A stretch of 64,000 nucleotides of DNA. Source: Edaphocola flava (GTDB lineage: Bacteria > Bacteroidota > Bacteroidia > Chitinophagales > Chitinophagaceae). Positions 1 to 64,000 of this stretch are shown here, piece after piece. How positions within the stretch are numbered: the first letter of the stretch is position 1; the number at the start of each line of letters is the position of its first letter. Below the pieces are notes generated by a model that was not told the origin of the DNA, did no database searches, and saw only the letters and a list, made by a program, of their open reading frames with translations. A program made the position numbers and the translations under genes. The DNA lies in NCBI RefSeq assembly GCF_004118155.1, contig NZ_SAIQ01000001.1, positions 1,116,001 to 1,180,000 on the forward strand. The letters are read 5' to 3'.

Positions 1-1
1 T

Positions 2-64
2 CCAGCTGACTGGGGTATCTCTAAAGATATCGAAATCCAGATGAATGTAAAAGCAAAGAAATAA
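2..64 (+). CDS. C-terminal end of a YceI-like protein (partial)
   Basis: The window opens inside an open frame that ends with TAA at 62-64. The 20 visible residues (ending EIQMNVKAKK) resemble the last beta strand of YceI-family lipocalin-fold proteins, which typically close with a GI(S)(D/K)xIEIxxxVxAxK pattern. YceI proteins are small, usually periplasmic isoprenoid-binding proteins. The family call rests on this short tail only; the rest of the gene lies outside the window. A hairpin with a T-run follows at 106-139. Confidence 0.5.
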   Translation, partial: PADWGISKDIEIQMNVKAKK

Positions 65-105
65 TAGTACTTTAATAGTTTTTTTCATAGGTGTAGGTTT
101 TAGTT

Positions 106-139
106 AAGGGCTTATCTGTCTAGATATGGCCCTTTTTTT
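106..139 (+). terminator. Rho-independent terminator after the YceI-like gene
   Basis: AAGGGC (106-111) can pair with GCCCTT (129-134), followed by a run of T. It ends about 40 bases before the pcrA start and separates the two genes. Confidence 0.6.
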
Positions 140-179
140 ATGTCCCTATGTCTCGGGTTTTACCTAACTTCGCAGTCTT

Positions 180-2519
180 ATGCAGCACCAATATTTGAGC
201 GAACTGAATGAACAGCAGAGAGCGGCCGTTACACATATTGACGGCCCGTTGATGATCGTAGCCGGAGCCGGAAGCGGAAAAACTAAAGTACTGACTACCC
301 GTATTGCACACCTGCTGCGTAATGGCGTAGACGCCTTTAATATACTGGCACTGACCTTTACCAACAAGGCTGCCGCAGAAATGAAAGAACGTATCGAGAA
401 AATACTGGGCAACTCCGAAGCCCGTAATCTGTATATCGGTACCTTCCACTCTGTATTTGCCAAAATCATGCGTGCCGAAGCGCAGAAAATTGGTTATCCC
501 AACAACTTTACCATATATGATGCCGATGATGCCAAGAGCCTGCTCAGAAGCATTATCTCTGAAAATAACCTGGACGATAAGATTTACAAACCTAATGTAA
601 TCTTAAGCCGTATCTCCGGTGCCAAGAACAGTCTGATCGGACCGGCACAGTACCTGAGAGAACCGGCTATTGCCCAGGAAGATGCGCGCGCCAACCGTCC
701 GCTGACGGGGCAGATCTATGCACAATATGCCAACCGCTGTTTCAAAAACGGTGCAATGGACTTTGATGATCTGCTGTTTAAAATGTACGAATTGCTGAAA
801 ACACAGCCTGAAGTACTGGCCAAATACCAGCACAAGTTCAAGTATGTAATGATTGATGAGTACCAGGATACCAACACCGCCCAGTATAAAATTGTAAAAA
901 TGCTGGCTGCGGTAACGGAAAATATCTGTGTGGTAGGTGATGATGCGCAAAGTATCTACTCCTTCCGTGGTGCAACAATCCAGAACATCCTCCAGTTTCA
1001 GAATGACTATGACGATGTGAAAGTGATCAAGCTGGAGCAGAACTATCGTAGTACACAAAGTATCCTGAATGTAGCCAATAAGATTATCGGTAATAACAAG
1101 AACCAGATTCCTAAAAATCTGTGGACTGATAATGAAATAGGTGAGAAGATAAAACTGGTCAGAACCCTGACAGACAATGATGAAGGCCGTTATGTTGCCG
1201 ATGCTATTGCGGAGCATAAACTGCGTTATCACTATAGTAACAAAGACTTTGCCATCCTGTACCGTACCAATGCGCAAAGCCGTTCTTTCGAGGAAAGCCT
1301 CAGAAGAATGAACATTCCTTACCGCATATTCGGTGGTCTGTCGTTCTACCAGAGAAAGGAGATCAAAGACTTTATCGCCTACCTGCGTGTTACTGCCAAC
1401 CCGAGAGATGAAGAAGCGATTAAACGCATCATCAACTACCCGGTAAGAGGCATTGGTAAAACCAGCCTGGAGAAAATGGTGATCGCAGCAAATGAAAGCG
1501 GTAAACCATTATGGGAAGTGATACAGGCGCCTACTGCTTATGGCCTTAAAGGTGCATCTGCGGCAGCGGTAGAAACATTTGTAACACTGATTAAAAGTGC
1601 ACAGACCATGCTGAAAACGCATAATGCCTATGATGTGGCATTTGCCGTAGGTAAGCATAGTGGTCTGGTAAAAGAGTTATACGCAGATAAAACGGTTGAG
1701 GGTCTGCAACGTTATGAGAACGTACAGGAATTACTCAACTCTATTAAAGAATATACAGAGACGCCAAACGCAGACGGAGAACTGGAAGAAGATAAAAGCC
1801 TGGGTACTTACCTGCAAAACATCACCCTGCTGACCGATGCGGATAAAGAAAATGACGAAGACCAGGATGTGGTAAAACTCATGACCATTCACGCGGCAAA
1901 AGGACTGGAATTCCCTTGTACCTTCGCTGTGGGATTGGAAGAAAACCTCTTCCCATCAGCTATGAGTCTATATGCCCGTGAAGATCTGGAAGAAGAGCGT
2001 CGTCTCTTCTACGTTGTGGTAACCCGTGCAAAGGCGCGTCTGTGGATTACATTCGCCAACAGCCGTTATCGTTTCGGACAGCTGGTGCAAAATGATCCGA
2101 GCCGCTTTATAGATGAGATTCCTCAGGAATATATAGATAAAAGCTATGCAGGAATGGCTGGCGCAAGAGGATCATTCTCTTCGGGCCAGGGCAATTCAGG
2201 TGGTGGCGGAACATTCGGTAAACGTGCTGCGATCCAGCCGAAAGCAGCTGCCCCGCAGGAAAGAAGTAATATCGTTCAGGCGAAGAGCGCGACTGCATCC
2301 TCTACGTCTTATAGCCATACCCCATCTGCTGATTTCACTGCCAGTAATCCTGGCGATATGGAAGTAGGACAAAAAGTAGAACATATGAAATTCGGTTTTG
2401 GTACTATTCGCGGCCTCGATGGTAATCCTAATAACCGCATGGCCACTATTGATTTTGAAAATGGTATAGGTGTGAAGAAAATCATGCTGCAATATGCCAA
2501 GCTTAAGATTATAGAATAA
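180..2519 (+). CDS. pcrA: ATP-dependent DNA helicase PcrA/UvrD
   Basis: Superfamily 1A 3'-5' DNA helicase acting in nucleotide excision repair, replication restart and removal of RecA filaments. The 779 residues are a normal family length. Visible motifs: Walker A GAGSGKT (29-35), motif II DEYQD (226-230), motif III GDDAQSIY (253-260), motif IV QNYRS (287-291), motif V TIHAAKGLEF (569-578), motif VI VVVTRAKARL (612-621). After a Gly/Ser/Ala-rich linker (about 645-720) comes a C-terminal Tudor-like module (about 725-779, GQKVEHMKFGFGTI), which in Bacillus PcrA contacts RNA polymerase. First gene of an operon: pcrB follows after 20 bases. No Shine-Dalgarno sequence; the ATG fits the family N-terminus (LNEQQRAAV). 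Confidence 0.96.
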   Translation: MQHQYLSELNEQQRAAVTHIDGPLMIVAGAGSGKTKVLTTRIAHLLRNGVDAFNILALTFTNKAAAEMKERIEKILGNSEARNLYIGTFHSVFAKIMRAEAQKIGYPNNFTIYDADDAKSLLRSIISENNLDDKIYKPNVILSRISGAKNSLIGPAQYLREPAIAQEDARANRPLTGQIYAQYANRCFKNGAMDFDDLLFKMYELLKTQPEVLAKYQHKFKYVMIDEYQDTNTAQYKIVKMLAAVTENICVVGDDAQSIYSFRGATIQNILQFQNDYDDVKVIKLEQNYRSTQSILNVANKIIGNNKNQIPKNLWTDNEIGEKIKLVRTLTDNDEGRYVADAIAEHKLRYHYSNKDFAILYRTNAQSRSFEESLRRMNIPYRIFGGLSFYQRKEIKDFIAYLRVTANPRDEEAIKRIINYPVRGIGKTSLEKMVIAANESGKPLWEVIQAPTAYGLKGASAAAVETFVTLIKSAQTMLKTHNAYDVAFAVGKHSGLVKELYADKTVEGLQRYENVQELLNSIKEYTETPNADGELEEDKSLGTYLQNITLLTDADKENDEDQDVVKLMTIHAAKGLEFPCTFAVGLEENLFPSAMSLYAREDLEEERRLFYVVVTRAKARLWITFANSRYRFGQLVQNDPSRFIDEIPQEYIDKSYAGMAGARGSFSSGQGNSGGGGTFGKRAAIQPKAAAPQERSNIVQAKSATASSTSYSHTPSADFTASNPGDMEVGQKVEHMKFGFGTIRGLDGNPNNRMATIDFENGIGVKKIMLQYAKLKIIE

Positions 2520-2539
2520 AACAAAACTAACTATATACC

Positions 2540-3298
2540 ATGATTACAATGACCCGAAACATATACAGACAACTGCTGCAGTTAAAGCAGGAAGGAAAAA
2601 AAGCCTTTGCTGTACTGATCGATCCGGATGACATCAGTCCGGAGCAAGCCGCCATACTGGCTCAGAAATGTGCCGATGCCGGAGTCGATTATGTATTGTT
2701 TGGGGGTAGTATCATGGTATCCGATCATTGGAACGATTGCATCCGCAGCTTTAAATCAGTATCCGACATTCCGGTGATCTTATTTCCGGGCAGTCCGGCG
2801 CAGGTTTGCAAGAGCGCAGATGCATTGCTCTATTTATCATTGATATCAGGTCGTAACCCGGATCTGCTGATCGGTCAGCATGTGATTTCTGCACCTGCTA
2901 TCAAAGCCAGTGGCCTGGAAGTAATGGCTACGGGCTATATGGTTATTGATGGTGGTGTACCTACAGCAGTATCTTATATGAGCCATTCAGCGCCGCTGCC
3001 ACACAACAAACCAGAACTGGCATTGTGTACGGCCTGGGCCGGAGAGATGCAGGGCAAACAGCTCATCTATATGGATGCCGGTAGTGGTGCCAAATATCCG
3101 ATCTCACAGGAAATGATTAAGAAGGTAAGCGATAATATTGCGATCCCTTTGATTATCGGTGGGGGTATCCGCGATGTGGAAGGGCTGCAAAAGGCATTAG
3201 ATGCCGGGGCACAGGTAGTGGTAGTCGGAAATGCGATTGAAAAAAATCCTGACCTGATTGCGCAAATGAGCCAGGCCACCAAACAATACAACCTGTAA
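2540..3298 (+). CDS. pcrB: Geranylgeranylglyceryl phosphate synthase family protein (PcrB-like)
   Basis: TIM-barrel prenyltransferase of the GGGPS/PcrB family, which joins a polyprenyl diphosphate to sn-glycerol-1-phosphate to form an archaeal-type ether lipid precursor. Seen: N-terminal LIDPDD (26-31), phosphate-binding loops MDAGSGA (178-184), GGGIR (207-211) and VGN (229-231). Group II enzymes of this family have been studied from Bacteroidota including Chitinophaga and Flavobacterium; the physiological product there is unclear. It lies 20 bases after pcrA and 11 before the metalloprotease gene, so cotranscription is likely. ATGs at 2540 and 2549 are both possible starts; the upstream one is used here. 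Confidence 0.9.
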   Translation: MITMTRNIYRQLLQLKQEGKKAFAVLIDPDDISPEQAAILAQKCADAGVDYVLFGGSIMVSDHWNDCIRSFKSVSDIPVILFPGSPAQVCKSADALLYLSLISGRNPDLLIGQHVISAPAIKASGLEVMATGYMVIDGGVPTAVSYMSHSAPLPHNKPELALCTAWAGEMQGKQLIYMDAGSGAKYPISQEMIKKVSDNIAIPLIIGGGIRDVEGLQKALDAGAQVVVVGNAIEKNPDLIAQMSQATKQYNL

Positions 3299-3309
3299 AT
3301 AATCCCACT

Positions 3310-3954
3310 ATGGGTACTGTAGAACTGATCTCCGCAAATACTTTATTGTTCCGTGCCCATATCATAACCTATGGTGCAGCAGCAGATGCAGTATTGACAG
3401 AGCGCATCAGGACTGAGATAGAAGCGATGTGGAATGCTCCCGAAGGGAGAATACTGCATAACCTCAAGCCATTAAGACTTAATTTTTCTATTACAGCCGA
3501 CTGGCAACCCGATCTGCAACCGGAAGATATAATGCAGAATACCAATCCGCTCAATAATTACTTCAGAATAGAAGAATTTGTAAACGGAAACATTTCCTTC
3601 GTGGATGCGCTGGGGTGTAATACTGGATTTTTCAAAAAAGACAACCTATACGAAGGCTCGACTACTGCCGCACATGAGTTCGGACATACCTTAGGACTGG
3701 CCCACCCCACTGACCTGGATTTTAGGGGGAAAGGCATTCCGGGTATTATGTATCCGAGAGGCACCCTGGTCGATCCTGCATTTCAGTACGATCCGTCTGT
3801 GCCTGCCGGACAAAACGGAGGTACGATGCATCCGATGTACCGCAAGGTAAGGGCAGAAGATGTAGCAATGTTACAGATCAGCAAACTGCAAAACGATTTC
3901 GTAATCGGTGCGCTGAGTAATGTATGGCATGATGATCATAGCCGTTTCGCATAA
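3310..3954 (+). CDS. Matrixin-like zinc metalloprotease without signal peptide
   Basis: A 214-residue metzincin. It carries the full zinc site HEFGHTLGLAH (His122, Glu123, His126, His132) and a downstream Met-turn GIMYPR (Met147), the hallmarks of peptidase family M10. The N-terminus (MGTVELISAN) shows no signal peptide, lipobox or prodomain cysteine switch, and no C-terminal sorting domain is visible. It would therefore stay in the cytoplasm or leave by a leaderless route. Third gene of the pcrA-pcrB run, 11 bases after pcrB, and followed by a strong terminator. The protease fold is certain from the motif; substrate and location are unknown. Confidence 0.82.
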   Translation: MGTVELISANTLLFRAHIITYGAAADAVLTERIRTEIEAMWNAPEGRILHNLKPLRLNFSITADWQPDLQPEDIMQNTNPLNNYFRIEEFVNGNISFVDALGCNTGFFKKDNLYEGSTTAAHEFGHTLGLAHPTDLDFRGKGIPGIMYPRGTLVDPAFQYDPSVPAGQNGGTMHPMYRKVRAEDVAMLQISKLQNDFVIGALSNVWHDDHSRFA

Positions 3955-3976
3955 GATTACTCATTCAGATAAATAC

Positions 3977-4010
3977 AATAAAGGGACTTCATCAATGAAG
4001 TCCCTTTATT
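3977..4010. terminator. Bidirectional terminator between convergent genes
   Basis: A 16-bp perfect inverted repeat (3977-3992 / 3995-4010) flanked by A/T-rich ends lies between the metalloprotease gene and the oppositely oriented exbD, and can stop transcription from both sides. Confidence 0.85.
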
Positions 4011-4035
4011 AGTAAAAATATAGTTAGATCTGATC

Positions 4036-4443
4036 TTATTGTGCCACTGCTTTCTGTACAGCCAGTACTGTCTTTATATTCAGCTCTTGCCCCGAACGCA
4101 TAATAGCAACAATATTATCAGCGGTAGCCAGTTTATCGGCATTGATAACAATAGTAGGCTCCTTATCCTGTGCAGCTGCAACAACTGATTGAATGGCAGT
4201 AGTCAGGGAATCGGCAGCAACAGGCTTTGTACCCACAAAGAATTGCTGATCGGCATTGATCGATACCACAACGGTTTGTTTTACCTTAGTATCAGTATTG
4301 GCTTTCGGATTGGCCAGCTTGATGACATTAGGATTAGCCAGTGTCGCGACGATCAGGAAGAAAAATAAAAGGATGAACAGTACATCGTTCAGTGCAGATG
4401 TATGTGCTTCCGGTTTATGTCTTAATGCTTTTCTGATATTCAT
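4036..4443 (-). CDS. exbD: ExbD/TolR-family biopolymer transport protein
   Basis: 135 residues with the ExbD/TolR plan: short cytoplasmic N-terminus, one membrane helix (about 18-37) carrying the conserved aspartate in SALNDVLF, and a periplasmic domain. ExbD works with ExbB and TonB to pass proton-motive force to outer-membrane receptors. No exbB or tonB is visible nearby, so this is an orphan copy or has a partner elsewhere. It sits 59 bases after the SIMPL gene on the same strand, suggesting cotranscription. Confidence 0.85.
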   Translation of the reverse strand: MNIRKALRHKPEAHTSALNDVLFILLFFFLIVATLANPNVIKLANPKANTDTKVKQTVVVSINADQQFFVGTKPVAADSLTTAIQSVVAAAQDKEPTIVINADKLATADNIVAIMRSGQELNIKTVLAVQKAVAQ

Positions 4444-4502
4444 TCTTCAAGAGATATTTTACCTGTCTTGCAAATGTAGGGAATCTGTTTTATAATATAC
4501 TG

Positions 4503-5264
4503 TTATTCTAATACATAGCTTAATCTTACTGTAATGCGGGCTGTTTTCTCTTTACTGCGGGTATCAAAATTACCGCCATAGCTATCTTCCTCTATACTAC
4601 CCTTTCCAGTAATCTGAAATACACCCATACTGGCATCTTTCAATTTGCCCAGATCACCATTGCCCGTTTTGACAATTTTCTGTGCACGTTCCCGCGCATC
4701 TTTCGTGGCATTCTCAATCAGGTTATGTTTCAGGCTGGGCAGATCAGAATAGGTATATTGAATGTCCTGTCCGTTAAACTCAATGCCTGAATTAATCAGT
4801 TCAGAAGTCTGATCCGATACCTGTTCGATTTTACGCATCAGTGCATCATTTTTCTGGCAGAAAAAGCTAATGGTTTGTGTAGCAGTATATCCGTCAAATA
4901 CTTCTTCCGACTTGGTATCTCCATCTTTAGTCTCGGTGCTTACCGTCCGGAAGGTCTTTGCAATATTGGCGCCGCCAAAAGTGAATTCACTTTCTTTAAA
5001 GCCTTTGGAAATAAAAAACTGACGTACTTTCTCTTTATCCGCAAGAATGGTGTTGTATGCCTCTTTCGCATCCATAGATCTTGCGCTGAAACTTCCTTTC
5101 CAAAAAATCTCATCAGAAGTAAAATCTTTTGTACCCAGGCCTACAACATTGATCGCATCCTGGTTGGCATTGCGGTTACGTATGCCTTTGCCGACCACAA
5201 ATGCAGTAATGATCATAGCCAGGCCCCATATGGCGGCATAGAGAAGAGATCTGTTCTTTTCCAT
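4503..5264 (-). CDS. SIMPL-domain (DUF541) protein
   Basis: 253 residues: one N-terminal membrane anchor or uncleaved signal (about 8-26), then a SIMPL/DUF541 domain (about 38-253; VVGLGTKDFTSDEI, KDARERAQKI and a closing beta strand ARITVRLSYVLE). Members are periplasmic or membrane-associated proteins of poorly known function; the bacterial relative BP26/Omp28 forms ring oligomers. It precedes exbD on the minus strand. The family is clear from the sequence pattern; no enzymatic role can be read from it. Confidence 0.8.
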   Translation of the reverse strand: MEKNRSLLYAAIWGLAMIITAFVVGKGIRNRNANQDAINVVGLGTKDFTSDEIFWKGSFSARSMDAKEAYNTILADKEKVRQFFISKGFKESEFTFGGANIAKTFRTVSTETKDGDTKSEEVFDGYTATQTISFFCQKNDALMRKIEQVSDQTSELINSGIEFNGQDIQYTYSDLPSLKHNLIENATKDARERAQKIVKTGNGDLGKLKDASMGVFQITGKGSIEEDSYGGNFDTRSKEKTARITVRLSYVLE

Positions 5265-5325
5265 AAGTATATAATTTTCTTAAAATTACAGTAAATTATA
5301 TATCAATGCACTATGGTAAGAAATA

Positions 5326-5354
5326 AAAATGCAGATCCGGAGGATCTGCATTTT
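5326..5354 (-). terminator. Terminator after the SH3-domain gene
   Basis: A 13-bp perfect stem (5326-5338 / 5342-5354) with a 3-base loop. Read on the minus strand it is followed by T-rich sequence directly after the stop codon at 5378. Confidence 0.8.
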
Positions 5355-5377
5355 GTATCTTTTTAGATATTGATATG

Positions 5378-5794
5378 TTACATCGGAGACAGGTATTGTG
5401 CATAAGCATAACCTTCTTCACCGGCAGCCGTTCTGATCTTCCACCAGCTATCGTCTGTTTTTTCAACCAGGGTAACGACTTCGTTATGTGCCGCTTTTCC
5501 TACGATTTCACCTTCCGTGCTTGGCACACTTCTGATATTCAGGTTTGTGCTGTCCGTGGTTACTTTTAAAGAAGCGCCGGCATCGGCTTTGATGTCAATA
5601 TTCATCATCAGGTCTCCGCTGGCCATATTCGGATCGATCTGACTGTACATATTCCATAAAGCATCATAATCTGCGGTTGAATTGGCCGTACCGCTTACAT
5701 GCAGCGCTCCTCCTTGTTCTGCAACAGAAAGATTGGCTACACCCATATTTTTAGCTGCATCCAGCAATGATGCATATTTATCTTGCAATGACAT
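5378..5794 (-). CDS. SH3-domain protein (bacterial SH3 type 3)
   Basis: 138 residues. The C-terminal half (about 76-138) is a bacterial SH3 domain (LNIRSVPSTEGEIVGKA ... WWKIRTAAGEEGYAYAQYL), a module often binding cell-wall peptides. The N-terminal half resembles the BON/LysM-associated helical segment found in YgaU-like proteins. No signal peptide is visible. It follows the BON lipoprotein gene after 28 bases and was probably transcribed with it, which suggests a shared envelope or stress role; this is inferred. Confidence 0.75.
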   Translation of the reverse strand: MSLQDKYASLLDAAKNMGVANLSVAEQGGALHVSGTANSTADYDALWNMYSQIDPNMASGDLMMNIDIKADAGASLKVTTDSTNLNIRSVPSTEGEIVGKAAHNEVVTLVEKTDDSWWKIRTAAGEEGYAYAQYLSPM

Positions 5795-5822
5795 AATATT
5801 TTGTTTTTTTACAGGTTTAAGA

Positions 5823-6320
5823 TTATTTTTTATCCTTCAGCTGGCTTACATCAGATTTGACTTTGGCAGCAGCAAGCATTTGCATAATTTTCATTCTGTC
5901 CGCTTTGCTCACCTCACCGGTAAGTACGGCTTTATCAGCAGTAAAGGTTACGGTCACGCCTTTAATATCTTTAATGCCATCCATAACTTTTTGTTGCGTA
6001 GCAGCATCCAGTGTAGTGGTCACAGAAGCCGGAGGAGGAGGTGGCGGAGTTACTGCAATATTGTTTACCACAGATTTTACACCGGATTTTTTATCCAGAT
6101 TTTTTACTGCAGCCTCAGCACTGGCTTTGTCTGCATCATTATTTACGTTGCCGGAGAGCGTTACCACACCATCTTTAACCTCTACGGCTACACCAGGTGT
6201 TACCACAGCCTCAGCATTGGACTTAACCGTAGCATCAGGTACTTTAGAGGAGCATGATGGAGTCATTACAGCAATAGCACCTGTAATCATCAGTGCAGGA
6301 ATAATGTTCTTGTAATTCAT
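5823..6320 (-). CDS. BON-domain lipoprotein
   Basis: 165 residues with a lipoprotein signal peptide (lipobox ending in Cys23, TPSC). Two BON-like repeats follow: about 28-90 (VKDGVVTLSGNVNN) and about 100-160 (FTADKAVLTGEVSK), separated by a run of six prolines. BON domains in OsmY-type proteins bind phospholipid surfaces and protect the envelope. Leads a two-gene unit with the SH3 protein. The Ser-Ser after the cysteine carries no obvious surface export signal, so a periplasm-facing location is likely. Confidence 0.82.
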   Translation of the reverse strand: MNYKNIIPALMITGAIAVMTPSCSSKVPDATVKSNAEAVVTPGVAVEVKDGVVTLSGNVNNDADKASAEAAVKNLDKKSGVKSVVNNIAVTPPPPPPASVTTTLDAATQQKVMDGIKDIKGVTVTFTADKAVLTGEVSKADRMKIMQMLAAAKVKSDVSQLKDKK

Positions 6321-6436
6321 ACGATTAGTTTTTTAATTTAGTGTTGGGTGAAGTTATAGTATTAAATATTAATAAATCAGGCCTTAACAGGAAAATCACA
6401 AAATCTTTACATGTATAGCTTTCATAATAAGAATAT

Positions 6437-6468
6437 TTTGGCTGTAAATCATATTTGTATTACCTTTG
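6437..6468 (+). promoter_or_regulatory. Bacteroidota-type promoter of rimP-nusA-infB
   Basis: TTTG (6437-6440), 20 bases, then TACCTTTG (6461-6468): a full match to the -33/-7 pattern TTTG / TAnnTTTG. Transcription should start near 6475, which excludes the TTG frame start at 6455 and points to ATG 6524 for rimP. Confidence 0.75.
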
Positions 6469-6486
6469 CATCAGAAAAAGAGGACC

Positions 6487-6504
6487 TGGGGGCATGAGCC
6501 CCCA
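6487..6504 (+). other. GC-rich hairpin in the rimP leader
   Basis: TGGGGGC (6487-6493) pairs fully with GCCCCCA (6498-6504) around an ATGA loop. It lies about 12 bases inside the predicted transcript and about 20 before the start codon. No T-run follows, so it is not a terminator; a role in RNA stability or translation control is possible. Confidence 0.65.
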
Positions 6505-6523
6505 TGTTTCGTTGAATAAAATA

Positions 6524-6976
6524 ATGGATATCATAACCTTAGTTACCAACAAGATAGAAGAGCTGACTATTGATTCGGCCTTGTTTCTGGTAGAAGTAAA
6601 ATTGAAACCCACCAATAACATTAAAGTTTATATGGATGGGGATAGCGGGGTAAATGTTGAAGCCTGTACCAAAATCAATAGAGCTTTGTACAAAATGATC
6701 GAAGAGTCCGGCATGTATCCTGAAGGAGATTTTTCTCTGGAAGTGTCCAGCCCGGGTGTAGATGAGCCCCTGAAATTTTTTAGACAATACACTAAAAATA
6801 TTGGCCGTACGGTGGAGATTACACTGAACGATGATACCAAACATCTTGGTGTATTACAATCAGCTACAGAAGAAGCGGTAGTACTGGAAAAGCAGGTCGG
6901 TAAAAAGAAAGAAATTGTTGTTGAGACAATACCTTTTGATACGATCAAAGCAACAGTAGTACAGATTGTATTCTAA
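6524..6976 (+). CDS. rimP: Ribosome maturation factor RimP
   Basis: RimP assists late assembly of the 30S ribosomal subunit. From ATG 6524 the protein has 150 residues, normal for the family, with the N-terminal domain (LFLVEVKLKPTNNIKVYMDGDSGV) and the C-terminal SH3-like part after EVSSPGVDEPLK. An upstream in-frame TTG at 6455 would add 23 residues of unrelated sequence (with RKRGPGG) and overlaps the promoter -7 box, so it is rejected. First gene of the conserved rimP-nusA-infB operon; nusA follows after 61 bases. Confidence 0.93.
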   Translation: MDIITLVTNKIEELTIDSALFLVEVKLKPTNNIKVYMDGDSGVNVEACTKINRALYKMIEESGMYPEGDFSLEVSSPGVDEPLKFFRQYTKNIGRTVEITLNDDTKHLGVLQSATEEAVVLEKQVGKKKEIVVETIPFDTIKATVVQIVF

Positions 6977-7037
6977 AACATTAATAAACCTTACAAAGCA
7001 AATTGCATTTGTTTTAAACAATATATTTTAAATCACA

Positions 7038-8294
7038 ATGGCTAGTATTAACTTAATTGAATCGTTTCAGGACTTTAAAGAAGCAGAAGGGATAGATCGT
7101 TCTACCCTCATGAAAGTACTGGAAGACGTATTCAAAACGCTTTTGAGAAAAAAATACGGTTCGGATGATAACTTTGATGTAATCGTTAACGACCAGACCG
7201 GTGACCTGGAAATCTTCAGAAGAAGAACCGCAGTAGAAGATGGTTTTGAAGAAGATGATAATGCTGAGATCCAGATATCTGAAGCAAGACTGATCGACCC
7301 TGATTATTCAGTAGGTGAAGAAGTATATGAAGAGATTGATGTACTGGACTTCGGTCGCAGAGCTATTCTCGCAGCCAAGCAAACACTTGCTGCCCGTATC
7401 AGTGATTTAAAGAAAAACAGTATCCTGCAAAAATATGCAGAGCGCGTAGGTGAGATCATCAATGGTGAAGTATACCAGATCTGGAGAAAAGAACTGATGC
7501 TGCTGGATGAAGAAGGTAACGAATTATTATTGCCTAAGTCTGAGCAGATCGCTGGCGACTTTTTCCGTAAAGGAGAACCACTTCGTGCAGTAGTGAAGAA
7601 AGTAGAAATGCGCAGCAATGCACCGGTTATTATCCTGAGCAGAACACACTCTTCTTTCCTGGAAAAACTTCTGGAAATCGAAGTTCCTGAAATTCAGGAT
7701 GGTCTGATCACGATCAAGAAAATAGTAAGAGAGCCAGGTGAGCGTGCAAAAGTAGCAGTAGAAAGCTATGATGACCGTATCGATCCGGTAGGTGCTTGTG
7801 TAGGTATGAAAGGTAGCCGTATTCACGGTATTGTAAGAGAACTGCGCAACGAAAATATCGACATCATTAACTATACAGCCAATACTTCCCTGCTGATCCA
7901 GCGTGCGCTGACTCCGGCAAAAGTAAACCGTATAGATCTGAATACAGAGAAAAACCATGCTGATGTGTACATGGATACCGATCAGGTATCTCTGGCTATT
8001 GGTAAGAAAGGGGTAAACATTAAACTGGCACAGCAACTGTCTGGCTTTAGCATTGATGTATACCGTGATGTAAAAGAGTCTGCAGAATTCGATATCGATC
8101 TGGACGAATTTACAGATGAGATCGAAGCATGGGTTATTGCAGAATTCAAAAAAGTGGGCTACGATACTGCATTAAGTATCCTGGAGCACTCTGTTGAAGA
8201 GCTGACTCGCCGTACCGATCTGGAAGAAGAAACGGTTAAAGACGTACGCCGCATCCTTGAGGCTGAATTTGAAGATGATGGTACCGCCGAGTAA
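7038..8294 (+). CDS. nusA: Transcription termination/antitermination factor NusA
   Basis: 418 residues in the usual order: N-terminal RNA polymerase-binding domain (1-130), S1 domain (about 135-200, GEIINGEVYQIWRKELML), KH1 and KH2 (about 205-345, with GACVGMKGSRI and AIGKKGVNIKLA), then an acidic C-terminal tail. It lacks the long repeat region of the E. coli protein, as is common outside Proteobacteria. NusA pauses RNA polymerase and helps termination, antitermination and coupling to translation. Middle gene of the operon. Confidence 0.96.
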   Translation: MASINLIESFQDFKEAEGIDRSTLMKVLEDVFKTLLRKKYGSDDNFDVIVNDQTGDLEIFRRRTAVEDGFEEDDNAEIQISEARLIDPDYSVGEEVYEEIDVLDFGRRAILAAKQTLAARISDLKKNSILQKYAERVGEIINGEVYQIWRKELMLLDEEGNELLLPKSEQIAGDFFRKGEPLRAVVKKVEMRSNAPVIILSRTHSSFLEKLLEIEVPEIQDGLITIKKIVREPGERAKVAVESYDDRIDPVGACVGMKGSRIHGIVRELRNENIDIINYTANTSLLIQRALTPAKVNRIDLNTEKNHADVYMDTDQVSLAIGKKGVNIKLAQQLSGFSIDVYRDVKESAEFDIDLDEFTDEIEAWVIAEFKKVGYDTALSILEHSVEELTRRTDLEEETVKDVRRILEAEFEDDGTAE

Positions 8295-8350
8295 GCTGAA
8301 CAATACGCAATGTGTGTTAACTTTTAGCAACATTGTATGGAAACATAAAA

Positions 8351-8440
8351 ATTAATATCGAATTTTGGCTTTCAATCGTGCCAACATTTGATATATGCAT
8401 TATAAAATGATTAATATCGATAATCACACGGTTGAAAGCG
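8351..8440 (+). other. Structured nusA-infB intergenic region: long stem and 11-base direct repeat
   Basis: GCTTTCAATCGTG (8368-8380) pairs with CACGGTTGAAAGC (8427-8439) over 13 positions with one G-U pair, closing a loop of about 46 bases and ending 11 bases before the infB ATG. The 11-mer ATTAATATCGA occurs twice, at 8351-8361 and 8410-8420. No matching promoter pair is clear, so an RNA-level role is more likely than a DNA operator. Confidence 0.55.
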
Positions 8441-8450
8441 AATTATAAGA

Positions 8451-11400
8451 ATGTCCGAAACATCAAATACACCCAGACTACTGGCCGCGGCCAAAGAGTT
8501 TAACATTGGTAAAGAAACCCTCGTGGATTTTCTGACAAAAAGAGGCTTTGAAGTAGATTCCAAGCCCAGTGCTAAGCTCTCCGAAGACATGTACAGTGCC
8601 TTGCAGGGCGAGTTTGCCAAAGATAAAGCGGCTAAGCGCAAGAGCGATGCCATTGCTTTACCTAAGGGATCTTTATTGGAAAATCTGAACAAGCCAAAGG
8701 ATGAACTTGATCTTAACGCAAAAGACAAGAAAGATCCTAAGGCTAAAGTTGTGATTGCAGCACTGCCTTCTGATAAACCAGAAGCACCGGAAACGCCTAA
8801 AGCAGAAGAAAAACCTGCTGTAGAGGAAACTCCGAAACCTGCTCCGGCTCCTGAACCTGCCCCTGTAGCAGAAACGCCTAAACCGGAAGTGGCTCCTGTA
8901 GTGGAAGCTCCTAAGCCTGCTCCTACTCCTGCTCCACAACCGAAAGCGGAAGAAGCTCCGGCACCAGCACCTGTTGCTCCTGTAGCAGAAGAAGCTCCTA
9001 AACCGGCTCCGGCAGAAAAAGCTGAAGAAGAGGCACAACACATCGACACAAAATCTCCGAAACTTTCCGGACCTAAAGTATTAGATAAAATAGACCTTGA
9101 GGCAATGAACCTGGCTACCCGTCCTAAAAAAGGTGCGGTAACCAAGAAAAAAGAAGAGCCTCAAAAGGTAGAAGAGCCAAAACCAGCAGCACCGGTACAG
9201 GAAGCATCTGCTCCTAAGCCAGCTCCGGTAAAAGAGGAACAACCTGCTCCGGCACCTGCTGCTCCTGTAGCGGAAACGCCTAAACCGCAAGCTGCTCCTG
9301 CTGCAGAAGCTCCTAAACCAGCAGCTCCTGCAATACCGCCGGCTCCTGCCAAACCAGAGCATATCGAAATGAATGCACCGAGACTGGCCGGACCGAAAAT
9401 CTTAGGTAAAATTGAACTGCCGGTTAAAAACGATAACAGCAGAGATAGCAGAGAAAAACGTAAGAGAAAACGTATTCCTGTAGATAAGAAACCGGAAACA
9501 GGCGGAAATAATAATAACAACAATACTAACACCGGACAAGGTGGTGGAAACCGACCTCATGGTGGTGGAAACCAGCAAGGCGGAAACCGACCACAAGGTA
9601 GTGGCGGTGGCTATCAGGGCAATCGCCCGGGTGGCGGTGGCGGCTACCAGGGCAATCGTCCGGGTGGTAACCAGGGTGGACCAAACAACAGAAATAATAA
9701 CAACAATAACAATAACAGAGGCAACGACAGAAGAGGACCTCATGCCGGTCGTAACAACCAGGCACAGCAACAACCTCAGGAAGTCGATGCTAAAGCAATC
9801 CAGGATAAAATCAGGGAAACACAGGCCAAACTCGCAGGTGGTGGCGGTAAAGGTAAAAACCTTAAAGCCAAATATCGCCGTAATAAACGTGAGGAAATGG
9901 CTGAGAAACGTGCAGCTGCAGAAGCGGAGAGCGATAACAACGTAATACAGGTTACAGAGTTTATCTCTGTAAGCGAATTGGCTAACCTGCTTGATGTAAG
10001 CTTTACTGAAGTAATCAGCAAGTGTATGAGCCTGGGTATTATGGTGTCTATCAACCAACGTCTGGATGCAGAGGTAATTGAACTGGTAGCAAACGAATTT
10101 GACAGAGAAGTAGAATTCATCAACCTGCAACAGGATGCTGATGAAGAAGAAGTTGAAGACGATCTGGTTGAAGATACTGAAGAGCGTGCGCCGGTGGTAA
10201 CCATCATGGGTCACGTTGACCATGGTAAAACTTCATTATTGGATTACATCCGTAATGCAAGCGTGGTAGCCGGTGAGGCCGGAGGTATTACTCAGCACAT
10301 TGGTGCATACCAGGTGAAAACAGGTTCCGGTAAGAAAATTACTTTCCTGGATACTCCGGGTCACGAAGCGTTCACCGCGATGCGTGCTCGTGGTGCCAAA
10401 GCTGCGGATGTAGCGGTTATCGTAGTAGCAGCGGATGATGCAATCATGCCTCAGACCCGTGAAGCGATCTCCCATGCTCAGGCAGCAGGCTTACCTATGG
10501 TATTTGCCATCAACAAAATAGATAAAGACGGAGCTAATCCTGAAAAAATTAAAGAACAACTTTCTGCCATGAATATCCTGGTAGAAGACTGGGGTGGTAA
10601 GTTCCAGAGCCAGGAGATTTCTGCTAAGAAAGGTATCGGTATCGAAGACCTGCTGGAGAAAATCCTTCTGGAATCTGAATTACTGGAACTGAAATCTAAT
10701 TCAGAAAAAGTAGGTACCGGTTCTATTATCGAAGCCTCACTGGATAAAGGTCGTGGTTATGTATCAACTATGCTGGTACAGAACGGTACCCTGAATATGG
10801 GAGACATGATCGTATCCGGTCAGTACTTTGGTAAAGTAAAAGCAATGTTCAATGAAAGAGGACAGCGCGTTAAAGAAGCTGGTCCTTCTACACCGGTACA
10901 GGTACTGGGTCTGAATGGTGCACCACAAGCCGGTGAGAAATTCAGAGTGTATAACGATGAAGCTGAGGCGAAAGAAATCGCTAACCGTCGTGCACAGATC
11001 CTGAGAGAACAAGGTATTCGTACCCGTAAACATATTACCCTGGATGAGATCGGACGTCGTCTGGCTCTGGGTAACTTTAAAGAACTGAATGTAATCATCA
11101 AAGGTGACTTCGATGGTTCTGTAGAGGCATTGAGTGACTCATTACAAAAACTGTCTACAGAAGAAGTAGTGGTAAGTATCGTACACAAAGCTGTCGGTCA
11201 GATTACCGAGTCAGACGTATTGCTGGCTTCTGCATCAGATGCCATTATCCTTGGCTTCCAGGTGCGTCCTTCTTCTCAGGCTTCCAAGCTTGCTGATCAG
11301 GAAAACATTGAGATCCGCTACTACTCTATCATCTACGATGCAATCGATGAGATCAAGAGCGCCATGGAAGGTATGCTTGAGCCTACAATCGAGAAGAAAA

Positions 11401-11693
11401 TCGTGGGTAATATCGAAGTTCGTGAAGTGTTTAAAATCAGCGGCGTAGGTACCATCGCAGGTTGTTATGTGTTAGACGGTAAGTTTAGCCGTAATACGAA
11501 GATCAACATTATCCGTGACGGTATAGTAGTACACCATGGAGAACTGGCATCTCTGAAACGTTTCAAAGACGATGTGAAAGAGGTAAATGCAGGTTACGAA
11601 TGTGGTTTGAGTGTGAAAAACTACAACGATCTGAGAGTCAGCGATATTATCGAAGGCTACGAAGAAGTAGAAGTAAAACGTACCCTTAACTAA
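8451..11693 (+). CDS. infB: Translation initiation factor IF-2
   Basis: 1080 residues. GTPase delivering initiator tRNA to the 30S subunit. N-terminal IF2_N helices (1-60); a Pro/Ala/Glu-rich region (about 105-315) interrupted twice by a related short motif ([12 protein letters not shown] and [12 protein letters not shown]); a Lys/Arg stretch; an Asn/Gly-rich tract (about 350-440); a second IF2_N module (about 500-560); then the G domain with G1 GHVDHGKT (587-594), DTPGHE and NKID, followed by domains II-IV. The core is standard; the unusual length is all in the disordered N-terminal half. Last gene of the rimP operon, ended by a perfect palindromic terminator. Confidence 0.97.
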
Positions 11694-11702
11694 GAGCGTA
11701 CT

Positions 11703-11752
11703 ATACATAAAAGAAAGGTCCGGCAATATTGCCGGACCTTTCTTTTATGTAT
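11703..11752. terminator. 50-bp perfect palindromic bidirectional terminator
   Basis: Positions 11703-11727 are the exact reverse complement of 11728-11752, with GGTCCGGCAAT at the core. It sits between convergent infB and the SRPBCC gene, with A-rich left and T-rich right arms, so it serves both strands. Confidence 0.9.
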
Positions 11753-11770
11753 AAAATCAACGTTCCTGGA

Positions 11771-12316
11771 TTATGGTTGTGTTTCCATAACCGTTTTTAA
11801 TTTATCTAATCCTGTAGCCAGATCAGCACCAATCATTTTATCGAAATCCATAAACAGCATCGTGATGTTCGTAGGGTAAGCCATACTTCCCTCAAAACCC
11901 CATGTCACTTTGGTTTGTGCAGGACTCGCAGCTTCTGTGATCATATATGCATGTTCTGTAGATTCGAATGGTTTAATAAAACGCAGCTCATAATCGATAC
12001 GGGAGCCCTCCGTTATTTTCTTGATTTCCTGTGCTCCCTTGCCTACATCCTCATCTTTACTGTCCCAAGCAGAAATGAACCCGACAGTAGCATCAGTACC
12101 GGTATAGGTTTTAATCATATTAGGATCCATAGTAGCCCATTTGCTGTAATTATTCTGATTCTTGAGGTACTTTATATAATTAAAAACCTCAGCCTGTGGC
12201 TTATTGATGATGACTGCCCTCTTTACAGAATAGTCTTTTCTGACAAACAATGCCACGATGAGCGGGATCGCAATAATAATGAGTAACGCAATCAGGATTT
12301 TCTTAAGTACTTTCAT
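11771..12316 (-). CDS. SRPBCC-fold protein with N-terminal membrane anchor
   Basis: From ATG at 12316 the protein has 181 residues: a membrane helix (about 4-24, LKKILIALLIIIAIPLIVALF) and a START/SRPBCC (polyketide cyclase-like) domain with the usual VKRAVIINKPQAEVFNYI opening and a C-terminal long helix (MIGADLATGLDKLK). These folds bind hydrophobic ligands; no specific function is evident. An in-frame ATG at 12385 would place 23 extra residues before the membrane helix, and a TATATTTT -7-like box (12343-12336) falls downstream of it, so the shorter start is preferred. Confidence 0.75.
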   Translation of the reverse strand: MKVLKKILIALLIIIAIPLIVALFVRKDYSVKRAVIINKPQAEVFNYIKYLKNQNNYSKWATMDPNMIKTYTGTDATVGFISAWDSKDEDVGKGAQEIKKITEGSRIDYELRFIKPFESTEHAYMITEAASPAQTKVTWGFEGSMAYPTNITMLFMDFDKMIGADLATGLDKLKTVMETQP

Positions 12317-12571
12317 ATTTTTTGTTTTTAGGTGGAAAATATAGCTTAAATATAATGATTGCATTACATGTTTTATAATTTTCAAATCATATATTTCTAT
12401 GGTGATAACTAATGCCCTGATCCTGAATTCATTTATTTTTCAGGTACTCCAATATACCTGCAAAAACAACAAACAGCTGATTGTCGCATACATACCGGTA
12501 GTTAAACCCCGGTACTTCGGTTAAAACTCAGTATTTTTACAACCTGAAATATTAAAGCACATTTCGCTCAA

Positions 12572-13570
12572 ATGAAAATAGACATACATACCCATATAAT
12601 GCCGGATAAGATTCCAAACTGGTTTGAAAAATTCGGCTACGGAGACTTTATTACATTGCAGCATCATAAGCCTTGTTGTGCCAAAATGATCAAGGGAGAC
12701 ACATTCTTCAGAGAAGTAGAACACAACTGTTGGGATGCTACAGTGCGCATGAAGGAAATGGATGATACTGAAGTTACAGTACAGGTGTTGTCTACTATTC
12801 CGGTATTATTTAACTACTGGGCCAATCCTAAGCATGGACTGGAAACCTCCCGCTTCTTTAATGATCATATTGCGTCTGTAGTAGAGCAGCATCCTGACCG
12901 CTTTGTAGGGCTGGGTACATTGCCTTTGCAGAACATAGATCTGGCCATTAAAGAGATGGAACGTTGTATTGTAGAATTGAAAATGCCGGGTATAGAAATA
13001 GGTTCTAATATTAACGGGCGTAACCTGAGTGACCCATACTTTAATCCGTTCTGGGAAGCCGCAGAAAAATTGGGTGCCAGCATATTTGTGCATCCATGGG
13101 AGATGATGGGCGAAAATGATATGCAACGCTACTGGCTGCCCTGGCTGGTTGGGATGCCGGCAGAGACCTCAAGAGCAATCTGCAGTATGATATTCGGAGG
13201 TGTTTTCGAACGCTATCCATATCTTAAAGTGGCATTTGCACACGGAGGTGGAAGCTTCCCGGCTACAATAGGCCGTATCGAGCATGGCTTCAATGTGCGC
13301 CCCGATCTGTGTGCGATTGACAATCCGCACAACCCGCGTAACTATATCGGTAAGTTCTGGATCGATGCCCTGGTACATGATGAAAAAGCACTTGACTTTA
13401 TAGTAGATGTAATGGGTGGAGATAAGATCTGTATGGGTAGCGATTACCCTTTCCCGCTGGGAGAGCATCATCCGGGCAAGTTGATAGAAACCCATATTAA
13501 AGATCAGCACCTGAGAGAACAACTCCTGGCCAAAAATGCTATGGACTGGTTAGGTGTATACCGCTTTTAA
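12572..13570 (+). CDS. 2-amino-3-carboxymuconate-6-semialdehyde decarboxylase (ACMSD)
   Basis: 332-residue amidohydrolase-fold decarboxylase of the kynurenine/3-hydroxyanthranilate route, diverting ACMS away from quinolinate. Zinc ligands and catalytic residues sit where the human enzyme has them: His6 and His8 (DIHTHI), His174 (FVHPW), His224 (FAHGGG) and Asp291 (GSDYPFPLGE). Several stretches (YWLPWLVGMPAETS, FAHGGGSFP) are typical of true ACMSD rather than of the wider amidohydrolase_2 group. No other kynurenine genes are in the window. hemC follows after 18 bases, so the two are probably cotranscribed though not metabolically linked in an obvious way. Confidence 0.88.
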   Translation: MKIDIHTHIMPDKIPNWFEKFGYGDFITLQHHKPCCAKMIKGDTFFREVEHNCWDATVRMKEMDDTEVTVQVLSTIPVLFNYWANPKHGLETSRFFNDHIASVVEQHPDRFVGLGTLPLQNIDLAIKEMERCIVELKMPGIEIGSNINGRNLSDPYFNPFWEAAEKLGASIFVHPWEMMGENDMQRYWLPWLVGMPAETSRAICSMIFGGVFERYPYLKVAFAHGGGSFPATIGRIEHGFNVRPDLCAIDNPHNPRNYIGKFWIDALVHDEKALDFIVDVMGGDKICMGSDYPFPLGEHHPGKLIETHIKDQHLREQLLAKNAMDWLGVYRF

Positions 13571-13588
13571 GAAAAACGAAAAGATTAA

Positions 13589-14497
13589 ATGAAAAAGATA
13601 TTGAGAATAGGTACCCGCGATAGCCAGCTCGCACTGTGGCAGGCCAATACTGTAAAGGATTTGCTGGCAGCTGCAGGTATGGAAGCAGAACTGGTACCCG
13701 TTAAAAGTGAAGGAGACCTTGACCTGGTTACCCCTTTATATGCAATGGGTGTGGAAGGTGTATTCACCAAAACACTTGATGCCTACTTACTGAGTGATAA
13801 GATTGATATTGCGGTACATTCTATGAAAGATGTGCCTACACAGCTGGCACAGGGAATTGTACAGGCCGCAGTACTGCCGCGTGCCTCTTATAAAGATATA
13901 CTGGTGTTCCGCTCCGGTAAGGAAAAACAGGAACAATATGATAAAATAGGTACCGGATCTATACGCAGAAAGGCTATGCTGCTGCACCGTTATCCGGCCT
14001 GCATCGTAGATAACCTCAGGGGAAATGTACAGACTCGTTTGCAAAAACTGCAGGATAGCGACTGGGATGGGGCCATATTTGCAGAGGCAGGTCTCAGCCG
14101 TATGAACTTACTTCCGGATACTTATGAAGTATTGGACTGGATGTTGCCGGCACCCGCGCAGGGCGCTATTATGATCGTCTGCAGAAGTGGAGAAGAAGAC
14201 ACCTTCAATGCTTGCCATAAATTAGATAATGAAGCGACAGCTATCTGTACCCGTATAGAGCGTGATTTTCTGAAGACGCTTATGGGAGGCTGCTCTACCC
14301 CGATCAGTGCCCTGGCACAGATTGATGGCGATCAGATCCTTTTCGAAGGAAATATCTGTAGCCCGGATGGTAAAGAACTGCTGGAAACCAGCAAAACGTT
14401 TGCTATTCATGAATGGCAGACAGCAGGTGCAAATGCCGCACAGGACCTATTAGCCAAAGGTGCCGGTCGTATTGTGGAAGCGATAAGAAATAAATAA
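13589..14497 (+). CDS. hemC: Hydroxymethylbilane synthase (porphobilinogen deaminase)
   Basis: Haem pathway enzyme joining four porphobilinogens into hydroxymethylbilane. The 302 residues match the family. Seen: N-terminal RIGTRDSQLALWQA, substrate-binding HSMKDVPT, GTGSIRRKA, and the dipyrromethane cofactor attachment site LMGGCSTPIS with Cys235. Other haem genes in the window (hemB, hemF) are 26 kb away. Downstream is a 21-bp-stem terminator. Confidence 0.96.
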   Translation: MKKILRIGTRDSQLALWQANTVKDLLAAAGMEAELVPVKSEGDLDLVTPLYAMGVEGVFTKTLDAYLLSDKIDIAVHSMKDVPTQLAQGIVQAAVLPRASYKDILVFRSGKEKQEQYDKIGTGSIRRKAMLLHRYPACIVDNLRGNVQTRLQKLQDSDWDGAIFAEAGLSRMNLLPDTYEVLDWMLPAPAQGAIMIVCRSGEEDTFNACHKLDNEATAICTRIERDFLKTLMGGCSTPISALAQIDGDQILFEGNICSPDGKELLETSKTFAIHEWQTAGANAAQDLLAKGAGRIVEAIRNK

Positions 14498-14509
14498 AAT
14501 AATCAGTAC

Positions 14510-14556
14510 AACATACGGAAAGAGGTGCAGGATAACTGCACCTCTTTCCGTATGTT
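14510..14556 (+). terminator. Long-stem terminator after hemC
   Basis: A 21-bp perfect stem (14510-14530 / 14536-14556) with a GATAA loop. The A/T-rich ends are weaker than a classical T-run, but position and stem are typical of the other terminators in this window. Confidence 0.8.
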
Positions 14557-14665
14557 AAAGGCATAGCTTTTACAAAACTTTAGGGCATGTGACGCATTAT
14601 GAATAAGTTGATTTGATTAACTTTAGTGTACAAACAATTATTGTTCACCATTAAAACTACCCGTT

Positions 14666-15256
14666 ATGCCAGATAGTCTTATTGCCGGTATGCAGTACGC
14701 ACTGCAAACCAATATCGAGAAAATTGATGTGAACGATCCTGATTTACATCAGACCATTCATCCCGGAAAAGCAGAAGCATTGGCACAGGCGGCTATCCCT
14801 TCTGTTCTGATTGGAGCGCTCATTCATTTAGCCAAACAAAAAGAACCTTCAGCACATATCCCGGATATGGATACCGTATTTGCACAAAAATCTTCAAATG
14901 TCGTAGAGGCTATTGCCAATTACGCGCATACTACTAAAGAAGAGGCCGGAGCATATATTTCAAGAGCTATTGCAGTATTAAACCAGATGGCAACAGATGA
15001 CCATCGCGGAGAGGGAGTAGCCCTGATGCGTGCATTGGAAAACCAGCAGAGCGATATCCTTAAATACCTGCCCTCCGATCTCAATATTGGTTCCACCCTG
15101 GGTATAGACCTTATTGATGACCGTACACATAAAATGGAAGGGCCATTATCTTCTATTGCCAACTACTTTTTTAATGAACATATACACAACAAAAAATCAG
15201 ATGAAGCGTTGAATAATGAGGATGGAAGTATAGAAGGTGCAGCAGATAAATTGTAA
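14666..15256 (+). CDS. Conserved hypothetical protein
   Basis: 196 residues, no signal peptide or membrane segment. Mostly helical in appearance, with an amphipathic region PSVLIGALIHLAKQK and a C-terminal stretch (DLNIGSTLGIDLIDDRTHKMEGPLSSIANYFF) of a kind I associate with small uncharacterised Bacteroidota proteins. Acidic disordered tail. It is a single gene between the hemC terminator and convergent recF, whose stop is only two bases away (15259), so the two genes lack a clear terminator between them. Function not recognised. Confidence 0.65.
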   Translation: MPDSLIAGMQYALQTNIEKIDVNDPDLHQTIHPGKAEALAQAAIPSVLIGALIHLAKQKEPSAHIPDMDTVFAQKSSNVVEAIANYAHTTKEEAGAYISRAIAVLNQMATDDHRGEGVALMRALENQQSDILKYLPSDLNIGSTLGIDLIDDRTHKMEGPLSSIANYFFNEHIHNKKSDEALNNEDGSIEGAADKL

Positions 15257-15258
15257 TA

Positions 15259-16338
15259 CTAGAGATCAATAATCTGTATTCCTTCAAAATGAGGTCCCGC
15301 AAGCATTTCGATAGATTCGGACTGTGTATGCGTCATGAAAATCTGGGCAATGTCCAGTTGATTCAATAATGAGAAGAAGCGTGATAAGCGCTCCTGGTCA
15401 AGCTTTTCAAAAATATCATCCAATAAAATCAATGGAGATTTTCCTAATTGGCGCAACCATTCCAGTTGCGCCAATTTCATGCCGATGAGTAATGATTTTT
15501 TCTGACCCTGAGAGGCATGCGTTTTGCAGGGATTGCCGTCCAGCAGAATCTGCCAGTCTTCGGTATGTGGCCCTGCTGTGGTTCTGCGTGCTTCAATATC
15601 TCTTCTGCGATTATATACCAGTAATTCCTTAAGCTGCTCCGGTTGAGTCGTAGAAGGCTTGTAAGCTATTCCTATGTTTTCACTATGTAATGCAATAGAT
15701 TCGTAGAACCGGCAGACCATCTCCGGCAGGTGTGCCGACAACTCCTGCCTTTTGGTGATGAGGTAGCTACCGTGCTGGGCTAACTGTGTATCATATACCT
15801 CAAGAAGGTCTGTATTTATTTGAAAAGCCGGAGTCTGCTTCAGGTACGCGTTGCGCTGCATCAGTATTTTCTGATAAGACAGCAGCGATTCCAGGTACTG
15901 GCTATCGGCTTGTGCCAGCAGACCATCAATGAACTTACGCCGTACATCACTGGCGCCATTGATAAGCTCTATGTCGTCAGGAGCAATCATCAGGGCCGTA
16001 TGCTTGCCGATATAATCCGTAACCCGTTCAACCAATATTCCCTTTTCCGTAATCTTCTTTTTACCCTCTTTCCAGACAATACAGGTAGCCTCGCGAGCAT
16101 CATCAGTATCGGCAAAGTGGCCTTCAATACGAAAACCCTCCCTGCCTTGCTGCACATTATTAATCTCCTTTGACTGGAAGTAACTTTTTGTAAAGCACAG
16201 GTAGTAAATGGCATCCAGGAGATTGGTCTTGCCAATGCCGTTTTTTCCGGTAATACCAATCACTTTTGCGTCGAAAGAGAACGACTGCAAATCATAATTT
16301 CTGAACTGGGTCAGGCTTATGGATGATAGAAAACTCAC
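15259..16338 (-). CDS. recF: DNA replication and repair protein RecF
   Basis: SMC-like ATPase that, with RecO and RecR, loads RecA at single-strand gaps. 359 residues. Walker A GKNGIGKT (31-38), N-terminal ISLTQFRNYD typical of RecF, ABC signature-like SQGQKKSLLIGMKLAQ, Walker B SPLILLDDIFEKLD, and a D-loop. Not next to dnaA/dnaN/gyrB as in many bacteria. Divergent from pdhA. Confidence 0.94.
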   Translation of the reverse strand: MSFLSSISLTQFRNYDLQSFSFDAKVIGITGKNGIGKTNLLDAIYYLCFTKSYFQSKEINNVQQGREGFRIEGHFADTDDAREATCIVWKEGKKKITEKGILVERVTDYIGKHTALMIAPDDIELINGASDVRRKFIDGLLAQADSQYLESLLSYQKILMQRNAYLKQTPAFQINTDLLEVYDTQLAQHGSYLITKRQELSAHLPEMVCRFYESIALHSENIGIAYKPSTTQPEQLKELLVYNRRRDIEARRTTAGPHTEDWQILLDGNPCKTHASQGQKKSLLIGMKLAQLEWLRQLGKSPLILLDDIFEKLDQERLSRFFSLLNQLDIAQIFMTHTQSESIEMLAGPHFEGIQIIDL

Positions 16339-16426
16339 GGATTAAAGCGGAATGTTACGTAAAGTGCAAATTTGCATAAATTGATACACTAACTCAATAT
16401 TTTTAACTATTTTCGCAAAAATAAAA

Positions 16427-17428
16427 TTGAATCAGGTGCAAACACAATTCGATAAACAACAGTATTTAGAGTGGTACGAAAGTATGCTGTTACAGCGTAA
16501 ATTCGAAGAGAAAGCAGGACAGCTTTACGGAATGCAAAAGATCCGTGGGTTCTGTCACTTATATATCGGTCAGGAAGCCGTATCAGCAGGTATTATGTCT
16601 GCACTGAGACCGGATGATAACCTGATCACTGCTTACCGTGACCACGGTCTGGCACTGGCAAAAGGAATGACTGCCAACGAATGTATGGCTGAATTATATG
16701 GTAAAGCAACCGGTTGTACCGGTGGTAAAGGCGGTTCAATGCACTTCTTCTCTAAGGAAAAGAGATTTTTCGGAGGTCATGGTATCGTAGGTGGACAGAT
16801 TGGTCTGGGTGCCGGTATCGCATTTGCCGATTATTACAACGAGAACGATCGCGTTACTGTATGTCTGTTTGGTGATGGTGCTGCCCGCCAGGGTATTCTG
16901 CACGAAACCTATAACATGGCTATGTTATGGAACCTGCCGGTTATCTTCATTTGCGAAAATAACTTCTACGCGATGGGAACATCTGTAGAGCGTACATCCA
17001 AAGTACTGGATATCTCTAAAATGGCAGATTCTTTCGATATGCCTTCTGAAACTGTTGATGGTATGGATCCTGAAGCGGTACATATGGCAATGGAGAAAGC
17101 GGTAACACGTGCACGTGAAAAAGGCGGCCCTACTTTCCTTGAGATCCGTACTTACCGTTATCGTGGACACTCTATGAGTGACCCTGCGAAATACCGTACT
17201 AAAGAAGAAGAGGCAAAATATAAAGAACAGGATCCGATCCAGTTCGTGCTGAAAAGAATCGAGGACAAGAAGTTTGCTACAGAAGAAGAAATCGAAGCCA
17301 TCAATGAAAAGGTGAAGAAAGAAGTTGATGAGTGCGTGAAATTTGCAGAAGAAAGCCCTTGGCCGGATATCAGCGAATTATACAATCATATCTATGTACA
17401 GGAAGACTATCCATTTATTAAGGATTAA
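16427..17428 (+). CDS. pdhA: Pyruvate dehydrogenase E1 component, alpha subunit
   Basis: Thiamine-diphosphate E1 alpha subunit of the pyruvate dehydrogenase complex. 333 residues. Shows the opening YLEWYESMLLQRKFEEK, the ThDP motif GDGAARQG...NLPVIFICENN and the phosphorylation-loop region YRYRGHSMSDPAKYR. The beta subunit is not adjacent. There is no ATG upstream of the conserved region: the start is TTG 16427 or GTG 16436. A TATTTTCG -7-like box at 16409-16416 would give a leader of only a few bases. Confidence 0.92.
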   Translation: MNQVQTQFDKQQYLEWYESMLLQRKFEEKAGQLYGMQKIRGFCHLYIGQEAVSAGIMSALRPDDNLITAYRDHGLALAKGMTANECMAELYGKATGCTGGKGGSMHFFSKEKRFFGGHGIVGGQIGLGAGIAFADYYNENDRVTVCLFGDGAARQGILHETYNMAMLWNLPVIFICENNFYAMGTSVERTSKVLDISKMADSFDMPSETVDGMDPEAVHMAMEKAVTRAREKGGPTFLEIRTYRYRGHSMSDPAKYRTKEEEAKYKEQDPIQFVLKRIEDKKFATEEEIEAINEKVKKEVDECVKFAEESPWPDISELYNHIYVQEDYPFIKD

Positions 17429-17446
17429 TAAATGCATTAATAGAAT

Positions 17447-17484
17447 TAAAAGCCTCTCAGGAACTATCCGGGGAGGCCTTTTTT
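17447..17484 (+). terminator. Terminator after pdhA
   Basis: AAGCCTCTCAGG pairs, with one mismatch and one G-U, with CCGGGGAGGCTT-like sequence, followed by a six-base T-run around 17479. A classical unidirectional terminator. Confidence 0.75.
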
Positions 17485-17599
17485 ATGTGTAAACATTTGC
17501 CAGTACTGTATTTGAGCTATTATCACACTTATGTAAATTAGCAATCCTATAACATATAAATTTAGCAAACATTTATATGCAAATACGCGGTCTATTCAG

Positions 17600-17607
17600 T
17601 ACTTTTG
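17600..17607 (+). promoter_or_regulatory. -7 promoter box of the TlpA-like gene
   Basis: TACTTTTG matches TAnnTTTG and lies 23 bases before the start codon at 17631. No good TTTG -33 element is found at the usual distance. Confidence 0.5.
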
Positions 17608-17630
17608 CCCTTTACAGAGAGTAAGATAGT

Positions 17631-18770
17631 ATGAAAAGATATTCTCCTTTTATTATTGGATGTGCTTTCCTGGGTTTGAGCTCTTGTAGCAACAGCCCTA
17701 AAGTAGATTCATTTAATGTACAAGGGACAATTAAGGATATGCCTAAAACAATGGTGTATCTGGAAGAAATAGGACTGAATAATGAATTAAAAATTACCGA
17801 TTCTGCAGAAAGCGGTTCTAATGGCGGTTTCAAGCTTTCTTGTACCAAGGATAAAGAACAAAAGATGTACCGTGTGAAAATGGGCACTAAGTTTATCCTG
17901 GTACTGAATGATGAACCTACTGTAAAGCTGAAAGCAGACTGGGATAATATTGAACAATATTCAGTGGCGGGATCTCCCGGGTCTTCCAGCCTTAAAAAAC
18001 TGGTGAATCAGATGTATGCTTATGACAAAATGTTCGAAGCATTACATATGTCTGTAGATAGTATCAATGCTTCTCCTAAGCATGACAGCCTGCTGACTGT
18101 TGCACAAAGTGAATACGACAATCGTATGAACGAGATGCGCAGCTATATGAAGCAGTATGCCGATACCACCAAGTTCCTGCCGGTAGCAGTATTGGCTGCA
18201 CTGCGTGTTGAGGATCTGCTTAATGATCAGACCTTCCTTGATAAGTTCACTAGTTCACTGGATAAACGATTTGGTAATCAAACGCTCGTTGCAGACTTTA
18301 AAAAACTCATCAATAGTTTTGGAGGCAGCACTAAAGTTAAAAGCAGTAGTGTAAAACTGCATACCCCGGCGCCGGAGTTCAACATTAAAGACTTCAACGG
18401 TCAATCAGTAACATTGAGCAAGTATAAAGGAAAGTATGTGCTCATAGACTTCTGGGCATCCTGGTGTCCTCCATGCCGTGAAGAGAACCCTAATGTAGTT
18501 GCTGTGTATAATACATTCAAAGACAAAAATTTCGACATCCTGGGGATCTCCTTAGATGATGATAAAGACAAGTGGAAGAATGCAATCAAAGAAGACCAGA
18601 TTACCTGGACACAGACAAGTGAACTGAAAGGGTGGAAGTCTTCAATTGTAGATTTGTATGGTATTGAATCAATCCCTTCCAATGTGCTTATAGATCCTAG
18701 CGGAAACGTAATCGGCATTAACCTTATGGGAGATGAGCTGAAGGCAAGACTTGAAGAATTGCTGAAATAG
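17631..18770 (+). CDS. TlpA-family thiol-disulfide oxidoreductase lipoprotein with DUF4369-like N-terminus
   Basis: 379 residues. Lipoprotein signal with lipobox LSSC (Cys19); N-terminal beta-rich DUF4369-like domain (about 25-120), a helical middle, and a C-terminal thioredoxin fold (about 240-379) with active site WCPPC (Cys279, Cys282) and cis-Pro segment ESIPSNVLID. Such proteins reduce or exchange disulfides outside the cytoplasm, for example in cytochrome maturation. No cytochrome c genes are adjacent, so the client is unknown. Confidence 0.88.
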   Translation: MKRYSPFIIGCAFLGLSSCSNSPKVDSFNVQGTIKDMPKTMVYLEEIGLNNELKITDSAESGSNGGFKLSCTKDKEQKMYRVKMGTKFILVLNDEPTVKLKADWDNIEQYSVAGSPGSSSLKKLVNQMYAYDKMFEALHMSVDSINASPKHDSLLTVAQSEYDNRMNEMRSYMKQYADTTKFLPVAVLAALRVEDLLNDQTFLDKFTSSLDKRFGNQTLVADFKKLINSFGGSTKVKSSSVKLHTPAPEFNIKDFNGQSVTLSKYKGKYVLIDFWASWCPPCREENPNVVAVYNTFKDKNFDILGISLDDDKDKWKNAIKEDQITWTQTSELKGWKSSIVDLYGIESIPSNVLIDPSGNVIGINLMGDELKARLEELLK

Positions 18771-18785
18771 AACATAAATAACCGT

Positions 18786-18834
18786 ATATAAAAAGAATCG
18801 CCGCAATCTATGATTGCGGCGATTCTTTTTATAT
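18786..18834. terminator. Bidirectional terminator with 23-bp stem
   Basis: Perfect 23-bp stem (18786-18808 / 18812-18834) with a TAT loop, lying between the convergent TlpA-like gene and fabH. Confidence 0.9.
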
Positions 18835-18846
18835 GTACTACTTTCT

Positions 18847-19836
18847 TTAGATAGCCCATTTCACATAGGTAGCACCCCATGTAAAACCACCACCAAAAGC
18901 AGCTAAGATAATATTATCACCTTTATTCAGTTGGCTTTCATACTCCCACAGACACAATGGTAGTGTACCGTTAGTTGTATTACCGTAACGCATAATGTTC
19001 AGCATTACCCTGTCTTCCGGAACATTCATACGGCTCGCAGTTGCATCGATAATACGTTTATTGGCCTGGTGTGGTACCAGCCATGCCACGTCCTCGCCTG
19101 ACAGGTTGTTACGGTCCATGATCTGTGCAGCAACGTCAGCCATATTAGTTACTGCAAATTTAAATACCGTCTGACCTTCCTGATATACGAAGTGTTCTTT
19201 ATTGGCAACAGTTTCCATAGTAGCAGGTCTTCTTGAACCACCAGCTTTCTGGTGCAGATGTACCCAGCCATTACCATCACTTTTCAGGATTGAGTCGATG
19301 ATACCATTACCCGAATCATCAGCCTCCAGCAATACTGCGCCGGCACCGTCACCGAAGATAATGCAGGTAGCGCGATCTTCATAGTTCATGATAGAACTCA
19401 TTTTATCACCACCTACTACGATTACTTTCTTACATCTGCCGTTTTCGATGAATTGTGCACCGGTATTTAAGGCATACATAAAACCACTACAGGCAGCATT
19501 AACATCAAAGCCAAAGGAATTGGTCAGACCGCAACCAGCCGCAATCAGGTTAGCTGTAGCCGGAAACTGCATATCCGGGGTAGTAGTAGCACAGATAATC
19601 AGATCAATCTCCGTTGGATCAAGATTCTTCTTTTCCAGTATTTGCTTTACCGCTTTAATACCCATTTCAGAAGTACCCATATCTGCACCTTTCAGAATGC
19701 GTCTTTCCAGGATACCCGTACGGCTACGGATCCATTCATCAGTAGTATCGATCATTGTTTCCAACTCCTGGTTCGTCAGCACATAATCCGGAACATATCC
19801 TCCTACTGCAGTAATGGCAGCGTGTGTTTTACTCAT
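18847..19836 (-). CDS. fabH: 3-oxoacyl-ACP synthase III (FabH)
   Basis: Condenses acetyl-CoA (or a branched acyl-CoA) with malonyl-ACP to begin fatty acid synthesis. 329 residues. Catalytic triad Cys116 (NAACSGFM), His256 (VPHQANKR) and Asn286 (YGNTTNGT); N-terminal [11 protein letters not shown]. Located 35 bases after fabG on the same strand. Since many Bacteroidota have two or three fabH copies, this may be one of several. Iso-branched substrates are typical for the phylum, but specificity cannot be read here. Confidence 0.93.
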
Positions 19837-19871
19837 TTATAATAATATTAAAAAATAGCGAATTAATTATT

Positions 19872-20624
19872 TTACATGGTCATACCACCACATACATTAA
19901 TGGTCTGGCCAGTAATATAGCCACCCATATCAGAAGCCAGGAACAAAGCCGTGTTGGCAATTTCTTCTGGTTTCGCAAAGCGGGTCAGCGGTATTTTCGC
20001 CAGCCATTTATCTGCTCCTTCACCACCCTCTTTCAGGTAGTGGGTCATATCGGTTTCTACAAAACCTGGAGCGATAGCATTGCAACGAATGTTGCGGCTA
20101 CCCAGCTCAGCAGCGATAGACTTGGTAAATCCGATAATACCGGCTTTAGAAGCAGCATAAGCACTCTGTCCGGCATTACCCTGTACGCCAACTACAGAAC
20201 TCATATTGATGATGCTGCCTGAACGGGCTTTCATCATCGGGCGTATTACTTGTTTGGTCAGATTAAATACAGATTTAAGGTTAGCCTGCATCACTTCGTC
20301 CCATTGATCTTCAGTTACACGCAGTAACAGGTTATCGCGGGAGATGCCTGCATTATTTACACAAATATCTATGTTACCGAAATCTTTAACTACTTGGTTT
20401 ACCAATTGTTCAGCTTCTGCAAACTGTGCGGCATCACTTTTATAAGATTTTACCTGTACTCCCAGAGCAGCAACCTTTAACTCAATTGCTTTTGCTCTTT
20501 CTTCAGAAGACAGATATGTAAACGCAATGTTCGCTCCTTGTTCGGCAAATTTCAGTACAATGGCTTCACCAATGCCTCTGCTGCCGCCGGTGATCAATGC
20601 GGTTTTACCTTCTAATAGTTTCAT
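19872..20624 (-). CDS. fabG: 3-oxoacyl-ACP reductase (FabG)
   Basis: Short-chain dehydrogenase that reduces 3-oxoacyl-ACP with NADPH in each round of fatty acid elongation. 250 residues; cofactor motif TGGSRGIG (12-19), NNAG (90-93), catalytic Ser142/143, Tyr156 and Lys160 (SAYAASKAG), and C-terminal TGQTINVCGGMTM. First gene of a fabG-fabH unit with its own promoter. Confidence 0.93.
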   Translation of the reverse strand: MKLLEGKTALITGGSRGIGEAIVLKFAEQGANIAFTYLSSEERAKAIELKVAALGVQVKSYKSDAAQFAEAEQLVNQVVKDFGNIDICVNNAGISRDNLLLRVTEDQWDEVMQANLKSVFNLTKQVIRPMMKARSGSIINMSSVVGVQGNAGQSAYAASKAGIIGFTKSIAAELGSRNIRCNAIAPGFVETDMTHYLKEGGEGADKWLAKIPLTRFAKPEEIANTALFLASDMGGYITGQTINVCGGMTM

Positions 20625-20694
20625 TAGCAGTAATTTTGTAGATTTTTTTGATCAATAATTCTTAAACATTTCTGCTTTTTGTCAAAAGCGAACG

Positions 20695-20724
20695 CTAAGG
20701 TACATCATATTCCTATTATTCAAA
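20695..20724 (-). promoter_or_regulatory. Promoter of fabG-fabH
   Basis: On the minus strand TTTG (20724-20721), 18 bases, then TACCTTAG (20702-20695), one base off TAnnTTTG. It lies about 70 bases before the fabG start. Confidence 0.55.
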
Positions 20725-20876
20725 TAAAAAAGCACAAAATTATGATGTTCCGGGGCGCTTGAGGAGCCTTTAAAACCTTGTCTGGAACACATATAGACAA
20801 TTTCTATTATTTTTTTATTGTTTAGTGTAATATATAAATTATGTCTATGATCGGAACATTATTTTTATCAAATAGT

Positions 20877-20909
20877 TTTGGTTTTAGGAAAAGAATTTAA
20901 GTAAATTTG
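20877..20909 (+). promoter_or_regulatory. Promoter of the TPR gene
   Basis: TTTG (20877-20880), 21 bases, TAAATTTG (20902-20909), a full -33/-7 match, 20 bases before the ATG at 20930. Confidence 0.7.
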
Positions 20910-20929
20910 TTTAACCTAAATGATACGAT

Positions 20930-22357
20930 ATGTTTGACGATGACTGGAATGATGATGACGATTTTGCCGGAAGTATAGAGGAGCTGTTGAAAGAATACGA
21001 ATCTATAAAAAAAGGTGAAAGTGTCAGATTCTGGAACGAGCAGGAATTTGAATTGGTCATAGACTATTTCTATCAAAATAACCAGGAGGCTGAGGCACTG
21101 ATTGCTTGCGAGATTGCCCTGGTCCACCACCCTTTCTCTTCAGAATTTTATATACTTAAAGCAGAACTGCTTTTTCAATCACAGAAATACCGGCAGGCAA
21201 TCAGCGTGCTGGATGAGCTGGAGGCAAAAGACCAGCCTATATTAGAGGCCGTAATCCTGCGTTCTGATATCCTGGTCGCACAACTTAAATATGATCAGGC
21301 GGCCATGTTCCTGGAGCAGATGTCATTACAGTTTTCCGGAAAGGAAAAAATTGAGATCATGCTTGAGCTGGCGGAAGTCTATGATGAATGTGAGCAACTG
21401 GACGCTGTGTTTGATATCCTCAAGGCTATTTTGCAGATCGATCCTTCAAATGACGAGGCTCTGCATAAAATATGCTACTGGGCAGACTTTGCCGAAAAGC
21501 AGGAGGAAAGTATTGCCCTGCATCAGAAGTTGATTGACGATGCTCCTTATAATGCGCTGGCCTGGTTTAACCTGGGCTCGGCATATCAGGGACTTAAACT
21601 TTATGAAAAAGCTATTGATGCATACGAATATTGTGTAGCTATAGATGATAAGTTTGAATTTGCTTATCGTAATATGGCTGATGCATATATGCGCCTGAAG
21701 TGGTATGATAAGGCTATCGAGTCTCTCGAGAAAAACCTGGAGCTGGGTAAGCCCGAAGACGTCATTTTTGAGGCTATCGGACACTGTTTTGAAAAGAAGA
21801 AAAACTATCCCAAAGCCAGGCACTATTACCTGGAGGCTACCCGTCTTAATCCGACGGACGATGGTATATACTTCAAAATAGGACAGACCTATGCCCTGGA
21901 GCAGCAATGGGAAAAAGCCCTGAAGCAATTCGCGAAAGCCTATGAACTGAATAAAGAAAACGTTACCTATTGCCTGGCTTTAGGAAATTGTTTACTGGCG
22001 CTGAATGAAGGTGTAGAAGCCATTTCATGCTTCCTTACTGCAGTAAAATTAAAAACCAATTTTAAGAAAAGCTGGTTAGCCTTGATTCGTTGTTTATACC
22101 TGTTCGGTTTCTATGAAGAAGCATTGGAGCAGCTAATTGAGTCCCGCAATTTCTGTGAGCAATCTGCAGATTTCCTTTACTATCACTCTGTGATTCTGTT
22201 TGCACAAGGCAAAACCAAAGATGCCATGTTGAAACTGGAAGATGCTTTGGAAGAAGCACCACGCAAGCTGAAAATTGTAGAAGAACTGAACGCTGATATT
22301 ATGCACCGTAAGGCAGTTATAGACCTGGTGGCTAAGTATAAAAAATCTGGTAAATAG
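20930..22357 (+). CDS. Tetratricopeptide repeat protein
   Basis: 475 residues, no signal peptide. Very acidic N-terminus (MFDDDWNDDDDF), then roughly ten TPR units from about residue 40 to 450; the clearest are ALAWFNLGSAYQGLKLYEKAIDAYEYC, FAYRNMADAYMRLKWYDKAIESLEK and IYFKIGQTYALEQQWEKALKQFAKA. TPRs are protein-binding scaffolds, so a cytoplasmic adaptor role is likely; partners are unknown. It is monocistronic, bounded by its own promoter and terminator. Confidence 0.85.
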   Translation: MFDDDWNDDDDFAGSIEELLKEYESIKKGESVRFWNEQEFELVIDYFYQNNQEAEALIACEIALVHHPFSSEFYILKAELLFQSQKYRQAISVLDELEAKDQPILEAVILRSDILVAQLKYDQAAMFLEQMSLQFSGKEKIEIMLELAEVYDECEQLDAVFDILKAILQIDPSNDEALHKICYWADFAEKQEESIALHQKLIDDAPYNALAWFNLGSAYQGLKLYEKAIDAYEYCVAIDDKFEFAYRNMADAYMRLKWYDKAIESLEKNLELGKPEDVIFEAIGHCFEKKKNYPKARHYYLEATRLNPTDDGIYFKIGQTYALEQQWEKALKQFAKAYELNKENVTYCLALGNCLLALNEGVEAISCFLTAVKLKTNFKKSWLALIRCLYLFGFYEEALEQLIESRNFCEQSADFLYYHSVILFAQGKTKDAMLKLEDALEEAPRKLKIVEELNADIMHRKAVIDLVAKYKKSGK

Positions 22358-22378
22358 ATTTCGCTTATATCGAATCTG

Positions 22379-22418
22379 ATTACAAAAGCCGTTACAACAA
22401 TGTAACGGCTTTTGTAAT
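22379..22418 (+). terminator. Terminator of the TPR gene
   Basis: A 17-bp perfect stem (22379-22395 / 22402-22418) with a six-base loop, 21 bases after the stop codon. Confidence 0.85.
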
Positions 22419-22430
22419 ATCTGTAAAAGT

Positions 22431-22467
22431 AAAGAGGTCGCCGGCTTTAATAGCCGGCGACCTCTTT
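22431..22467 (-). terminator. Terminator of the Nfu gene
   Basis: A 16-bp GC-rich stem (22431-22446 / 22452-22467), loop TTAAT, placed just after the Nfu stop codon on the minus strand. Two separate hairpins stand back to back here instead of one shared terminator. Confidence 0.85.
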
Positions 22468-22487
22468 AAGATTTATAATGAATGAGT

Positions 22488-23084
22488 TTAGTCGTTTTCT
22501 GCAATTACCTCTTTTACTTCCGGAATCATGCGCTTCATCATACCTTCAATACCTGATTTTAGTGTGATCATAGAAGAAGGACAACCAGAGCAAGAACCTT
22601 GCAGAGCCAGTTTTACAATGCCATCATCATAACCGATAAAGCTGATTGCGCCACCGTCCATCTCTACAGCAGGTTTAACGTAGTTCTCCAGCATTTCCTT
22701 GATGCGTTTTACTACATCAGTATCATCGCCGCTGATCACGTTACCATCATTTTGCTTTTCAGGGATCAGCTCCTCGATAATAACTTCTTTACCCTCTTCC
22801 AGGTATGTTTTCAAGAACTGACGGATAGTAGGGATTACCTCTGTCCACTCAGTTTCCGGAGTTTTGGTTAAGGTCACAAAATTGCTGGCGATAAACACAC
22901 CTCTTACAAATGGGAAGGAAAATAATTCCTGAGCAAGTGGAGAAGGTTTCGCATCTTTTTCTTCAGGAAAATCGATACTGCGCCCTGGATACAAAAGTTT
23001 GTTGGCAACAAACTTCATTGTTTCCGGATTAGGAGTCATTTCAGTATAAATACTGACAATTGTATGGCCAGCTGCGTTCAACAT
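22488..23084 (-). CDS. Nfu-type iron-sulfur cluster carrier (NifU C-terminal domain protein)
   Basis: From ATG 23084, 198 residues. An N-terminal Nfu_N domain (about 8-95, YTEMTPNPETMKFVANK) is followed by a NifU-like domain (about 120-198) with the cluster-binding CSGC motif (Cys165, Cys168, then PSS). Delivers Fe-S clusters to apoproteins. The frame can be extended to 23135, but a perfect -7 box TACTTTTG at 23121-23114 lies inside that extension, so the shorter start is right. Confidence 0.92.
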   Translation of the reverse strand: MLNAAGHTIVSIYTEMTPNPETMKFVANKLLYPGRSIDFPEEKDAKPSPLAQELFSFPFVRGVFIASNFVTLTKTPETEWTEVIPTIRQFLKTYLEEGKEVIIEELIPEKQNDGNVISGDDTDVVKRIKEMLENYVKPAVEMDGGAISFIGYDDGIVKLALQGSCSGCPSSMITLKSGIEGMMKRMIPEVKEVIAEND

Positions 23085-23113
23085 GATTATGTTTTTTTTG
23101 TATATGAGTATGG

Positions 23114-23121
23114 CAAAAGTA
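23114..23121 (-). promoter_or_regulatory. -7 promoter box of the Nfu gene
   Basis: TACTTTTG on the minus strand, about 30 bases before the start codon at 23084. The -33 element is not clear. Confidence 0.5.
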
Positions 23122-23193
23122 CAAAAAAATACCAATGGAGATTTATAATAATCTCAATGGCACTAAAGAGAAAATTGATACTATAGCATACTC

Positions 23194-23661
23194 TTATGCT
23201 CCGCCACCAGGACCGAAGATCTGTTCCAGCCTTTTTTTACGGTAAGTAAAGATATTCTGTACCTTTTTATGAACAAATAATGCTCCTGCAATCCAGCCCA
23301 GGAAGGATTTGCCAATGTCATAATGCAAAATATCAGTCATGAGCACACCACCATCCTGTTCTTCAAAATGATGTTCATGATGCCACATCTTATAAGGTCC
23401 GCTTTTCTGGTTGTCGACAAAGAAACGATGCTCTTGTATATGAGTGATCTCCGTACACCAGCGCATTGGGATATGGGCAAAAGGCCGGATCACATACAGG
23501 ATAATAAGCCCCTGGTACATTTTATCCGGTATCGGAGAGATGATCTCAAATGTCATATCTTCCGGTGTTATATCCTGCAGATTAGCCGGAGTTGCAAAAT
23601 AGTTCCAGGCTTTATCCAGCGATACGGGTAGCCATTGTTTATGTATAAGTGTTCTGATCAA
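23194..23661 (-). CDS. SRPBCC-fold ligand-binding protein
   Basis: 155 residues, no signal peptide. Opens with the helix-grip pattern WLPVSLDKAWNYFATPANLQDITPEDM and contains MWHHEHHFEEQDGGVLMTDILHY, typical of a Bacteroidota SRPBCC subgroup often labelled ligand-binding protein. Ends in Gly-Gly-Gly-Ala. The function is unknown; hydrophobic-ligand binding is inferred from the fold. It lies between the Nfu gene and the beta-helix gene, with its own downstream spacing. Confidence 0.75.
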   Translation of the reverse strand: MIRTLIHKQWLPVSLDKAWNYFATPANLQDITPEDMTFEIISPIPDKMYQGLIILYVIRPFAHIPMRWCTEITHIQEHRFFVDNQKSGPYKMWHHEHHFEEQDGGVLMTDILHYDIGKSFLGWIAGALFVHKKVQNIFTYRKKRLEQIFGPGGGA

Positions 23662-23708
23662 TTGAATTTCTGCGTTTTAGACATTGTGAAGTTACTGATT
23701 TTAGCGCA

Positions 23709-23736
23709 AAAAGCCGGCCCTGTAAGGCCGGCTTTT
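23709..23736 (-). terminator. Terminator after the beta-helix gene
   Basis: An 11-bp GC-rich perfect stem (23709-23719 / 23726-23736) with T-run on both strands, 20 bases after the stop codon at 23756. Confidence 0.8.
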
Positions 23737-23755
23737 CTAAGGTGCAGGTATGCGC

Positions 23756-26101
23756 TTAATTTACTTTAGCCCATGCAGTAGCAAGATTATTGGTATTGAT
23801 ACCTTTAAGAATGTTGGTCGTACCCTCTGCTGCATCAAACCAGATATACTCCTCACCAATGTAGTTCGGTAGTCTTTCCGGCGCAATGGTATTCTTTTTG
23901 AATTTAGCATCAGGAATGCCTGTGTAAGTAATCCCATCCCCGATATGTATACCATTACGTACCGTAATTGCATTATCGACAATCGCGTTGTACCATCTGA
24001 AGGTTGGGGTAGTCGTATTAGAGGGCTCTTTTTTTATAGTTACATTTTCCAGGGTAATGGAAGTGTAACCATAACCAAAGCTTGATCCGAATACTGTAGC
24101 CGTTTCACCACCTGTCAGGTAAATGGTACTGTTTTTAAGAATGATCTCATTGGTAAACATAGATGGGTTATTATTGTAAGTACCTACAAGACCTACCGGA
24201 GAGAATTGAGCATCATACCCGTCGCTGCCCCGGTCGTTGCTCAGATAAACAGTACTGCCTTCAAACAATACTTTAGGATAAGCGCCGTTTGGCGGGCTGC
24301 CATAAAAACCATTGAAGTGGTAAGTGCCATTCTTGAAAGTACAGTTGATATAATTCAATTCTGCAATCGAGCTTGATCCCGTAAAGGCAACAGCTGTATT
24401 GTCAAAGGTGCAACCATTAAAGGTAATAACAGAACGATTACCCTGTAGGCATTGGAGAATATAATTCTTGAAGGTATTATTACGGATAATAGTACTATCG
24501 CTCTGGAAATAGGACATTGTCCTGATTTTGTTTTCAAAAATATTATCCGCTATCTCCGGACCAAAATTTGAATAGTTGAAGTTGCAATTCAGAAACGTAT
24601 TTTGTTTCATATTGGAGGTGAATGTAAAGTCCAGTCGCCCATTTTCAACATGGTTATTGATAAAGTTCATTTCCTTTGGAAACGCCATGGCAACGAAATT
24701 GCTGAAATAGTTGTTTGTGGTGTTTACTTTACGTGCCGCATATATGACATCCTGGTTAAAGTAAATAGCCCATGTCATTTTTTCAAATTGGTTATTATGG
24801 ATTTGCACCATATTTGCATCTGCAATAAGAATAGCAGTAGTTAAATTGTAAAAGCGATTATTTGTAATAGTAGTATTATAAGAACCGGCCACTATACCTA
24901 CTTTATGTTCTCCGATATCACAATTGTTAACTGTTATGTCCAGGCAGAAACTACCGCCGAAATTGATCTGGTATCCGCTGCCATATCCATTCATTTCTTT
25001 GTCTTCTCTCCAACCTAATCCATTGTTGTATAATTTGCAGGATTCAATGAGTGTATGATTCGTACCCCCACTAATGCCGCCCAGATGGTTGTCAACGAAC
25101 TCACAATTTTTCACAGTGAAATGGGAGCATGGATCAAAAGCAATCTGAAGATTAAAATATACATTCGCATCATTGCTGGCATAATTATAGGTTACAATGC
25201 GCAGATATTGGGCATTAACCGGACGTTTTATTTCTTCCAGTACCTGGTTTGTTTCTTTCGCAATTAATTGTTGGTTGGAATCATACCAGAAGAGTTCTGT
25301 TTGAGCTTTGTAAAAAGCAGCTTTCAATGTATTGCCATCTGCTTGTGTAAGGCTCAGTATGTTCTGATTTTCTGAAGTGCCGGATAACGTAAGCAGGTTG
25401 GTTTTATAAGTATTGTTAAGATCGATTGGCACGTAATTCAGGTTATCAGTGCCGTCAGTGAGTAAATCACCTTTACTGAATACTGGGTTCCAGCTTTCAT
25501 AACTGACCGGTGTATTGCTAATAATAATAGCCTCTCTCATAAATCCCCTGATGGTTGTATTTTCTACGGAACAGTGACGGGAACCGTGATCAAAGATGAT
25601 ACCAGAACTAATACTTTCATAGACCTCACCGGATACAAATGATCTCTGGTAAACATCACCGAGAATTTCTCCACCAATAATTTTGGCATTATTGGCTCGA
25701 TAGAATCCAAAGGCAAAACCATAGAATTTATATACTGGGTTACCCGAATTATCATAAGGACTGCGGTTTACACTGTCATACATCATTTCAATACGGCAAC
25801 CCGATAAATCAAATGTCGTATTGGAAGGAATGGCTACGCAGGTATTGTTTTCTCGTGCAGCCTGAAGGCCCTGTGGTCGGTTCAAAAAAGTAAACGTGTA
25901 TATGCCTTTGGGCAATTTTACAATAGATGCATTTAATGTATTTACGGCATAGTCAAGCGCAGCGTTGATTCCGTCAACATTGTTTTTCGCAATAGCGTAA
26001 TCGCTTGTGGTGTAAGGTTTCTGCGGCACCCAGTCTTTAGTAATATTGAACGCATCCAGTTCAATGAGATAGGTTGCCGGATTTTCTGATGGTGTTGGCA
26101 T
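23756..26101 (-). CDS. Large right-handed parallel beta-helix protein
   Basis: 781 residues. The N-terminus (about 30-75, DYAIAKNNVDGINAALDYA...IVKLPKGIYTF) is the entry cap usual in pectate-lyase-like and phage tailspike beta helices; many NN(x)F/NNxF coils follow (IHNNQFEK, TTNNYFSN, ITNNRFYN). No signal peptide, lipobox or T9SS domain is visible. Such folds act as polysaccharide-degrading or -binding enzymes; catalytic residues cannot be assigned. No phage structural genes are adjacent. Monocistronic. The closest general likeness I recognise is to tailspike-like proteins of Firmicutes, which would suggest transfer, but this is not proven. Confidence 0.75.
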   Translation of the reverse strand: MPTPSENPATYLIELDAFNITKDWVPQKPYTTSDYAIAKNNVDGINAALDYAVNTLNASIVKLPKGIYTFTFLNRPQGLQAARENNTCVAIPSNTTFDLSGCRIEMMYDSVNRSPYDNSGNPVYKFYGFAFGFYRANNAKIIGGEILGDVYQRSFVSGEVYESISSGIIFDHGSRHCSVENTTIRGFMREAIIISNTPVSYESWNPVFSKGDLLTDGTDNLNYVPIDLNNTYKTNLLTLSGTSENQNILSLTQADGNTLKAAFYKAQTELFWYDSNQQLIAKETNQVLEEIKRPVNAQYLRIVTYNYASNDANVYFNLQIAFDPCSHFTVKNCEFVDNHLGGISGGTNHTLIESCKLYNNGLGWREDKEMNGYGSGYQINFGGSFCLDITVNNCDIGEHKVGIVAGSYNTTITNNRFYNLTTAILIADANMVQIHNNQFEKMTWAIYFNQDVIYAARKVNTTNNYFSNFVAMAFPKEMNFINNHVENGRLDFTFTSNMKQNTFLNCNFNYSNFGPEIADNIFENKIRTMSYFQSDSTIIRNNTFKNYILQCLQGNRSVITFNGCTFDNTAVAFTGSSSIAELNYINCTFKNGTYHFNGFYGSPPNGAYPKVLFEGSTVYLSNDRGSDGYDAQFSPVGLVGTYNNNPSMFTNEIILKNSTIYLTGGETATVFGSSFGYGYTSITLENVTIKKEPSNTTTPTFRWYNAIVDNAITVRNGIHIGDGITYTGIPDAKFKKNTIAPERLPNYIGEEYIWFDAAEGTTNILKGINTNNLATAWAKVN

Positions 26102-26532
26102 TTTAAATGGTGTTTAGGGTTAATAAAACGACACATAAAAGAACATACAGTACAGGAGCATGATGATGATATGGCTGTGATACAGAGATGCACGCGACCC
26201 TTGATTAGTTACGCTGTACTGTATATCCTAAAATATGTGTCTGAAGCAAAGAAAGGGCGGGACTACGTCAGGCTATGTCACCGCGGATTTTTTTTACTGC
26301 TAATTGATTTTTTATTGCGCACTGTACTTGCGTAATAGACAAGGTTGAGTATTTATTTTTAAATTTATAGCCTTTCCCACACTGCATTTCATCAGTTGAT
26401 TGTTTGTTGAGTATTATTTGCGCATAACCATTGCGTAGTGTTGCGTGCATCTTTGCATTGTACAAAGCGAAAACAATAAAGCACTTTGCGGATAATAAGC
26501 GTACAGTAAAACAATTTGAAAACGAAAAAAAT
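26102..26532. other. Divergent intergenic region beta-helix / rtcB1
   Basis: 431 bases without a supported gene. Both gene-proximal halves contain the same 10-mer GCGTGCATCT, read outward in each direction: 26443-26452 on plus (toward rtcB1) and 26195-26186 on minus (toward the beta-helix gene), in both cases followed by (T/C)TG. On the plus strand this overlaps CATCTTTG (26448-26455), a near match to the -7 box. No strong hairpin is seen. Confidence 0.5.
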
Positions 26533-27948
26533 ATGAACAGAATAAATGGCAATGACCTTATTGAATTAGGGTACCCGGAAAATGCTATCCTTGGTGCTGC
26601 CCTGAAAATAAATAAGAAAAGAGTAGGCTTTACCCGTGATCAGATGATGCAAAAATATAAAGAGGTGCTGGAGCATCCGGAACAATTTGTTGCAGACCCG
26701 CTGTTTGCTAAGCTTGCCGCATTGATCATAAAAGGAGCGGAAGCGGAAACAAGCATCATCCCTTTAAGAACAGCTCCACTGCCATATGAAACTTATGGCG
26801 CAGAAAATATCGAAGAGGGTGCACTGAAACAGATGGATACCGCGATGAAGCTCCCGGTAGCGGTGGCTGGAGCTTTAATGCCTGATGCCCACCAGGGATA
26901 TGGCTTACCTATCGGTGGTGTGCTGGCTACTAAAAATGCAGTAATTCCTTACGGAGTGGGCGTAGATATTGGTTGTCGTATGGCTTTGTCTGTATATGAC
27001 CTGCCGGAGTCTTACTATATTCAGCATCATGATGTATTGCAGGGCATATTGACAAAAGAATCTATGTTTGGTGCAGGGAGAGGATTTACTGGTTCCTATA
27101 GATCTGAGCATGCTGTATTGGACAATACTTTGTTCAACGAACATCAATTTATCCAATCGCTGAAAGATAAGGCCTGGGCTCAGTTAGGGACTTCCGGTGG
27201 CGGTAATCATTTTGTTGAATTCGGGATTATCCGTTTCGAAGAAGATGACGCAGCATTGAATATTCCGAAAGGCAATTACCTGGCGCTGTTGACCCATTCC
27301 GGTTCCCGTGGCCTTGGCGCAACGATTGCTGGACATTATACCCGATTAGCGAAAGAACTGTGTGCACTGCCTTACGAAGCACAGCATCTGGCTTACCTGG
27401 ATCTGTTTTCAGAAGCGGGACAGGAGTATTGGCTGGCCATGAATCTGGCTGGCGATTATGCATCGGCCTGTCACGAGATCATTCACCAGAAAATAGCCCG
27501 TGCTCTGGGTGCAACAGTACTGGCCCGCGTAGAGAACCATCATAACTTCGCCTGGAAAGAGCAGTGGAATGGAGAAGAGGTAATTGTACATCGTAAAGGA
27601 GCCACACCTGCTGGTAAAGGTGTAATGGGTATAATTCCGGGATCAATGACTGCACCGGGATTCCTGGTAAGAGGTAAAGGTGTCGCAGCTGCGATTAATT
27701 CGGCCTCACATGGTGCAGGACGATTAATGAGTCGTACACAAGCTATCAAAACGCTGGATAGTTCAGCAATAGCTGAGGTATTGCAGCAACATAATGTTAC
27801 CCTGATTGGTGGCGGAAAAGATGAAGCACCGATGGCTTATAAAAACATTCATGCGGTGATGCATGCACAGTCAGATCTTGTAGACATTGTGGCCACATTC
27901 GAACCTAAAATGGTGCGTATGGCAGATGATGGGAGTAAAGAAGATTAA
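26533..27948 (+). CDS. rtcB: RtcB-family RNA ligase (copy 1)
   Basis: 471 residues from ATG 26533. RtcB seals 2',3'-cyclic phosphate and 5'-OH RNA ends using GTP and Mn2+. All catalytic signatures are present: MPDAHQGYGLPIGGV, VDIGCRM (metal Asp and Cys), GGGNHFVEF (metal His), LLTHSGSRGLG, VENHHNFAW, HRKGATPAGKGVMGIIPGSM and SHGAGRLMSR with the guanylylated histidine. An upstream in-frame TTG (26431) would add 34 unrelated residues across the promoter region and is rejected. A second copy lies 2 kb downstream. Terminator hairpin overlaps the stop codon. Confidence 0.92.
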   Translation: MNRINGNDLIELGYPENAILGAALKINKKRVGFTRDQMMQKYKEVLEHPEQFVADPLFAKLAALIIKGAEAETSIIPLRTAPLPYETYGAENIEEGALKQMDTAMKLPVAVAGALMPDAHQGYGLPIGGVLATKNAVIPYGVGVDIGCRMALSVYDLPESYYIQHHDVLQGILTKESMFGAGRGFTGSYRSEHAVLDNTLFNEHQFIQSLKDKAWAQLGTSGGGNHFVEFGIIRFEEDDAALNIPKGNYLALLTHSGSRGLGATIAGHYTRLAKELCALPYEAQHLAYLDLFSEAGQEYWLAMNLAGDYASACHEIIHQKIARALGATVLARVENHHNFAWKEQWNGEEVIVHRKGATPAGKGVMGIIPGSMTAPGFLVRGKGVAAAINSASHGAGRLMSRTQAIKTLDSSAIAEVLQQHNVTLIGGGKDEAPMAYKNIHAVMHAQSDLVDIVATFEPKMVRMADDGSKED

Positions 27949-27971
27949 AGCCGCTACAGTGTAGCGGCTTT
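27947..27971 (+). terminator. Terminator overlapping the rtcB1 stop codon
   Basis: An 11-bp perfect stem (27947-27957 / 27961-27971) followed by TTGTTTTATT. The stem begins inside the stop codon TAA (27946-27948). Confidence 0.8.
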
Positions 27972-27975
27972 TGTT

Positions 27976-28206
27976 TTATTGTTGTGCTTCCTTTGCAAAC
28001 AACTCCAGTAATTTCTGCATATCGTGTCTCCAGAAAAATTGTTCCTTTACTGTTTCCGATCCTGCATCTTTATAAAACAATCGGAAGGCAGACATATTTC
28101 CGTTCCCGACCTTTTCTATATTTAGAATCTGCTTACCATAAGCCCTGGCTTGTTTTTTGAATTCCTGCAATTCATCATTTACCGAAATCGGCTCCATATC
28201 ATTCAT
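27976..28206 (-). CDS. Small conserved hypothetical protein
   Basis: 76 residues, charged, no signal peptide. Only three bases separate its ATG (28206) from the stop codon of the MurC-like ligase upstream, so it is probably translationally coupled. A second ATG lies three codons in. The sequence (ILNIEKVGNGNMSAFRLFYKD, EQFFWRHDMQKLLELF) is not one I can assign to a family. Tight coupling suggests it is real and acts with the ligase or shares its regulation. Confidence 0.6.
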   Translation of the reverse strand: MNDMEPISVNDELQEFKKQARAYGKQILNIEKVGNGNMSAFRLFYKDAGSETVKEQFFWRHDMQKLLELFAKEAQQ

Positions 28207-28209
28207 TTT

Positions 28210-29586
28210 TTATTGTTGTTGCAAACTGCTCATCACCTTATCTCCGAATTGCTCCAGTGACGGATCACGGGCGCCCATCAACAGTAAAATGCAATCATCT
28301 GTAAAGTGAGGTTTCATAGCTGTGATCAGTTCGTTTCGGTCTGCCACAAAAAAGGCATTAATACCTTTTGCTTTTAAGTCTTCGATCAGGTCGGCAGCAG
28401 AAATATCTTTGGTGGTTGTACCGCCGGCATAATAAATTTCGCTCATCCACATTTCATCCTGCGGACGTAATGCCTTACTGATTTCTTCTACCAGTTCTGT
28501 ACGGATAAACTTTGTCGGGGCAAATCCATGTGGCTGAAACCATGCGATCAATTTATCGGCAACAGGTTTACAGGCTTCAATACTGGCGGCGATTTTAGCC
28601 GGATTATGTGCATAATCATCGATAACAGTTATACCATTTACAGTGCCTAATAGTTGATGTCTGCGATAAATGCCCGGATAGCTGGATAATGCAGCAGCAC
28701 ACTGTTCTTCATTGATGCCGAGTTGTCTGGCTACTGCAATACAGGCCAGAGCATTTTCCATATTATGTGCACCTATGGTCGGCAGATGCATGGCAACGCC
28801 GTTGACGTTGAAATAAATATTGAACCCTTCCTGTCTGAAATGATGACCTTCATTAGGCGTGCCTTTCCCAAAATCCAATGCAGTATCGGTACTGTAACTG
28901 GACGCTAAAGCATGAGAGCGGTTCACAATAAAATGCTCCTGTGTATTGCCTTTGAAAATGGAGAAGATTTCATGCAGTTCCGAAAGTTCTTTATGATCCT
29001 TGTCAATGCTTAATAGCACGCCGATAGCAGGTTTATATTGCACTAAAGAGCCATCACTCTCATCCGCTTCAATAATCAGCCAGTCGCTGTTTCCAACATG
29101 ACAGTTTCCGATCTTACCTTGTTTGATCAGAGACACAATGCCCGCACCCGTGATCAGTGAGGCATCAATTCCATTTTGCGTCAGTAAGTGAAACAGCATA
29201 GCCGCTGTCGTACTTTTCCCACTGGTGCCGGCAATGGCAATCGTCTTTTTGCTCGCACATATCTGTGCCAGTAATTGCGCACGGGTAATGATCGGAATAT
29301 GCAGAGACTTTGCCCTGGCCACTTCTACATTAGTGTCTTCGATTGCAGTACTGACTACCAGTACCTCATCCTGTTCGGTAATTTGTGCTTTCAGCTGATC
29401 AAAGCAATGTATACCTTCTGCTTCAAGCTGTGCCTTTGTGTGATCATTAGCATCGGTATTGAACAAGCGGTCGCTGCCCGATACCTGCTTTCCCTTCCCG
29501 CTCAGATACTGGGCAATAGCACTCATGCCTGCACCAGCTACACCTGCGAAAAAGAAACGTTGTTTATCTAAAATATGATCAGTCAT
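28210..29586 (-). CDS. MurC-like Mur ligase (UDP-N-acetylmuramate--alanine ligase family)
   Basis: 458 residues with the three-domain Mur ligase plan. N-terminal Rossmann motif FFAGVAGAGMSAIAQYL and GSDR as in MurC; ATP loop GTSGKST (about 119-125) where canonical MurC and Mpl have GTHGKTTT; central EADESDGS; C-terminal RRHQLLG and DDYAHNP. It is therefore a MurC relative but with an altered P-loop. The housekeeping murC normally sits in the division/cell-wall cluster, which is not here, so this may be a second ligase, for example for peptide recycling (Mpl-like) or a different amino acid. The reaction is inferred from family only. Confidence 0.75.
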   Translation of the reverse strand: MTDHILDKQRFFFAGVAGAGMSAIAQYLSGKGKQVSGSDRLFNTDANDHTKAQLEAEGIHCFDQLKAQITEQDEVLVVSTAIEDTNVEVARAKSLHIPIITRAQLLAQICASKKTIAIAGTSGKSTTAAMLFHLLTQNGIDASLITGAGIVSLIKQGKIGNCHVGNSDWLIIEADESDGSLVQYKPAIGVLLSIDKDHKELSELHEIFSIFKGNTQEHFIVNRSHALASSYSTDTALDFGKGTPNEGHHFRQEGFNIYFNVNGVAMHLPTIGAHNMENALACIAVARQLGINEEQCAAALSSYPGIYRRHQLLGTVNGITVIDDYAHNPAKIAASIEACKPVADKLIAWFQPHGFAPTKFIRTELVEEISKALRPQDEMWMSEIYYAGGTTTKDISAADLIEDLKAKGINAFFVADRNELITAMKPHFTDDCILLLMGARDPSLEQFGDKVMSSLQQQ

Positions 29587-29711
29587 GATTTCTATGTTGT
29601 ATCTACAAAAATAAAGGTTCTCGGCCTGATTTTACACCGTAAGTGCAGCCTTATTTTTTGAAAGAAGATAGGCTGCTGAAAAAAAATTTTTTATTTTCAA
29701 AAAAATACATT

Positions 29712-29719
29712 CAACTTTG
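29712..29719 (+). promoter_or_regulatory. Possible -7 box for rtcB2-prfH
   Basis: CAACTTTG is one base off TAnnTTTG; a T-rich run (29687-29697) lies at about the right distance for a weak -33 element. Confidence 0.35.
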
Positions 29720-29764
29720 CAGCAGATATAATCTCATTGTGTAACCTCTTAAATACACAATACC

Positions 29765-29809
29765 ATGACTGAACAATTCTACATATCGTCCCTCTTTATT
29801 GCAGCCTAG
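29765..29809 (+). CDS. Possible 14-residue leader peptide upstream of rtcB2
   Basis: ATG 29765 opens a frame of 14 codons (MTEQFYISSLFIAA) ending with TAG at 29807-29809. The stop codon lies in the loop of a small hairpin: GCAGCC (29801-29806) against GGCAGC (29814-29819), five pairs and one A-A mismatch. The tail TTTCTTTTTG follows at once. This arrangement resembles a translation-sensing attenuator. It could equally be chance; there is no comparative evidence here. Confidence 0.35.
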   Translation: MTEQFYISSLFIAA

Positions 29810-29969
29810 ATAAGGCAGCTTTCTTTTTGTTTTCCGGTGTCGAAAATCTGTGTATTGCAAGCGCAATGCCAGTAACAGCTGTACTTATCTGCTTCATTAT
29901 TCTTTAGGGACTATCTCCTTTAAGGACGAATCGAAATTTTCATTTTTTTATATATACACAACAAATAAC

Positions 29970-30004
29970 GGTGGCTGCCGGAGGCATATTTATGCCCGTC
30001 CACC
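29970..30004 (+). other. Two-part hairpin directly upstream of the rtcB2 start
   Basis: Outer stem GGTGG (29970-29974) / CCACC (30000-30004) and inner stem GGCATA (29983-29988) / TATGCC (29991-29996). It ends nine bases before ATG 30014 and could affect ribosome access. Confidence 0.5.
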
Positions 30005-30013
30005 ATCCGAGTC

Positions 30014-31414
30014 ATGGGAAATTTAAAATTAAAAGAACTCAGTAAGATCGGCTATACCGACAACCAGGCAAGAGCACTGGTGGTACAGACGATGTCGAAA
30101 TATTACAAACACGAAAGTACAACAGTGCTGTTGCAGCTGCTGAAAGATATACGGCTTCAACCGGAGCAATACCTGCAGGATGCCATCCTGGGAAAGATTG
30201 CAAGAACCTTTATTACAGAAGAAAAAACCTGTTCGTTCCGCAGTTATGAATTATTGCAGGAAACAGGTGCCATACACACATTTGGCGCAAAATATATAGA
30301 AGCCAGTGCCCGGCAGCAAATGGAAGTGGCTATGTCATTACCGATAAGCCTGCAAGGTGCGATGATGCCCGATGCACATGCAGGTTATGGACTGCCGATC
30401 GGAGGCGTGCTGGCTACACAAAACGCAGTCGTGCCTTATGCAGTCGGAGTCGATATCGGTTGCCGTATGGCATTAAGCATTGTAGATGCAGAGGCCAGTT
30501 ATCTAAAACGATTTGCCTACCAGTTGAAGCAGGCATTAAAAACATATACCCACTTTGGAACCGATGGTCACCTGGAGTTTGCGCAGGAGCATGAGATACT
30601 GGATGATCCCCGCTTTCAGGCGACAGCACTGTTACGGAAGCTGCATGGAAAAGCAGTATTACAGTTAGGTTCCTCCGGGAGCGGTAACCACTTTGTAGAA
30701 TTTGGAGTGATTACGCTACAGCCTGATAATGCAATGGGATTGCCTGCCGGCGATTATACTGCACTGCTGTCACACTCAGGCTCACGTGGTCTGGGAGCCA
30801 ATATCGCGATGGAGTATACGCGTATTGCTATGGATCAGTGCAAACTGCCCGCATCTGCCAGGTCGCTGGCCTGGCTTGATCTTGATGCAGAAGCCGGACA
30901 AGAGTACTGGATGGGTATGGAGCTGGCCGGTGATTATGCTAAGGCCTGTCATGAACGCATTCATCATAACCTCTTGCAGGCACTGGGATTGAAGCCACTG
31001 GCACAGGTATCACACCATCATAATTTTGCCTGGAACGAAGTACTGGCAGATGGCACACCTGCCGTAGTGCATAGAAAAGGAGCGACTCCCGCACATAAGG
31101 GTACATTGGGCATTATACCCGGCAGTATGACTACCGCTGCATATCTCGTTGAGGGCCTGGGTAATGAACGGGCATTGCAGTCTGCATCACATGGGGCAGG
31201 CAGGGCAATGAGCCGCAAGCGTGCCAAAGAAAATATGACCGTCAGTGAATTAAAGAAAATGCTGGCTAGGGCCGATGTAAGCCTTATAGGCGGAAGTGTG
31301 GAAGAAAACCCGAGGGCTTACAAAGACATTGAAGAGATCATTGCTGCACAATCAGAACTGGTAACAGTGCAGGGACGGTTTATGCCTAAAATTGTACGCA
31401 TGTGCAAAGACTAA
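30014..31414 (+). CDS. RtcB-family RNA ligase, PrfH-linked copy (RtcB2)
   Basis: 466 residues. The active site is intact: Asp147 and Cys150 (VGVDIGC), His226 (GSGNHF), His254 (SHSGSR), the HHHN segment (334-337), HRKGATPAHKGTLGIIPGSM and His393 (SHGAGR), the expected GMP acceptor. It shares the MPDAHxGYGLPIGGV block with copy 1 but differs in the lid segment (FGTDGHLEF against GAGRGFTGS). Followed after 12 bases by prfH. This pairing defines the RtcB2-PrfH type, reported to repair 16S rRNA cut in the decoding centre by colicin E3-like nucleases. Confidence 0.93.
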   Translation: MGNLKLKELSKIGYTDNQARALVVQTMSKYYKHESTTVLLQLLKDIRLQPEQYLQDAILGKIARTFITEEKTCSFRSYELLQETGAIHTFGAKYIEASARQQMEVAMSLPISLQGAMMPDAHAGYGLPIGGVLATQNAVVPYAVGVDIGCRMALSIVDAEASYLKRFAYQLKQALKTYTHFGTDGHLEFAQEHEILDDPRFQATALLRKLHGKAVLQLGSSGSGNHFVEFGVITLQPDNAMGLPAGDYTALLSHSGSRGLGANIAMEYTRIAMDQCKLPASARSLAWLDLDAEAGQEYWMGMELAGDYAKACHERIHHNLLQALGLKPLAQVSHHHNFAWNEVLADGTPAVVHRKGATPAHKGTLGIIPGSMTTAAYLVEGLGNERALQSASHGAGRAMSRKRAKENMTVSELKKMLARADVSLIGGSVEENPRAYKDIEEIIAAQSELVTVQGRFMPKIVRMCKD

Positions 31415-31426
31415 AAATTAATTAGA

Positions 31427-32041
31427 ATGGACAAAACAATAATACAGATCACCTCCGGTCGCGGACCGGAGGAATGTACCAGGGTCGTAGCCAAAGTACA
31501 GGAATATATACTGAAGCAGGTAAGAGCAAATGCAATCCGGGTCGAAGTGGCGGATACCGTGCCCGGAGATATAAAAGGAACGCTGCGTTCCGCAACTATA
31601 ATGGCTTATGGTAATGTGGATATATTGCAAAAAGAGTGGGAAGGAACGGTGCAATGGATTGCGCAAAGCCCTTATCGCAAAATGCACAAACGTAAAAACT
31701 GGTTTGTAGGTGTGCGTTTCTTTCCGGTTGATGCATTGCAGGCCTGGAAGGAAAGTGATGTAGTATTTGAAACCTGCAGAGCATCCGGTCCTGGCGGGCA
31801 AAATGTAAACAAAGTAGAGACTGCAGTAAGAGGAAAGCACATCCCATCCGGAATACAAGTCCTGGCTGCAGATACACGCTCTCAATTGCAGAATAAAAAA
31901 CTATGCGCAGCACGGTTGAAAGAGAAAGTAGAGCTCTGGTATACCCGGCAGCTGACAGAAGCACAGCAGGATCGCTGGCAGGAGCATAATGTGCTGGAGC
32001 GCGGCAATCCCGTTAAAACTGTTAAAGCACCACTGGTATAA
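31427..32041 (+). CDS. prfH: Release factor homologue PrfH
   Basis: 204 residues. Contains the peptidyl-tRNA hydrolysis motif GPGGQNVNKVETAVR (GGQ at 123-125), but is far shorter than RF1/RF2 (about 360) and lacks the codon-reading domain with its PxT/SPF tripeptide. The N-terminal about 100 residues are specific to PrfH. It is thought to release nascent chains from damaged ribosomes so that RtcB2 can religate the rRNA. Position directly after rtcB2 supports this. DUF72 follows after 21 bases. Confidence 0.92.
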   Translation: MDKTIIQITSGRGPEECTRVVAKVQEYILKQVRANAIRVEVADTVPGDIKGTLRSATIMAYGNVDILQKEWEGTVQWIAQSPYRKMHKRKNWFVGVRFFPVDALQAWKESDVVFETCRASGPGGQNVNKVETAVRGKHIPSGIQVLAADTRSQLQNKKLCAARLKEKVELWYTRQLTEAQQDRWQEHNVLERGNPVKTVKAPLV

Positions 32042-32062
32042 AAACTTTTTTATTTATTTTGA

Positions 32063-32968
32063 ATGATGGAATTCGGACGTGTAGCGGCATCAGCCATAAG
32101 CAAGATTGATTTTACTTTACCTCCCGATCCGGAGCAGAATGCCTCCGTACTGGAACACAGTATTGCAGTATCACGCAAGCTTTATGTGGGTTGTCCTAAG
32201 TGGACTTCCAAAACATGGCTGGGTAAAATATACCCGGAGCAGACTAAGGAAAAAGACTTTCTGAAGGAATATGTAAAGCATTTCAACAGCATTGAACTGA
32301 ATGCAACACATTACAAAGTGTATGATCATACTGCTATCCGTAAATGGGCAGCTATGGCTAAGGATCAGGAAGACTTTCTGTTTCTGCCTAAGATGTATAA
32401 AGAGATAACGCATTCCGGATCTATGTATGAAAAGGAGTTGCTTACCTATGCTTTTCTGGATCCGCTGAAAGAGTTCGGTGCGCATCTGGTACCGGTCTTT
32501 ATACAGCTCAGTGATCAGTTTTCGCCGGAGCGGCAAAAGGAACTTGCTGATTACCTGTCTGCATTGCCGGAAGGGTTCAATTATTTCCTGGAGCTCAGGC
32601 ATAGAGACTGGTTTACAGCCGGGCAGCAATCATTTTTTGATTTCCTCTCTACTTTGAATATCGGTATAGTAATCATTGATACGCCGGGTCGGAGAGACTG
32701 TGCCCATATGCGGCTGACCACAAATAAAACAATGGTCCGCTTTGTCAGTAATAGCCTCCACCCTACTGATTACGACAGGATCGATAGCTGGGTGCAAAGG
32801 CTGAAAGCCTGGTATGACAAAGGATTAGAAGCATGCTACTTCTTCACACATATGCCGGATGAGGAATTCTGTCCTGAGTTAAATACATATTTCGCAAAAC
32901 AAATGGCCAGTGCTACCGGCATCAATATTCGCCTGCCGAAGTTTATAGAAAAGAATACTTTGTTTTAA
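32063..32968 (+). CDS. DUF72-domain protein (YecE-like)
   Basis: 301 residues with a TIM-barrel DUF72 domain (about 35-280: YVGCPKWTSKTWLGKIYP, FNSIELNATHYKVYD, FLPKMYKEITHS, FLELRHRDWF, FFTHMP). Family function is unknown. It is the third gene of the rtcB2-prfH run (21-base gap). Whether it takes part in RNA repair is open. Its stop codon is the left end of a perfect palindromic terminator. Confidence 0.85.
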   Translation: MMEFGRVAASAISKIDFTLPPDPEQNASVLEHSIAVSRKLYVGCPKWTSKTWLGKIYPEQTKEKDFLKEYVKHFNSIELNATHYKVYDHTAIRKWAAMAKDQEDFLFLPKMYKEITHSGSMYEKELLTYAFLDPLKEFGAHLVPVFIQLSDQFSPERQKELADYLSALPEGFNYFLELRHRDWFTAGQQSFFDFLSTLNIGIVIIDTPGRRDCAHMRLTTNKTMVRFVSNSLHPTDYDRIDSWVQRLKAWYDKGLEACYFFTHMPDEEFCPELNTYFAKQMASATGINIRLPKFIEKNTLF

Positions 32969-33006
32969 TAATAAAGGCCAACCGTAACGGTTGGCCTTTA
33001 TTATTA
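32966..33006. terminator. 41-bp perfect palindrome joining two stop codons
   Basis: Positions 32966-32985 are the exact reverse complement of 32987-33006 around a single central A. The left end is the TAA stop of the DUF72 gene (32966-32968); the right end is the TAA stop of the convergent LLM gene (33004-33006). One element ends both transcripts. Confidence 0.92.
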
Positions 33007-34020
33007 TTGCTTAAGTTTAAATTGTTGTGATAATAACTCCAGTGAGCGCATGCGTTTTTCATGATGCGGAGAGCCACATTGGATCATGATCTCGTCCACT
33101 TCAAAAACTTCTGCAATCGCATGTAGCGACTGTTCAATCTGTTCCGGTGTGCCGATCAGGAATCGTGGCGGCATACGCGGATCATCCAATGGTTCGATAG
33201 GCGGAACAGCTCCAAGCAATTCTATGGCGCGGTCTTCACTTTCCATCAGGCTGCTGGTATCACCCTGCATCAATCGTTTCATAGAAAGCGCAATGGGGGC
33301 AGCCATGCGTGCCGCCTCGTCTTCCGTTTCTGCACAGAATACCCAAAGTGCCAGTATCATTTTAGGTGTTGTGCTACACAGTGCCTTCTCCGACGGACGG
33401 AACTGATCCTTATATATACGGGATATAGAGTAAGCCTGCTGCGGATTGATGAACCCTGCAAATGCATACGGCATACCTAAGTATGCGGCTGCCTGTGCAC
33501 TCCAGGAGCTGGAACCCAGCAGCCAGGCATCGGGCTGATAGCTGCGGTCGAAGTTAACCATATGAAAAGGATGATCGGATTCGAAATCACCGTGCATCCA
33601 GGCCATTAATTCTGCAAGCTGCTCTGCAGAATCGCTGGTGTGTGGCCGCTCATTGCGGTTACGCTGCAGGGCTATGTCAACATATAGTCCGTTGGTGGCT
33701 CTGCCGATACCCATATCTATTCTTCCGGGAAACATTTCTGCCAGTAACGTGAAATTTTCTGCAACTTTATAAGGGCTGTAATGATTCAGCAGCACAGATC
33801 CTGAGCCCACTTTAATAGTATTTGTTTTTGCAGCCACCATAGGAATCAGTACCTCAGGCGCACGGCCGATCAGCCCGTTAGAGGCATGGTGCTCTGCAAG
33901 CCATATACGTTCGAACCCTAAAGCCTCTGCTCTCTGTGCTGTATCAATAGTATTCAGCACCGCTTGATGACGATCTCCTCCTACAGGAACGACAGAAAGA
34001 TCGATCAGGGATAGTTTCAT
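33004..34020 (-). CDS. LLM-class flavin-dependent oxidoreductase
   Basis: 338 residues, luciferase-like monooxygenase fold (MsnO8-type subgroup). Seen: LSLIDLSVVPVG start, AEALGFERIWLAEHH, VGSGSVLLNHYSPYKVAENF, PGRIDMGIGRA, LLGSSSWSAQAAAYLGMPYAFAGF and IGTPEQIEQSL. Uses reduced flavin to oxidise an unknown substrate. Divergent from an HxlR regulator with a clear operator in between, so it is very probably the target of that regulator and may respond to an electrophile or quinone; this is inferred from HxlR biology. Confidence 0.88.
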   Translation of the reverse strand: MKLSLIDLSVVPVGGDRHQAVLNTIDTAQRAEALGFERIWLAEHHASNGLIGRAPEVLIPMVAAKTNTIKVGSGSVLLNHYSPYKVAENFTLLAEMFPGRIDMGIGRATNGLYVDIALQRNRNERPHTSDSAEQLAELMAWMHGDFESDHPFHMVNFDRSYQPDAWLLGSSSWSAQAAAYLGMPYAFAGFINPQQAYSISRIYKDQFRPSEKALCSTTPKMILALWVFCAETEDEAARMAAPIALSMKRLMQGDTSSLMESEDRAIELLGAVPPIEPLDDPRMPPRFLIGTPEQIEQSLHAIAEVFEVDEIMIQCGSPHHEKRMRSLELLSQQFKLKQ

Positions 34021-34042
34021 TTTTGAGTTGATTTATTTTAAA

Positions 34043-34050
34043 CAAAATTA
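34043..34050 (-). promoter_or_regulatory. -7 box of the LLM oxidoreductase gene
   Basis: TAATTTTG on the minus strand (34050-34043), 23 bases before the start codon. The HxlR operator half-site at 34061-34071 covers the region where the -33 element should lie. Confidence 0.55.
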
Positions 34051-34060
34051 GGTAACTTTA

Positions 34061-34093
34061 CTTTCCAAAAGATAGTGCTTTCCTTTTGGAAAG
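34061..34093. promoter_or_regulatory. Likely HxlR operator: 11-bp inverted repeat
   Basis: CTTTCCAAAAG (34061-34071) and CTTTTGGAAAG (34083-34093) are perfect inverted repeats with an 11-base spacer, 22 bases centre to centre, i.e. two helical turns. It lies between the LLM gene and hxlR, matching the dimeric winged-helix mode of HxlR proteins. Confidence 0.75.
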
Positions 34094-34110
34094 TGTTAAA
34101 TATTTAATTT

Positions 34111-34473
34111 ATGCCTAAGATCAATTGTGCGGTATGTACCGATGTATTACTGCCTGTGAGAGATGCGCTGGATGCAATCAGTGGTAAATGGAAGTTGCAG
34201 GTGATTATTGCAATTGCTGCAGGCAACCATCGGTTTACCGAAATTGAGCGCAGCATTCCGGGTATTACGCCCAAGGTGCTGAACAAAGAACTGAAAGACC
34301 TGGAGCAGCAATTACTGGTCAAAAGAACCGTTCATGATAGTACACCGGTACTGGTTACTTATGAAATGACCAGACATGCTAAAAGCCTGGAACCCGTAAT
34401 CGCTATGTTGCGCGACTGGGGTAAAAAACATCGTAAACATATTCAACAACAATATAGCAAACAAACGGTATGA
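34111..34473 (+). CDS. HxlR-family winged-helix regulator
   Basis: 120 residues. The HxlR fold is clear: CAVCTDVLLPVRDALDAISGKWKLQVI, RFTEIERSIPGITPKVLNKELKDLEQQLLVKR and VTYEMTRHAKSLEPVIAMLRDWG. Two cysteines near the N-terminus (CAVC, 6 and 9) are in the position of redox- or electrophile-sensing cysteines in some members (HypR, YodB). Divergent from the LLM oxidoreductase; its stop overlaps the tadA start by four bases. Confidence 0.92.
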   Translation: MPKINCAVCTDVLLPVRDALDAISGKWKLQVIIAIAAGNHRFTEIERSIPGITPKVLNKELKDLEQQLLVKRTVHDSTPVLVTYEMTRHAKSLEPVIAMLRDWGKKHRKHIQQQYSKQTV

Positions 34474-34910
34474 TGACAGATGAACATTTTATGAAACAGG
34501 CGCTACGTGAGGCTCAGAAGGCATATGATATGGGAGAGATTCCTATTGGTGCAGTGGTGGTATGGAATGAGCGCATCATCAGCAGAGGGCATAACCAAAC
34601 GGAGCAGTTGAATGATTGTACGGCACATGCAGAGATGATTGCTCTGACTTCTGCCTTCAACGAAGTAGGCGCTAAATACCTGACAGATGCTACTATTTAT
34701 GTTACGATAGAGCCTTGCCTGATGTGCTGTGGGGCTTTGTACTGGAGCAAGATCGGAAGAGTTGTATATGGTGGTACAGATATTAAGAGTGGTTATAAAC
34801 GCGTGGTGGGAGAGCAATATGGTTTTCATCCCAAAACGACTATCTCGCATGGTGTACTTGCAGATGAATGTACACAGTTGATGAAAGACTTTTTCAAATC
34901 TAAAAGATAG
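34470..34910 (+). CDS. tadA: tRNA adenosine(34) deaminase TadA
   Basis: 146 residues. Converts A34 to inosine in tRNA-Arg(ACG). Zinc site His53/Glu55 (HAEM) and PCLMC (Cys83, Cys86); C-terminal ADECTQLMKDFFKSKR matches TadA. The ATGATG start overlaps the hxlR stop (ATGA), so translation is coupled. A four-base overlap between an essential tRNA enzyme and a stress regulator is unusual but probably neutral. Confidence 0.92.
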   Translation: MMTDEHFMKQALREAQKAYDMGEIPIGAVVVWNERIISRGHNQTEQLNDCTAHAEMIALTSAFNEVGAKYLTDATIYVTIEPCLMCCGALYWSKIGRVVYGGTDIKSGYKRVVGEQYGFHPKTTISHGVLADECTQLMKDFFKSKR

Positions 34911-34911
34911 A

Positions 34912-34946
34912 AATAAAAAGCCCCGGTTGTACCGGGGCTTTTTATT
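34912..34946. terminator. Bidirectional terminator tadA / DUF2490 gene
   Basis: A 16-bp perfect stem (34912-34927 / 34931-34946) with a TGT loop and A/T ends, reaching the stop codon of the convergent DUF2490 gene (34945-34947). Confidence 0.88.
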
Positions 34947-35628
34947 AAGATACTTTTCTGAATGGAATATTGTTGAATATTGCTACCTGTAACTGATTGG
35001 TTGTTCGGGTCCGGGCTACCTGCTGCATAAATCCGACTTCGAAGCGCAGATCTTTACGGATATTATAGCCTACAGCACCATACAGACGATTACGATCAAA
35101 GTGTTCCTTTTGTGCATTAATGAATAGCTCATTATATGCGCTCAGGTATACAACTCCTTTATCCATAACCTTTTTGTTCAAGGGTATGGTTAAAGAAAGG
35201 TGATAACGGAAGCGGGTAGCATACTTGTCCTGCAGGAAGCGCTCTTCGATCCGGTAACGGTGTTGCAGATTAACCCGTCCGAGTGCCTGTTTCGTGGTAA
35301 ACTGCTGGAAAATGCGATGCTCTGAAAATTCAGTTTTCTCATCTGTATCTGCAATATAGGGCTGATTCAAAATATAGCCGTAGCCCAACAGTATATTGTT
35401 ATTGTTTGGAGTAAGGTTATAGCCTATACCGGTACGGATCAGCAACTGGTCCAGGTCGCCACCAAGATTATGATTTCTATACTGTATTTCATTATGCCAG
35501 TTCCAGCCTTTGCCAAATCCCTGGTTGCCGAAATAGTTATACCAGGCGCCTATTTTGGCAGCTTGTGCAAACAAGGTAGCAGAGACCACAATAAATAAGG
35601 CAAATAGAGATACGGTCTTTCTGATCAT
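34945..35628 (-). CDS. DUF2490-family outer-membrane protein
   Basis: 227 residues from ATG 35628: Sec signal peptide (KTVSLFALFIVVSATLFAQA) then alternating beta strands (IGAWYNYFG, WNWHNEIQYRNH, RVNLQHRYRIEERF, FRYHLSLTIPL, RLYGAVGYNI) of the DUF2490 beta-barrel type. Function unknown. The frame extends to 35649, but the perfect -7 box at 35654-35647 overlaps that start, so the shorter form is chosen. Confidence 0.82.
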   Translation of the reverse strand: MIRKTVSLFALFIVVSATLFAQAAKIGAWYNYFGNQGFGKGWNWHNEIQYRNHNLGGDLDQLLIRTGIGYNLTPNNNNILLGYGYILNQPYIADTDEKTEFSEHRIFQQFTTKQALGRVNLQHRYRIEERFLQDKYATRFRYHLSLTIPLNKKVMDKGVVYLSAYNELFINAQKEHFDRNRLYGAVGYNIRKDLRFEVGFMQQVARTRTTNQLQVAIFNNIPFRKVS

Positions 35629-35646
35629 AATTTTTTCGGTTTGCTG

Positions 35647-35654
35647 CAAATATA
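35647..35654 (-). promoter_or_regulatory. -7 promoter box of the DUF2490 gene
   Basis: TATATTTG on the minus strand, 18 bases before ATG 35628; exact TAnnTTTG match. Confidence 0.55.
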
Positions 35655-35681
35655 GGACAGGTATACTGGATAATAAAAAGC

Positions 35682-35706
35682 AATGCCCGCCTTTACGGCG
35701 GGCATT
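35682..35706 (-). terminator. Terminator of glnA
   Basis: A 10-bp GC-rich perfect stem (35682-35691 / 35697-35706), loop of five, followed on the minus strand by GCTTTTTATT. Confidence 0.82.
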
Positions 35707-35733
35707 CTCTTAATTCTATTTATAAATCTCGAA

Positions 35734-37929
35734 TTATCTTAAGAATAATAACTCTCTGTATTTAGGCATTGGCCAGATCTTATCATCAACCAGTAATTCC
35801 AGTTTGTCTGCATGATAACGGATCTGCTCAAAGCGCGCTTTGATATTGGTACAGTAGTCAAATGCTTTCTTGTGCATATCAGTCAGCTTATTCGCTTTCT
35901 TGCGCTCTTCGATCATCGCTTCTACATTATTATTCAGCTCCTGAATATGACCACTGATTACTTTGATCAGGTTCAGTTGTGCCGCATAGGTATCTTCACC
36001 CAGACCCAGATCTTTCAGGCCTTTTACATTTGTTACCAGGTTGTTCTGATATTCAACTGCAGCAGGTAAGATATGATTGGTACACAGGTAGCCCAGTACG
36101 CGTGCCTCGATCTGTACACGTTTTACATACTCTTCCAGTACGATCTCATGACGTGCAGCCAGTTCTCTTGCGCTATAGATACCCATTTCAGTAAACATAT
36201 CTATAGTCTCTTTCTTAGCCAGCACATCCAGTGCTTCAGGAGTAGTTTTGAAATTGCTCAGGCCACGTTTTGCCGCTTCCTGCGCCCACTCATCACTGTA
36301 GTTATCGCCTTCGAATAAGATATTCTGACTGTCTTTAATAGATTGTCTCAGCGTTTGCAGGATTGCGATTTCTTTTTTCTCACCACCGGCGATCTTAGCA
36401 TCAACTTCTTTCTTGAACTCGATCAGGGTTTTAGCCATAATCGTATTCAGGGTACTCATAGAAGAAGCACAGTTAGCAGAAGAACCTACCGCTCTGAATT
36501 CAAATTTATTTCCGGTGAATGCGAATGGAGATGTACGGTTACGATCCGTGTTGTCCATCAGCAGTTCAGGAATATGCTTGTGAATATCTAATTTCAGGAT
36601 CACCTCATCCTGCTCTGTAAATTTACCGGAAACACGCTCTTCAATTTCACCCAGTACTTTGGTCAGGTATTCACCGATGAATACGGAGATGATTGCCGGA
36701 GGTGCCTCATTTGCACCCAGACGGTAGTCATTACCTTCAGATGCGATTGCTGCGCGCAGCAGGTCTGCATAATCATGCACCGCTTTGATCACATTGATGA
36801 AGAACGTTAAGAACAACAGGTTTGTTCTCGGCGTTTTGCCAGGAGCCAGCAGGTTAATACCTGTATCTGTAGCTAAGCTCCAGTTATTATGTTTACCACT
36901 ACCGTTTACACCTGCAAATGGTTTCTCGTGGAATAATACTTTCAGTTTATGACGCTTTGCCACACGGTTCATTACATCCATCAGCAAAGAGTTGTGATCT
37001 ACTGCAATGTTCACCTCTTCAAAGATCGGCGCACATTCAAACTGTGCAGGAGCAACCTCATTGTGGCGGGTACGCAGTGGAATGCCTAATTTATAAGACT
37101 CTTGTTCAAAATCCTGCATGAAGGCAAATACGCGTTCTGGAATGGCACCGAAGTAGTGATCTTCCAATTGCTGACCTTTAGCAGGAGCATGACCGATAAG
37201 GGTACGACCACATTGTACCAGATCCGGACGTGCATCAGCCAGGGCCTCATCAATTACAAAATATTCTTGTTCCCATCCTAACGTAGCGGTTACTTTAGAA
37301 ACGTTTTTGTCAAAATAGTTACATACATCAACCGCCGCCTTATCCAGAACAGCAATAGATTTCAACAATGGTGCTTTGTAGTCCAGAGACTCACCACTGT
37401 ATGCAATAAAGATAGTAGGGATACATAAAGTTTTACCCTGTGCAGTCTCCATGATGAATGGTGGAGATGCCGGGTCCCAGGCGGTATAGCCGCGGGCTTC
37501 AAATGTTGCACGGATACCACCGTTAGGGAAGCTCGATGCATCTGGTTCCTGTTGGATCAGGGCATCACCATCAAAGGTTTCCAGTGGTGAACCATCTGAT
37601 TTTAAGGTAAAGAAAGAATCGTGCTTTTCGGCAGTAGTACCGGTTAATGGCTGGAACCAGTGTGAGATGTGTGTTACACCTTGTGACATGGCCCAGGCTT
37701 TCATACCGGATGCGATCTGCTCTGCCATTTTACGATCTATCTTGCTTCCGGCTTTTACAGAAGCCTGCAGGCTTTTGTAGGCTTCGTCGCTTAAATATTC
37801 GCGAACTTTAGCTCCGGTAAATACATTCGATCCAAAGAATTCGGTAATCTTCTTACCGGAATAATCCAGGATTTTTTTGTCGTTGTGCAAATGCACTTCA
37901 TCAATAGACGCAAAACGATGTGCAGACAT
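35734..37929 (-). CDS. glnA: Type III glutamine synthetase
   Basis: 731 residues, the length of GSIII (GlnN) and far longer than types I/II. Makes glutamine from glutamate, ammonia and ATP. Marks of the class: HWFQPLTG, TLGWEQEYFVID, RTRHNEVAPAQFECAPIFEEVN, LFHEKPFAGVNGSGKHNNWSL and NRTSPFAFTGNKFEFRAVGSSANC. Dodecameric enzyme usual in Bacteroidota. No nitrogen regulator is adjacent. Confidence 0.96.
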   Translation of the reverse strand: MSAHRFASIDEVHLHNDKKILDYSGKKITEFFGSNVFTGAKVREYLSDEAYKSLQASVKAGSKIDRKMAEQIASGMKAWAMSQGVTHISHWFQPLTGTTAEKHDSFFTLKSDGSPLETFDGDALIQQEPDASSFPNGGIRATFEARGYTAWDPASPPFIMETAQGKTLCIPTIFIAYSGESLDYKAPLLKSIAVLDKAAVDVCNYFDKNVSKVTATLGWEQEYFVIDEALADARPDLVQCGRTLIGHAPAKGQQLEDHYFGAIPERVFAFMQDFEQESYKLGIPLRTRHNEVAPAQFECAPIFEEVNIAVDHNSLLMDVMNRVAKRHKLKVLFHEKPFAGVNGSGKHNNWSLATDTGINLLAPGKTPRTNLLFLTFFINVIKAVHDYADLLRAAIASEGNDYRLGANEAPPAIISVFIGEYLTKVLGEIEERVSGKFTEQDEVILKLDIHKHIPELLMDNTDRNRTSPFAFTGNKFEFRAVGSSANCASSMSTLNTIMAKTLIEFKKEVDAKIAGGEKKEIAILQTLRQSIKDSQNILFEGDNYSDEWAQEAAKRGLSNFKTTPEALDVLAKKETIDMFTEMGIYSARELAARHEIVLEEYVKRVQIEARVLGYLCTNHILPAAVEYQNNLVTNVKGLKDLGLGEDTYAAQLNLIKVISGHIQELNNNVEAMIEERKKANKLTDMHKKAFDYCTNIKARFEQIRYHADKLELLVDDKIWPMPKYRELLFLR

Positions 37930-37991
37930 TTTAAAAATATTTAATGTTATTAAAAATAAGAAATAATGTTACTTTTTGTACTCTCGGTACG

Positions 37992-37999
37992 CAAAAGTA
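37992..37999 (-). promoter_or_regulatory. -7 promoter box of glnA
   Basis: TACTTTTG on the minus strand, about 63 bases before the start codon; no strong -33 match. Confidence 0.5.
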
Positions 38000-38068
38000 T
38001 AGATATTTTTTGATTCGATGCGTTAATTGTGGTCAAAAAAACTAAAAAAAGTGATAATTAAAAAATAA

Positions 38069-38671
38069 TCACATGTATGATAAGGCAAAATCGGGATGTA
38101 ATTGTCCGCTCAAAATGCATTCTTCACGTGTTTTTTGTAAGGACATGCGGATGCTGAACCTGTCTTCTCTGAGCAGGTCCATAGATGCTATAGGCATATC
38201 TGCCTTAAAATCTACCGCCCCAAGGCCATAATATTTGAATAAAGCTTCTTTGGCACACCAGGCCAGTGTAATACGGTGCATATCTCCTGCAGTAATCTCC
38301 TGTTCTGCATCAGAAAGGAATTTGGATTGCAGTCGCAGTATTTTTTCCTGGTACACCTGTATATCTATACCTACCGATTTTTGGGTGCTGACAATGGCTG
38401 CAGCATAAGGAAAGGAGTGGGAAATGGAAAACCAGATGGAATTGTCTTCCAGCATAGGTTTACCCAACGGATGAATGCTGATGCGCTCAAAAGGGAAACC
38501 AGGTACCAGTAATTGCAACAAAAAGCGACCGGATAAATGTTCCAGTCGCCTTTTGGGGTGTTTTTGCTCTGAGCCAAACCCAAGGGCCTGGCTGAAAAAA
38601 TCTTCCGATTCTGTGATCTTCCAGATGGCAATATGCGTATCGTTATGTTCCAGTGTCTGGAGTAATGGCAT
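38069..38671 (-). CDS. 4'-phosphopantetheinyl transferase
   Basis: 200 residues from ATG 38671. Transfers phosphopantetheine from CoA to carrier proteins. Motifs: SISHSFPYAAAI, VGIDIQ and AWCAKEALFKYYG (the W-x-x-KEA signature), with GKPML upstream. The Sfp/AcpT-like architecture is clear. Longer frames to 38821 run into mqnC in another frame and add unrelated residues; the start used lies 16 bases after the mqnC stop, consistent with one operon. Confidence 0.87.
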   Translation of the reverse strand: MPLLQTLEHNDTHIAIWKITESEDFFSQALGFGSEQKHPKRRLEHLSGRFLLQLLVPGFPFERISIHPLGKPMLEDNSIWFSISHSFPYAAAIVSTQKSVGIDIQVYQEKILRLQSKFLSDAEQEITAGDMHRITLAWCAKEALFKYYGLGAVDFKADMPIASMDLLREDRFSIRMSLQKTREECILSGQLHPDFALSYM

Positions 38672-38687
38672 AATGTATCTGCTATTA

Positions 38688-39809
38688 TTAATAAGTAATA
38701 ACCTGCTCTTCCATCTGCGGCATAGCACGGAACTCATACTGCTGATTACGCAGTTGTGGTTCAAAACCAGCTTCGCGAATCGCTTGTTGTATGCCACTGG
38801 CGGTAAAGCGGTGCGGAGCACCGGCAGCGCTCACAACATTCTCTTCGATCATAATCGAACCAAAGTCATTAGCACCGGCATGCAGACACAACTGACCTAC
38901 TTTTTTACCGACCGTCAGCCAGCTGGCTTGTATATTTTTGATATTAGGCAGCATGATACGGCTCATGGCAATCATGCGGATATATTCTTCGGCAGTCGTA
39001 TCGTTTTTGGCACGACGAATCTTTTTCAACAGTGTGTCTACATCCTGGAAGGTCCATGGAATAAAGGCCACAAATCCTTTTGCACCTTCAGGTTTTTTGG
39101 CCTGTACCGCTCGGATTTTTTCCAGGTGTTCGAAGCGCTCTCTGATGGTTTCGATATGACCAAACATCATAGTAGCCGTAGTCGTCAGACCCACCTGGTG
39201 TGCGACTTCCATAACATCCAGCCACTCCTGCGCACTGCATTTACCTTTAGAGATCAGGCGGCGTACACGGTCGTCCAGTATCTCGGCACCAGGGCCAGGC
39301 ATACTGTCCATACCGGCTTCTTTTAAAGCGACCAGTGCTTCTTTATGGCTTACTCCGGAAACCTTACAGATATGTGCTACCTCCGGTGGTCCCAGGGTGT
39401 GCAGCTTCAGGTTGGGAAATAAAGATTTTAGTTCTTTAAACAGACCCACATAATAGTCCAGGCCCAGATCCGGGTGGTGACCACCTTGTAACAGCAATTG
39501 CTCTCCACCGTATTTAAAGGTTTCTTCAATCTTCTGCTTGTAGATCTCAATATTGGTTATATATCCTTCTGCATGTCCGGGAATGCGGTAAAAATTACAG
39601 AATTTACAGTTGGCAGTACATACATTGGTCGTATTCATATTACGGTCAATGATCCAGGTTACTTTACCGTGTGGCACCTGCTTCTTTCTGATCTCATTGG
39701 CTACAAAAGCCAATTCAGTCATGGGTGCATGTTCAAACAAATACATACCCTCTTCTACTGATAAAAATTCCAGATCAAGGGCCTTCTTATATAACTGAGA
39801 CAGATTCAT
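38688..39809 (-). CDS. mqnC: Cyclic dehypoxanthinyl futalosine synthase MqnC
   Basis: Radical SAM enzyme of the futalosine menaquinone pathway. 373 residues. Cluster motif C-x3-C-x2-C at Cys64, Cys68 and Cys71 (TNVCTANCKFCNFYR). LLLQGGHHPDLGLDYY, GPGAEIL, TTATMMFGH and the C-terminal GANDFGSIMIEENVVSAAGA are typical of MqnC rather than of the related MqnE. Downstream is a phosphopantetheinyl transferase gene. Other mqn genes are not in the window. Confidence 0.9.
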   Translation of the reverse strand: MNLSQLYKKALDLEFLSVEEGMYLFEHAPMTELAFVANEIRKKQVPHGKVTWIIDRNMNTTNVCTANCKFCNFYRIPGHAEGYITNIEIYKQKIEETFKYGGEQLLLQGGHHPDLGLDYYVGLFKELKSLFPNLKLHTLGPPEVAHICKVSGVSHKEALVALKEAGMDSMPGPGAEILDDRVRRLISKGKCSAQEWLDVMEVAHQVGLTTTATMMFGHIETIRERFEHLEKIRAVQAKKPEGAKGFVAFIPWTFQDVDTLLKKIRRAKNDTTAEEYIRMIAMSRIMLPNIKNIQASWLTVGKKVGQLCLHAGANDFGSIMIEENVVSAAGAPHRFTASGIQQAIREAGFEPQLRNQQYEFRAMPQMEEQVITY

Positions 39810-39847
39810 AAACTATTCCTGCTAGGCAAATTAGTACATAGCGTGTA

Positions 39848-39855
39848 CAAAGGTA
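39848..39855 (-). promoter_or_regulatory. -7 promoter box of mqnC
   Basis: TACCTTTG on the minus strand, about 38 bases before the start codon; TTG lies 17 bases further upstream. Confidence 0.55.
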
Positions 39856-40044
39856 GGTAAAACTTTGTACGGCAATGGAAATTTAAGAATCTTTATACAT
39901 TACCATCCGCTACCGGAATCAGGCTCCAGGCCTTACTATTGAAGGTATTTTTAACATTTTGATTTATTTTATATGCTTGGTGCGTATTAAACTAATGGTT
40001 AACTTCACGTTCTAAAGTAAATAACTATTTAAATTTTTATAATC

Positions 40045-40287
40045 ATGAAAAAAGTATCATTGCTGTTAGGTGCCTTATTATTAGTAGGCGGCGTATCTTT
40101 TGCTGGTGTAAAAGAAAAGAAAGAGAAAAAAGCAAAAACAGAAAGCTGCACTAAAGGCGGAAGTTGTTGCGCTAAAAAAGGAAAAGATGCTGAGAAAACA
40201 GTAAGCGTAGAGAAAGATACCAAAGAGGTAAAAGCAGATGCGCCTCAGATTCAAAGAGGTAAGCCAATGCGTGCTACACAACTGTAA
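40045..40287 (+). CDS. Small secreted Lys-rich, Cys-containing protein
   Basis: 80 residues: signal peptide MKKVSLLLGALLLVGGVSFA (cleavage after about 20), then a highly charged, lysine-rich, disordered tail with a compact cysteine cluster CTKGGSCCAKK (three Cys). No known domain. Predicted mature size about 60 residues. The cysteine cluster could bind metal or form a disulfide. Monocistronic with its own strong terminator, which supports a real gene. Confidence 0.7.
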   Translation: MKKVSLLLGALLLVGGVSFAGVKEKKEKKAKTESCTKGGSCCAKKGKDAEKTVSVEKDTKEVKADAPQIQRGKPMRATQL

Positions 40288-40306
40288 ACAACAAAAGATA
40301 TAATTA

Positions 40307-40345
40307 TAATAAAAGAGCGCAGGAAAACCCTGCGCTCTTTTATTA
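40307..40345. terminator. Bidirectional terminator before hemB
   Basis: A 17-bp perfect stem (40307-40323 / 40329-40345), loop AAAAC, between the convergent small secreted protein gene and hemB. Confidence 0.88.
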
Positions 40346-40369
40346 TGGGAATACATGTAATTTATAATT

Positions 40370-41347
40370 TTATAATAGTGCTACAGCGTCTTTGGCGAAG
40401 TAGGTCGCGATAAGATCTGCCCCTGCACGCTTGATCGAAGTAAGGCTTTCAATAATAGCCTTCGGTTCATCGATCCAGCCTTTCTCCGCAGCAGCTTTGA
40501 TCATAGCATACTCTCCGCTTACGTGATATGCCGATACTGGTAGCGTGGTATTATTTTTGATTTCGCGGATAATGTCCAGGTAAGCCATAGCCGGTTTAAC
40601 CATAACAATATCTGCACCCTCTGCCTCATCATTGTATAATTCGTTCAGTGCTTCCAGGCGATTGGCATAATTCATCTGGTACGTCTTTTTGTCTCCGAAT
40701 CCCGGAGCACTGTCCAGTGCATCGCGGAAAGGTCCGTAGAAGCAACTGGCATATTTTGCGGTATAGCTCATGATCCCAACATTGGAATAGCCTTCCGTTT
40801 CCAGTGCATGGCGGAAAGCGCCGATACGGCCATCCATCATATCGCTCGGTGCAATGAAATCGGCACCGGCTGCGGCATGGCTCAGGCTCATGCGTGTAAG
40901 GGCTTCGACCGTTGCATCATTAAGGATCGTTCCTTTTTCCGGGTCTACGATGCCATCATGTCCGTAGATAGAGTATGGGTCCAGTGCCACATCGGTCATG
41001 ACAACCATACCCGGCACTGCATCTTTTATCGCCTTCACGGCTGTTTGCATCAGGCCGTTGGGGTTCCAGCTTTCCTTACCGGTATTATCTTTCAGCTGAT
41101 CGTCACATTTGATGAACAGAAGCACAGATTTGATACCCATATTCCATACCTCTTTTACCTCATCAATGGTTTTGTCTAGTGAGCGGCGGTAATAACCCGG
41201 CATAGAGGGTATCTCATGTACGATGTCTTTACCCTCATCAATGAATATGGGTAAAATAAAGTCACTTGGTGTTAATACCGTTTCGGCCAGCATGCTTCTG
41301 ATGGCAGCACTGCTTCTGCTGATACGGTTTCTTCTCTGCAAATACAT
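40370..41347 (-). CDS. hemB: Porphobilinogen synthase (delta-aminolevulinate dehydratase)
   Basis: 325 residues. Joins two 5-aminolevulinates to porphobilinogen. Schiff-base lysines Lys198 (SYTAKYAS) and Lys251 (VMVKPAMAYLD). The region that binds active-site zinc in other species reads DVALDPYSIYGHDGI, without the cysteine triad, so the enzyme is of the zinc-independent, magnesium-stimulated type. Lies 34 bases after hemF on the same strand; the two are probably cotranscribed. Confidence 0.95.
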   Translation of the reverse strand: MYLQRRNRISRSSAAIRSMLAETVLTPSDFILPIFIDEGKDIVHEIPSMPGYYRRSLDKTIDEVKEVWNMGIKSVLLFIKCDDQLKDNTGKESWNPNGLMQTAVKAIKDAVPGMVVMTDVALDPYSIYGHDGIVDPEKGTILNDATVEALTRMSLSHAAAGADFIAPSDMMDGRIGAFRHALETEGYSNVGIMSYTAKYASCFYGPFRDALDSAPGFGDKKTYQMNYANRLEALNELYNDEAEGADIVMVKPAMAYLDIIREIKNNTTLPVSAYHVSGEYAMIKAAAEKGWIDEPKAIIESLTSIKRAGADLIATYFAKDAVALL

Positions 41348-41381
41348 AATATAGTGATTTCAATAATTCAAATAAATAATA

Positions 41382-42320
41382 CTAGGCCCATTCTTTAGGA
41401 TGCATACAGGCATCTAAAAGTGCGGCTTCCGGGCTTCCGGCTTCCGGCTGATAGTTATAGTCGAAGCGGACAGTCGGCGGCAGGCTCATCAGAATACTCT
41501 CTGTACGTCCGTTTGTTTTTAATCCGAATATAGTACCTCTATCATGAATAAGGTTAAACTCTACATAGCGGCCACGGCGTATTTCCTGCCAGTACTTCTG
41601 TTCCGGAGTATAGGCCATATTTTTATTTTTTTCGATGATCGGAATGTAGGCTTCCGTAAAGCAATTACCATTGGCCTGCTGAAAAGCAAACAGCTCATCC
41701 AGACTTAATTGAACATGCGGCAATTCTTTATGAACAGGACCACCCGGCTTTACATGATCGTAGAATACACCACCAATGCCCCTCATTTCAAAACCACGGT
41801 GTGCATTATTAAAGTAGGCATCACATTCTTTTTTCAGTACAGGATAAATATCTGTGTGGAAGCTATCCTGCGCCAACTTCAAAGTGTTATGGAAATGTCT
41901 GGCATCAGCCTCATCCAGGTAATAAGGAGTAAGGTCTGCACCGCCGCCAAACCAGCGGTCACATACATTGCCATCGGCATCATATAATTCAAAGTAGCGC
42001 CAGTTGGCATGGGTTGTTGGTACCATAGGATTAACCGGATGCAACACCATGCTTAAACCGCAGGCAAACCATGTATGTCCGTCGATATTCAGTTGCCGGC
42101 GCATAGTGTCGGTTACGGTACCGTATACCACAGATGTATTTACACCACCCTTTTCAAAAACAGCGCCATTGCTGATTACACGGGTTTTGCCCCCTCCGCC
42201 TTCCGGTCGCTCCCACAGATCTTCTACAAATTTTGCCTTACCATCACTGGCTTCTAAAGCGGCACAAATTCGGTTTTGCAGATCATGTATAAAGTCGATC
42301 CAGATGTCTTTATGGAACAT
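41382..42320 (-). CDS. hemF: Oxygen-dependent coproporphyrinogen III oxidase
   Basis: 312 residues. Oxidative decarboxylation of coproporphyrinogen III using O2, indicating aerobic haem synthesis. Family marks: WERPEGGGGKTRVI, FEKGGVNTSVVYG, ANWRYFELYD, WFGGGADLTPYYL, RGIGGVFYDH and RRGRYVEFNLIHDRGTIFGL. Upstream of hemB; 64 bases downstream of the aminotransferase gene on the same strand. Confidence 0.96.
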   Translation of the reverse strand: MFHKDIWIDFIHDLQNRICAALEASDGKAKFVEDLWERPEGGGGKTRVISNGAVFEKGGVNTSVVYGTVTDTMRRQLNIDGHTWFACGLSMVLHPVNPMVPTTHANWRYFELYDADGNVCDRWFGGGADLTPYYLDEADARHFHNTLKLAQDSFHTDIYPVLKKECDAYFNNAHRGFEMRGIGGVFYDHVKPGGPVHKELPHVQLSLDELFAFQQANGNCFTEAYIPIIEKNKNMAYTPEQKYWQEIRRGRYVEFNLIHDRGTIFGLKTNGRTESILMSLPPTVRFDYNYQPEAGSPEAALLDACMHPKEWA

Positions 42321-42384
42321 AGCAGAAATATGTTTTAAAAAAACAAAGTCAAAATTCTAATGAACTTTGACTTTGCCTTTGAGA

Positions 42385-43584
42385 TTATCGTTTCAGGTTT
42401 TTATATTCTTTCAGCGCTGCTTCAAGGCAATCCATAGCGTTGTTGATAGCATCTTCATTCAGTACATATGCCATACGCACTTCATTTTTCCCTAAGCCGG
42501 GCGTTGCGTAGAATCCACTTGCCGGAGCCATCATTACTGTGCTGTTGTTATGACGGAAACTTTCCAGCAACCATACGCAGAAGTCTTCACTGTCTTCAAT
42601 GGGCAGTTTTGCCATAGCATAGAAAGCACCACCAGGATTAGGGCATACAACACCTTCCATCGCTTGCAGGCGTTTAACCAGCAGGTCTCTGCGGGAAGCA
42701 TATTCATTCAATACACTGTCAAAGTAGTTTTCCGGCAGGTCGCAGGCAGCTTCACCCAGGATTTGCTCAAAGGTAGGTGGAGACAGACGGGCCTGTGCAA
42801 AGCGCAGTACCGCTGCATATACTTCTTTATTTTTAGTCACCAGGGCGCCGATACGGGCACCACAGGCACTGTAGCGTTTAGAAATAGTGTCCAGTAAGAT
42901 TGCATGCTCTTCCAGACCTTCCAGTGCCAGTGCAGAGAAGTGCTTCTGACCATCATAACAGAATTCCCTGTAGGCCTCATCGCTGAACAGGAACAGGTTG
43001 TGCTTGATACAGATGTCTCTCAGTACCATCAGTTCCTCTTTGCTGTACAGGTAACCGGTAGGGTTATTCGGATTACAGATCATAATCGCCTTGGTATTCG
43101 GCGTTACAGCTTTTTCAAATGCTTCGATAGAAGGCAGGGCGAAGTTCTCTTCAATAGTAGAGCCGATCGGCACTACTTTAACACCAGCCGCAACAGCAAA
43201 GCCATTGTAGTTAGCATAGAATGGTTCCGGAATAATGATTTCATCACCAGGATTCAGGCAGGACATCATCGCAAAAGATATGGCTTCTGAACCACCGGTA
43301 GTGATAATGATATCGTTTTTGGTAACGTTTAATTGCTGACGGACGTAATATGCAGCCAGTTTCTCTCTATAACTTTCAAAACCTTCGCTCGGACTGTACG
43401 CCAATACCTTAAGATCGGTATGCTTAACAGCATCCAGGATGCTTGGAGGCGTTTCGATATCCGGTTGGCCAATGTTTAAATGATATACGGTAGCACCGGA
43501 TTTTTTAGCTGCATCAGCATAAGGAGTCAGCTTTCTGATAGGTGAAGGTGGCATCAGTTCGCCACGATTCGAAATTTGGGGCAT
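42385..43584 (-). CDS. PLP-dependent class I aminotransferase
   Basis: 399 residues, fold type I. PLP-binding lysine in DTISKRYSACGARIG; GGSEAISFAM, NPNNPTGYLY, FSDEAYREF, and RMAYVLN near the C-terminus. Closest in pattern to aspartate/aromatic aminotransferase subgroup Ib. Substrate not assignable. Located upstream of hemF-hemB on the same strand. Confidence 0.85.
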   Translation of the reverse strand: MPQISNRGELMPPSPIRKLTPYADAAKKSGATVYHLNIGQPDIETPPSILDAVKHTDLKVLAYSPSEGFESYREKLAAYYVRQQLNVTKNDIIITTGGSEAISFAMMSCLNPGDEIIIPEPFYANYNGFAVAAGVKVVPIGSTIEENFALPSIEAFEKAVTPNTKAIMICNPNNPTGYLYSKEELMVLRDICIKHNLFLFSDEAYREFCYDGQKHFSALALEGLEEHAILLDTISKRYSACGARIGALVTKNKEVYAAVLRFAQARLSPPTFEQILGEAACDLPENYFDSVLNEYASRRDLLVKRLQAMEGVVCPNPGGAFYAMAKLPIEDSEDFCVWLLESFRHNNSTVMMAPASGFYATPGLGKNEVRMAYVLNEDAINNAMDCLEAALKEYKNLKR

Positions 43585-43609
43585 AAAACGCTATGTCTTT
43601 AATTGGGTG

Positions 43610-43617
43610 CAAAGTTA
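43610..43617 (-). promoter_or_regulatory. -7 promoter box of the aminotransferase gene
   Basis: TAACTTTG on the minus strand, about 25 bases before the start; TTTG lies 16 bases further upstream, slightly close for a -33 element. Confidence 0.5.
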
Positions 43618-43736
43618 CGGCTTTGGCGTATATCAAACACCTCAAATATGTAAAAACAAATGTGAACCGGTCGTCATTTTCTATGTTCATATATTATATA
43701 TGACAATTGGCTGATTATATATCTGTGTTCTTACCG

Positions 43737-43744
43737 TAGTTTTG
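43737..43744 (+). promoter_or_regulatory. -7 promoter box of the TonB receptor gene
   Basis: TAGTTTTG lies 24 bases before ATG 43769; no clear -33 element. No Fur-like or cobalamin riboswitch structure was recognised in the 184-base gap. Confidence 0.45.
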
Positions 43745-43768
43745 CGCCTTAAAATTTTATAGCTGGAA

Positions 43769-45658
43769 ATGAATAAACGTTTACTGGGTCAATTATCAGG
43801 AATGTTTCTGCTGAGCTCGGGTGCCTGGGCACAGCAAAATCAACAAATTGTACTGGACAATGTTACGGTATTGTCTAATCGTCTGGACATACCATTGTCG
43901 CAGCAAAACCGCAATGTCGTAGTATTGTCCAAAGACGAAATTGCCAAAATGCCAGCGCGTTCTGTAAACGAACTGCTGAGTTATATTGCCGGTATTGATG
44001 TGCGTCAGCGTGGACCGAATGGGTCTCAGGCCGATATAGGCATCGATGGAGGAGGCTTTGATCAGACGCTGATCCTGGTAAATGGGGTGAAAATGAGCGA
44101 TCCGCAGACGGGACATAATATGATGAACCTGCCGGTAAGCCTTTCTGCTATTCAGCGTATTGAAGTATTAAAAGGTGCTGCAGCCAGAATATATGGTGTG
44201 AATGCCATGATGGGCGTGATCAATATCGTTACGCAAAGCCCTATGGAAACCGGTGTAGATGCTATGGTATATGCAGGTTCCAGCTTTCAGAAAGATGATA
44301 GTACACAGCAGACTTACCTGAGTTATGGTGCTAATGCTACAGCTTCTTTCTCTGGCAATGAGCAATTGGGCAACCAGGTGTCTTTGGGTATTGATAAAGG
44401 AAACGGATATCGTTACAATACCGAATATCAGAATGTAAAGCTGATGTATAACGGTGTGTATACCCCATCAAAAAAAGCAACCTTTAATATTATGGGAGGT
44501 TATGTAAATAATGATTTCGGGGCCAACCTGTTTTACGCAGCGCCAAAAGATAAGGAAGCTACAGAGCAGGCCCAGATTGCGGTAGGAAGCATCTCCGGGA
44601 AAATAAAAGCTACTGATAAGTGGACCATCAGTCCGATACTGAGTTACCGTTACGGTAAAGACGATTATATCTTCATTCGTCAGAAACCGTCTGTGTACCG
44701 CAATATACATGAGACCAATACTATGGATTTCTCCCTGAACAATGCCGTCGCATTTGGAAAAGGAACACTGGGTGTAGGCCTGAATTACAGAAGTGAGCAG
44801 ATCAATAGTACTAACCTGGGCAAAGGTACCAGAGAGAACTATGGTCTGTTTGCAGAGTACCGCTACCTCTTCAATGATAAATTTGATGCCAGCATCGGTG
44901 CATTTGCCAATTATAATTCTGTTTATGGTTTTAAATTGTATCCGGGGCTGGATATCGGTTGGCAGATCAAGCCGGAGTTGCGCTTGTATGCCAATGTAGG
45001 TACCGGTCAGCGTCTGCCTACCTTTACAGATCTGTATTATGTAGGACCCAGCAATGTAGGTAATCCTAACCTGGTTCCGGAATGGGCTACTACTGCCGAG
45101 CTGGGACTGAAATATGCTGAAAACGGATTGCGTGCAGAACTTTCTGGCTTTTACCGCCAGGGAATAGACTTTATCGACTGGACGCGTACAGATACTGCAC
45201 AACCATGGCAGCCGCAGAACTATGCCAAAGTACAGACTCTTGGCCTGAGAGCACAGGCATATTACCTGTGGACCATCAGCAATACCGTAAAAGTAAACCT
45301 GAACTCGGCTTATACTTACCTGAAGCCAACGCTGAACGATGACGGATCGGCGCAGTCTAAATACGCGATCAACAGTCTGGCACATCAATGGGTGACTGGT
45401 GTAGAACTGTTATTGGGCAAAGGTTTCAGCCTGTCGGTTAAAAATCGCTACCTGAGCAGACTGAATACTCCGGAGACTTCCGGCGCATACCGTCTGGGCA
45501 GTTATAACCTGCTGGATGCACGTGTGGCGTATAACTGGTCTAAGTTTGGTATCTATGCCGATGTGAATAATATCAATAATGTACAATATATCGAGACCGG
45601 CGTAGTACCATTGCCGGGCAGATGGTGTACACTGGGATTGAAATGTAACCTGCGTTAA
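43769..45658 (+). CDS. TonB-dependent outer-membrane receptor (BtuB/CirA-like)
   Basis: 629 residues. Signal peptide (ends AWAQ, about 22), plug domain (about 40-155: VVVLSKDEIAKMPARSVNELLSYIAGIDVRQRG, RIEVLKGAAARIYGVNAMMGVINIVTQ), then a 22-strand barrel. No N-terminal carboxypeptidase-like domain as in SusC, so it belongs to the metal/vitamin group rather than the glycan group. No SusD partner. Cargo unknown; BtuB-like length, and the B12-dependent NrdJ lies 8 kb away, but a link is speculative. Confidence 0.9.
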   Translation: MNKRLLGQLSGMFLLSSGAWAQQNQQIVLDNVTVLSNRLDIPLSQQNRNVVVLSKDEIAKMPARSVNELLSYIAGIDVRQRGPNGSQADIGIDGGGFDQTLILVNGVKMSDPQTGHNMMNLPVSLSAIQRIEVLKGAAARIYGVNAMMGVINIVTQSPMETGVDAMVYAGSSFQKDDSTQQTYLSYGANATASFSGNEQLGNQVSLGIDKGNGYRYNTEYQNVKLMYNGVYTPSKKATFNIMGGYVNNDFGANLFYAAPKDKEATEQAQIAVGSISGKIKATDKWTISPILSYRYGKDDYIFIRQKPSVYRNIHETNTMDFSLNNAVAFGKGTLGVGLNYRSEQINSTNLGKGTRENYGLFAEYRYLFNDKFDASIGAFANYNSVYGFKLYPGLDIGWQIKPELRLYANVGTGQRLPTFTDLYYVGPSNVGNPNLVPEWATTAELGLKYAENGLRAELSGFYRQGIDFIDWTRTDTAQPWQPQNYAKVQTLGLRAQAYYLWTISNTVKVNLNSAYTYLKPTLNDDGSAQSKYAINSLAHQWVTGVELLLGKGFSLSVKNRYLSRLNTPETSGAYRLGSYNLLDARVAYNWSKFGIYADVNNINNVQYIETGVVPLPGRWCTLGLKCNLR

Positions 45659-45673
45659 GGATCAGATCAGTTT

Positions 45674-45719
45674 ATATAAATGATGAAGCCCGCAATATTG
45701 CGGGCTTCATCATTTATAT
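45674..45719. terminator. 46-bp perfect palindromic bidirectional terminator
   Basis: Positions 45674-45696 are the exact reverse complement of 45697-45719, between the convergent TonB receptor gene and ndk. The centre CGCAATATTGCG resembles that of the infB terminator. Confidence 0.92.
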
Positions 45720-45733
45720 TGTTTCAGCAGAAA

Positions 45734-46153
45734 TTAGAAACGCTCTAATTTGCTGAAGAAGAAATCACCTTCGATTGCTGCATTCTCATCGCTGTCAGAA
45801 CCGTGAACGGCATTTTCACCGATAGATTTTGCAAACATTTTACGGATAGTACCTTCAGCTGCTTCTGCAGGGTTAGTAGCACCGATAGTTGTACGGAAAT
45901 CAGCAACAGCGTTATCTTTTTCCAGGATAGCTGCTACGATAGGACCGCTGCTCATGAAGTCAACCAGCTCACCATAGAAAGGACGCTCTTTGTGTACTTC
46001 ATAGAACTGACCTGCTGCTTCTGCAGTCAGTTTAGTGTATTTCATTGCTACGATTTTGAAACCAGCTTTGTTGATTTCAGCTAAAATCGCACCGATGTGA
46101 CCTGCTGCAACTGCATCAGGTTTGATCATTGTAAACGTTCTGTTTGTTGCCAT
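45734..46153 (-). CDS. ndk: Nucleoside diphosphate kinase
   Basis: 139 residues. Balances NTP pools by phosphate transfer through a histidine. Seen: [33 protein letters not shown] and the active-site block [10 protein letters not shown]. Standard length. Monocistronic with a -7 box upstream. Confidence 0.97.
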
Positions 46154-46188
46154 AAAATAAATGGATACTTAAGTTTTTATTTGAGCCG

Positions 46189-46196
46189 CAAAAATA
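46189..46196 (-). promoter_or_regulatory. -7 promoter box of ndk
   Basis: TATTTTTG on the minus strand, about 36 bases before the start codon; -33 element not obvious. Confidence 0.5.
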
Positions 46197-46246
46197 GCGT
46201 AAATTTTAATATGGTCGTGCATGAAATTATTGCAAACACAGACACA

Positions 46247-46723
46247 TTAATCTAAAACAGTGATACCGGCAGCCGTAAAGCGGTTATTTACTTTAGGTTG
46301 GGTAATGGCTTCAATTTCTTCTTTAGATTTTTTAGCATCTTCGGCATAGTGGCGCAGTTCTTCAACAGAAGTGCTCTCCTGGTAAGCCTCACCGCTCAGC
46401 AATACAGATTTGCCGATCAGGTCCATAGGCACGAAGAAGGCATAATCTTTCATTTTTACAAAGACAGTTTTACCGTTTCCGAGATCAACATTAGCCCAGC
46501 AGCCTCTTTTTTCACAAACAGAGGTTACTTTACCTTTTACCTGCATTTTTACAGGAGTTTCACCTTTCAGCTTCTGTTCAAAGTCATTGCCAGCGACAAC
46601 TTTCTTCTCCCCGATATTTGCTCCATATACAACGCCTTTAGCAGCAGGTGTAATATTTCCCTGAGCCATAGCTGTAGTATAAGTCAATGCACTAAACAGT
46701 ATTATTCCGAAGATTTTTTTCAT
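46247..46723 (-). CDS. DUF4920-domain secreted protein
   Basis: 158 residues from ATG 46723: signal peptide (MKKIFGIILFSALTYTTAMAQ) and a DUF4920 OB-like domain with VKGKVTSVCEKRGCWANV, the conserved CxxxGCW of this family, which suggests metal or disulfide chemistry. The frame reaches 46741, but the -7 box TATTTTTG (46746-46739) overlaps that start, so the later ATG is used. Function unknown. Confidence 0.85.
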   Translation of the reverse strand: MKKIFGIILFSALTYTTAMAQGNITPAAKGVVYGANIGEKKVVAGNDFEQKLKGETPVKMQVKGKVTSVCEKRGCWANVDLGNGKTVFVKMKDYAFFVPMDLIGKSVLLSGEAYQESTSVEELRHYAEDAKKSKEEIEAITQPKVNNRFTAAGITVLD

Positions 46724-46738
46724 ATTAAAAAATTTTAG

Positions 46739-46746
46739 CAAAAATA
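46739..46746 (-). promoter_or_regulatory. -7 promoter box of the DUF4920 gene
   Basis: TATTTTTG on the minus strand, 15 bases before ATG 46723, implying a very short leader. Confidence 0.5.
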
Positions 46747-46800
46747 AATAATTATTACTCCTTTACCGTCATGAAACTGTTTTTAACAGAAAAATAGTGT

Positions 46801-47151
46801 TTAGGAGAGCAGGGTGTTCAGGGCATTTTCGTCAAAACCGATTACGACTACTTTGCCGTTTTTGGTGATTACCGGACGTTTGATCAGGCTGGTGTGTTCC
46901 TGCATCACCGATATGGCAGATGCCGCATCGGTTACACTTTCTTTTGCTGCATCGCTCAGGGCGCGCCAGGTAGTGCTTTTTTTATTCAGCAGGCGCTCCC
47001 ATTCGGTTTGCGCACACCAGTCTTTTAATGTAGTGGTATCAATACCTTCCTGTTTATAGTTGTGAAATTTGTAGCTTACTTTATGTGCGTCCAGCCATTT
47101 CTGTGTTTTCTTTACGGTATCGCAATTAGGTATTCCAAATAAAGTGATCAT
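46801..47151 (-). CDS. Spx/ArsC-family protein (YffB-like)
   Basis: 116 residues, thioredoxin-like ArsC fold: ITLFGIPNCDTVKKTQKWLDAH with one active-site cysteine (Cys10), and the C-terminal SLIKRPVITKNGKVVVIGFDE typical of the YffB subgroup. True arsenate reductases have additional arginines, and no ars operon is present. More likely a glutathione- or thiol-dependent reductase, or a regulator. Follows the Gcr-like gene after 23 bases on the same strand. Confidence 0.85.
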   Translation of the reverse strand: MITLFGIPNCDTVKKTQKWLDAHKVSYKFHNYKQEGIDTTTLKDWCAQTEWERLLNKKSTTWRALSDAAKESVTDAASAISVMQEHTSLIKRPVITKNGKVVVIGFDENALNTLLS

Positions 47152-47174
47152 ATATATTATATCTATCTGATAAT

Positions 47175-49268
47175 TTAAATTTCTTTTTTTCTTTTTTTGT
47201 CAAATACATCAGCTTCTCTGCGCTCTTTAGACGGCGGAAAGATAAAGTCTGCCGGGTATCGACGGAAATAGCGTACAATATAACGCAGCACTATAGGCAC
47301 TTTCGTAATGGATACGCTGCGCGACTTAAGGGCCACGAAGAATGCCAGGCTAAAGCTGACGGCGAAGTTGAAAAAACCTATGCCGATTACGCCTATTGTG
47401 GTCCATATCCAGTCATAGGCGCTCACCTGGTTATCCAGTCCCGCTACGCCAAAGCCGAAATAGGCCGTAGAGATGGTGATATGCCGGATGTCAAAAGGAA
47501 TGCCGAAAAAACTGCCGATCAGGCTGGCGTAGCCCAGCATAAAACCAAGGCATATGTTTCCGATAATGCCTCCGAGATTGCGGGACACGTAGTCTCCCAG
47601 CCGTTTCAGCCGCTGTGAGGGGAAATATTTTTTCAGCTGCGGATGCTCTGTAATACGATTGGCTACACTGCTGTACGCCGCTTTATTGTCAAAAAAACCG
47701 GTAATCAGCCCGCTGATAAACAATGCTATACCCGTGATGCTGGCGTAAAACCAGGCCAGGCTTTTTAATGGATTCTGATCCCGCATGGCCTGCACCGATT
47801 CCTCAGCAGTATGCAATAAATGATCGCCGGTCAGGTAACTCCAGCCTACTGCAATGAGGTAAGACATCGGAAACACGACAATAAGGTTACCTGCAAATGA
47901 GGCAAACTGGCTGCGCCATACTTTGGCAAAGGTCATGGCCAAACCCCGGAAGGAGATGTCGCCTTTGTTTTTCTTAGAGTCGAGCCCGCTGGCCATCGCA
48001 CTGGCGGTCATGGTAGGCTGCTTGGTTGCCAGGGATGCTCCCGTTACAAAAAGGGTTACAAATGCAATAGCATAATTAAGCCCATAGCAGAAATACTGCC
48101 AGAACAGCGGCATTTTGATCATATGCAGCAAAGCCTTTACCAAAGCGGCGAAGGCAATAATAAAACCACCGGCTACCGCGCTGTAGAAGAAGTCTACATA
48201 TTCTTTACGTGTTGTGGTAATATAATGTTCTCCCGATTCACTTTTATGTTCGGCGATCTGGTAGGCCAGCATCTCTATGTTTCGGGTATACAGCAATCCT
48301 ATGCTGTTTCTGGTATTGACCCCAAATATGATACCCTTAAACATGATAACCGTGTGCTCCCATGCGGTCTCTGAAAGATATTCCGGTGTAAGGAAGCGTA
48401 CAATGACGCGCATACGGTTCAGCAATTGGGCTGTACGTAGCAATACATAAGATTGTTTCAGGCTGGTGCCGTTGCGGATGGTGTTTTTACGGATCTGTTC
48501 AATGATCTGCTCACAGTGTATAATCTGCTCCCGGATATTTTCCGCGGCAAGTATAATCGTATTGGGAGAGGTGCTGTTATCATTCAGCAGCTCGATAAAG
48601 TTCTGAACACTCCTGTTTTGTTCCAGGAATGGCGGCGTTTCCTGTTTTGTGGCTTTGGTATAATGTCTGAACTCGTCTTCCAGTCCCAGGTAAGAGATCT
48701 TTACAGAAATGGTGGCCAGGGCATTATTCAGCTGTCTGCGTATAGGTAAAGAAATTTCTTGTGCAGATACCTGTATTAATTTAAAGAATGCAGTCCATTC
48801 TTCATTCCCGATGGCATTGACCCACTCAAAGTCATCCTTTTTATTAAATGTTTTTTCCAGTAGATAATTAAAGGAGCGCTTCTCCGGTACCGGCGGCAGG
48901 ATCCGGTGCCTTAACTGTTTGGTCAGTTCTTCGGTAAAGGAATTACTGTTCAGCAGGCCGACTTTTACAAAAAGTGTTTCGATCTCCCGATGATGGACCA
49001 GAAAGAGAAACATTTGCTGCAGGCCATTGCGGAATGCGGCATCATGCTTTAATGTTTCTACAAGCACTTTCAGATTTGTATTAGGCAATTGCTGCTTACG
49101 CGGGCGTATAAAGCCGAACAGTTGTATAAACAGATCTCCGTACCGGTTGCTGTCGGTATTGGTCCTGATCTCTTTTACAATATGATCAATTGTAATCAGG
49201 TCGCGTTTATGTTTCCATTTTGTGCGGAGTTGTCTTATCATTTTGTCGTCAGTAGCTGCCGACCTCAA
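47175..49268 (-). CDS. Gcr/SpecificRecomb-family membrane protein
   Basis: 697 residues. The N-terminal half (1-335) is soluble and helical; the second half has about six to seven membrane segments starting near VDFFYSAVAGGFIIAFAAL. The family is often labelled site-specific recombinase (gcr) from old Neisseria work, but no integrase Arg/His/Tyr or serine-recombinase motif is present and the membrane content argues against DNA recombination. True role unknown. ATG at 49268 or the in-frame ATG nine codons later may be the start. Confidence 0.75.
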   Translation of the reverse strand: MRSAATDDKMIRQLRTKWKHKRDLITIDHIVKEIRTNTDSNRYGDLFIQLFGFIRPRKQQLPNTNLKVLVETLKHDAAFRNGLQQMFLFLVHHREIETLFVKVGLLNSNSFTEELTKQLRHRILPPVPEKRSFNYLLEKTFNKKDDFEWVNAIGNEEWTAFFKLIQVSAQEISLPIRRQLNNALATISVKISYLGLEDEFRHYTKATKQETPPFLEQNRSVQNFIELLNDNSTSPNTIILAAENIREQIIHCEQIIEQIRKNTIRNGTSLKQSYVLLRTAQLLNRMRVIVRFLTPEYLSETAWEHTVIMFKGIIFGVNTRNSIGLLYTRNIEMLAYQIAEHKSESGEHYITTTRKEYVDFFYSAVAGGFIIAFAALVKALLHMIKMPLFWQYFCYGLNYAIAFVTLFVTGASLATKQPTMTASAMASGLDSKKNKGDISFRGLAMTFAKVWRSQFASFAGNLIVVFPMSYLIAVGWSYLTGDHLLHTAEESVQAMRDQNPLKSLAWFYASITGIALFISGLITGFFDNKAAYSSVANRITEHPQLKKYFPSQRLKRLGDYVSRNLGGIIGNICLGFMLGYASLIGSFFGIPFDIRHITISTAYFGFGVAGLDNQVSAYDWIWTTIGVIGIGFFNFAVSFSLAFFVALKSRSVSITKVPIVLRYIVRYFRRYPADFIFPPSKERREADVFDKKRKKEI

Positions 49269-49281
49269 CGATGGTATCGTA

Positions 49282-49776
49282 TTAGCCGATCTGCAGCGTT
49301 TCTTTCAAATGTTTTAAATACAGTGTAGCACAAGCCATGGCATCTGATAAAGCATCGTGGTGATTCAGCGGTATTGCATATTGATTACACAGAGCTTTCA
49401 GATTGGTTTTGTAAATTTTGTAAGTACACTTTGTCTGAAACGGAGGAATAACCATTTCATAAAAGGCAAGTGTTTTCTTCAGACAGGAAGCATCAAATAA
49501 TGCATTGTGTGCGACAACCGTCTGATTGGTAATGAAGGGCTCGATCAGGTGCCATACCTGGTCAAATTTAGGTGCATGAGCTGTTTTGCGCCGATCAATA
49601 CCATGTACACGGGAGTTACCCCAATGGTAATAATTGTCCGGTGGTTGCACCAGTTGATTTACAGTATGCGTAACTATTCCGTTCTCTACACGTACCAGTC
49701 CGATCTGGCAAATACTGTGGTAAGCGCCATGTGCCGTTTCGAAATCAATAGCTGTAAAGGAAGGAATTGTACTCAT
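49282..49776 (-). CDS. DnaQ-like 3'-5' exonuclease (DEDDh)
   Basis: 164 residues from ATG 49776 (a TTG three codons upstream is possible). DEDDh motifs: AIDFETA (Asp11, Glu13), VAHNALFDASCL and HHDALSDAMACA. It is the size of single-domain DNA polymerase III epsilon-like exonucleases that trim RNA or DNA ends. The 3' end lies 14 bases from the Gcr-like gene on the same strand. Confidence 0.88.
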   Translation of the reverse strand: MSTIPSFTAIDFETAHGAYHSICQIGLVRVENGIVTHTVNQLVQPPDNYYHWGNSRVHGIDRRKTAHAPKFDQVWHLIEPFITNQTVVAHNALFDASCLKKTLAFYEMVIPPFQTKCTYKIYKTNLKALCNQYAIPLNHHDALSDAMACATLYLKHLKETLQIG

Positions 49777-49820
49777 AAAGTGCAAATATATAATTATGCG
49801 TACAATATTTCTGCCGGATA

Positions 49821-49850
49821 TTTGGGGATATTAAAGTTTTTGTACCTTTG
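49821..49850 (+). promoter_or_regulatory. Promoter of the alpha-oxoamine synthase gene
   Basis: TTTG (49821-49824), 18 bases, TACCTTTG (49843-49850): full -33/-7 match, 42 bases before the ATG. Confidence 0.7.
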
Positions 49851-49892
49851 CACATCTAAATTACTTTAATACATTTTAAATATTTTCTATTA

Positions 49893-51170
49893 ATGGACAT
49901 CTTTGCTAAGATAAAGAAAGATAGAGGCCCAATCGGTCAATATCAGGACCTGGCTCATGAATATTTTGCATTTCCTAAACTGGAAGGAGAGATCGGGAGC
50001 AGAATGAAGTTTAACGGGAAGGAAAAAATCGTTTGGAGTCTGAATAACTATTTGGGCTTAGCAAATCATCCTGAAATCAGAAAAGCGGATGCCGATGCCA
50101 CTGCAGAATATGGTCTGGCTTACCCTATGGGTGCCCGTATGATGAGTGGTAACTCTAATAACCATGATCAGCTGGAAAAAGAATTTGCACAGCATGTAGG
50201 TAAAGAAGATGCTATGCTGCTGAACTTTGGCTACCAGGGTATGGTGTCTGCAATTGATACTATCGTATCCCGTCATGACGTAATCGTATATGATGCAGAA
50301 AGCCACGCATGTATCCTGGATGGTCTGCGTCTGCACCCGGGTATGCGTTATAAATTTAACCATAATGATGTAGCTGATTGTGAAAAACAGTTACAGCGTG
50401 CGACTAAATTTATCGAAGGTACTCCAGGTGGTATCTTAGTGATTACTGAAGGTGTATTCGGTATGAACGGTAACCAGGGTAAAGTAAAAGAACTTGTAGC
50501 ACTGAAAGAAAAATATGACTTCCGTCTGTTTGTAGATGATGCACATGGTTTCGGTACTATGGGTAAAACCGGTGGTGGTATTGGTGAAGAGCAGGATTGT
50601 ACCGATGGTATCGACCTGTATTTCTCCACTTTTGCAAAATCACTGGCCGGAGTAGGTGGTTTCATTGCTGCTGATAAAGACGTACTGTATTTCCTGCGCT
50701 ACAATATGCGTTCACAGATCTTCGCTAAATCATTACCTATGGCAATGGTTGTTGGTGGTCTGAAACGTATGGAGCTGATCAGAACCATGCCGGAACTGAG
50801 AGAAAAGCTGTGGGATAATGTAAATAAATTACAACAAGGCTTAAAAGAAAGAGGATTCAACATTGGCACAACCAATACACCGGTAACACCTGTGTACATG
50901 GAAGGTGAATTGCATCCTGCACTGCAGATGATCGTAGACCTCAGAGAGAACTACAATATCTTCTGTTCAGTAGTAGTATACCCTGTAATTCCTAAAGGAC
51001 AAATCATCCTGCGCCTGATCCCTACAGCGGTGCATACCGATGATGATATCAAACAAACGTTAGAGGCATTCTCTATTGTAAGTGAGAAACTGAAGAATGG
51101 TGAGTACCCCGATGTGTTTCCAGATATCAAAGATCTGATGGTACATAAAACAGATACTCAGGTTGGGTAA
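49893..51170 (+). CDS. Alpha-oxoamine synthase family PLP enzyme (serine palmitoyltransferase-like)
   Basis: 425 residues, fold type I. Joins an amino acid to an acyl thioester with decarboxylation. Seen: SLNNYLGLANHP, MSGNSNNHDQLEKEFA, ESHACILDGLRL, VDDAHGFGTMG and PLP lysine in STFAKSLAGVGGF. In Bacteroidota such enzymes make the sphinganine or sulfonolipid base (serine palmitoyltransferase, cysteate acyltransferase) or act as glycine C-acetyltransferase. The sequence differs enough from the Sphingobacterium SPT that I do not fix the substrate. Strong promoter, own terminator. Confidence 0.82.
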   Translation: MDIFAKIKKDRGPIGQYQDLAHEYFAFPKLEGEIGSRMKFNGKEKIVWSLNNYLGLANHPEIRKADADATAEYGLAYPMGARMMSGNSNNHDQLEKEFAQHVGKEDAMLLNFGYQGMVSAIDTIVSRHDVIVYDAESHACILDGLRLHPGMRYKFNHNDVADCEKQLQRATKFIEGTPGGILVITEGVFGMNGNQGKVKELVALKEKYDFRLFVDDAHGFGTMGKTGGGIGEEQDCTDGIDLYFSTFAKSLAGVGGFIAADKDVLYFLRYNMRSQIFAKSLPMAMVVGGLKRMELIRTMPELREKLWDNVNKLQQGLKERGFNIGTTNTPVTPVYMEGELHPALQMIVDLRENYNIFCSVVVYPVIPKGQIILRLIPTAVHTDDDIKQTLEAFSIVSEKLKNGEYPDVFPDIKDLMVHKTDTQVG

Positions 51171-51181
51171 TTATATAAGAT

Positions 51182-51220
51182 ATAAAGAAGCGGCTACTGA
51201 TTCAGTAGCCGCTTCTTTAT
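51182..51220 (+). terminator. 39-bp palindromic terminator
   Basis: A 19-bp perfect inverted repeat around a single base (51182-51200 / 51202-51220), 11 bases after the stop codon; the next gene runs in the same direction. Confidence 0.88.
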
Positions 51221-51307
51221 GCTATCCTAAATCCCGTAAATATTTATACTACGTCACAGCTTGTCGTATGCTCTGCTTATTTTGCCCGCAAAATCAAGTA
51301 GAATACT

Positions 51308-52552
51308 ATGGAGCGGATCAGGGAAAAACTAAGCATACTGGCCGATGCGGCTAAGTATGATGTGAGTTGCAGTTCCAGTGGCAGCAAGCGAAAAAACACA
51401 GATAAGGGGATCGGAGATGCCTCAAATGGAATTTGTCATACCTACACAGAGGATGGACGCTGTGTATCCTTGCTTAAGATTCTACTGACGAACTATTGTA
51501 TATATGATTGTGCCTTTTGTGTATCGCGCAGCAGCAATGATATTAAAAGAGCGGCCTTTACCGTCGATGAAGTAGTAGAACTGACGATGAACTTCTATCG
51601 CAGAAACTACATAGAAGGACTGTTCCTGAGTTCGGGTATTTTTAAAAATGCCGATTATACAATGGAGCGATTGCTGAAAATCGTAAAAAAGCTGCGCACA
51701 GAAGAGCGCTATAATGGGTATATACACCTGAAAACAATACCTGGCGCCAGCGAGGAGCTCATCAATGAAGCTGGTCTTTACGTAGATCGGATGAGTATCA
51801 ACCTGGAAATGCCCACGGAAGAAGGACTGAAAAAGGTGGCACCGGAGAAAAGCCATGAGGCCGTAAAGCGCCCTTTGGGAATTGTACAAAACAAAATACA
51901 ACAGTTCCGCGAAGAACGAAAGCTGATAAAGCATGTGCCCCGGTTTGTGCCAGCCGGACAAAGCACACAAATGGTAATTGGTGCGACACCTGAAAACGAT
52001 ATGCAGATCATGCATACCGCATCGGCCTATTACAAAAACTTTTCCCTTAAGCGGGTTTATTATAGCGGCTATATTCCTATTCGCACGGATGATGTGTTGC
52101 CAGTGGTACAGCCTCCGTTGATGCGGGAGCATCGTTTGTACCAGACCGATTGGTTGCTGCGCTTTTATGGTTTTAATGTGCATGAGTTGCTGAACGAAAA
52201 GCATCCGGACCTGGATATGCAGGTAGATCCGAAGCTGATGTGGGCTCTACGCAATATGCACTGCTTCCCGGTAGACATTAATACCGCTGATTTTCAGAGC
52301 CTCCTGAGGGTACCTGGCATAGGCCGCCAGTCCGTACAGAAAATACTCGAAGCCCGGAAGTTTGGCCGGCTCAGGATCGATCAGCTGCGCAAACTTGGCA
52401 TTGCCTATAACCGTGCACAGTACTTTATTGTCTGTGCAGATACGCCTGTTGGGCTAGGATCGCTACAGGAGCACCAGGTTAGATCCCGTATACTGAGCCT
52501 GGGCAAAAGCAAATATGCCCCTGCATTTTCCACTCAGCTAAGCCTATTCTGA
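51308..52552 (+). CDS. Radical SAM protein with helix-hairpin-helix domain, putative DNA modification/repair
   Basis: 414 residues. Iron-sulfur motif C-x3-C-x2-C at Cys64, Cys68, Cys71 (TNYCIYDCAFC). SAM-binding sheet follows (EGLFLSSGIF). C-terminal helix-hairpin-helix segment (about 333-375, FQSLLRVPGIGRQSVQKILEARKFG), a DNA-binding module. Matches the family described as radical SAM protein linked to uracil-DNA glycosylase. The reaction is not known. Its stop codon overlaps the start of the next gene by one base (TGATG), so the two are translated together. Confidence 0.85.
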   Translation: MERIREKLSILADAAKYDVSCSSSGSKRKNTDKGIGDASNGICHTYTEDGRCVSLLKILLTNYCIYDCAFCVSRSSNDIKRAAFTVDEVVELTMNFYRRNYIEGLFLSSGIFKNADYTMERLLKIVKKLRTEERYNGYIHLKTIPGASEELINEAGLYVDRMSINLEMPTEEGLKKVAPEKSHEAVKRPLGIVQNKIQQFREERKLIKHVPRFVPAGQSTQMVIGATPENDMQIMHTASAYYKNFSLKRVYYSGYIPIRTDDVLPVVQPPLMREHRLYQTDWLLRFYGFNVHELLNEKHPDLDMQVDPKLMWALRNMHCFPVDINTADFQSLLRVPGIGRQSVQKILEARKFGRLRIDQLRKLGIAYNRAQYFIVCADTPVGLGSLQEHQVRSRILSLGKSKYAPAFSTQLSLF

Positions 52553-53322
52553 TGATCTACCTGTTTGATAAAAGCTTCGAAGGATTGTTGTCTGCAGTAT
52601 TTGACCGGTTTGAATACAGGCATGATGTTTCCCGTTTGCTTCCTGCAGATCAGGCGCAACAGGTTTTATTTGAAGAGACACATACCGTATACAGCAGCAG
52701 TGCAAAATCGGAAAGAGTATGGAAAGGCATACAAGCTAAGGCTGATGCGGCCTGGCAACGGATCATATATTGTGCTTTTCTGTCAGAGCTCACGGAAGTG
52801 CACCATACTTTATTTATGGTGCTTGTGCGCTTATTTGCAGGCCAGGTAAATCTGAAGAATTTCGGAGATGCAACAGTACTATTGCTTTCCCAGACGGCAA
52901 AGAAAGTTGAGCGGGAGAAGCACCGTATGAAAGCCTTTATCCGGTTTGAGAAGAGTGAAGATGGGATGTACTTTGCCAGGATAGCGCCTGATTTTAATGT
53001 CATACCTCTGATCATTACTTTTTTTAAAAATCGCTACGCAGATCAACCCTGGATTATATATGATCAGAAACGGTTATATGGCGTGCTGTATGATACCGAC
53101 CAGGTGCATCATATCCGCAAATTGCCGGAGGATTTGTCAGATCATATGTTGCCGGATAAGCCTGTACAAATGGATGAGGACGAAACACTTTATGCCACGC
53201 TGTGGAGAGACTATTTTAAAAGTACTAATATAGAAGCCCGCAAAAATCCGAAATTGCATCGGCAACATGTCCCTAAGCGGTACTGGCACCTGCTTACAGA
53301 AAAAAAGATCATATGGGAGTAG
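52552..53322 (+). CDS. DUF4130-family protein, partner of the radical SAM protein
   Basis: 256 residues. Start MIYLFDKSFEGLLSAVFD is the signature opening of the DUF4130/TIGR03915 family, described only as a probable DNA metabolism protein. Contains FAGQVNLKNFGD, FIRFEKSEDGMYFARIAPDFNVIPLI and a basic C-terminus (RKNPKLHRQHVPKRYW). In other genomes it is fused to a uracil-DNA glycosylase-like domain; that domain is absent here (normal fused length about 480). Start codon overlaps the upstream stop, so the pair is one operon. Confidence 0.85.
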   Translation: MIYLFDKSFEGLLSAVFDRFEYRHDVSRLLPADQAQQVLFEETHTVYSSSAKSERVWKGIQAKADAAWQRIIYCAFLSELTEVHHTLFMVLVRLFAGQVNLKNFGDATVLLLSQTAKKVEREKHRMKAFIRFEKSEDGMYFARIAPDFNVIPLIITFFKNRYADQPWIIYDQKRLYGVLYDTDQVHHIRKLPEDLSDHMLPDKPVQMDEDETLYATLWRDYFKSTNIEARKNPKLHRQHVPKRYWHLLTEKKIIWE

Positions 53323-53536
53323 TTTGCACCATCAGGTATTAATATATTGAAATTCTCTTAATGTTATATACGTAAAATTTCCGATTCTAAAAAATATTTT
53401 TTGGTTATATATTTAAACAAAATTTTCAACAATAAATTTTAAGTATTAAAAAATTATATTGAATATTAATAAGTTATAAATATATATTGAAAACCTATGT
53501 TCTGCCCTATTGTTTAGAATGTTTAGTTTTTATAGT

Positions 53537-53568
53537 TTTGGCTTTGACTTCAACTCGACTAACCTTTC
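53537..53568 (+). promoter_or_regulatory. Promoter of nrdJ
   Basis: TTTG (53537-53540), 20 bases, AACCTTTC (53561-53568), two bases off TAnnTTTG. It lies inside the longer open frame and supports ATG 53583. No cobalamin riboswitch consensus is visible in the A/T-rich 260-base gap. Confidence 0.45.
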
Positions 53569-53582
53569 AAAATATTTTTAAT

Positions 53583-56165
53583 ATGAACGTAAAAGAATCC
53601 ACTTCTGCTATGGTCACTTATACACAAGAAGAAGCTTTCGAAGCCAGTTTGGCCTATTTCAAAGGTGACGATCTTGCTGCACGTGTGTGGCTCAATAAAT
53701 ATGCATTAAAAGACTCTTACGGGAATCTTTATGAGAAATCTCCGGCTGATATGCACCGTCGTATTGCTTCGGAGATTGCCCGTATTGAAGCAAATTATAC
53801 CAATCCGATGAGTGAAGATGAGGTATATGATCTTATTAAAGATTTTAAATACATCATTCCTCAGGGTAGCCCTATGACCGGTATTGGTAATCCGTACCAG
53901 ATCGCTTCCTTATCTAACTGTTTCGTAATCGGTAACAATGGGAATTCCGATTCTTACGGCGGTATTATGAAAGTAGATCAGGAGCAGGTGCAGCTGATGA
54001 AACGCCGTGGTGGTGTAGGTCATGACCTGTCCCACATCCGTCCTAAAGGCTCTCCGGTTAAGAACTCAGCACTGACCTCAACCGGTCTGGTTCCGTTTAT
54101 GGAGCGTTTCTCCAATTCTACCCGTGAGGTAGCGCAGGATGGCCGCCGTGGAGCACTGATGCTTTCTGTATCCATCAAACATCCGGATTCTGAAGCATTT
54201 ATCGATGCTAAAATGGAGCAGGGCAAAGTAACCGGTGCCAATGTTTCGGTAAGAATTACTGATGACTTCATGAAAGCCGTAGAAGCCGGAACGGTTTATC
54301 GTCAGCAATACCCTATCGACAGTGAAAACCCGGTATTTACAAAAGATGTAAATGCCCGTGATCTGTGGAAAAAAATTGTACATAATGCGTGGCGCTCGGC
54401 AGAGCCGGGTATCTTATTCTGGGATACTATTATCCGTGAATCGGTACCGGATACCTATGCAGACCTGGGTTATAAGACATTATCTACCAACCCTTGCGGA
54501 GAAATTCCTTTATGTGCATATGACTCCTGTCGTCTCCTGGCCATCAACCTGTATTCCTATGTAGAAAACCCATTCACTCCGGAAGCGAAATTTGACTGGG
54601 ATCTGTTTAAGAAACACATCCATGCTGCACAGCGTATGATGGATGATATCATCGACCTGGAACTGGAAAAAGTTGCCGTGATCCAGCAAAAAATCGATGA
54701 AGATCCGGAAGATGCAGAGATCAAACGTATTGAGCGTAAGCTTTGGGACAATATCTATCATAAAGCACAGGAAGGCCGTCGTACCGGTATCGGTATCACT
54801 GCAGAAGGCGATATGCTGGCTGCATTAGGCATCCGCTACGGTAGCGAAGAAGGTATTGCTTTCTCTACAGAAGTACATAAAATCGTTGCCCTGGAAGCAT
54901 ACCGCAGCTCGGTGTACACCGCAAAAGAACGCGGAGCCTTCCCGATCTTCGATGTGGAAAGAGAAAAAAATAATCCGTTTATCAACCGTCTGAAAGAAGC
55001 TGATCCTGAACTGTATTTTGAAATGACAGAATATGGTCGCAGAAATATTGCCTTACTGACTATCGCTCCTACCGGCACCACCAGCCTGATGTCTCAGACC
55101 ACCAGCGGTATTGAGCCTGTATTCCTGCCAGTGTACAAGCGCCGCAGAAAAGTGAATCCGAATGATAAAGATGTGCGTGTAGATTTTGTGGATGAATTAG
55201 GTGATAGCTGGGAAGAATATATTGTATTCCACCACAACTTTAAAAAATGGATGGAAATAAGCGGACATGATATCAGTAAAAATTACACACAGGAAGAGCT
55301 GAATGAACTGGTAGAGCAATCTCCATACTTCAAAGCCACTTCAAATGATGTGGATTATCATGCCAAAGTACGTATGCAGGGCGCGATACAGCAATGGGTA
55401 GACCATAGCATCAGCGTAACCATCAATATGCCGAACGATGTAACAGAAGACCTGGTTGGTGAGCTGTACATGGAAGCATGGAAGAGCGGTTGTAAAGGTG
55501 TTACCGTATACCGTGATGGTAGCCGCAGCGGTGTATTGATTGCTGCTGATGATAAGAAGAAAGAATCGAATAATAATGAGATAAGTGATGACCCGGATGA
55601 AAGTGCAGATGCCCGCATCTTCCCGACCACACGTCCGGAAACGCTGGATGCCGACGTAGTGCGCTTCCAGAATAATCGCGAGAAATGGATTGCCTTCATT
55701 GGTCTGATCGATGGTAAACCTTACGAAATCTTTACCGGTCTGTCTGATGATGATGATGGTATCCTGATCCCTAGATGGGTAAATGAAGGCCTGATCATTA
55801 AAAACAAGGATGAAGACGGTAATACCCGTTATGACTTCCAGTTCCAGAATCAGAGAGGATACAAAACCACCATCGAAGGCCTTTCACATAAATTTGACCC
55901 GGAATACTGGAACTATGCTAAGCTGATCTCCGGTACCTTACGTCATGGCATGCCTATCGAAAGAGTGGTAGACCTGATCAACGGGCTGCAATTAGATGAC
56001 AATATCAACACATGGAAGAACGGTGTGGCCAGAGCGCTGAAGCGTTATATCGCGGATGGCGTAACGGCACAAAAAGCCAAATGTTCTAACTGTGGTGGAA
56101 ATAATTTACAGTATCAGGAAGGTTGCCTGACCTGTAAAGACTGTGGCAGCTCCAAATGCGGATAA
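53583..56165 (+). CDS. nrdJ: Adenosylcobalamin-dependent ribonucleotide reductase (class II)
   Basis: 860 residues from ATG 53583. Reduces ribonucleotides to deoxyribonucleotides using a B12 radical, without oxygen need. Seen: SLSNCFVIGN, MKRRGGVGHDLS, STNPCGEIPLCAYDSCRL (active-site cysteine), APTGTTSLMSQTTSGIEP and a C-terminal zinc ribbon CSNCGGNNLQ...CLTCKDCGSSKCG. That ribbon marks the NrdJ-Z form. The 96-base upstream extension (from 53487) encodes a hydrophobic, unrelated segment and overlaps the promoter, so it is rejected. No B12 synthesis genes nearby. Confidence 0.93.
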   Translation: MNVKESTSAMVTYTQEEAFEASLAYFKGDDLAARVWLNKYALKDSYGNLYEKSPADMHRRIASEIARIEANYTNPMSEDEVYDLIKDFKYIIPQGSPMTGIGNPYQIASLSNCFVIGNNGNSDSYGGIMKVDQEQVQLMKRRGGVGHDLSHIRPKGSPVKNSALTSTGLVPFMERFSNSTREVAQDGRRGALMLSVSIKHPDSEAFIDAKMEQGKVTGANVSVRITDDFMKAVEAGTVYRQQYPIDSENPVFTKDVNARDLWKKIVHNAWRSAEPGILFWDTIIRESVPDTYADLGYKTLSTNPCGEIPLCAYDSCRLLAINLYSYVENPFTPEAKFDWDLFKKHIHAAQRMMDDIIDLELEKVAVIQQKIDEDPEDAEIKRIERKLWDNIYHKAQEGRRTGIGITAEGDMLAALGIRYGSEEGIAFSTEVHKIVALEAYRSSVYTAKERGAFPIFDVEREKNNPFINRLKEADPELYFEMTEYGRRNIALLTIAPTGTTSLMSQTTSGIEPVFLPVYKRRRKVNPNDKDVRVDFVDELGDSWEEYIVFHHNFKKWMEISGHDISKNYTQEELNELVEQSPYFKATSNDVDYHAKVRMQGAIQQWVDHSISVTINMPNDVTEDLVGELYMEAWKSGCKGVTVYRDGSRSGVLIAADDKKKESNNNEISDDPDESADARIFPTTRPETLDADVVRFQNNREKWIAFIGLIDGKPYEIFTGLSDDDDGILIPRWVNEGLIIKNKDEDGNTRYDFQFQNQRGYKTTIEGLSHKFDPEYWNYAKLISGTLRHGMPIERVVDLINGLQLDDNINTWKNGVARALKRYIADGVTAQKAKCSNCGGNNLQYQEGCLTCKDCGSSKCG

Positions 56166-56191
56166 GCCCATAGTGATTTGAATATTAACAC

Positions 56192-56229
56192 AAAAGGATC
56201 GGGTCTGCATTTGCAGACCCGATCCTTTT
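56192..56229. terminator. Bidirectional terminator nrdJ / aspC
   Basis: An 18-bp perfect stem (56192-56209 / 56212-56229) with only two unpaired central bases, between convergent nrdJ and the aminotransferase gene. Confidence 0.9.
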
Positions 56230-56249
56230 TATATTTTGCAGGAACATTT

Positions 56250-57446
56250 TTATGATAATGTAGCCAGGGCTGTTTTGATTCTTTGTACTGCTTCGCTGAT
56301 CTGCTCCATTGATGCTGCATAAGAAAAACGAATACACTGATCGTTGCCGAAAGCTGCACCGCTTACCCCGCTTACATGAGCAACATTGAGCAGGAATAAA
56401 GCAAAATCATCAGCATTGTTTACCTCATTGCCCTGCGCATCTTTCTTGCCAAAATAATAAGAAATATCCGGGAATGCATAGAATGCTCCTTCCGGAACCA
56501 ATGTTTTGAAACCTTCTATTTTATTCAACTCTGCAATAAAGAAATCTCTTCTTTCATGGAAGGCTTTCACCATTTCCATAGAAGGCGTGTTATCCGATAA
56601 AAGAGCCGTCACTGCAGCCTTCTGTGCGATAGAGTTGGTGCCGGAAGTAAAGGACCCCTGTATTTTCTCACAGGCTTTTATCATAGCTACCGGAGCGGCA
56701 ATATACCCCAGTCTCCAGCCTGTCATTGCAAATCCTTTTGCAAAACCATTGACCAGTACTACTTGTTCCCTGATTGCTTCAAACTGGGCAATGCTTTCAT
56801 GCTTACCTACATAATTAATGTATTCATAGATCTCATCGCTAACGATAGTGATGTTGGGATATTTTTTGAATACCTCAACCAGACCTGCTAATTCTTCTTT
56901 GGAATATACAGCGCCGGATGGATTACACGGAGAAGAGAAAATAAACAAACGGGTTTTCTCTGTAATAGCCGCTTCCAGCTTGGCCGGAGTAATTTTAAAA
57001 TGATCTTCTATACCGCAGGATACGAACTTGCATACACCTTGCGCCATTTCTACCAGTGCCGAATAAGTAACCCAGTAAGGAGTAGGAATTACTGCTTCAT
57101 CACCGGCATTGATGGTAGCCAGTATCACATTGGCCAGAGATTGCTTGGCACCCGTTGATACTAAAGTTTGTTCCGGAGTATACTCCAGGTTATTATCTCT
57201 TTTCAGTTTATGACATACTGCTGCTCTCAGGTCAGCAAAACCCGCTACTGGTGTGTATTTGGTAAAGCCATCGTCTAATGCCTTCTTTGCCGCATCTTTG
57301 ATATGTTGCGGTGTGTCGAAATCAGGTTCTCCCAGACTCAGATTAATTACATTAACCCCTTTTGCCGCCAGTTCGCGACCCAGCTTGGCCATGAGTAAAG
57401 TTTGTGGTTCGGAAAATCGGTCGACGAATGAAGAAATCTGCATCAT
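56250..57446 (-). CDS. aspC: Aspartate aminotransferase (type Ib)
   Basis: 398 residues. PLP lysine in VNGFAKGFAMTGWRLGY; SLGEPDFDTPQHIKDAA, TGAKQSLANVI, SSPCNPSGAVYS, VSDEIYEYI and FGNDQCIRFSYAAS near the end, all typical of Ib aspartate aminotransferases. Distinct from the aminotransferase at 42.4-43.6 kb. Divergent from hisS. Confidence 0.9.
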   Translation of the reverse strand: MMQISSFVDRFSEPQTLLMAKLGRELAAKGVNVINLSLGEPDFDTPQHIKDAAKKALDDGFTKYTPVAGFADLRAAVCHKLKRDNNLEYTPEQTLVSTGAKQSLANVILATINAGDEAVIPTPYWVTYSALVEMAQGVCKFVSCGIEDHFKITPAKLEAAITEKTRLFIFSSPCNPSGAVYSKEELAGLVEVFKKYPNITIVSDEIYEYINYVGKHESIAQFEAIREQVVLVNGFAKGFAMTGWRLGYIAAPVAMIKACEKIQGSFTSGTNSIAQKAAVTALLSDNTPSMEMVKAFHERRDFFIAELNKIEGFKTLVPEGAFYAFPDISYYFGKKDAQGNEVNNADDFALFLLNVAHVSGVSGAAFGNDQCIRFSYAASMEQISEAVQRIKTALATLS

Positions 57447-57551
57447 CTTAGTTTTTTTGGTTTGGAAAGAAACAAAGGTAACAGAAATAGCACATAATAG
57501 TAGCCTGAAAAACAGAATATTCTACTACTTTTTCATTCAGGCAATTAGGGT

Positions 57552-57559
57552 TAAATTTG
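57552..57559 (+). promoter_or_regulatory. -7 promoter box of hisS
   Basis: TAAATTTG lies 26 bases before ATG 57586; a T-rich TTTTTC at about 18 bases upstream may serve as a weak -33 element. Confidence 0.5.
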
Positions 57560-57585
57560 CTCCCGTATTCAATAAACAATTATAG

Positions 57586-58965
57586 ATGAAACCTTCAATT
57601 CCTCAGGGCACGCGTGATTTTTCGCCTGCTGATGTGCGGCGTCGCCAGTACATACTCAATACCATCAAATCGGTATTTGAAGTGTACGGGTTTCAGCCAT
57701 TGGAAACTCCTTCTATGGAAAACCTGAACACCCTTATGGGTAAGTATGGCGAAGAGGGAGACCGACTGATCTTTAAAATCCTGAACAACGGATTACATGA
57801 AAAGAAAGATCAGGCTAAACTGCATGAGGAATGGGATAAAATACTGAGTAAGCCCTACAGCTCTACAACCGTTACGGAACGTGCTTTACGCTACGATCTG
57901 ACCATACCATTTGCCCGTTATGTGGTGATGCACCAGAATGACCTGGCCTTCCCGTTTAAGCGATATCAGATGCAACCTGTATGGCGCGCAGATCGCCCGC
58001 AAAGAGGCCGCTACCGTGAGTTCTGGCAATGTGATGCCGATGTGGTGGGCAGCAATTCCCTGCTGAACGAAGCAGAGTTGCTGTGTATTTACCAGGATGC
58101 ATTTCACCGCCTGAATGTACCGGGTATACAAGTGAAAATCAATAGCCGTAAAGTATTGGCAGGACTTGCAGAATGCTGCGGTGCTGCGGAGCAACTGACC
58201 GACATTACAGTCGCCATCGATAAGCTGGACAAGATCGGCTGGGATGGTGTGGCCAAAGAGCTAACCGAACGTGGGCTGGAAGCGGATAAAGTAAGCTATA
58301 TCCAAAACTATCTGAACATTTCGGGAAGTACAGAAGAGCGCCTTGTAGCTATGGAAACATTGCTTAAGGATAGTGCAACTGCACAGCAAGGCATAGCAGA
58401 ACTGCGTACTACACTGAAATATATGGCACAGCTGGAGCGCAGTGAGTGGACCAGCGAAGTGCTGGTAGACTTTACCCTGGCGCGTGGCCTGAACTACTAT
58501 ACCGGTGTGATTGTAGAAGTGGGTACTACTGCTGTAAAAATGGGCAGCATTGGTGGCGGTGGCCGTTACGATGACCTTACCGGTTTGTTCGGATTAAAAG
58601 GCCTGTCCGGTGTAGGTGTATCTTTCGGTATCGATCGTATCTATGATGTAATGACAGAGCTGAATCTATTCCCAGAAGATGTAGATGTAACCACCCGCAT
58701 CCTGTTTGTAAACATAGAGCCGGAGGCTGAGACCACTATACTGTCTTACCTGTCCCATTTAAGAGGTCTGGGTATTTCTGCAGAGTTATACAGCGATGCT
58801 GCTAAATTTGATAAACAGATGAAGTATGCCGATAAGCGTCAGATTCCTTATGTAGGTATCGTAGGTAGTACAGAACTGGCTCAAAAGGTGATCAATCTGA
58901 AAAATATGACTACAGGTGAGCAACAGCAGCTCTCTATTGAGCAGTTGTCCGAACATTTAGTATAA
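57586..58965 (+). CDS. hisS: Histidyl-tRNA synthetase
   Basis: 459 residues. Class II aminoacyl-tRNA synthetase. Motif 1 region PQGTRDFSPADVRRR, RYDLTIPFARYVV, motif 2 RYQMQPVWRADRPQRGRYREFWQCDADV, HisA motif LARGLNYYTGVIVE, and motif 3 GVGVSFGIDRIYD. C-terminal anticodon-binding domain (about 365-459). Monocistronic with its own promoter and terminator. Confidence 0.97.
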   Translation: MKPSIPQGTRDFSPADVRRRQYILNTIKSVFEVYGFQPLETPSMENLNTLMGKYGEEGDRLIFKILNNGLHEKKDQAKLHEEWDKILSKPYSSTTVTERALRYDLTIPFARYVVMHQNDLAFPFKRYQMQPVWRADRPQRGRYREFWQCDADVVGSNSLLNEAELLCIYQDAFHRLNVPGIQVKINSRKVLAGLAECCGAAEQLTDITVAIDKLDKIGWDGVAKELTERGLEADKVSYIQNYLNISGSTEERLVAMETLLKDSATAQQGIAELRTTLKYMAQLERSEWTSEVLVDFTLARGLNYYTGVIVEVGTTAVKMGSIGGGGRYDDLTGLFGLKGLSGVGVSFGIDRIYDVMTELNLFPEDVDVTTRILFVNIEPEAETTILSYLSHLRGLGISAELYSDAAKFDKQMKYADKRQIPYVGIVGSTELAQKVINLKNMTTGEQQQLSIEQLSEHLV

Positions 58966-59010
58966 TCTACTTTGTGGCTACTTCCATCAAGATAGTCATT
59001 CACTTTATAT

Positions 59011-59045
59011 CAAAAAAGCAGCGGCAATTAGCCGCTGCTTTTTTG
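59011..59045. terminator. Bidirectional terminator hisS / T9SS gene
   Basis: A 15-bp perfect stem (59011-59025 / 59031-59045), loop AATTA, A6 on the left and T6 on the right arm, between convergent genes. Confidence 0.9.
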
Positions 59046-59063
59046 ATTGTTATTAGATACTGC

Positions 59064-60644
59064 TTATTGTTTGGTAAACTGTTTTTTACTGCTGCTGCCA
59101 TCTTCATATACGGCTTCAAGGATATAAGTACTTCCGGCTAGCCTGCTCAGGTCTATTGCAGAGGTGCCGTTTGCAGTAAGCACTTTACGTCCGTAGAGGT
59201 CATAAATGTATACCGTACTTATGTTTTGTTTTCCGTTACTCAGGTACAGTGTATTCGTTGCCGGTACAGGGTACAATAGCAGATCTGTAGTATTGCTGCT
59301 GAGCATTACCTGAACGATGTTGCTATATCGGTGCGCAGCATCCTGGTCTATCATGTTCAGTCTATAGTAATTAATACCCTGCGCCGGATTGTTCTGCGTA
59401 TAACTGTACTCGTAGGTATTGCGTGTCTGTGCCATAGACTGTGCCTGCTGACGATCCAGTTCCTGCCAGTTTCTGGCATCTGTACTATACTCCAGCACAT
59501 ACATTTTTACGCCCTCTTCTTTTGTGGTTTTCCACTGAACAGCTACAGTACCGTCTTTCCGTGCTGCTTTAAAGGACATCAGATCCAGTGGTAAAGGATT
59601 TACCGTAAAGGCTTTGGCCAGATCACCACGCAGGTTGCCACCGCTGGTAGGAACATTGCTCATCGTCATATTCGTTAATGCTCCTGTACTCAGGTTTACC
59701 CCTGCATAATCGCCGGTCGTGAATAAGCTGTACAAGCTGCCTCCCGGGTCGAACATAATACCCGCTGTTTCCTGCCCTGGTGCCGTATTCACAGTACTGC
59801 CTACCGGAGCTACACTGGATACCCCGCTGGCCGGAGCATTAAATACCACAGGACGCCCTACTGTTGTACCACCTTGCGGGTAGGAAATATAGGCATAAAC
59901 CAGTCCGTTTGAAGGGTTGATATCGATGTCCTGTATACCGCCGTCTGCATTGAATATGTTGGGATAGCTGCTGTTGATCTGGTCCAGGAAGCTTTGCAGT
60001 GCTGCTGTAAGGACAGGATTGCTGAAATCCAGCTGGTAATAGCCAGAAAGGCCTGCAACAGTTGTACCTGGGGTTGGGCTCAGACCGGCTACGTTATTGA
60101 GCCAGCACAGGTATCCTTTAATATCTGCCGTCGTTAGGTTAGGGGGCAATCCCGTACTCTGTGCTGCTGCTAGTTTTGCCACACCTGTAGGAGTAAAGCC
60201 ATAGGTCGTATAATAGTATGCCCCGTTATAGATTGTACCCGCAGAAAAGTTTACATATTCCAGCGTTTGTGTGCCCGGAGTAGGAAGTAAACCCATATCC
60301 TGGTATTGCCCGTTGGCACCTATACGGTACAGGCTTACACCCATGCTGTTACCGATAGTATTATCAGTACCCACCCAGGTAGCACCGTATAAGAGACTAT
60401 CTGTAGCATTCAACCCGATCCCGTTCACATTATAGGGGAGGGTAAATGGTGCGCTGAGGGTAAATGCAGAAGATGACGGATTAGTAGAAGTGCCGATATA
60501 ATAAGTCTTCGCTGCGGTATTGTCTCCTGCTTTTGACAAGGAAACATAAGTGTTAGGAAGGAACTTGGTCAGGGCTGCATGAGCCTGAAACGTCATTAAG
60601 GATACTGTAGCACACATAAGTGCTTTAGTTGAGATTTTACACAT
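59064..60644 (-). CDS. Secreted protein with type IX secretion sorting domain
   Basis: 526 residues. Sec signal peptide (ending AHAA near 24), an N-terminal propeller-like region (about 25-345) resembling DUF6923-type sequences (GIGLNATDSLLYG, DIDINPSNGLVYAYIS), a fibronectin-like segment with LMSFKAARKDGTVAVQWKTTKEE, and a C-terminal T9SS type A sorting domain (about 455-526: LLLYPVPATNTLYLSN, IYDLYGRKVL, GSTYILEAVYEDG). Exported across the outer membrane, probably attached to the surface. Function of the cargo region unknown. Confidence 0.85.
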   Translation of the reverse strand: MCKISTKALMCATVSLMTFQAHAALTKFLPNTYVSLSKAGDNTAAKTYYIGTSTNPSSSAFTLSAPFTLPYNVNGIGLNATDSLLYGATWVGTDNTIGNSMGVSLYRIGANGQYQDMGLLPTPGTQTLEYVNFSAGTIYNGAYYYTTYGFTPTGVAKLAAAQSTGLPPNLTTADIKGYLCWLNNVAGLSPTPGTTVAGLSGYYQLDFSNPVLTAALQSFLDQINSSYPNIFNADGGIQDIDINPSNGLVYAYISYPQGGTTVGRPVVFNAPASGVSSVAPVGSTVNTAPGQETAGIMFDPGGSLYSLFTTGDYAGVNLSTGALTNMTMSNVPTSGGNLRGDLAKAFTVNPLPLDLMSFKAARKDGTVAVQWKTTKEEGVKMYVLEYSTDARNWQELDRQQAQSMAQTRNTYEYSYTQNNPAQGINYYRLNMIDQDAAHRYSNIVQVMLSSNTTDLLLYPVPATNTLYLSNGKQNISTVYIYDLYGRKVLTANGTSAIDLSRLAGSTYILEAVYEDGSSSKKQFTKQ

Positions 60645-60835
60645 AATGTATTGATTTTAGAAGGGCCTAAAATAGCAGTATACATGCGTGTTACGGGCTA
60701 AAAATTGGTTAACAGGAAATCGTTATGATATCATATTTATATATATTTTTTAACGATTGGTGGCTATGTTTCTACAAATATGTTATTAAGTTCTATATAA
60801 AAATTTATTCAATTTATCTGTACCGACAATAAAAA

Positions 60836-60879
60836 AATCCCCGAAAACCGACAGTTTATTGTCCGGCTTTCGGGGATTT
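60836..60879 (-). terminator. Terminator of the alpha/beta hydrolase gene
   Basis: AAATCCCCGAAAACCGACA-type left arm pairs with its near-complement at about 60861-60879 (two G-U pairs). On the minus strand a T7 run follows directly. Confidence 0.8.
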
Positions 60880-60893
60880 CAAGAAAAATAGTC

Positions 60894-62309
60894 TTATTTA
60901 TGGTTTACCTGGTAGCGTAGCCAGTTCAGGATTTCGTTCATCGCTTTAGGTGAAAAAGTCTGCTCTATTGTAGCGTATTCAGATGGTGCACCGGTGTTTG
61001 CCTCCTGGAATAAGTGATTCAGGCCGGGTAGTTCCAGTATAGATACTTTTTCATTTTTACTCTGCTGCATAGCCTCTTTAAGCGCTTCAGCATTGGCTTT
61101 TGCCGGAACCTGTACATCTTTTTCTCCGTACAATGCCAGTACCGGGCATTGCACCTTCGCAATATCCTTTGCCGGATTGTATTTAAGGAAAAAGCGTATC
61201 CAGGGATTATTTAACTCAGAAACATAATTGCGTACGGTCGCATCCTGGCTTATGCGCTGTGCAGAATCGTTTGTGGGCTGCAGTTTGAGGGCTACCTTAA
61301 GGTAAGCACTTAACTCTTTGTCCGCTTCTTCTTCTGATTTGCTGCGCACCACAATATCATACAGTGCACTGTTGATGCGGTTAGCCTCCTCAGCCTGTGC
61401 TTCAGGCATACCTTCTGCAGCTGCAATGGCTTTTTGCTGTTGCAATAATAATTCCGAGCCTGGCATCGCTGGTCCCGCCAGCATAACTATGAAACCAATA
61501 TTCGCCGATTGAGCAGCCAGCATCGGTGCTATGGCCCCTCCCTCACTATGACCAATCAGGCCAATCTGCTTTTTATTGATCTCTTTTCGCTTACTCAGGT
61601 ATTGTACAGCAGCCAGTGCATCATCTGCAAAATCGCGGCTGGTGGCTGCTTTGAAGTCACCACCGGATGCGGCCGTTCCCCGATCATCATAGCGCAGTAC
61701 AGCAAAGCCGTTACGGGTCAGAAAATCGGCCAGCACCAGGAATGGTTTATGGCCTAAGATCGTTTCATCCCTATCCTGCGGTCCGCTGCCACTGATCAGT
61801 ACTACAGCCGGATAAGTGCCCTTCTGTGATGGCATAGACAATGTTCCTGCCAGCTTAATGCCCGCTTGTTTGTTTTCGAAGGTTATCTCTTCTGTATAAT
61901 ACGGATATGGTGTTTTAGGTGTTTGCAGTTTTGTTTTGGTCAGTGTTTTATCCCGCTCCAGGTCTAAGGGTATTGACTGGCCGCGTTGGGTAAATGTGCC
62001 GGAGAACTTATCTCCGCCTTCATTCAGGGTACCCTTGTATTCCATCATAATAGCCGGGATAGATAACTGCAGCACCCCTTGTTCAAAAGCGATTTTGCTA
62101 ACTGGTATACCCCTGGCGCCCTGGTCGGGACTGTCCATAGAAGCCGTGTAGCCGGTATCCGTCTTTTTAATATTGAGCACAAGATCCAGTGCAATATTCT
62201 GAATCTTTAAAGTGCCCGCCCAGGATCCGGAGATATCCTGGCAAAAGGATGGTATGGTGCACAGGAGAAAAAACAAGCATGCTGCGGTCGTGCGCAAGTG
62301 TCTGGTCAT
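60894..62309 (-). CDS. Secreted alpha/beta hydrolase
   Basis: 471 residues. Signal peptide (to about 24, SFCQ), a lipocalin-like beta domain (about 25-115; ISGSWAGTLKI...DKFSGTFTQRGQSIPL), then an alpha/beta hydrolase (about 140-471) with nucleophile elbow GHSEGG (Ser255), acid loop LALYGEKDVQVP and His in LPGLNHLFQ. Esterase or peptidase-like (S9/BAAT-related). Substrate unknown. The N-terminal domain is frequently fused to this hydrolase in Bacteroidota. Confidence 0.85.
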   Translation of the reverse strand: MTRHLRTTAACLFFLLCTIPSFCQDISGSWAGTLKIQNIALDLVLNIKKTDTGYTASMDSPDQGARGIPVSKIAFEQGVLQLSIPAIMMEYKGTLNEGGDKFSGTFTQRGQSIPLDLERDKTLTKTKLQTPKTPYPYYTEEITFENKQAGIKLAGTLSMPSQKGTYPAVVLISGSGPQDRDETILGHKPFLVLADFLTRNGFAVLRYDDRGTAASGGDFKAATSRDFADDALAAVQYLSKRKEINKKQIGLIGHSEGGAIAPMLAAQSANIGFIVMLAGPAMPGSELLLQQQKAIAAAEGMPEAQAEEANRINSALYDIVVRSKSEEEADKELSAYLKVALKLQPTNDSAQRISQDATVRNYVSELNNPWIRFFLKYNPAKDIAKVQCPVLALYGEKDVQVPAKANAEALKEAMQQSKNEKVSILELPGLNHLFQEANTGAPSEYATIEQTFSPKAMNEILNWLRYQVNHK

Positions 62310-62375
62310 ATAAAAATCAATTAAAGAAATAACGTGTGATGGTCAATAATCGTACAAAGATATCAGATCAAAAAT

Positions 62376-62405
62376 AAAGCCACTCTCCTGAACAGGAGAA
62401 TGGCG
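62376..62405 (-). terminator. Terminator of the outer-membrane protein gene
   Basis: GCCACTCTCCTG and CAGGAGAATGGC pair with one mismatch around AA; on the minus strand TTTATTTTTG follows. Confidence 0.65.
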
Positions 62406-62431
62406 TAAAAACTATTTATGAGCAGAAAAAA

Positions 62432-63250
62432 TTAATGATGATCATTCCACCATCCGTCTTCTTTCCAGTTGAAGGAGAATGGCATGATAACCAGTGATAA
62501 TGTAAATGCATTTTTACCGGTCAGCTGGCTGTTGCTCTGTAAGCCAGGTATATTGAACAGATTATTTCCTTTTTCGTAGAATGGAATGTTACCAAAAGCG
62601 TACTGTGCTCTTAATTTGAATACAATACCCGCTTTCAGCCCTACTTCACCCTTAATAAATGGGGTAATGCCCGTGCCGAATCCGCCACTGCCGTAATCTA
62701 CAGTCATGTTCAGTGAAGGGTGAACGCCTGCACCAAAGGTACCCGTCCAGCGACTGTATTTTTCCAGGGTAGCCTCGCCTCCGAATTTCAGATCAAGACT
62801 CACCGGAAGTGCCATTTGTACAGATACTGCAGAGAATCCGAACATCGGATCGCTGTAAGTAACACCGTTTACATTTCCGTTCTCGTCTGTGGTAAAGCCA
62901 CTGAATTCAGGCACTTTATAATCCCACATGTAAGCGTTGTATGCATAATCGATGCCTAAGGCCAGCAAAGTATGTCCGCCAAGACGTGCCATTGGTATAT
63001 AAGTACCGGCAAAGCCGCCATAACCAAATTTACTGTTTACATTCTGGCTGATATCCCGTGTAAATTCTTTTCCTGATCCACCGTCTTTAATGGTTTCAGT
63101 ACTTTGATAGGTAGCATTAGCCATTGAGTAAGAGTATCCTATTTCCCAGCGTTTCAGAAAGTTAGGTAAGCCGTTGCCCGCTTGAGCTTCAGCACATCCG
63201 GCAAGCAGGATAGCTGAGGCTATTGCCGTCTTAAGCATAGTAAATTTCAT
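62432..63250 (-). CDS. Predicted outer-membrane beta-barrel protein
   Basis: 272 residues. Signal peptide (MKFTMLKTAIASAILLAGCAEAQA); the LAGC could be a lipobox, but AQA-G is also a good signal peptidase I site. The rest is rich in alternating strands (RWEIGYSYSMANATY, HTLLALGIDYAYNAYMW, VFKLRAQYAFGNIPFY) and ends ...LSLVIMPFSFNW before a charged tail. Not a recognised family. Outer-membrane location inferred from the pattern. Confidence 0.65.
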   Translation of the reverse strand: MKFTMLKTAIASAILLAGCAEAQAGNGLPNFLKRWEIGYSYSMANATYQSTETIKDGGSGKEFTRDISQNVNSKFGYGGFAGTYIPMARLGGHTLLALGIDYAYNAYMWDYKVPEFSGFTTDENGNVNGVTYSDPMFGFSAVSVQMALPVSLDLKFGGEATLEKYSRWTGTFGAGVHPSLNMTVDYGSGGFGTGITPFIKGEVGLKAGIVFKLRAQYAFGNIPFYEKGNNLFNIPGLQSNSQLTGKNAFTLSLVIMPFSFNWKEDGWWNDHH

Positions 63251-63331
63251 TGTTGTTTAATTTATATACTGGAAAAGTAATAATTTTTTCGATAAAAATT
63301 AACAAAATCAATATATTTTGTAAGGAAAAAG

Positions 63332-63895
63332 TTAATCTTTCTTTTTAAGGTAGTCTGTGAAGTTATTTCCCTGGTTTTTTTCCTTGCTGAAATGAGTATT
63401 AAAGTCTGAAGATTTGTTTTTAGGAATAGACAATGATTTCCATTCTTTACTCAGCATTTTACCCAGGAATACGATTTGACCAACATGATAAGCATAATGG
63501 GCGATCTGCCGTTGAATGGCTTCCATGACACTATGCGCCTGGCTGCGTATATATACGGTCTTGTTCAGGTCCGCATCGGTAAGTGTATTTAAGGTATCCA
63601 GCAGCACTTTCCAGCCCTCGCTCCATTGCTGCATTATGCTGTCAGGGTTATGGTCTGCAGCCTCAAATTCACTATCGCGGTTTCTCCATTCCTTTTCTCC
63701 GTCGGTAGTAAGAAAGTCGGTCCAGCGGGATAGCATATTGCCATGCAGATGCTGTATGATCAGCGCTATACTATTGCTGTCCTCGTTCGCCTGCCAGAAT
63801 AATTGTTCGGGATCGATCTGTTGAACTGTTTTTTCTCCCAGGGTTTTATAATACTCAAAAAGCACAATACTGTTTTTCAGAAAAGACGTTTCCAT
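63332..63895 (-). CDS. DUF1572/DinB-like four-helix protein
   Basis: 187 residues. Four-helix DinB-type fold: LFWQANEDSNSIALIIQHLHGNMLSRWTDFLTTDGEKEWRNRDSEF and RQIAHYAYHVGQIVFLGKML, with metal-binding-like histidines (about 48, 50, 133 and 137). Family DUF1572; possibly a thiol transferase by analogy with BshC/DinB relatives. No signal peptide. No partner visible. Confidence 0.8.
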   Translation of the reverse strand: METSFLKNSIVLFEYYKTLGEKTVQQIDPEQLFWQANEDSNSIALIIQHLHGNMLSRWTDFLTTDGEKEWRNRDSEFEAADHNPDSIMQQWSEGWKVLLDTLNTLTDADLNKTVYIRSQAHSVMEAIQRQIAHYAYHVGQIVFLGKMLSKEWKSLSIPKNKSSDFNTHFSKEKNQGNNFTDYLKKKD

Positions 63896-63913
63896 ATCTA
63901 TATTAATTTAAAA

Positions 63914-63939
63914 AGGCCCTTCCGGTTAAGGAAGAGCCT
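63914..63939 (-). terminator. Terminator of the gene at the right edge
   Basis: AGGCCCTTCC (63914-63923) pairs with GGAAGAGCCT (63930-63939) with one mismatch; on the minus strand TTTTTAAATT follows. It fits the partial frame ending at 63971. Confidence 0.65.
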
Positions 63940-63970
63940 GAGTTTAAAAATGCTTTACATCCTGATTGGA

Positions 63971-64000
63971 TTACAGGTGTTGCTGAATTTTTTTCTCAAA
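63971..64000 (-). CDS. C-terminal end of an unidentified gene (partial)
   Basis: On the minus strand an open frame enters from the right edge and ends FEKKIQQHL with TAA at 63973-63971. A terminator lies 32 bases downstream, which supports a real gene end. Nine residues are too few for a family call. Confidence 0.35.
   Translation of the reverse strand, partial: FEKKIQQHL

Follow-up and report, generated by a model that had tools for sequence, protein, structure and literature searches.

A candidate ribosome rescue-and-repair operon in Edaphocola flava and the conserved leader that may control it

The window analyzed here, a 64,000-nucleotide stretch of the Edaphocola flava contig NZ_SAIQ01000001.1, carries an intact operon that contains rtcB and prfH only (Table 1). 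The stop codon of rtcB and the start of prfH are 12 bases apart, as an earlier sequence-only reading of this DNA had noted, and 427 bp separate rtcB from a divergent MurC-like gene. The RtcB protein matches PF01139 in a domain search (E 2.6e-77) and has the full set of metal and GMP residues previously listed for it (Asp147, Cys150, His226, His254 and His393); GTP- and Mn-dependent ligation of 2',3'-cyclic phosphate ends would be its expected, family-level property. A genome-wide search found two RtcB genes only, the other one (26533-27948) encoding a protein 48% identical to the PrfH-linked RtcB. The earlier name RtcB2 is apt for a second, PrfH-linked RtcB but not for membership in the E. coli RtcB2 family: the protein scores 141.6 bits against TIGR03073, below the curated cut-off of 271.8, and no branches in the tree are longer than those between the Bacteroidota and the proteobacterial RtcB rows; together these results rule out a proteobacterial RtcB2 in the TIGR03073 sense.

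The prfH product scores 230.4 bits against TIGR03072 (cut-off 166.65), in agreement with its previous description as a short GGQ release factor. That description also held that a codon-reading domain is lacking, which is wrong: its residues 6-169 can be aligned to positions 113-279 of an RF2 chain (4v5e_AY), and SPYR is found at residue 81. It is the N-terminal domain of RF1/RF2 that is absent, while a domain of the codon-recognition type is present. Relatives in the PDB are the PrfH proteins 9mor, 9mq4 and 7sa4, the first two being nearer to the window protein than the third (183.8 vs. 143.6 bits).

Of the 52 PrfH loci examined, 48 have an RtcB gene in the same orientation no more than 2.9 kb upstream of prfH, so the pairing is not due to chance; the linkage in relatives, whose absence had been named as evidence against the repair reading, is present. 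Such pairs are already known, also from Bacteroidota, and the Bacteroidota setting is not new as had been supposed: Baranov 2006 already includes the RFH of Bacteroides thetaiotaomicron in the part of that paper available (PMC1586002), and the PDB proteins 9mor and 9mq4 are closer to the PrfH of the window than 7sa4 is. The DUF72 gene behind prfH had been regarded as joined to the operon. When neighbourhoods were compared (flanks of up to about 8 kb on each side), a DUF72 homologue was found at two of the 52 PrfH loci, that of the window and that of Edaphocola aurantiacus (G125), whose proteins are 96-99% identical to those of the window. In a congener (G031) the operon is deleted, but DUF72 has kept its position and now follows what is left of prfH, with a terminator-like hairpin (read by eye) in front of it. 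The gap in G031 is not an empty site: the final codons of prfH (HNILERGDPVKTIRQSLL*) survive in it together with a remnant of the leader, which indicates that the operon was deleted there. DUF72 is, as judged from gene order, an old neighbour and not an operon partner. Among the anti-phage systems of PADLOC, none matched the window operon.

The new part of the finding is the leader element before the operon. The earlier reading was right to point to a long leader, and this proved to be the important part. The element consists, in this order, of a promoter-like element, a hairpin (H1), a short leader ORF with the hexamer CATATC, a second hairpin (H2) and a U-rich tract. The promoter-like element reads TANNTTTG in most relatives, as against CAACTTTG in the window; a sigma-70 scan gave one match, which equals chance expectation. 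In the window H1 folds well (z -2.4), H2 is weak and a four-segment layout is not clear; a terminator rule applied to this leader found no terminator, and the leader as a whole folds no better than its shuffles (z 0.02). A known Rfam leader family is ruled out as the identity of the element, as none of 4227 Rfam families reached gathering level in the window and the seven matches at E <= 10 are all far below their gathering scores.

Table 1. Features of the rtcB-prfH locus (positions in the window)
Feature	Position	Strand	Description
Bacteroidota-type -7 promoter-like element	29712..29719	+	CAACTTTG; some 50 nt ahead of the leader ORF
Leader hairpin H1	29736..29761	+	ATTGTGTA ... TACACAAT; immediately ahead of the leader ORF, close to where the transcript is expected to begin
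Leader ORF	29765..29809	+	14 codons; peptide MTEQFYISSLFIAA*
CATATC element	29782..29787	+	Near-constant; within the leader ORF
Second hairpin H2 (predicted)	29801..29819	+	GCAGCCTAGATAAGGCAGC; leader stop codon inside
U-rich tract	29820..29833	+	TTTCTTTTTGTTTT; after H2
rtcB	30014..31414	+	PrfH-linked long-form RtcB RNA ligase, 466 aa; PF01139, catalytic residues, place in tree
prfH	31427..32041	+	Peptide chain release factor H, 204 aa, GGQ at residues 123-125; TIGR03072, PDB relatives
DUF72 gene	32063-32968		Behind prfH; PF01904

Comparison of genomes shows the leader element, its conservation and its specificity at the level of sequence. It precedes the operon at all 26 PrfH loci of the Chitinophagaceae, 19 leaders being matched by model R1 (E <= 4.8e-6) and seven being of a second type, MLEQ*. 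A search of 394 genomes of the family with R1 gave 27 matches at E <= 8.6e-6, of which 17 are rows of the model. The ten outside it (G125, G101 = L075, the G031 scar, G711, G735, G633, G682, G697, G650 and G089), among them a near-duplicate of the window (G125) and some close kin of model rows, all adjoin a prfH remnant or a gene for X, RtcB or PrfH, and the five weaker matches that were inspected (G141, G011, G060, G717 and G122) proved to be ordinary gene starts. In 390 genomes of the phylum an E of 0.001 was reached only by the window genome and G357, both of them rows of the model, and by one 22.6-bit match. The MLEQ* pattern occurs in five of 244 genomes, all PrfH carriers, and not at all in a reversed control. 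Some leaders (L075, L100, L101, L104 and L194) were missed at first by regex or motif and found later. The leader travels with the operon: it stands before gene X in X-rtcB-prfH loci and before prfH where this gene is alone. A loose pattern finds the promoter-like element in 35 of 36 leaders, 45-73 nt upstream of the first leader codon; it is missing from the deletion scar of G031.

RNAalifold detected no consensus pairs on the MAFFT alignment A3, and MAFFT misaligned the MLEQ* leaders; H1, H2 and the antiterminator were therefore tested sequence by sequence. Over 29 leaders the mean fold z of H1 is -2.3, compared to -0.2 for control segments, and its stem varies in sequence by genus with pairing kept (ATTGTGTA/TACACAAT, ATTCCTT/AAGGAAT, GGTTCCTG/CAGGAATT and others). 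H2 alone is weak across the family (mean z -0.98, 29 leaders). The best 12-nt stretch located 8-45 nt past the leader stop holds at least seven T in 24 of 24 leaders tested (L079, G031 and short ORFs set aside), with a mean of 8.7 T vs. 5.5 (sd 1.35) in composition controls. Among 29 leaders of the window type, 26 have an ORF of 14-15 codons, and the stop is TGA in 14, TAA in 10 and TAG in 5; the ORF is shortened in L077 and L078, both of them model rows with an intact operon. Entropies of the three codon positions are 1.0, 0.69 and 0.91 (21 leaders, L079 again set aside); as third positions are no freer than the others, selection on the peptide itself is unsupported. Leader codon 6 was dropped as a marker of Q-tRNA codons, since TCC, ACC and TTC occur there too. 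CATATC is found in 32 of 36 leaders, the rest having CATATA (2), CATATT (1) or CATACC (1), and it is retained even in the MLEQ* leaders, whose ORF stops before it; this is not accounted for by a model based on the peptide or on stalling alone.

The PrfH operons of Flavobacteriaceae-type genomes have, in 25 of 25 cases, a leader of another kind, which encodes an unrelated peptide and has a 1:2/2:3/3:4 attenuator (22 leaders found by regex, one by a wider regex and two by eye, with a GTG start). These leaders have a clear intrinsic terminator, and comparison also shows their predicted alternative helices: the antiterminator duplexes have a mean of -15.6 kcal/mol for cognate arms, -10.6 for non-cognate arms between subtypes and -7.2 for shuffled ones, in 33 of 36 leaders that could be parsed (all except L088, L104 and L105; arm 2 of L355 is mis-set). 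Model R2, which fails on some leaders visible by eye (L104, L105, L174, L176 and L196), gave 14 further matches at E <= 1.8e-5. Eight lead into RtcB, seven of these also into PrfH; three of the remainder precede only accessory genes (TPR or PcfJ-like), one an AAC(3)-I-like gene, and two lack a leader ORF. An attenuator is well supported in Flavobacteriaceae-type genomes; for the window leader, we infer one from its sequence. At proteobacterial loci, a Shine-Dalgarno-led leader ORF of 13-20 codons was found in eight of ten cases, 0.45 being expected.

We consider a ribosome rescue-and-repair operon under leader-peptide control the best explanation of the locus, with a probability of roughly 0.6. 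The roles of the two products are taken from the known family. Where a cut in the decoding centre of 16S rRNA has stalled a ribosome, PrfH would enter its A site and hydrolyse the peptidyl-tRNA, and the linked RtcB would then re-ligate the 2',3'-cyclic-phosphate/5'-OH break. The leader mini-gene probably lets the cell turn the operon on only when ribosomes fail. The transcript is predicted to start with a hairpin and the leader ORF of 14 codons, the end of which, stop codon included, would lie inside the second hairpin, followed by the U-rich tract. Normal translation of, and exit from, the leader ORF would allow H2 to form and transcription to end. With the decoding centre cut or blocked, ribosomes may stall or linger on the leader ORF, H2 would be blocked and the operon transcribed. 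In Flavobacteriaceae-type genomes the same logic would take the form of a four-segment attenuator. From the layout of the element we infer both termination of transcription in the window leader and ribosome failure as the signal. The previous interpretation as a ribosome repair and rescue unit stands as the best reading, by family membership and by work on E. coli described in the available part of PMC9223846, but without the Bacteroidota novelty, the DUF72 link and the PrfH domain claim that came with it.

As regards the products, it is somewhat doubtful that they mainly recover antibiotic-stalled ribosomes or mend other RNAs, rather than 16S rRNA cuts of the E3 type. PA5470 of Pseudomonas aeruginosa is reported to counter azithromycin by freeing stalled ribosomes (work cited in PMC12057347, as far as the available text goes), the RtcB of the window is not of the TIGR03073 type, and the AAC(3)-I-like acetyltransferase gene mentioned above, in G797, lies behind a Flavobacteriaceae-type leader, its score of 87 bits being below the cut-off of 200. 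However, the linkage of RtcB to PrfH suggests that release and ligation are coupled, and the E. coli pair is described as guarding against colicin E3 but not colicins D or E5 (Maviza 2022, PMC9223846, available part). By analogy, the window pair may protect from E3-type cleavage of 16S rRNA. The same source reports that overexpressed rtcB2 alone protected from colicin E3, which suggests that PrfH is not strictly required in E. coli.

As regards the leader, we find it rather unlikely that it acts through translation or RNA binding, with the ORF merely keeping ribosomes on the RNA and a protein or small RNA binding the hairpin or CATATC, or the rtcB start being sequestered. Such a mode of action is in line with the retention of CATATC whatever the frame, with the weak H2 of the window and with a strong hairpin (29970-30004, local fold -16.7 kcal/mol) that immediately precedes the rtcB start, although this hairpin was noticed, by eye, only in the two Edaphocola genomes. 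The U-rich tract after the leader stop in all leaders tested and the clear terminator of the Flavobacteriaceae counterpart speak against it. That the conserved block serves as an operator or promoter at the DNA level, with the inverted repeat as a transcription-factor site and the ORF incidental, is very improbable: H1 is indeed a palindrome beside the promoter-like element, but the block lies downstream of that element, the sequence of the repeat differs wholly between genera while its pairing is kept, and the start, length and stop of the ORF are kept with three different stop codons.

Leader ORFs stand before nearly all rtcB-prfH operons examined, in two phyla, which suggests a common rule. 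Failure-sensing leader ORFs may be a general switch of RtcB-PrfH operons in Bacteroidota and Pseudomonadota, with several origins and unrelated sequences, a proposal to which we give even odds. If it is true, the drug-inducible PA5471.1 leader of P. aeruginosa, which drives MexXY efflux, would be a derived case of an ancient sensor of ribosome damage, and the Chitinophagaceae leader would be a class of its own, apparently undescribed (hairpin, CATATC ORF, hairpin, U-rich tract), which would detect ribosomes that stall at the leader stop codon or are slow to release there, the step that PrfH restores. The leader-ORF rule suggests a tie between antibiotic-inducible efflux and an RNA-repair sensor; an anti-repressor under leader-peptide control is deemed apparently unique to MexXY in the available part of a 2025 review (PMC12057347). 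How cut ribosomes are sensed and the expression of RtcB and PrfH is timed is little known beyond the RtcR-controlled rtcBA of E. coli (accessible part of PMC12606134) and PA5471.1 of P. aeruginosa. Models R1 and R2 can serve in the search for further repair operons.

The RtcB2-PrfH operon of E. coli resembles that of the window in its TIGR03072-type PrfH with an RtcB gene directly upstream and in the leader ORF in front of it, which has 15 codons and a Shine-Dalgarno sequence. The two differ in RtcB, the window protein being a 466-aa long form that falls below the TIGR03073 cut-off and lies across a long-branch split. The E. coli operon is reportedly also the subject of a paper by Tian et al. 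(PNAS 2022). In P. aeruginosa the leader PA5471.1 precedes the RtcB-like PA5471 (ArmZ) and the PrfH PA5470, and the system is induced by ribosome-targeting drugs, according to the available parts of PMC12057347, PMC3516279 and PMC13041342. The two loci can be likened by layout, a short leader ORF (conserved in the case of the window) before an RtcB-like/PrfH operon. A four-segment transcription attenuation that responds to ribosome stress has been proposed for PA5471.1, still in need of confirmation according to the accessible part of the 2025 review (PMC12057347), whereas such a layout is not clear in the window leader; ArmZ is described as having a second job as MexZ anti-repressor. For the RFH-RtcB neighbourhoods, the available part of Burroughs and Aravind 2019 (PMC6514570) describes TPR, Pol-beta NTase and other accessory genes with sporadic spread and mentions no leader element. 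The loci compared here have the same kinds of neighbour, although the window operon itself has none besides its two genes. Attenuators of resistance genes (erm, vmlR etc.), as far as the sources available describe them, resemble the control proposed here in that a leader ORF senses the state of the ribosome and governs a ribosome-protecting product, but the product of the window operon would repair and recycle the ribosome itself.

The rtcB-prfH pair of the window is a new member of an already known system. The sequence-only reading of a rtcB followed by prfH after 12 bases is borne out by the coordinates and by the profiles PF01139 and TIGR03072, and all five RtcB residues that it named were found (5/5), as was the PrfH GGQ motif. 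PrfH retains, contrary to that reading, a domain of the codon-recognition type. Its designation "RtcB2" fails in the TIGR03073 sense, the window RtcB scoring 141.6 bits vs. a cut-off of 271.8, and the Bacteroidota setting that it took to be new is already present in Baranov 2006 (PMC1586002); the PDB also has a PrfH (9mor, 9mq4) that is nearer to the window protein than the PrfH of 7sa4. Edaphocola aurantiacus H2 (genome G125) encodes a PrfH 99% identical to that of the window. A search of the 3.54-Mb genome found a sole second RtcB copy (48% identical), located about 2 kb upstream beyond a MurC-like gene, an order also seen in G125. Four congeners have another Mur ligase gene, of about 30% identity, elsewhere in the genome.

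Features of the window around the rtcB-prfH operon (window coordinates)
Feature	Position	Remark
Other RtcB copy	26533-27948	
MurC-like ligase	28210-29586	304 bits, under the TIGR01082 cut-off of 335
Leader ORF	29765-29809	
CATATC	29782-29787	within the leader
Strong hairpin	29970-30004	GGTGG ... CCACC around GGCATATTTATGCC
rtcB	30014-31414	PF01139
prfH	31427-32041	TIGR03072; GGQ at residues 123-125

PrfH above the cut-off was found in 26 of 244 Chitinophagaceae genomes and in 27 of 395 genomes of the phylum sample (window genome included). Fifty-two PrfH loci were fetched, each with up to 8 kb of flank per side; at 48 of them an RtcB gene in the same orientation lies no more than 2.9 kb upstream. 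Within the family this holds for 22 of 26 loci, where 2 to 258 bases separate the two genes; the remaining four show X-prfH (2) or prfH alone (2). X, which at many loci stands upstream of rtcB or prfH, is a basic, conserved protein of about 250 aa (RTARQKKRL ... PYQKGW; e.g. 5772-6512 of locus L071 and 5800-6579 of L091); in a Pfam scan of three copies at E 0.1, two had no match and the third a chance-level one only.

The DUF72 gene, which starts 21 bases past prfH in the window and had been proposed as an operon partner, does not hold that place: a homologue lies at only 2 of the 52 PrfH loci (window and G125; fetched flanks). The congener G031 keeps RtcB1 together with DUF72, in the order RtcB1, MurC-like gene, DUF72. 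The latter two are about 350 bp apart, and this interval (L173, ~7458-7810) contains a decayed leader without the -7 element, the last prfH codons and, as seen by eye, a terminator-like hairpin before DUF72. The operon was therefore lost there, and DUF72 was its neighbour beforehand.

The gap before the operon contains a conserved element consisting, in order, of a -7 promoter-like element, hairpin H1, a short ORF, CATATC, hairpin H2 spanning the leader stop codon, and a U-rich tract. All 26 family PrfH loci have it, 19 of them in a window-like form and seven with an ORF reading MLEQ or MLEQYTHII before the stop. A loose pattern finds the -7 element in 35 of the 36 leaders; CATATC stands in 32 of 36 and is kept even where the MLEQ-type ORF ends before it (out of frame). 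The window-like ORF has 14 or 15 codons in 26 of 29 cases (short in L077, L078 and L307), codon 7 is ATA in 21/21 (in long window ORFs about one Ile codon in five is ATA), and the 29 stop codons are TGA (14), TAA (10) and TAG (5). H1 folds better than shuffled sequences (mean z -2.3 vs. -0.2 for controls), and from genus to genus its stem sequences are wholly different. H2, with a mean z of -0.98, is weak, in the window too, and a T-rich stretch after the leader stop is clear in 24/24. The strong hairpin directly before the rtcB start also occurs, with one change, in E. aurantiacus, the comparison being between these two Edaphocola species. An Rfam Flavo-1 RNA lies near the repair-operon leader of G553, on the opposite strand (L091, 5350-5427, minus).

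The model of the window-type leader (R1) gave 27 matches at E ≤ 8.6e-6 on 394 family genomes, the next coming only at 2.5e-4. Ten are outside the model rows, some being close relatives of these: seven new genomes, the PrfH loci of G101 (L075) and G125, and the G031 scar. All seven new genomes have X, rtcB and/or prfH after the leader (two are truncated by contig ends); in G650 the leader is followed by X, with neither rtcB nor prfH, and G089 has X-rtcB with no prfH within the 7 kb fetched. Five weaker matches that were inspected proved to be ordinary gene starts, and nine unlinked RtcB loci (L002, L135-L142) gave no match. On 390 phylum genomes R1 matched, at E ≤ 0.001, only two model rows (the window genome and G357) and one further sequence, at 22.6 bits. 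The MLEQ pattern occurs in 5 of 244 genomes, all five PrfH carriers, and its reverse in none; the MLEQ loci of G060 and G096 are too divergent for it. Related-looking leaders missed by R1 were seen by eye in L194 (Mucilaginibacter) and L315. The latter is plasmid pAT2 of Aureibacter tunicatorum, which carries rtcB-prfH; read by eye, its leader has a short ORF, MLVYHSNIAL, followed by a AATATCGCCC motif and a long inverted repeat.

A second class, unrelated to the window-type leader, is found at all 25 PrfH loci of Flavobacteriaceae type, our label for families f4 and f5 by their tree position beside named Flavobacteriaceae. Its ORF has 25-28 codons (e.g. MFVLKSTSQSFTSNKFGAALLRGLFQS and MFKFNQHSTVGLPLMVVRLRGWVHS, each followed by a stop), and its start adjoins a CGAAG arm whose partner, CTTCG-TGG, lies within codons L-R-G in most. 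An intrinsic terminator follows, the 5' arm of which (CCCGAAG) can pair with the CTTCG-TGG partner instead. This 2:3 helix covaries (GTGGC/GCC, GTGACT/AGTC, GTGATT/AATC), and cognate duplexes average -15.6 kcal/mol vs. -10.6 for non-cognate pairs between subtypes and -7.2 for shuffled ones (33 of 36 leaders parsed). No single-codon run was seen in these ORFs, so that the leader does not look like an amino-acid sensor.

On 249 genomes the model of this class (R2) gave, two model rows apart, 14 matches at E ≤ 1.8e-5. RtcB follows in eight of them (in seven with PrfH as well) and just an accessory gene in three (TPR in G936 and G793, which have a distant 27% RtcB further downstream; PcfJ-like in G923); two lack the leader ORF, and one, with terminator, leads into an AAC(3)-I-like GNAT (G797; L325, 1501-2281; 87 bits, cut-off 200), a hint that leaders of this kind are general sensors of trouble at the decoding centre. 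Weaker matches mostly cover the terminator end of the model, those inspected being L333, L335 and L337. PcfJ-like proteins (PF14284) come first after the leader in L347, L348 and L349, with RtcB next in two of the three.

In the RtcB tree (70 rows, midpoint root only, with a program warning of long branches) the longest branches separate Bacteroidota from four PrfH-linked RtcBs of Proteobacteria and Desulfobulbaceae. The RtcBs of the family X/rtcB/prfH loci form, with one genome of family f3 and a Mucilaginibacter, a group of 29 rows (99/99), which the Aureibacter plasmid RtcB joins (98/95) and seven unlinked family RtcBs adjoin. Two further unlinked RtcBs are placed among Flavobacteriaceae-type rows; their genomes, the congeners G192 (L174) and G240 (L176), lack PrfH above the cut-off and have an RtcB-TPR pair of Flavobacteriaceae type, preceded by a leader of that class that is visible by eye and was missed by R2. 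The pair looks like an alternative repair unit acquired by transfer.

Outside Bacteroidota, an ORF of 12-20 codons with a Shine-Dalgarno motif was sought within 320 bp upstream of rtcB. Eight of ten PrfH-linked loci (Proteobacteria, Desulfobulbaceae) have such an ATG ORF, of 13-20 codons, vs. 0.45 expected from shuffles; among the ten, Skermanella and Desulfobulbaceae, the latter with an unsure rtcB start, gave none. The E. coli ORF, MTNPLSMTLCRPFQD and a stop, is the same in four alleles read, two with a broken rtcB, and of 5426 E. coli genomes, 5343 match a 266-bp query containing it at least partially, 2280 of them over more than 80% of the query. According to PMC3516279, E. coli ykfJ is induced by 4-azaleucine, an agent that interferes with translation, which is in keeping with this.

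The two leader classes are strongly supported as conserved elements of the rtcB-prfH operon, and moderately supported as sensors of ribosome failure. The window leader may work on the principle of Pseudomonas aeruginosa PA5471.1, H2 and the U-rich tract acting as terminator: a ribosome stalled near, or unable to leave, the stop codon inside H2 would keep the operon on, and such a block would correspond to the defect relieved by PrfH and RtcB.

The extra genes of Flavobacteriaceae-type operons (TPR, NTase-like, zinc-ribbon-like or PcfJ-like) are much like the TPR, NTase and zinc-finger genes reported by Burroughs and Aravind (PMC6514570). In P. aeruginosa (PMC12057347, PMC3516279, PMC13041342), the 13-aa leader PA5471.1 precedes PA5471 (ArmZ, RtcB-like) and PA5470 (PrfH), and stalling on it is caused by ribosome-targeting drugs or by suhB or cca mutations; in the 2026 model, stalling prevents the 3:4 terminator and armZ is transcribed, an attenuation that a 2025 review (PMC12057347) regards as still in need of confirmation. 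The portions of the open-licence PMC literature covered report no leader of this kind before rtcB-prfH outside P. aeruginosa. The leader classes are new, the kind of control that they exemplify is already known, and the Flavobacteriaceae-type leaders share the layout of PA5471.1.
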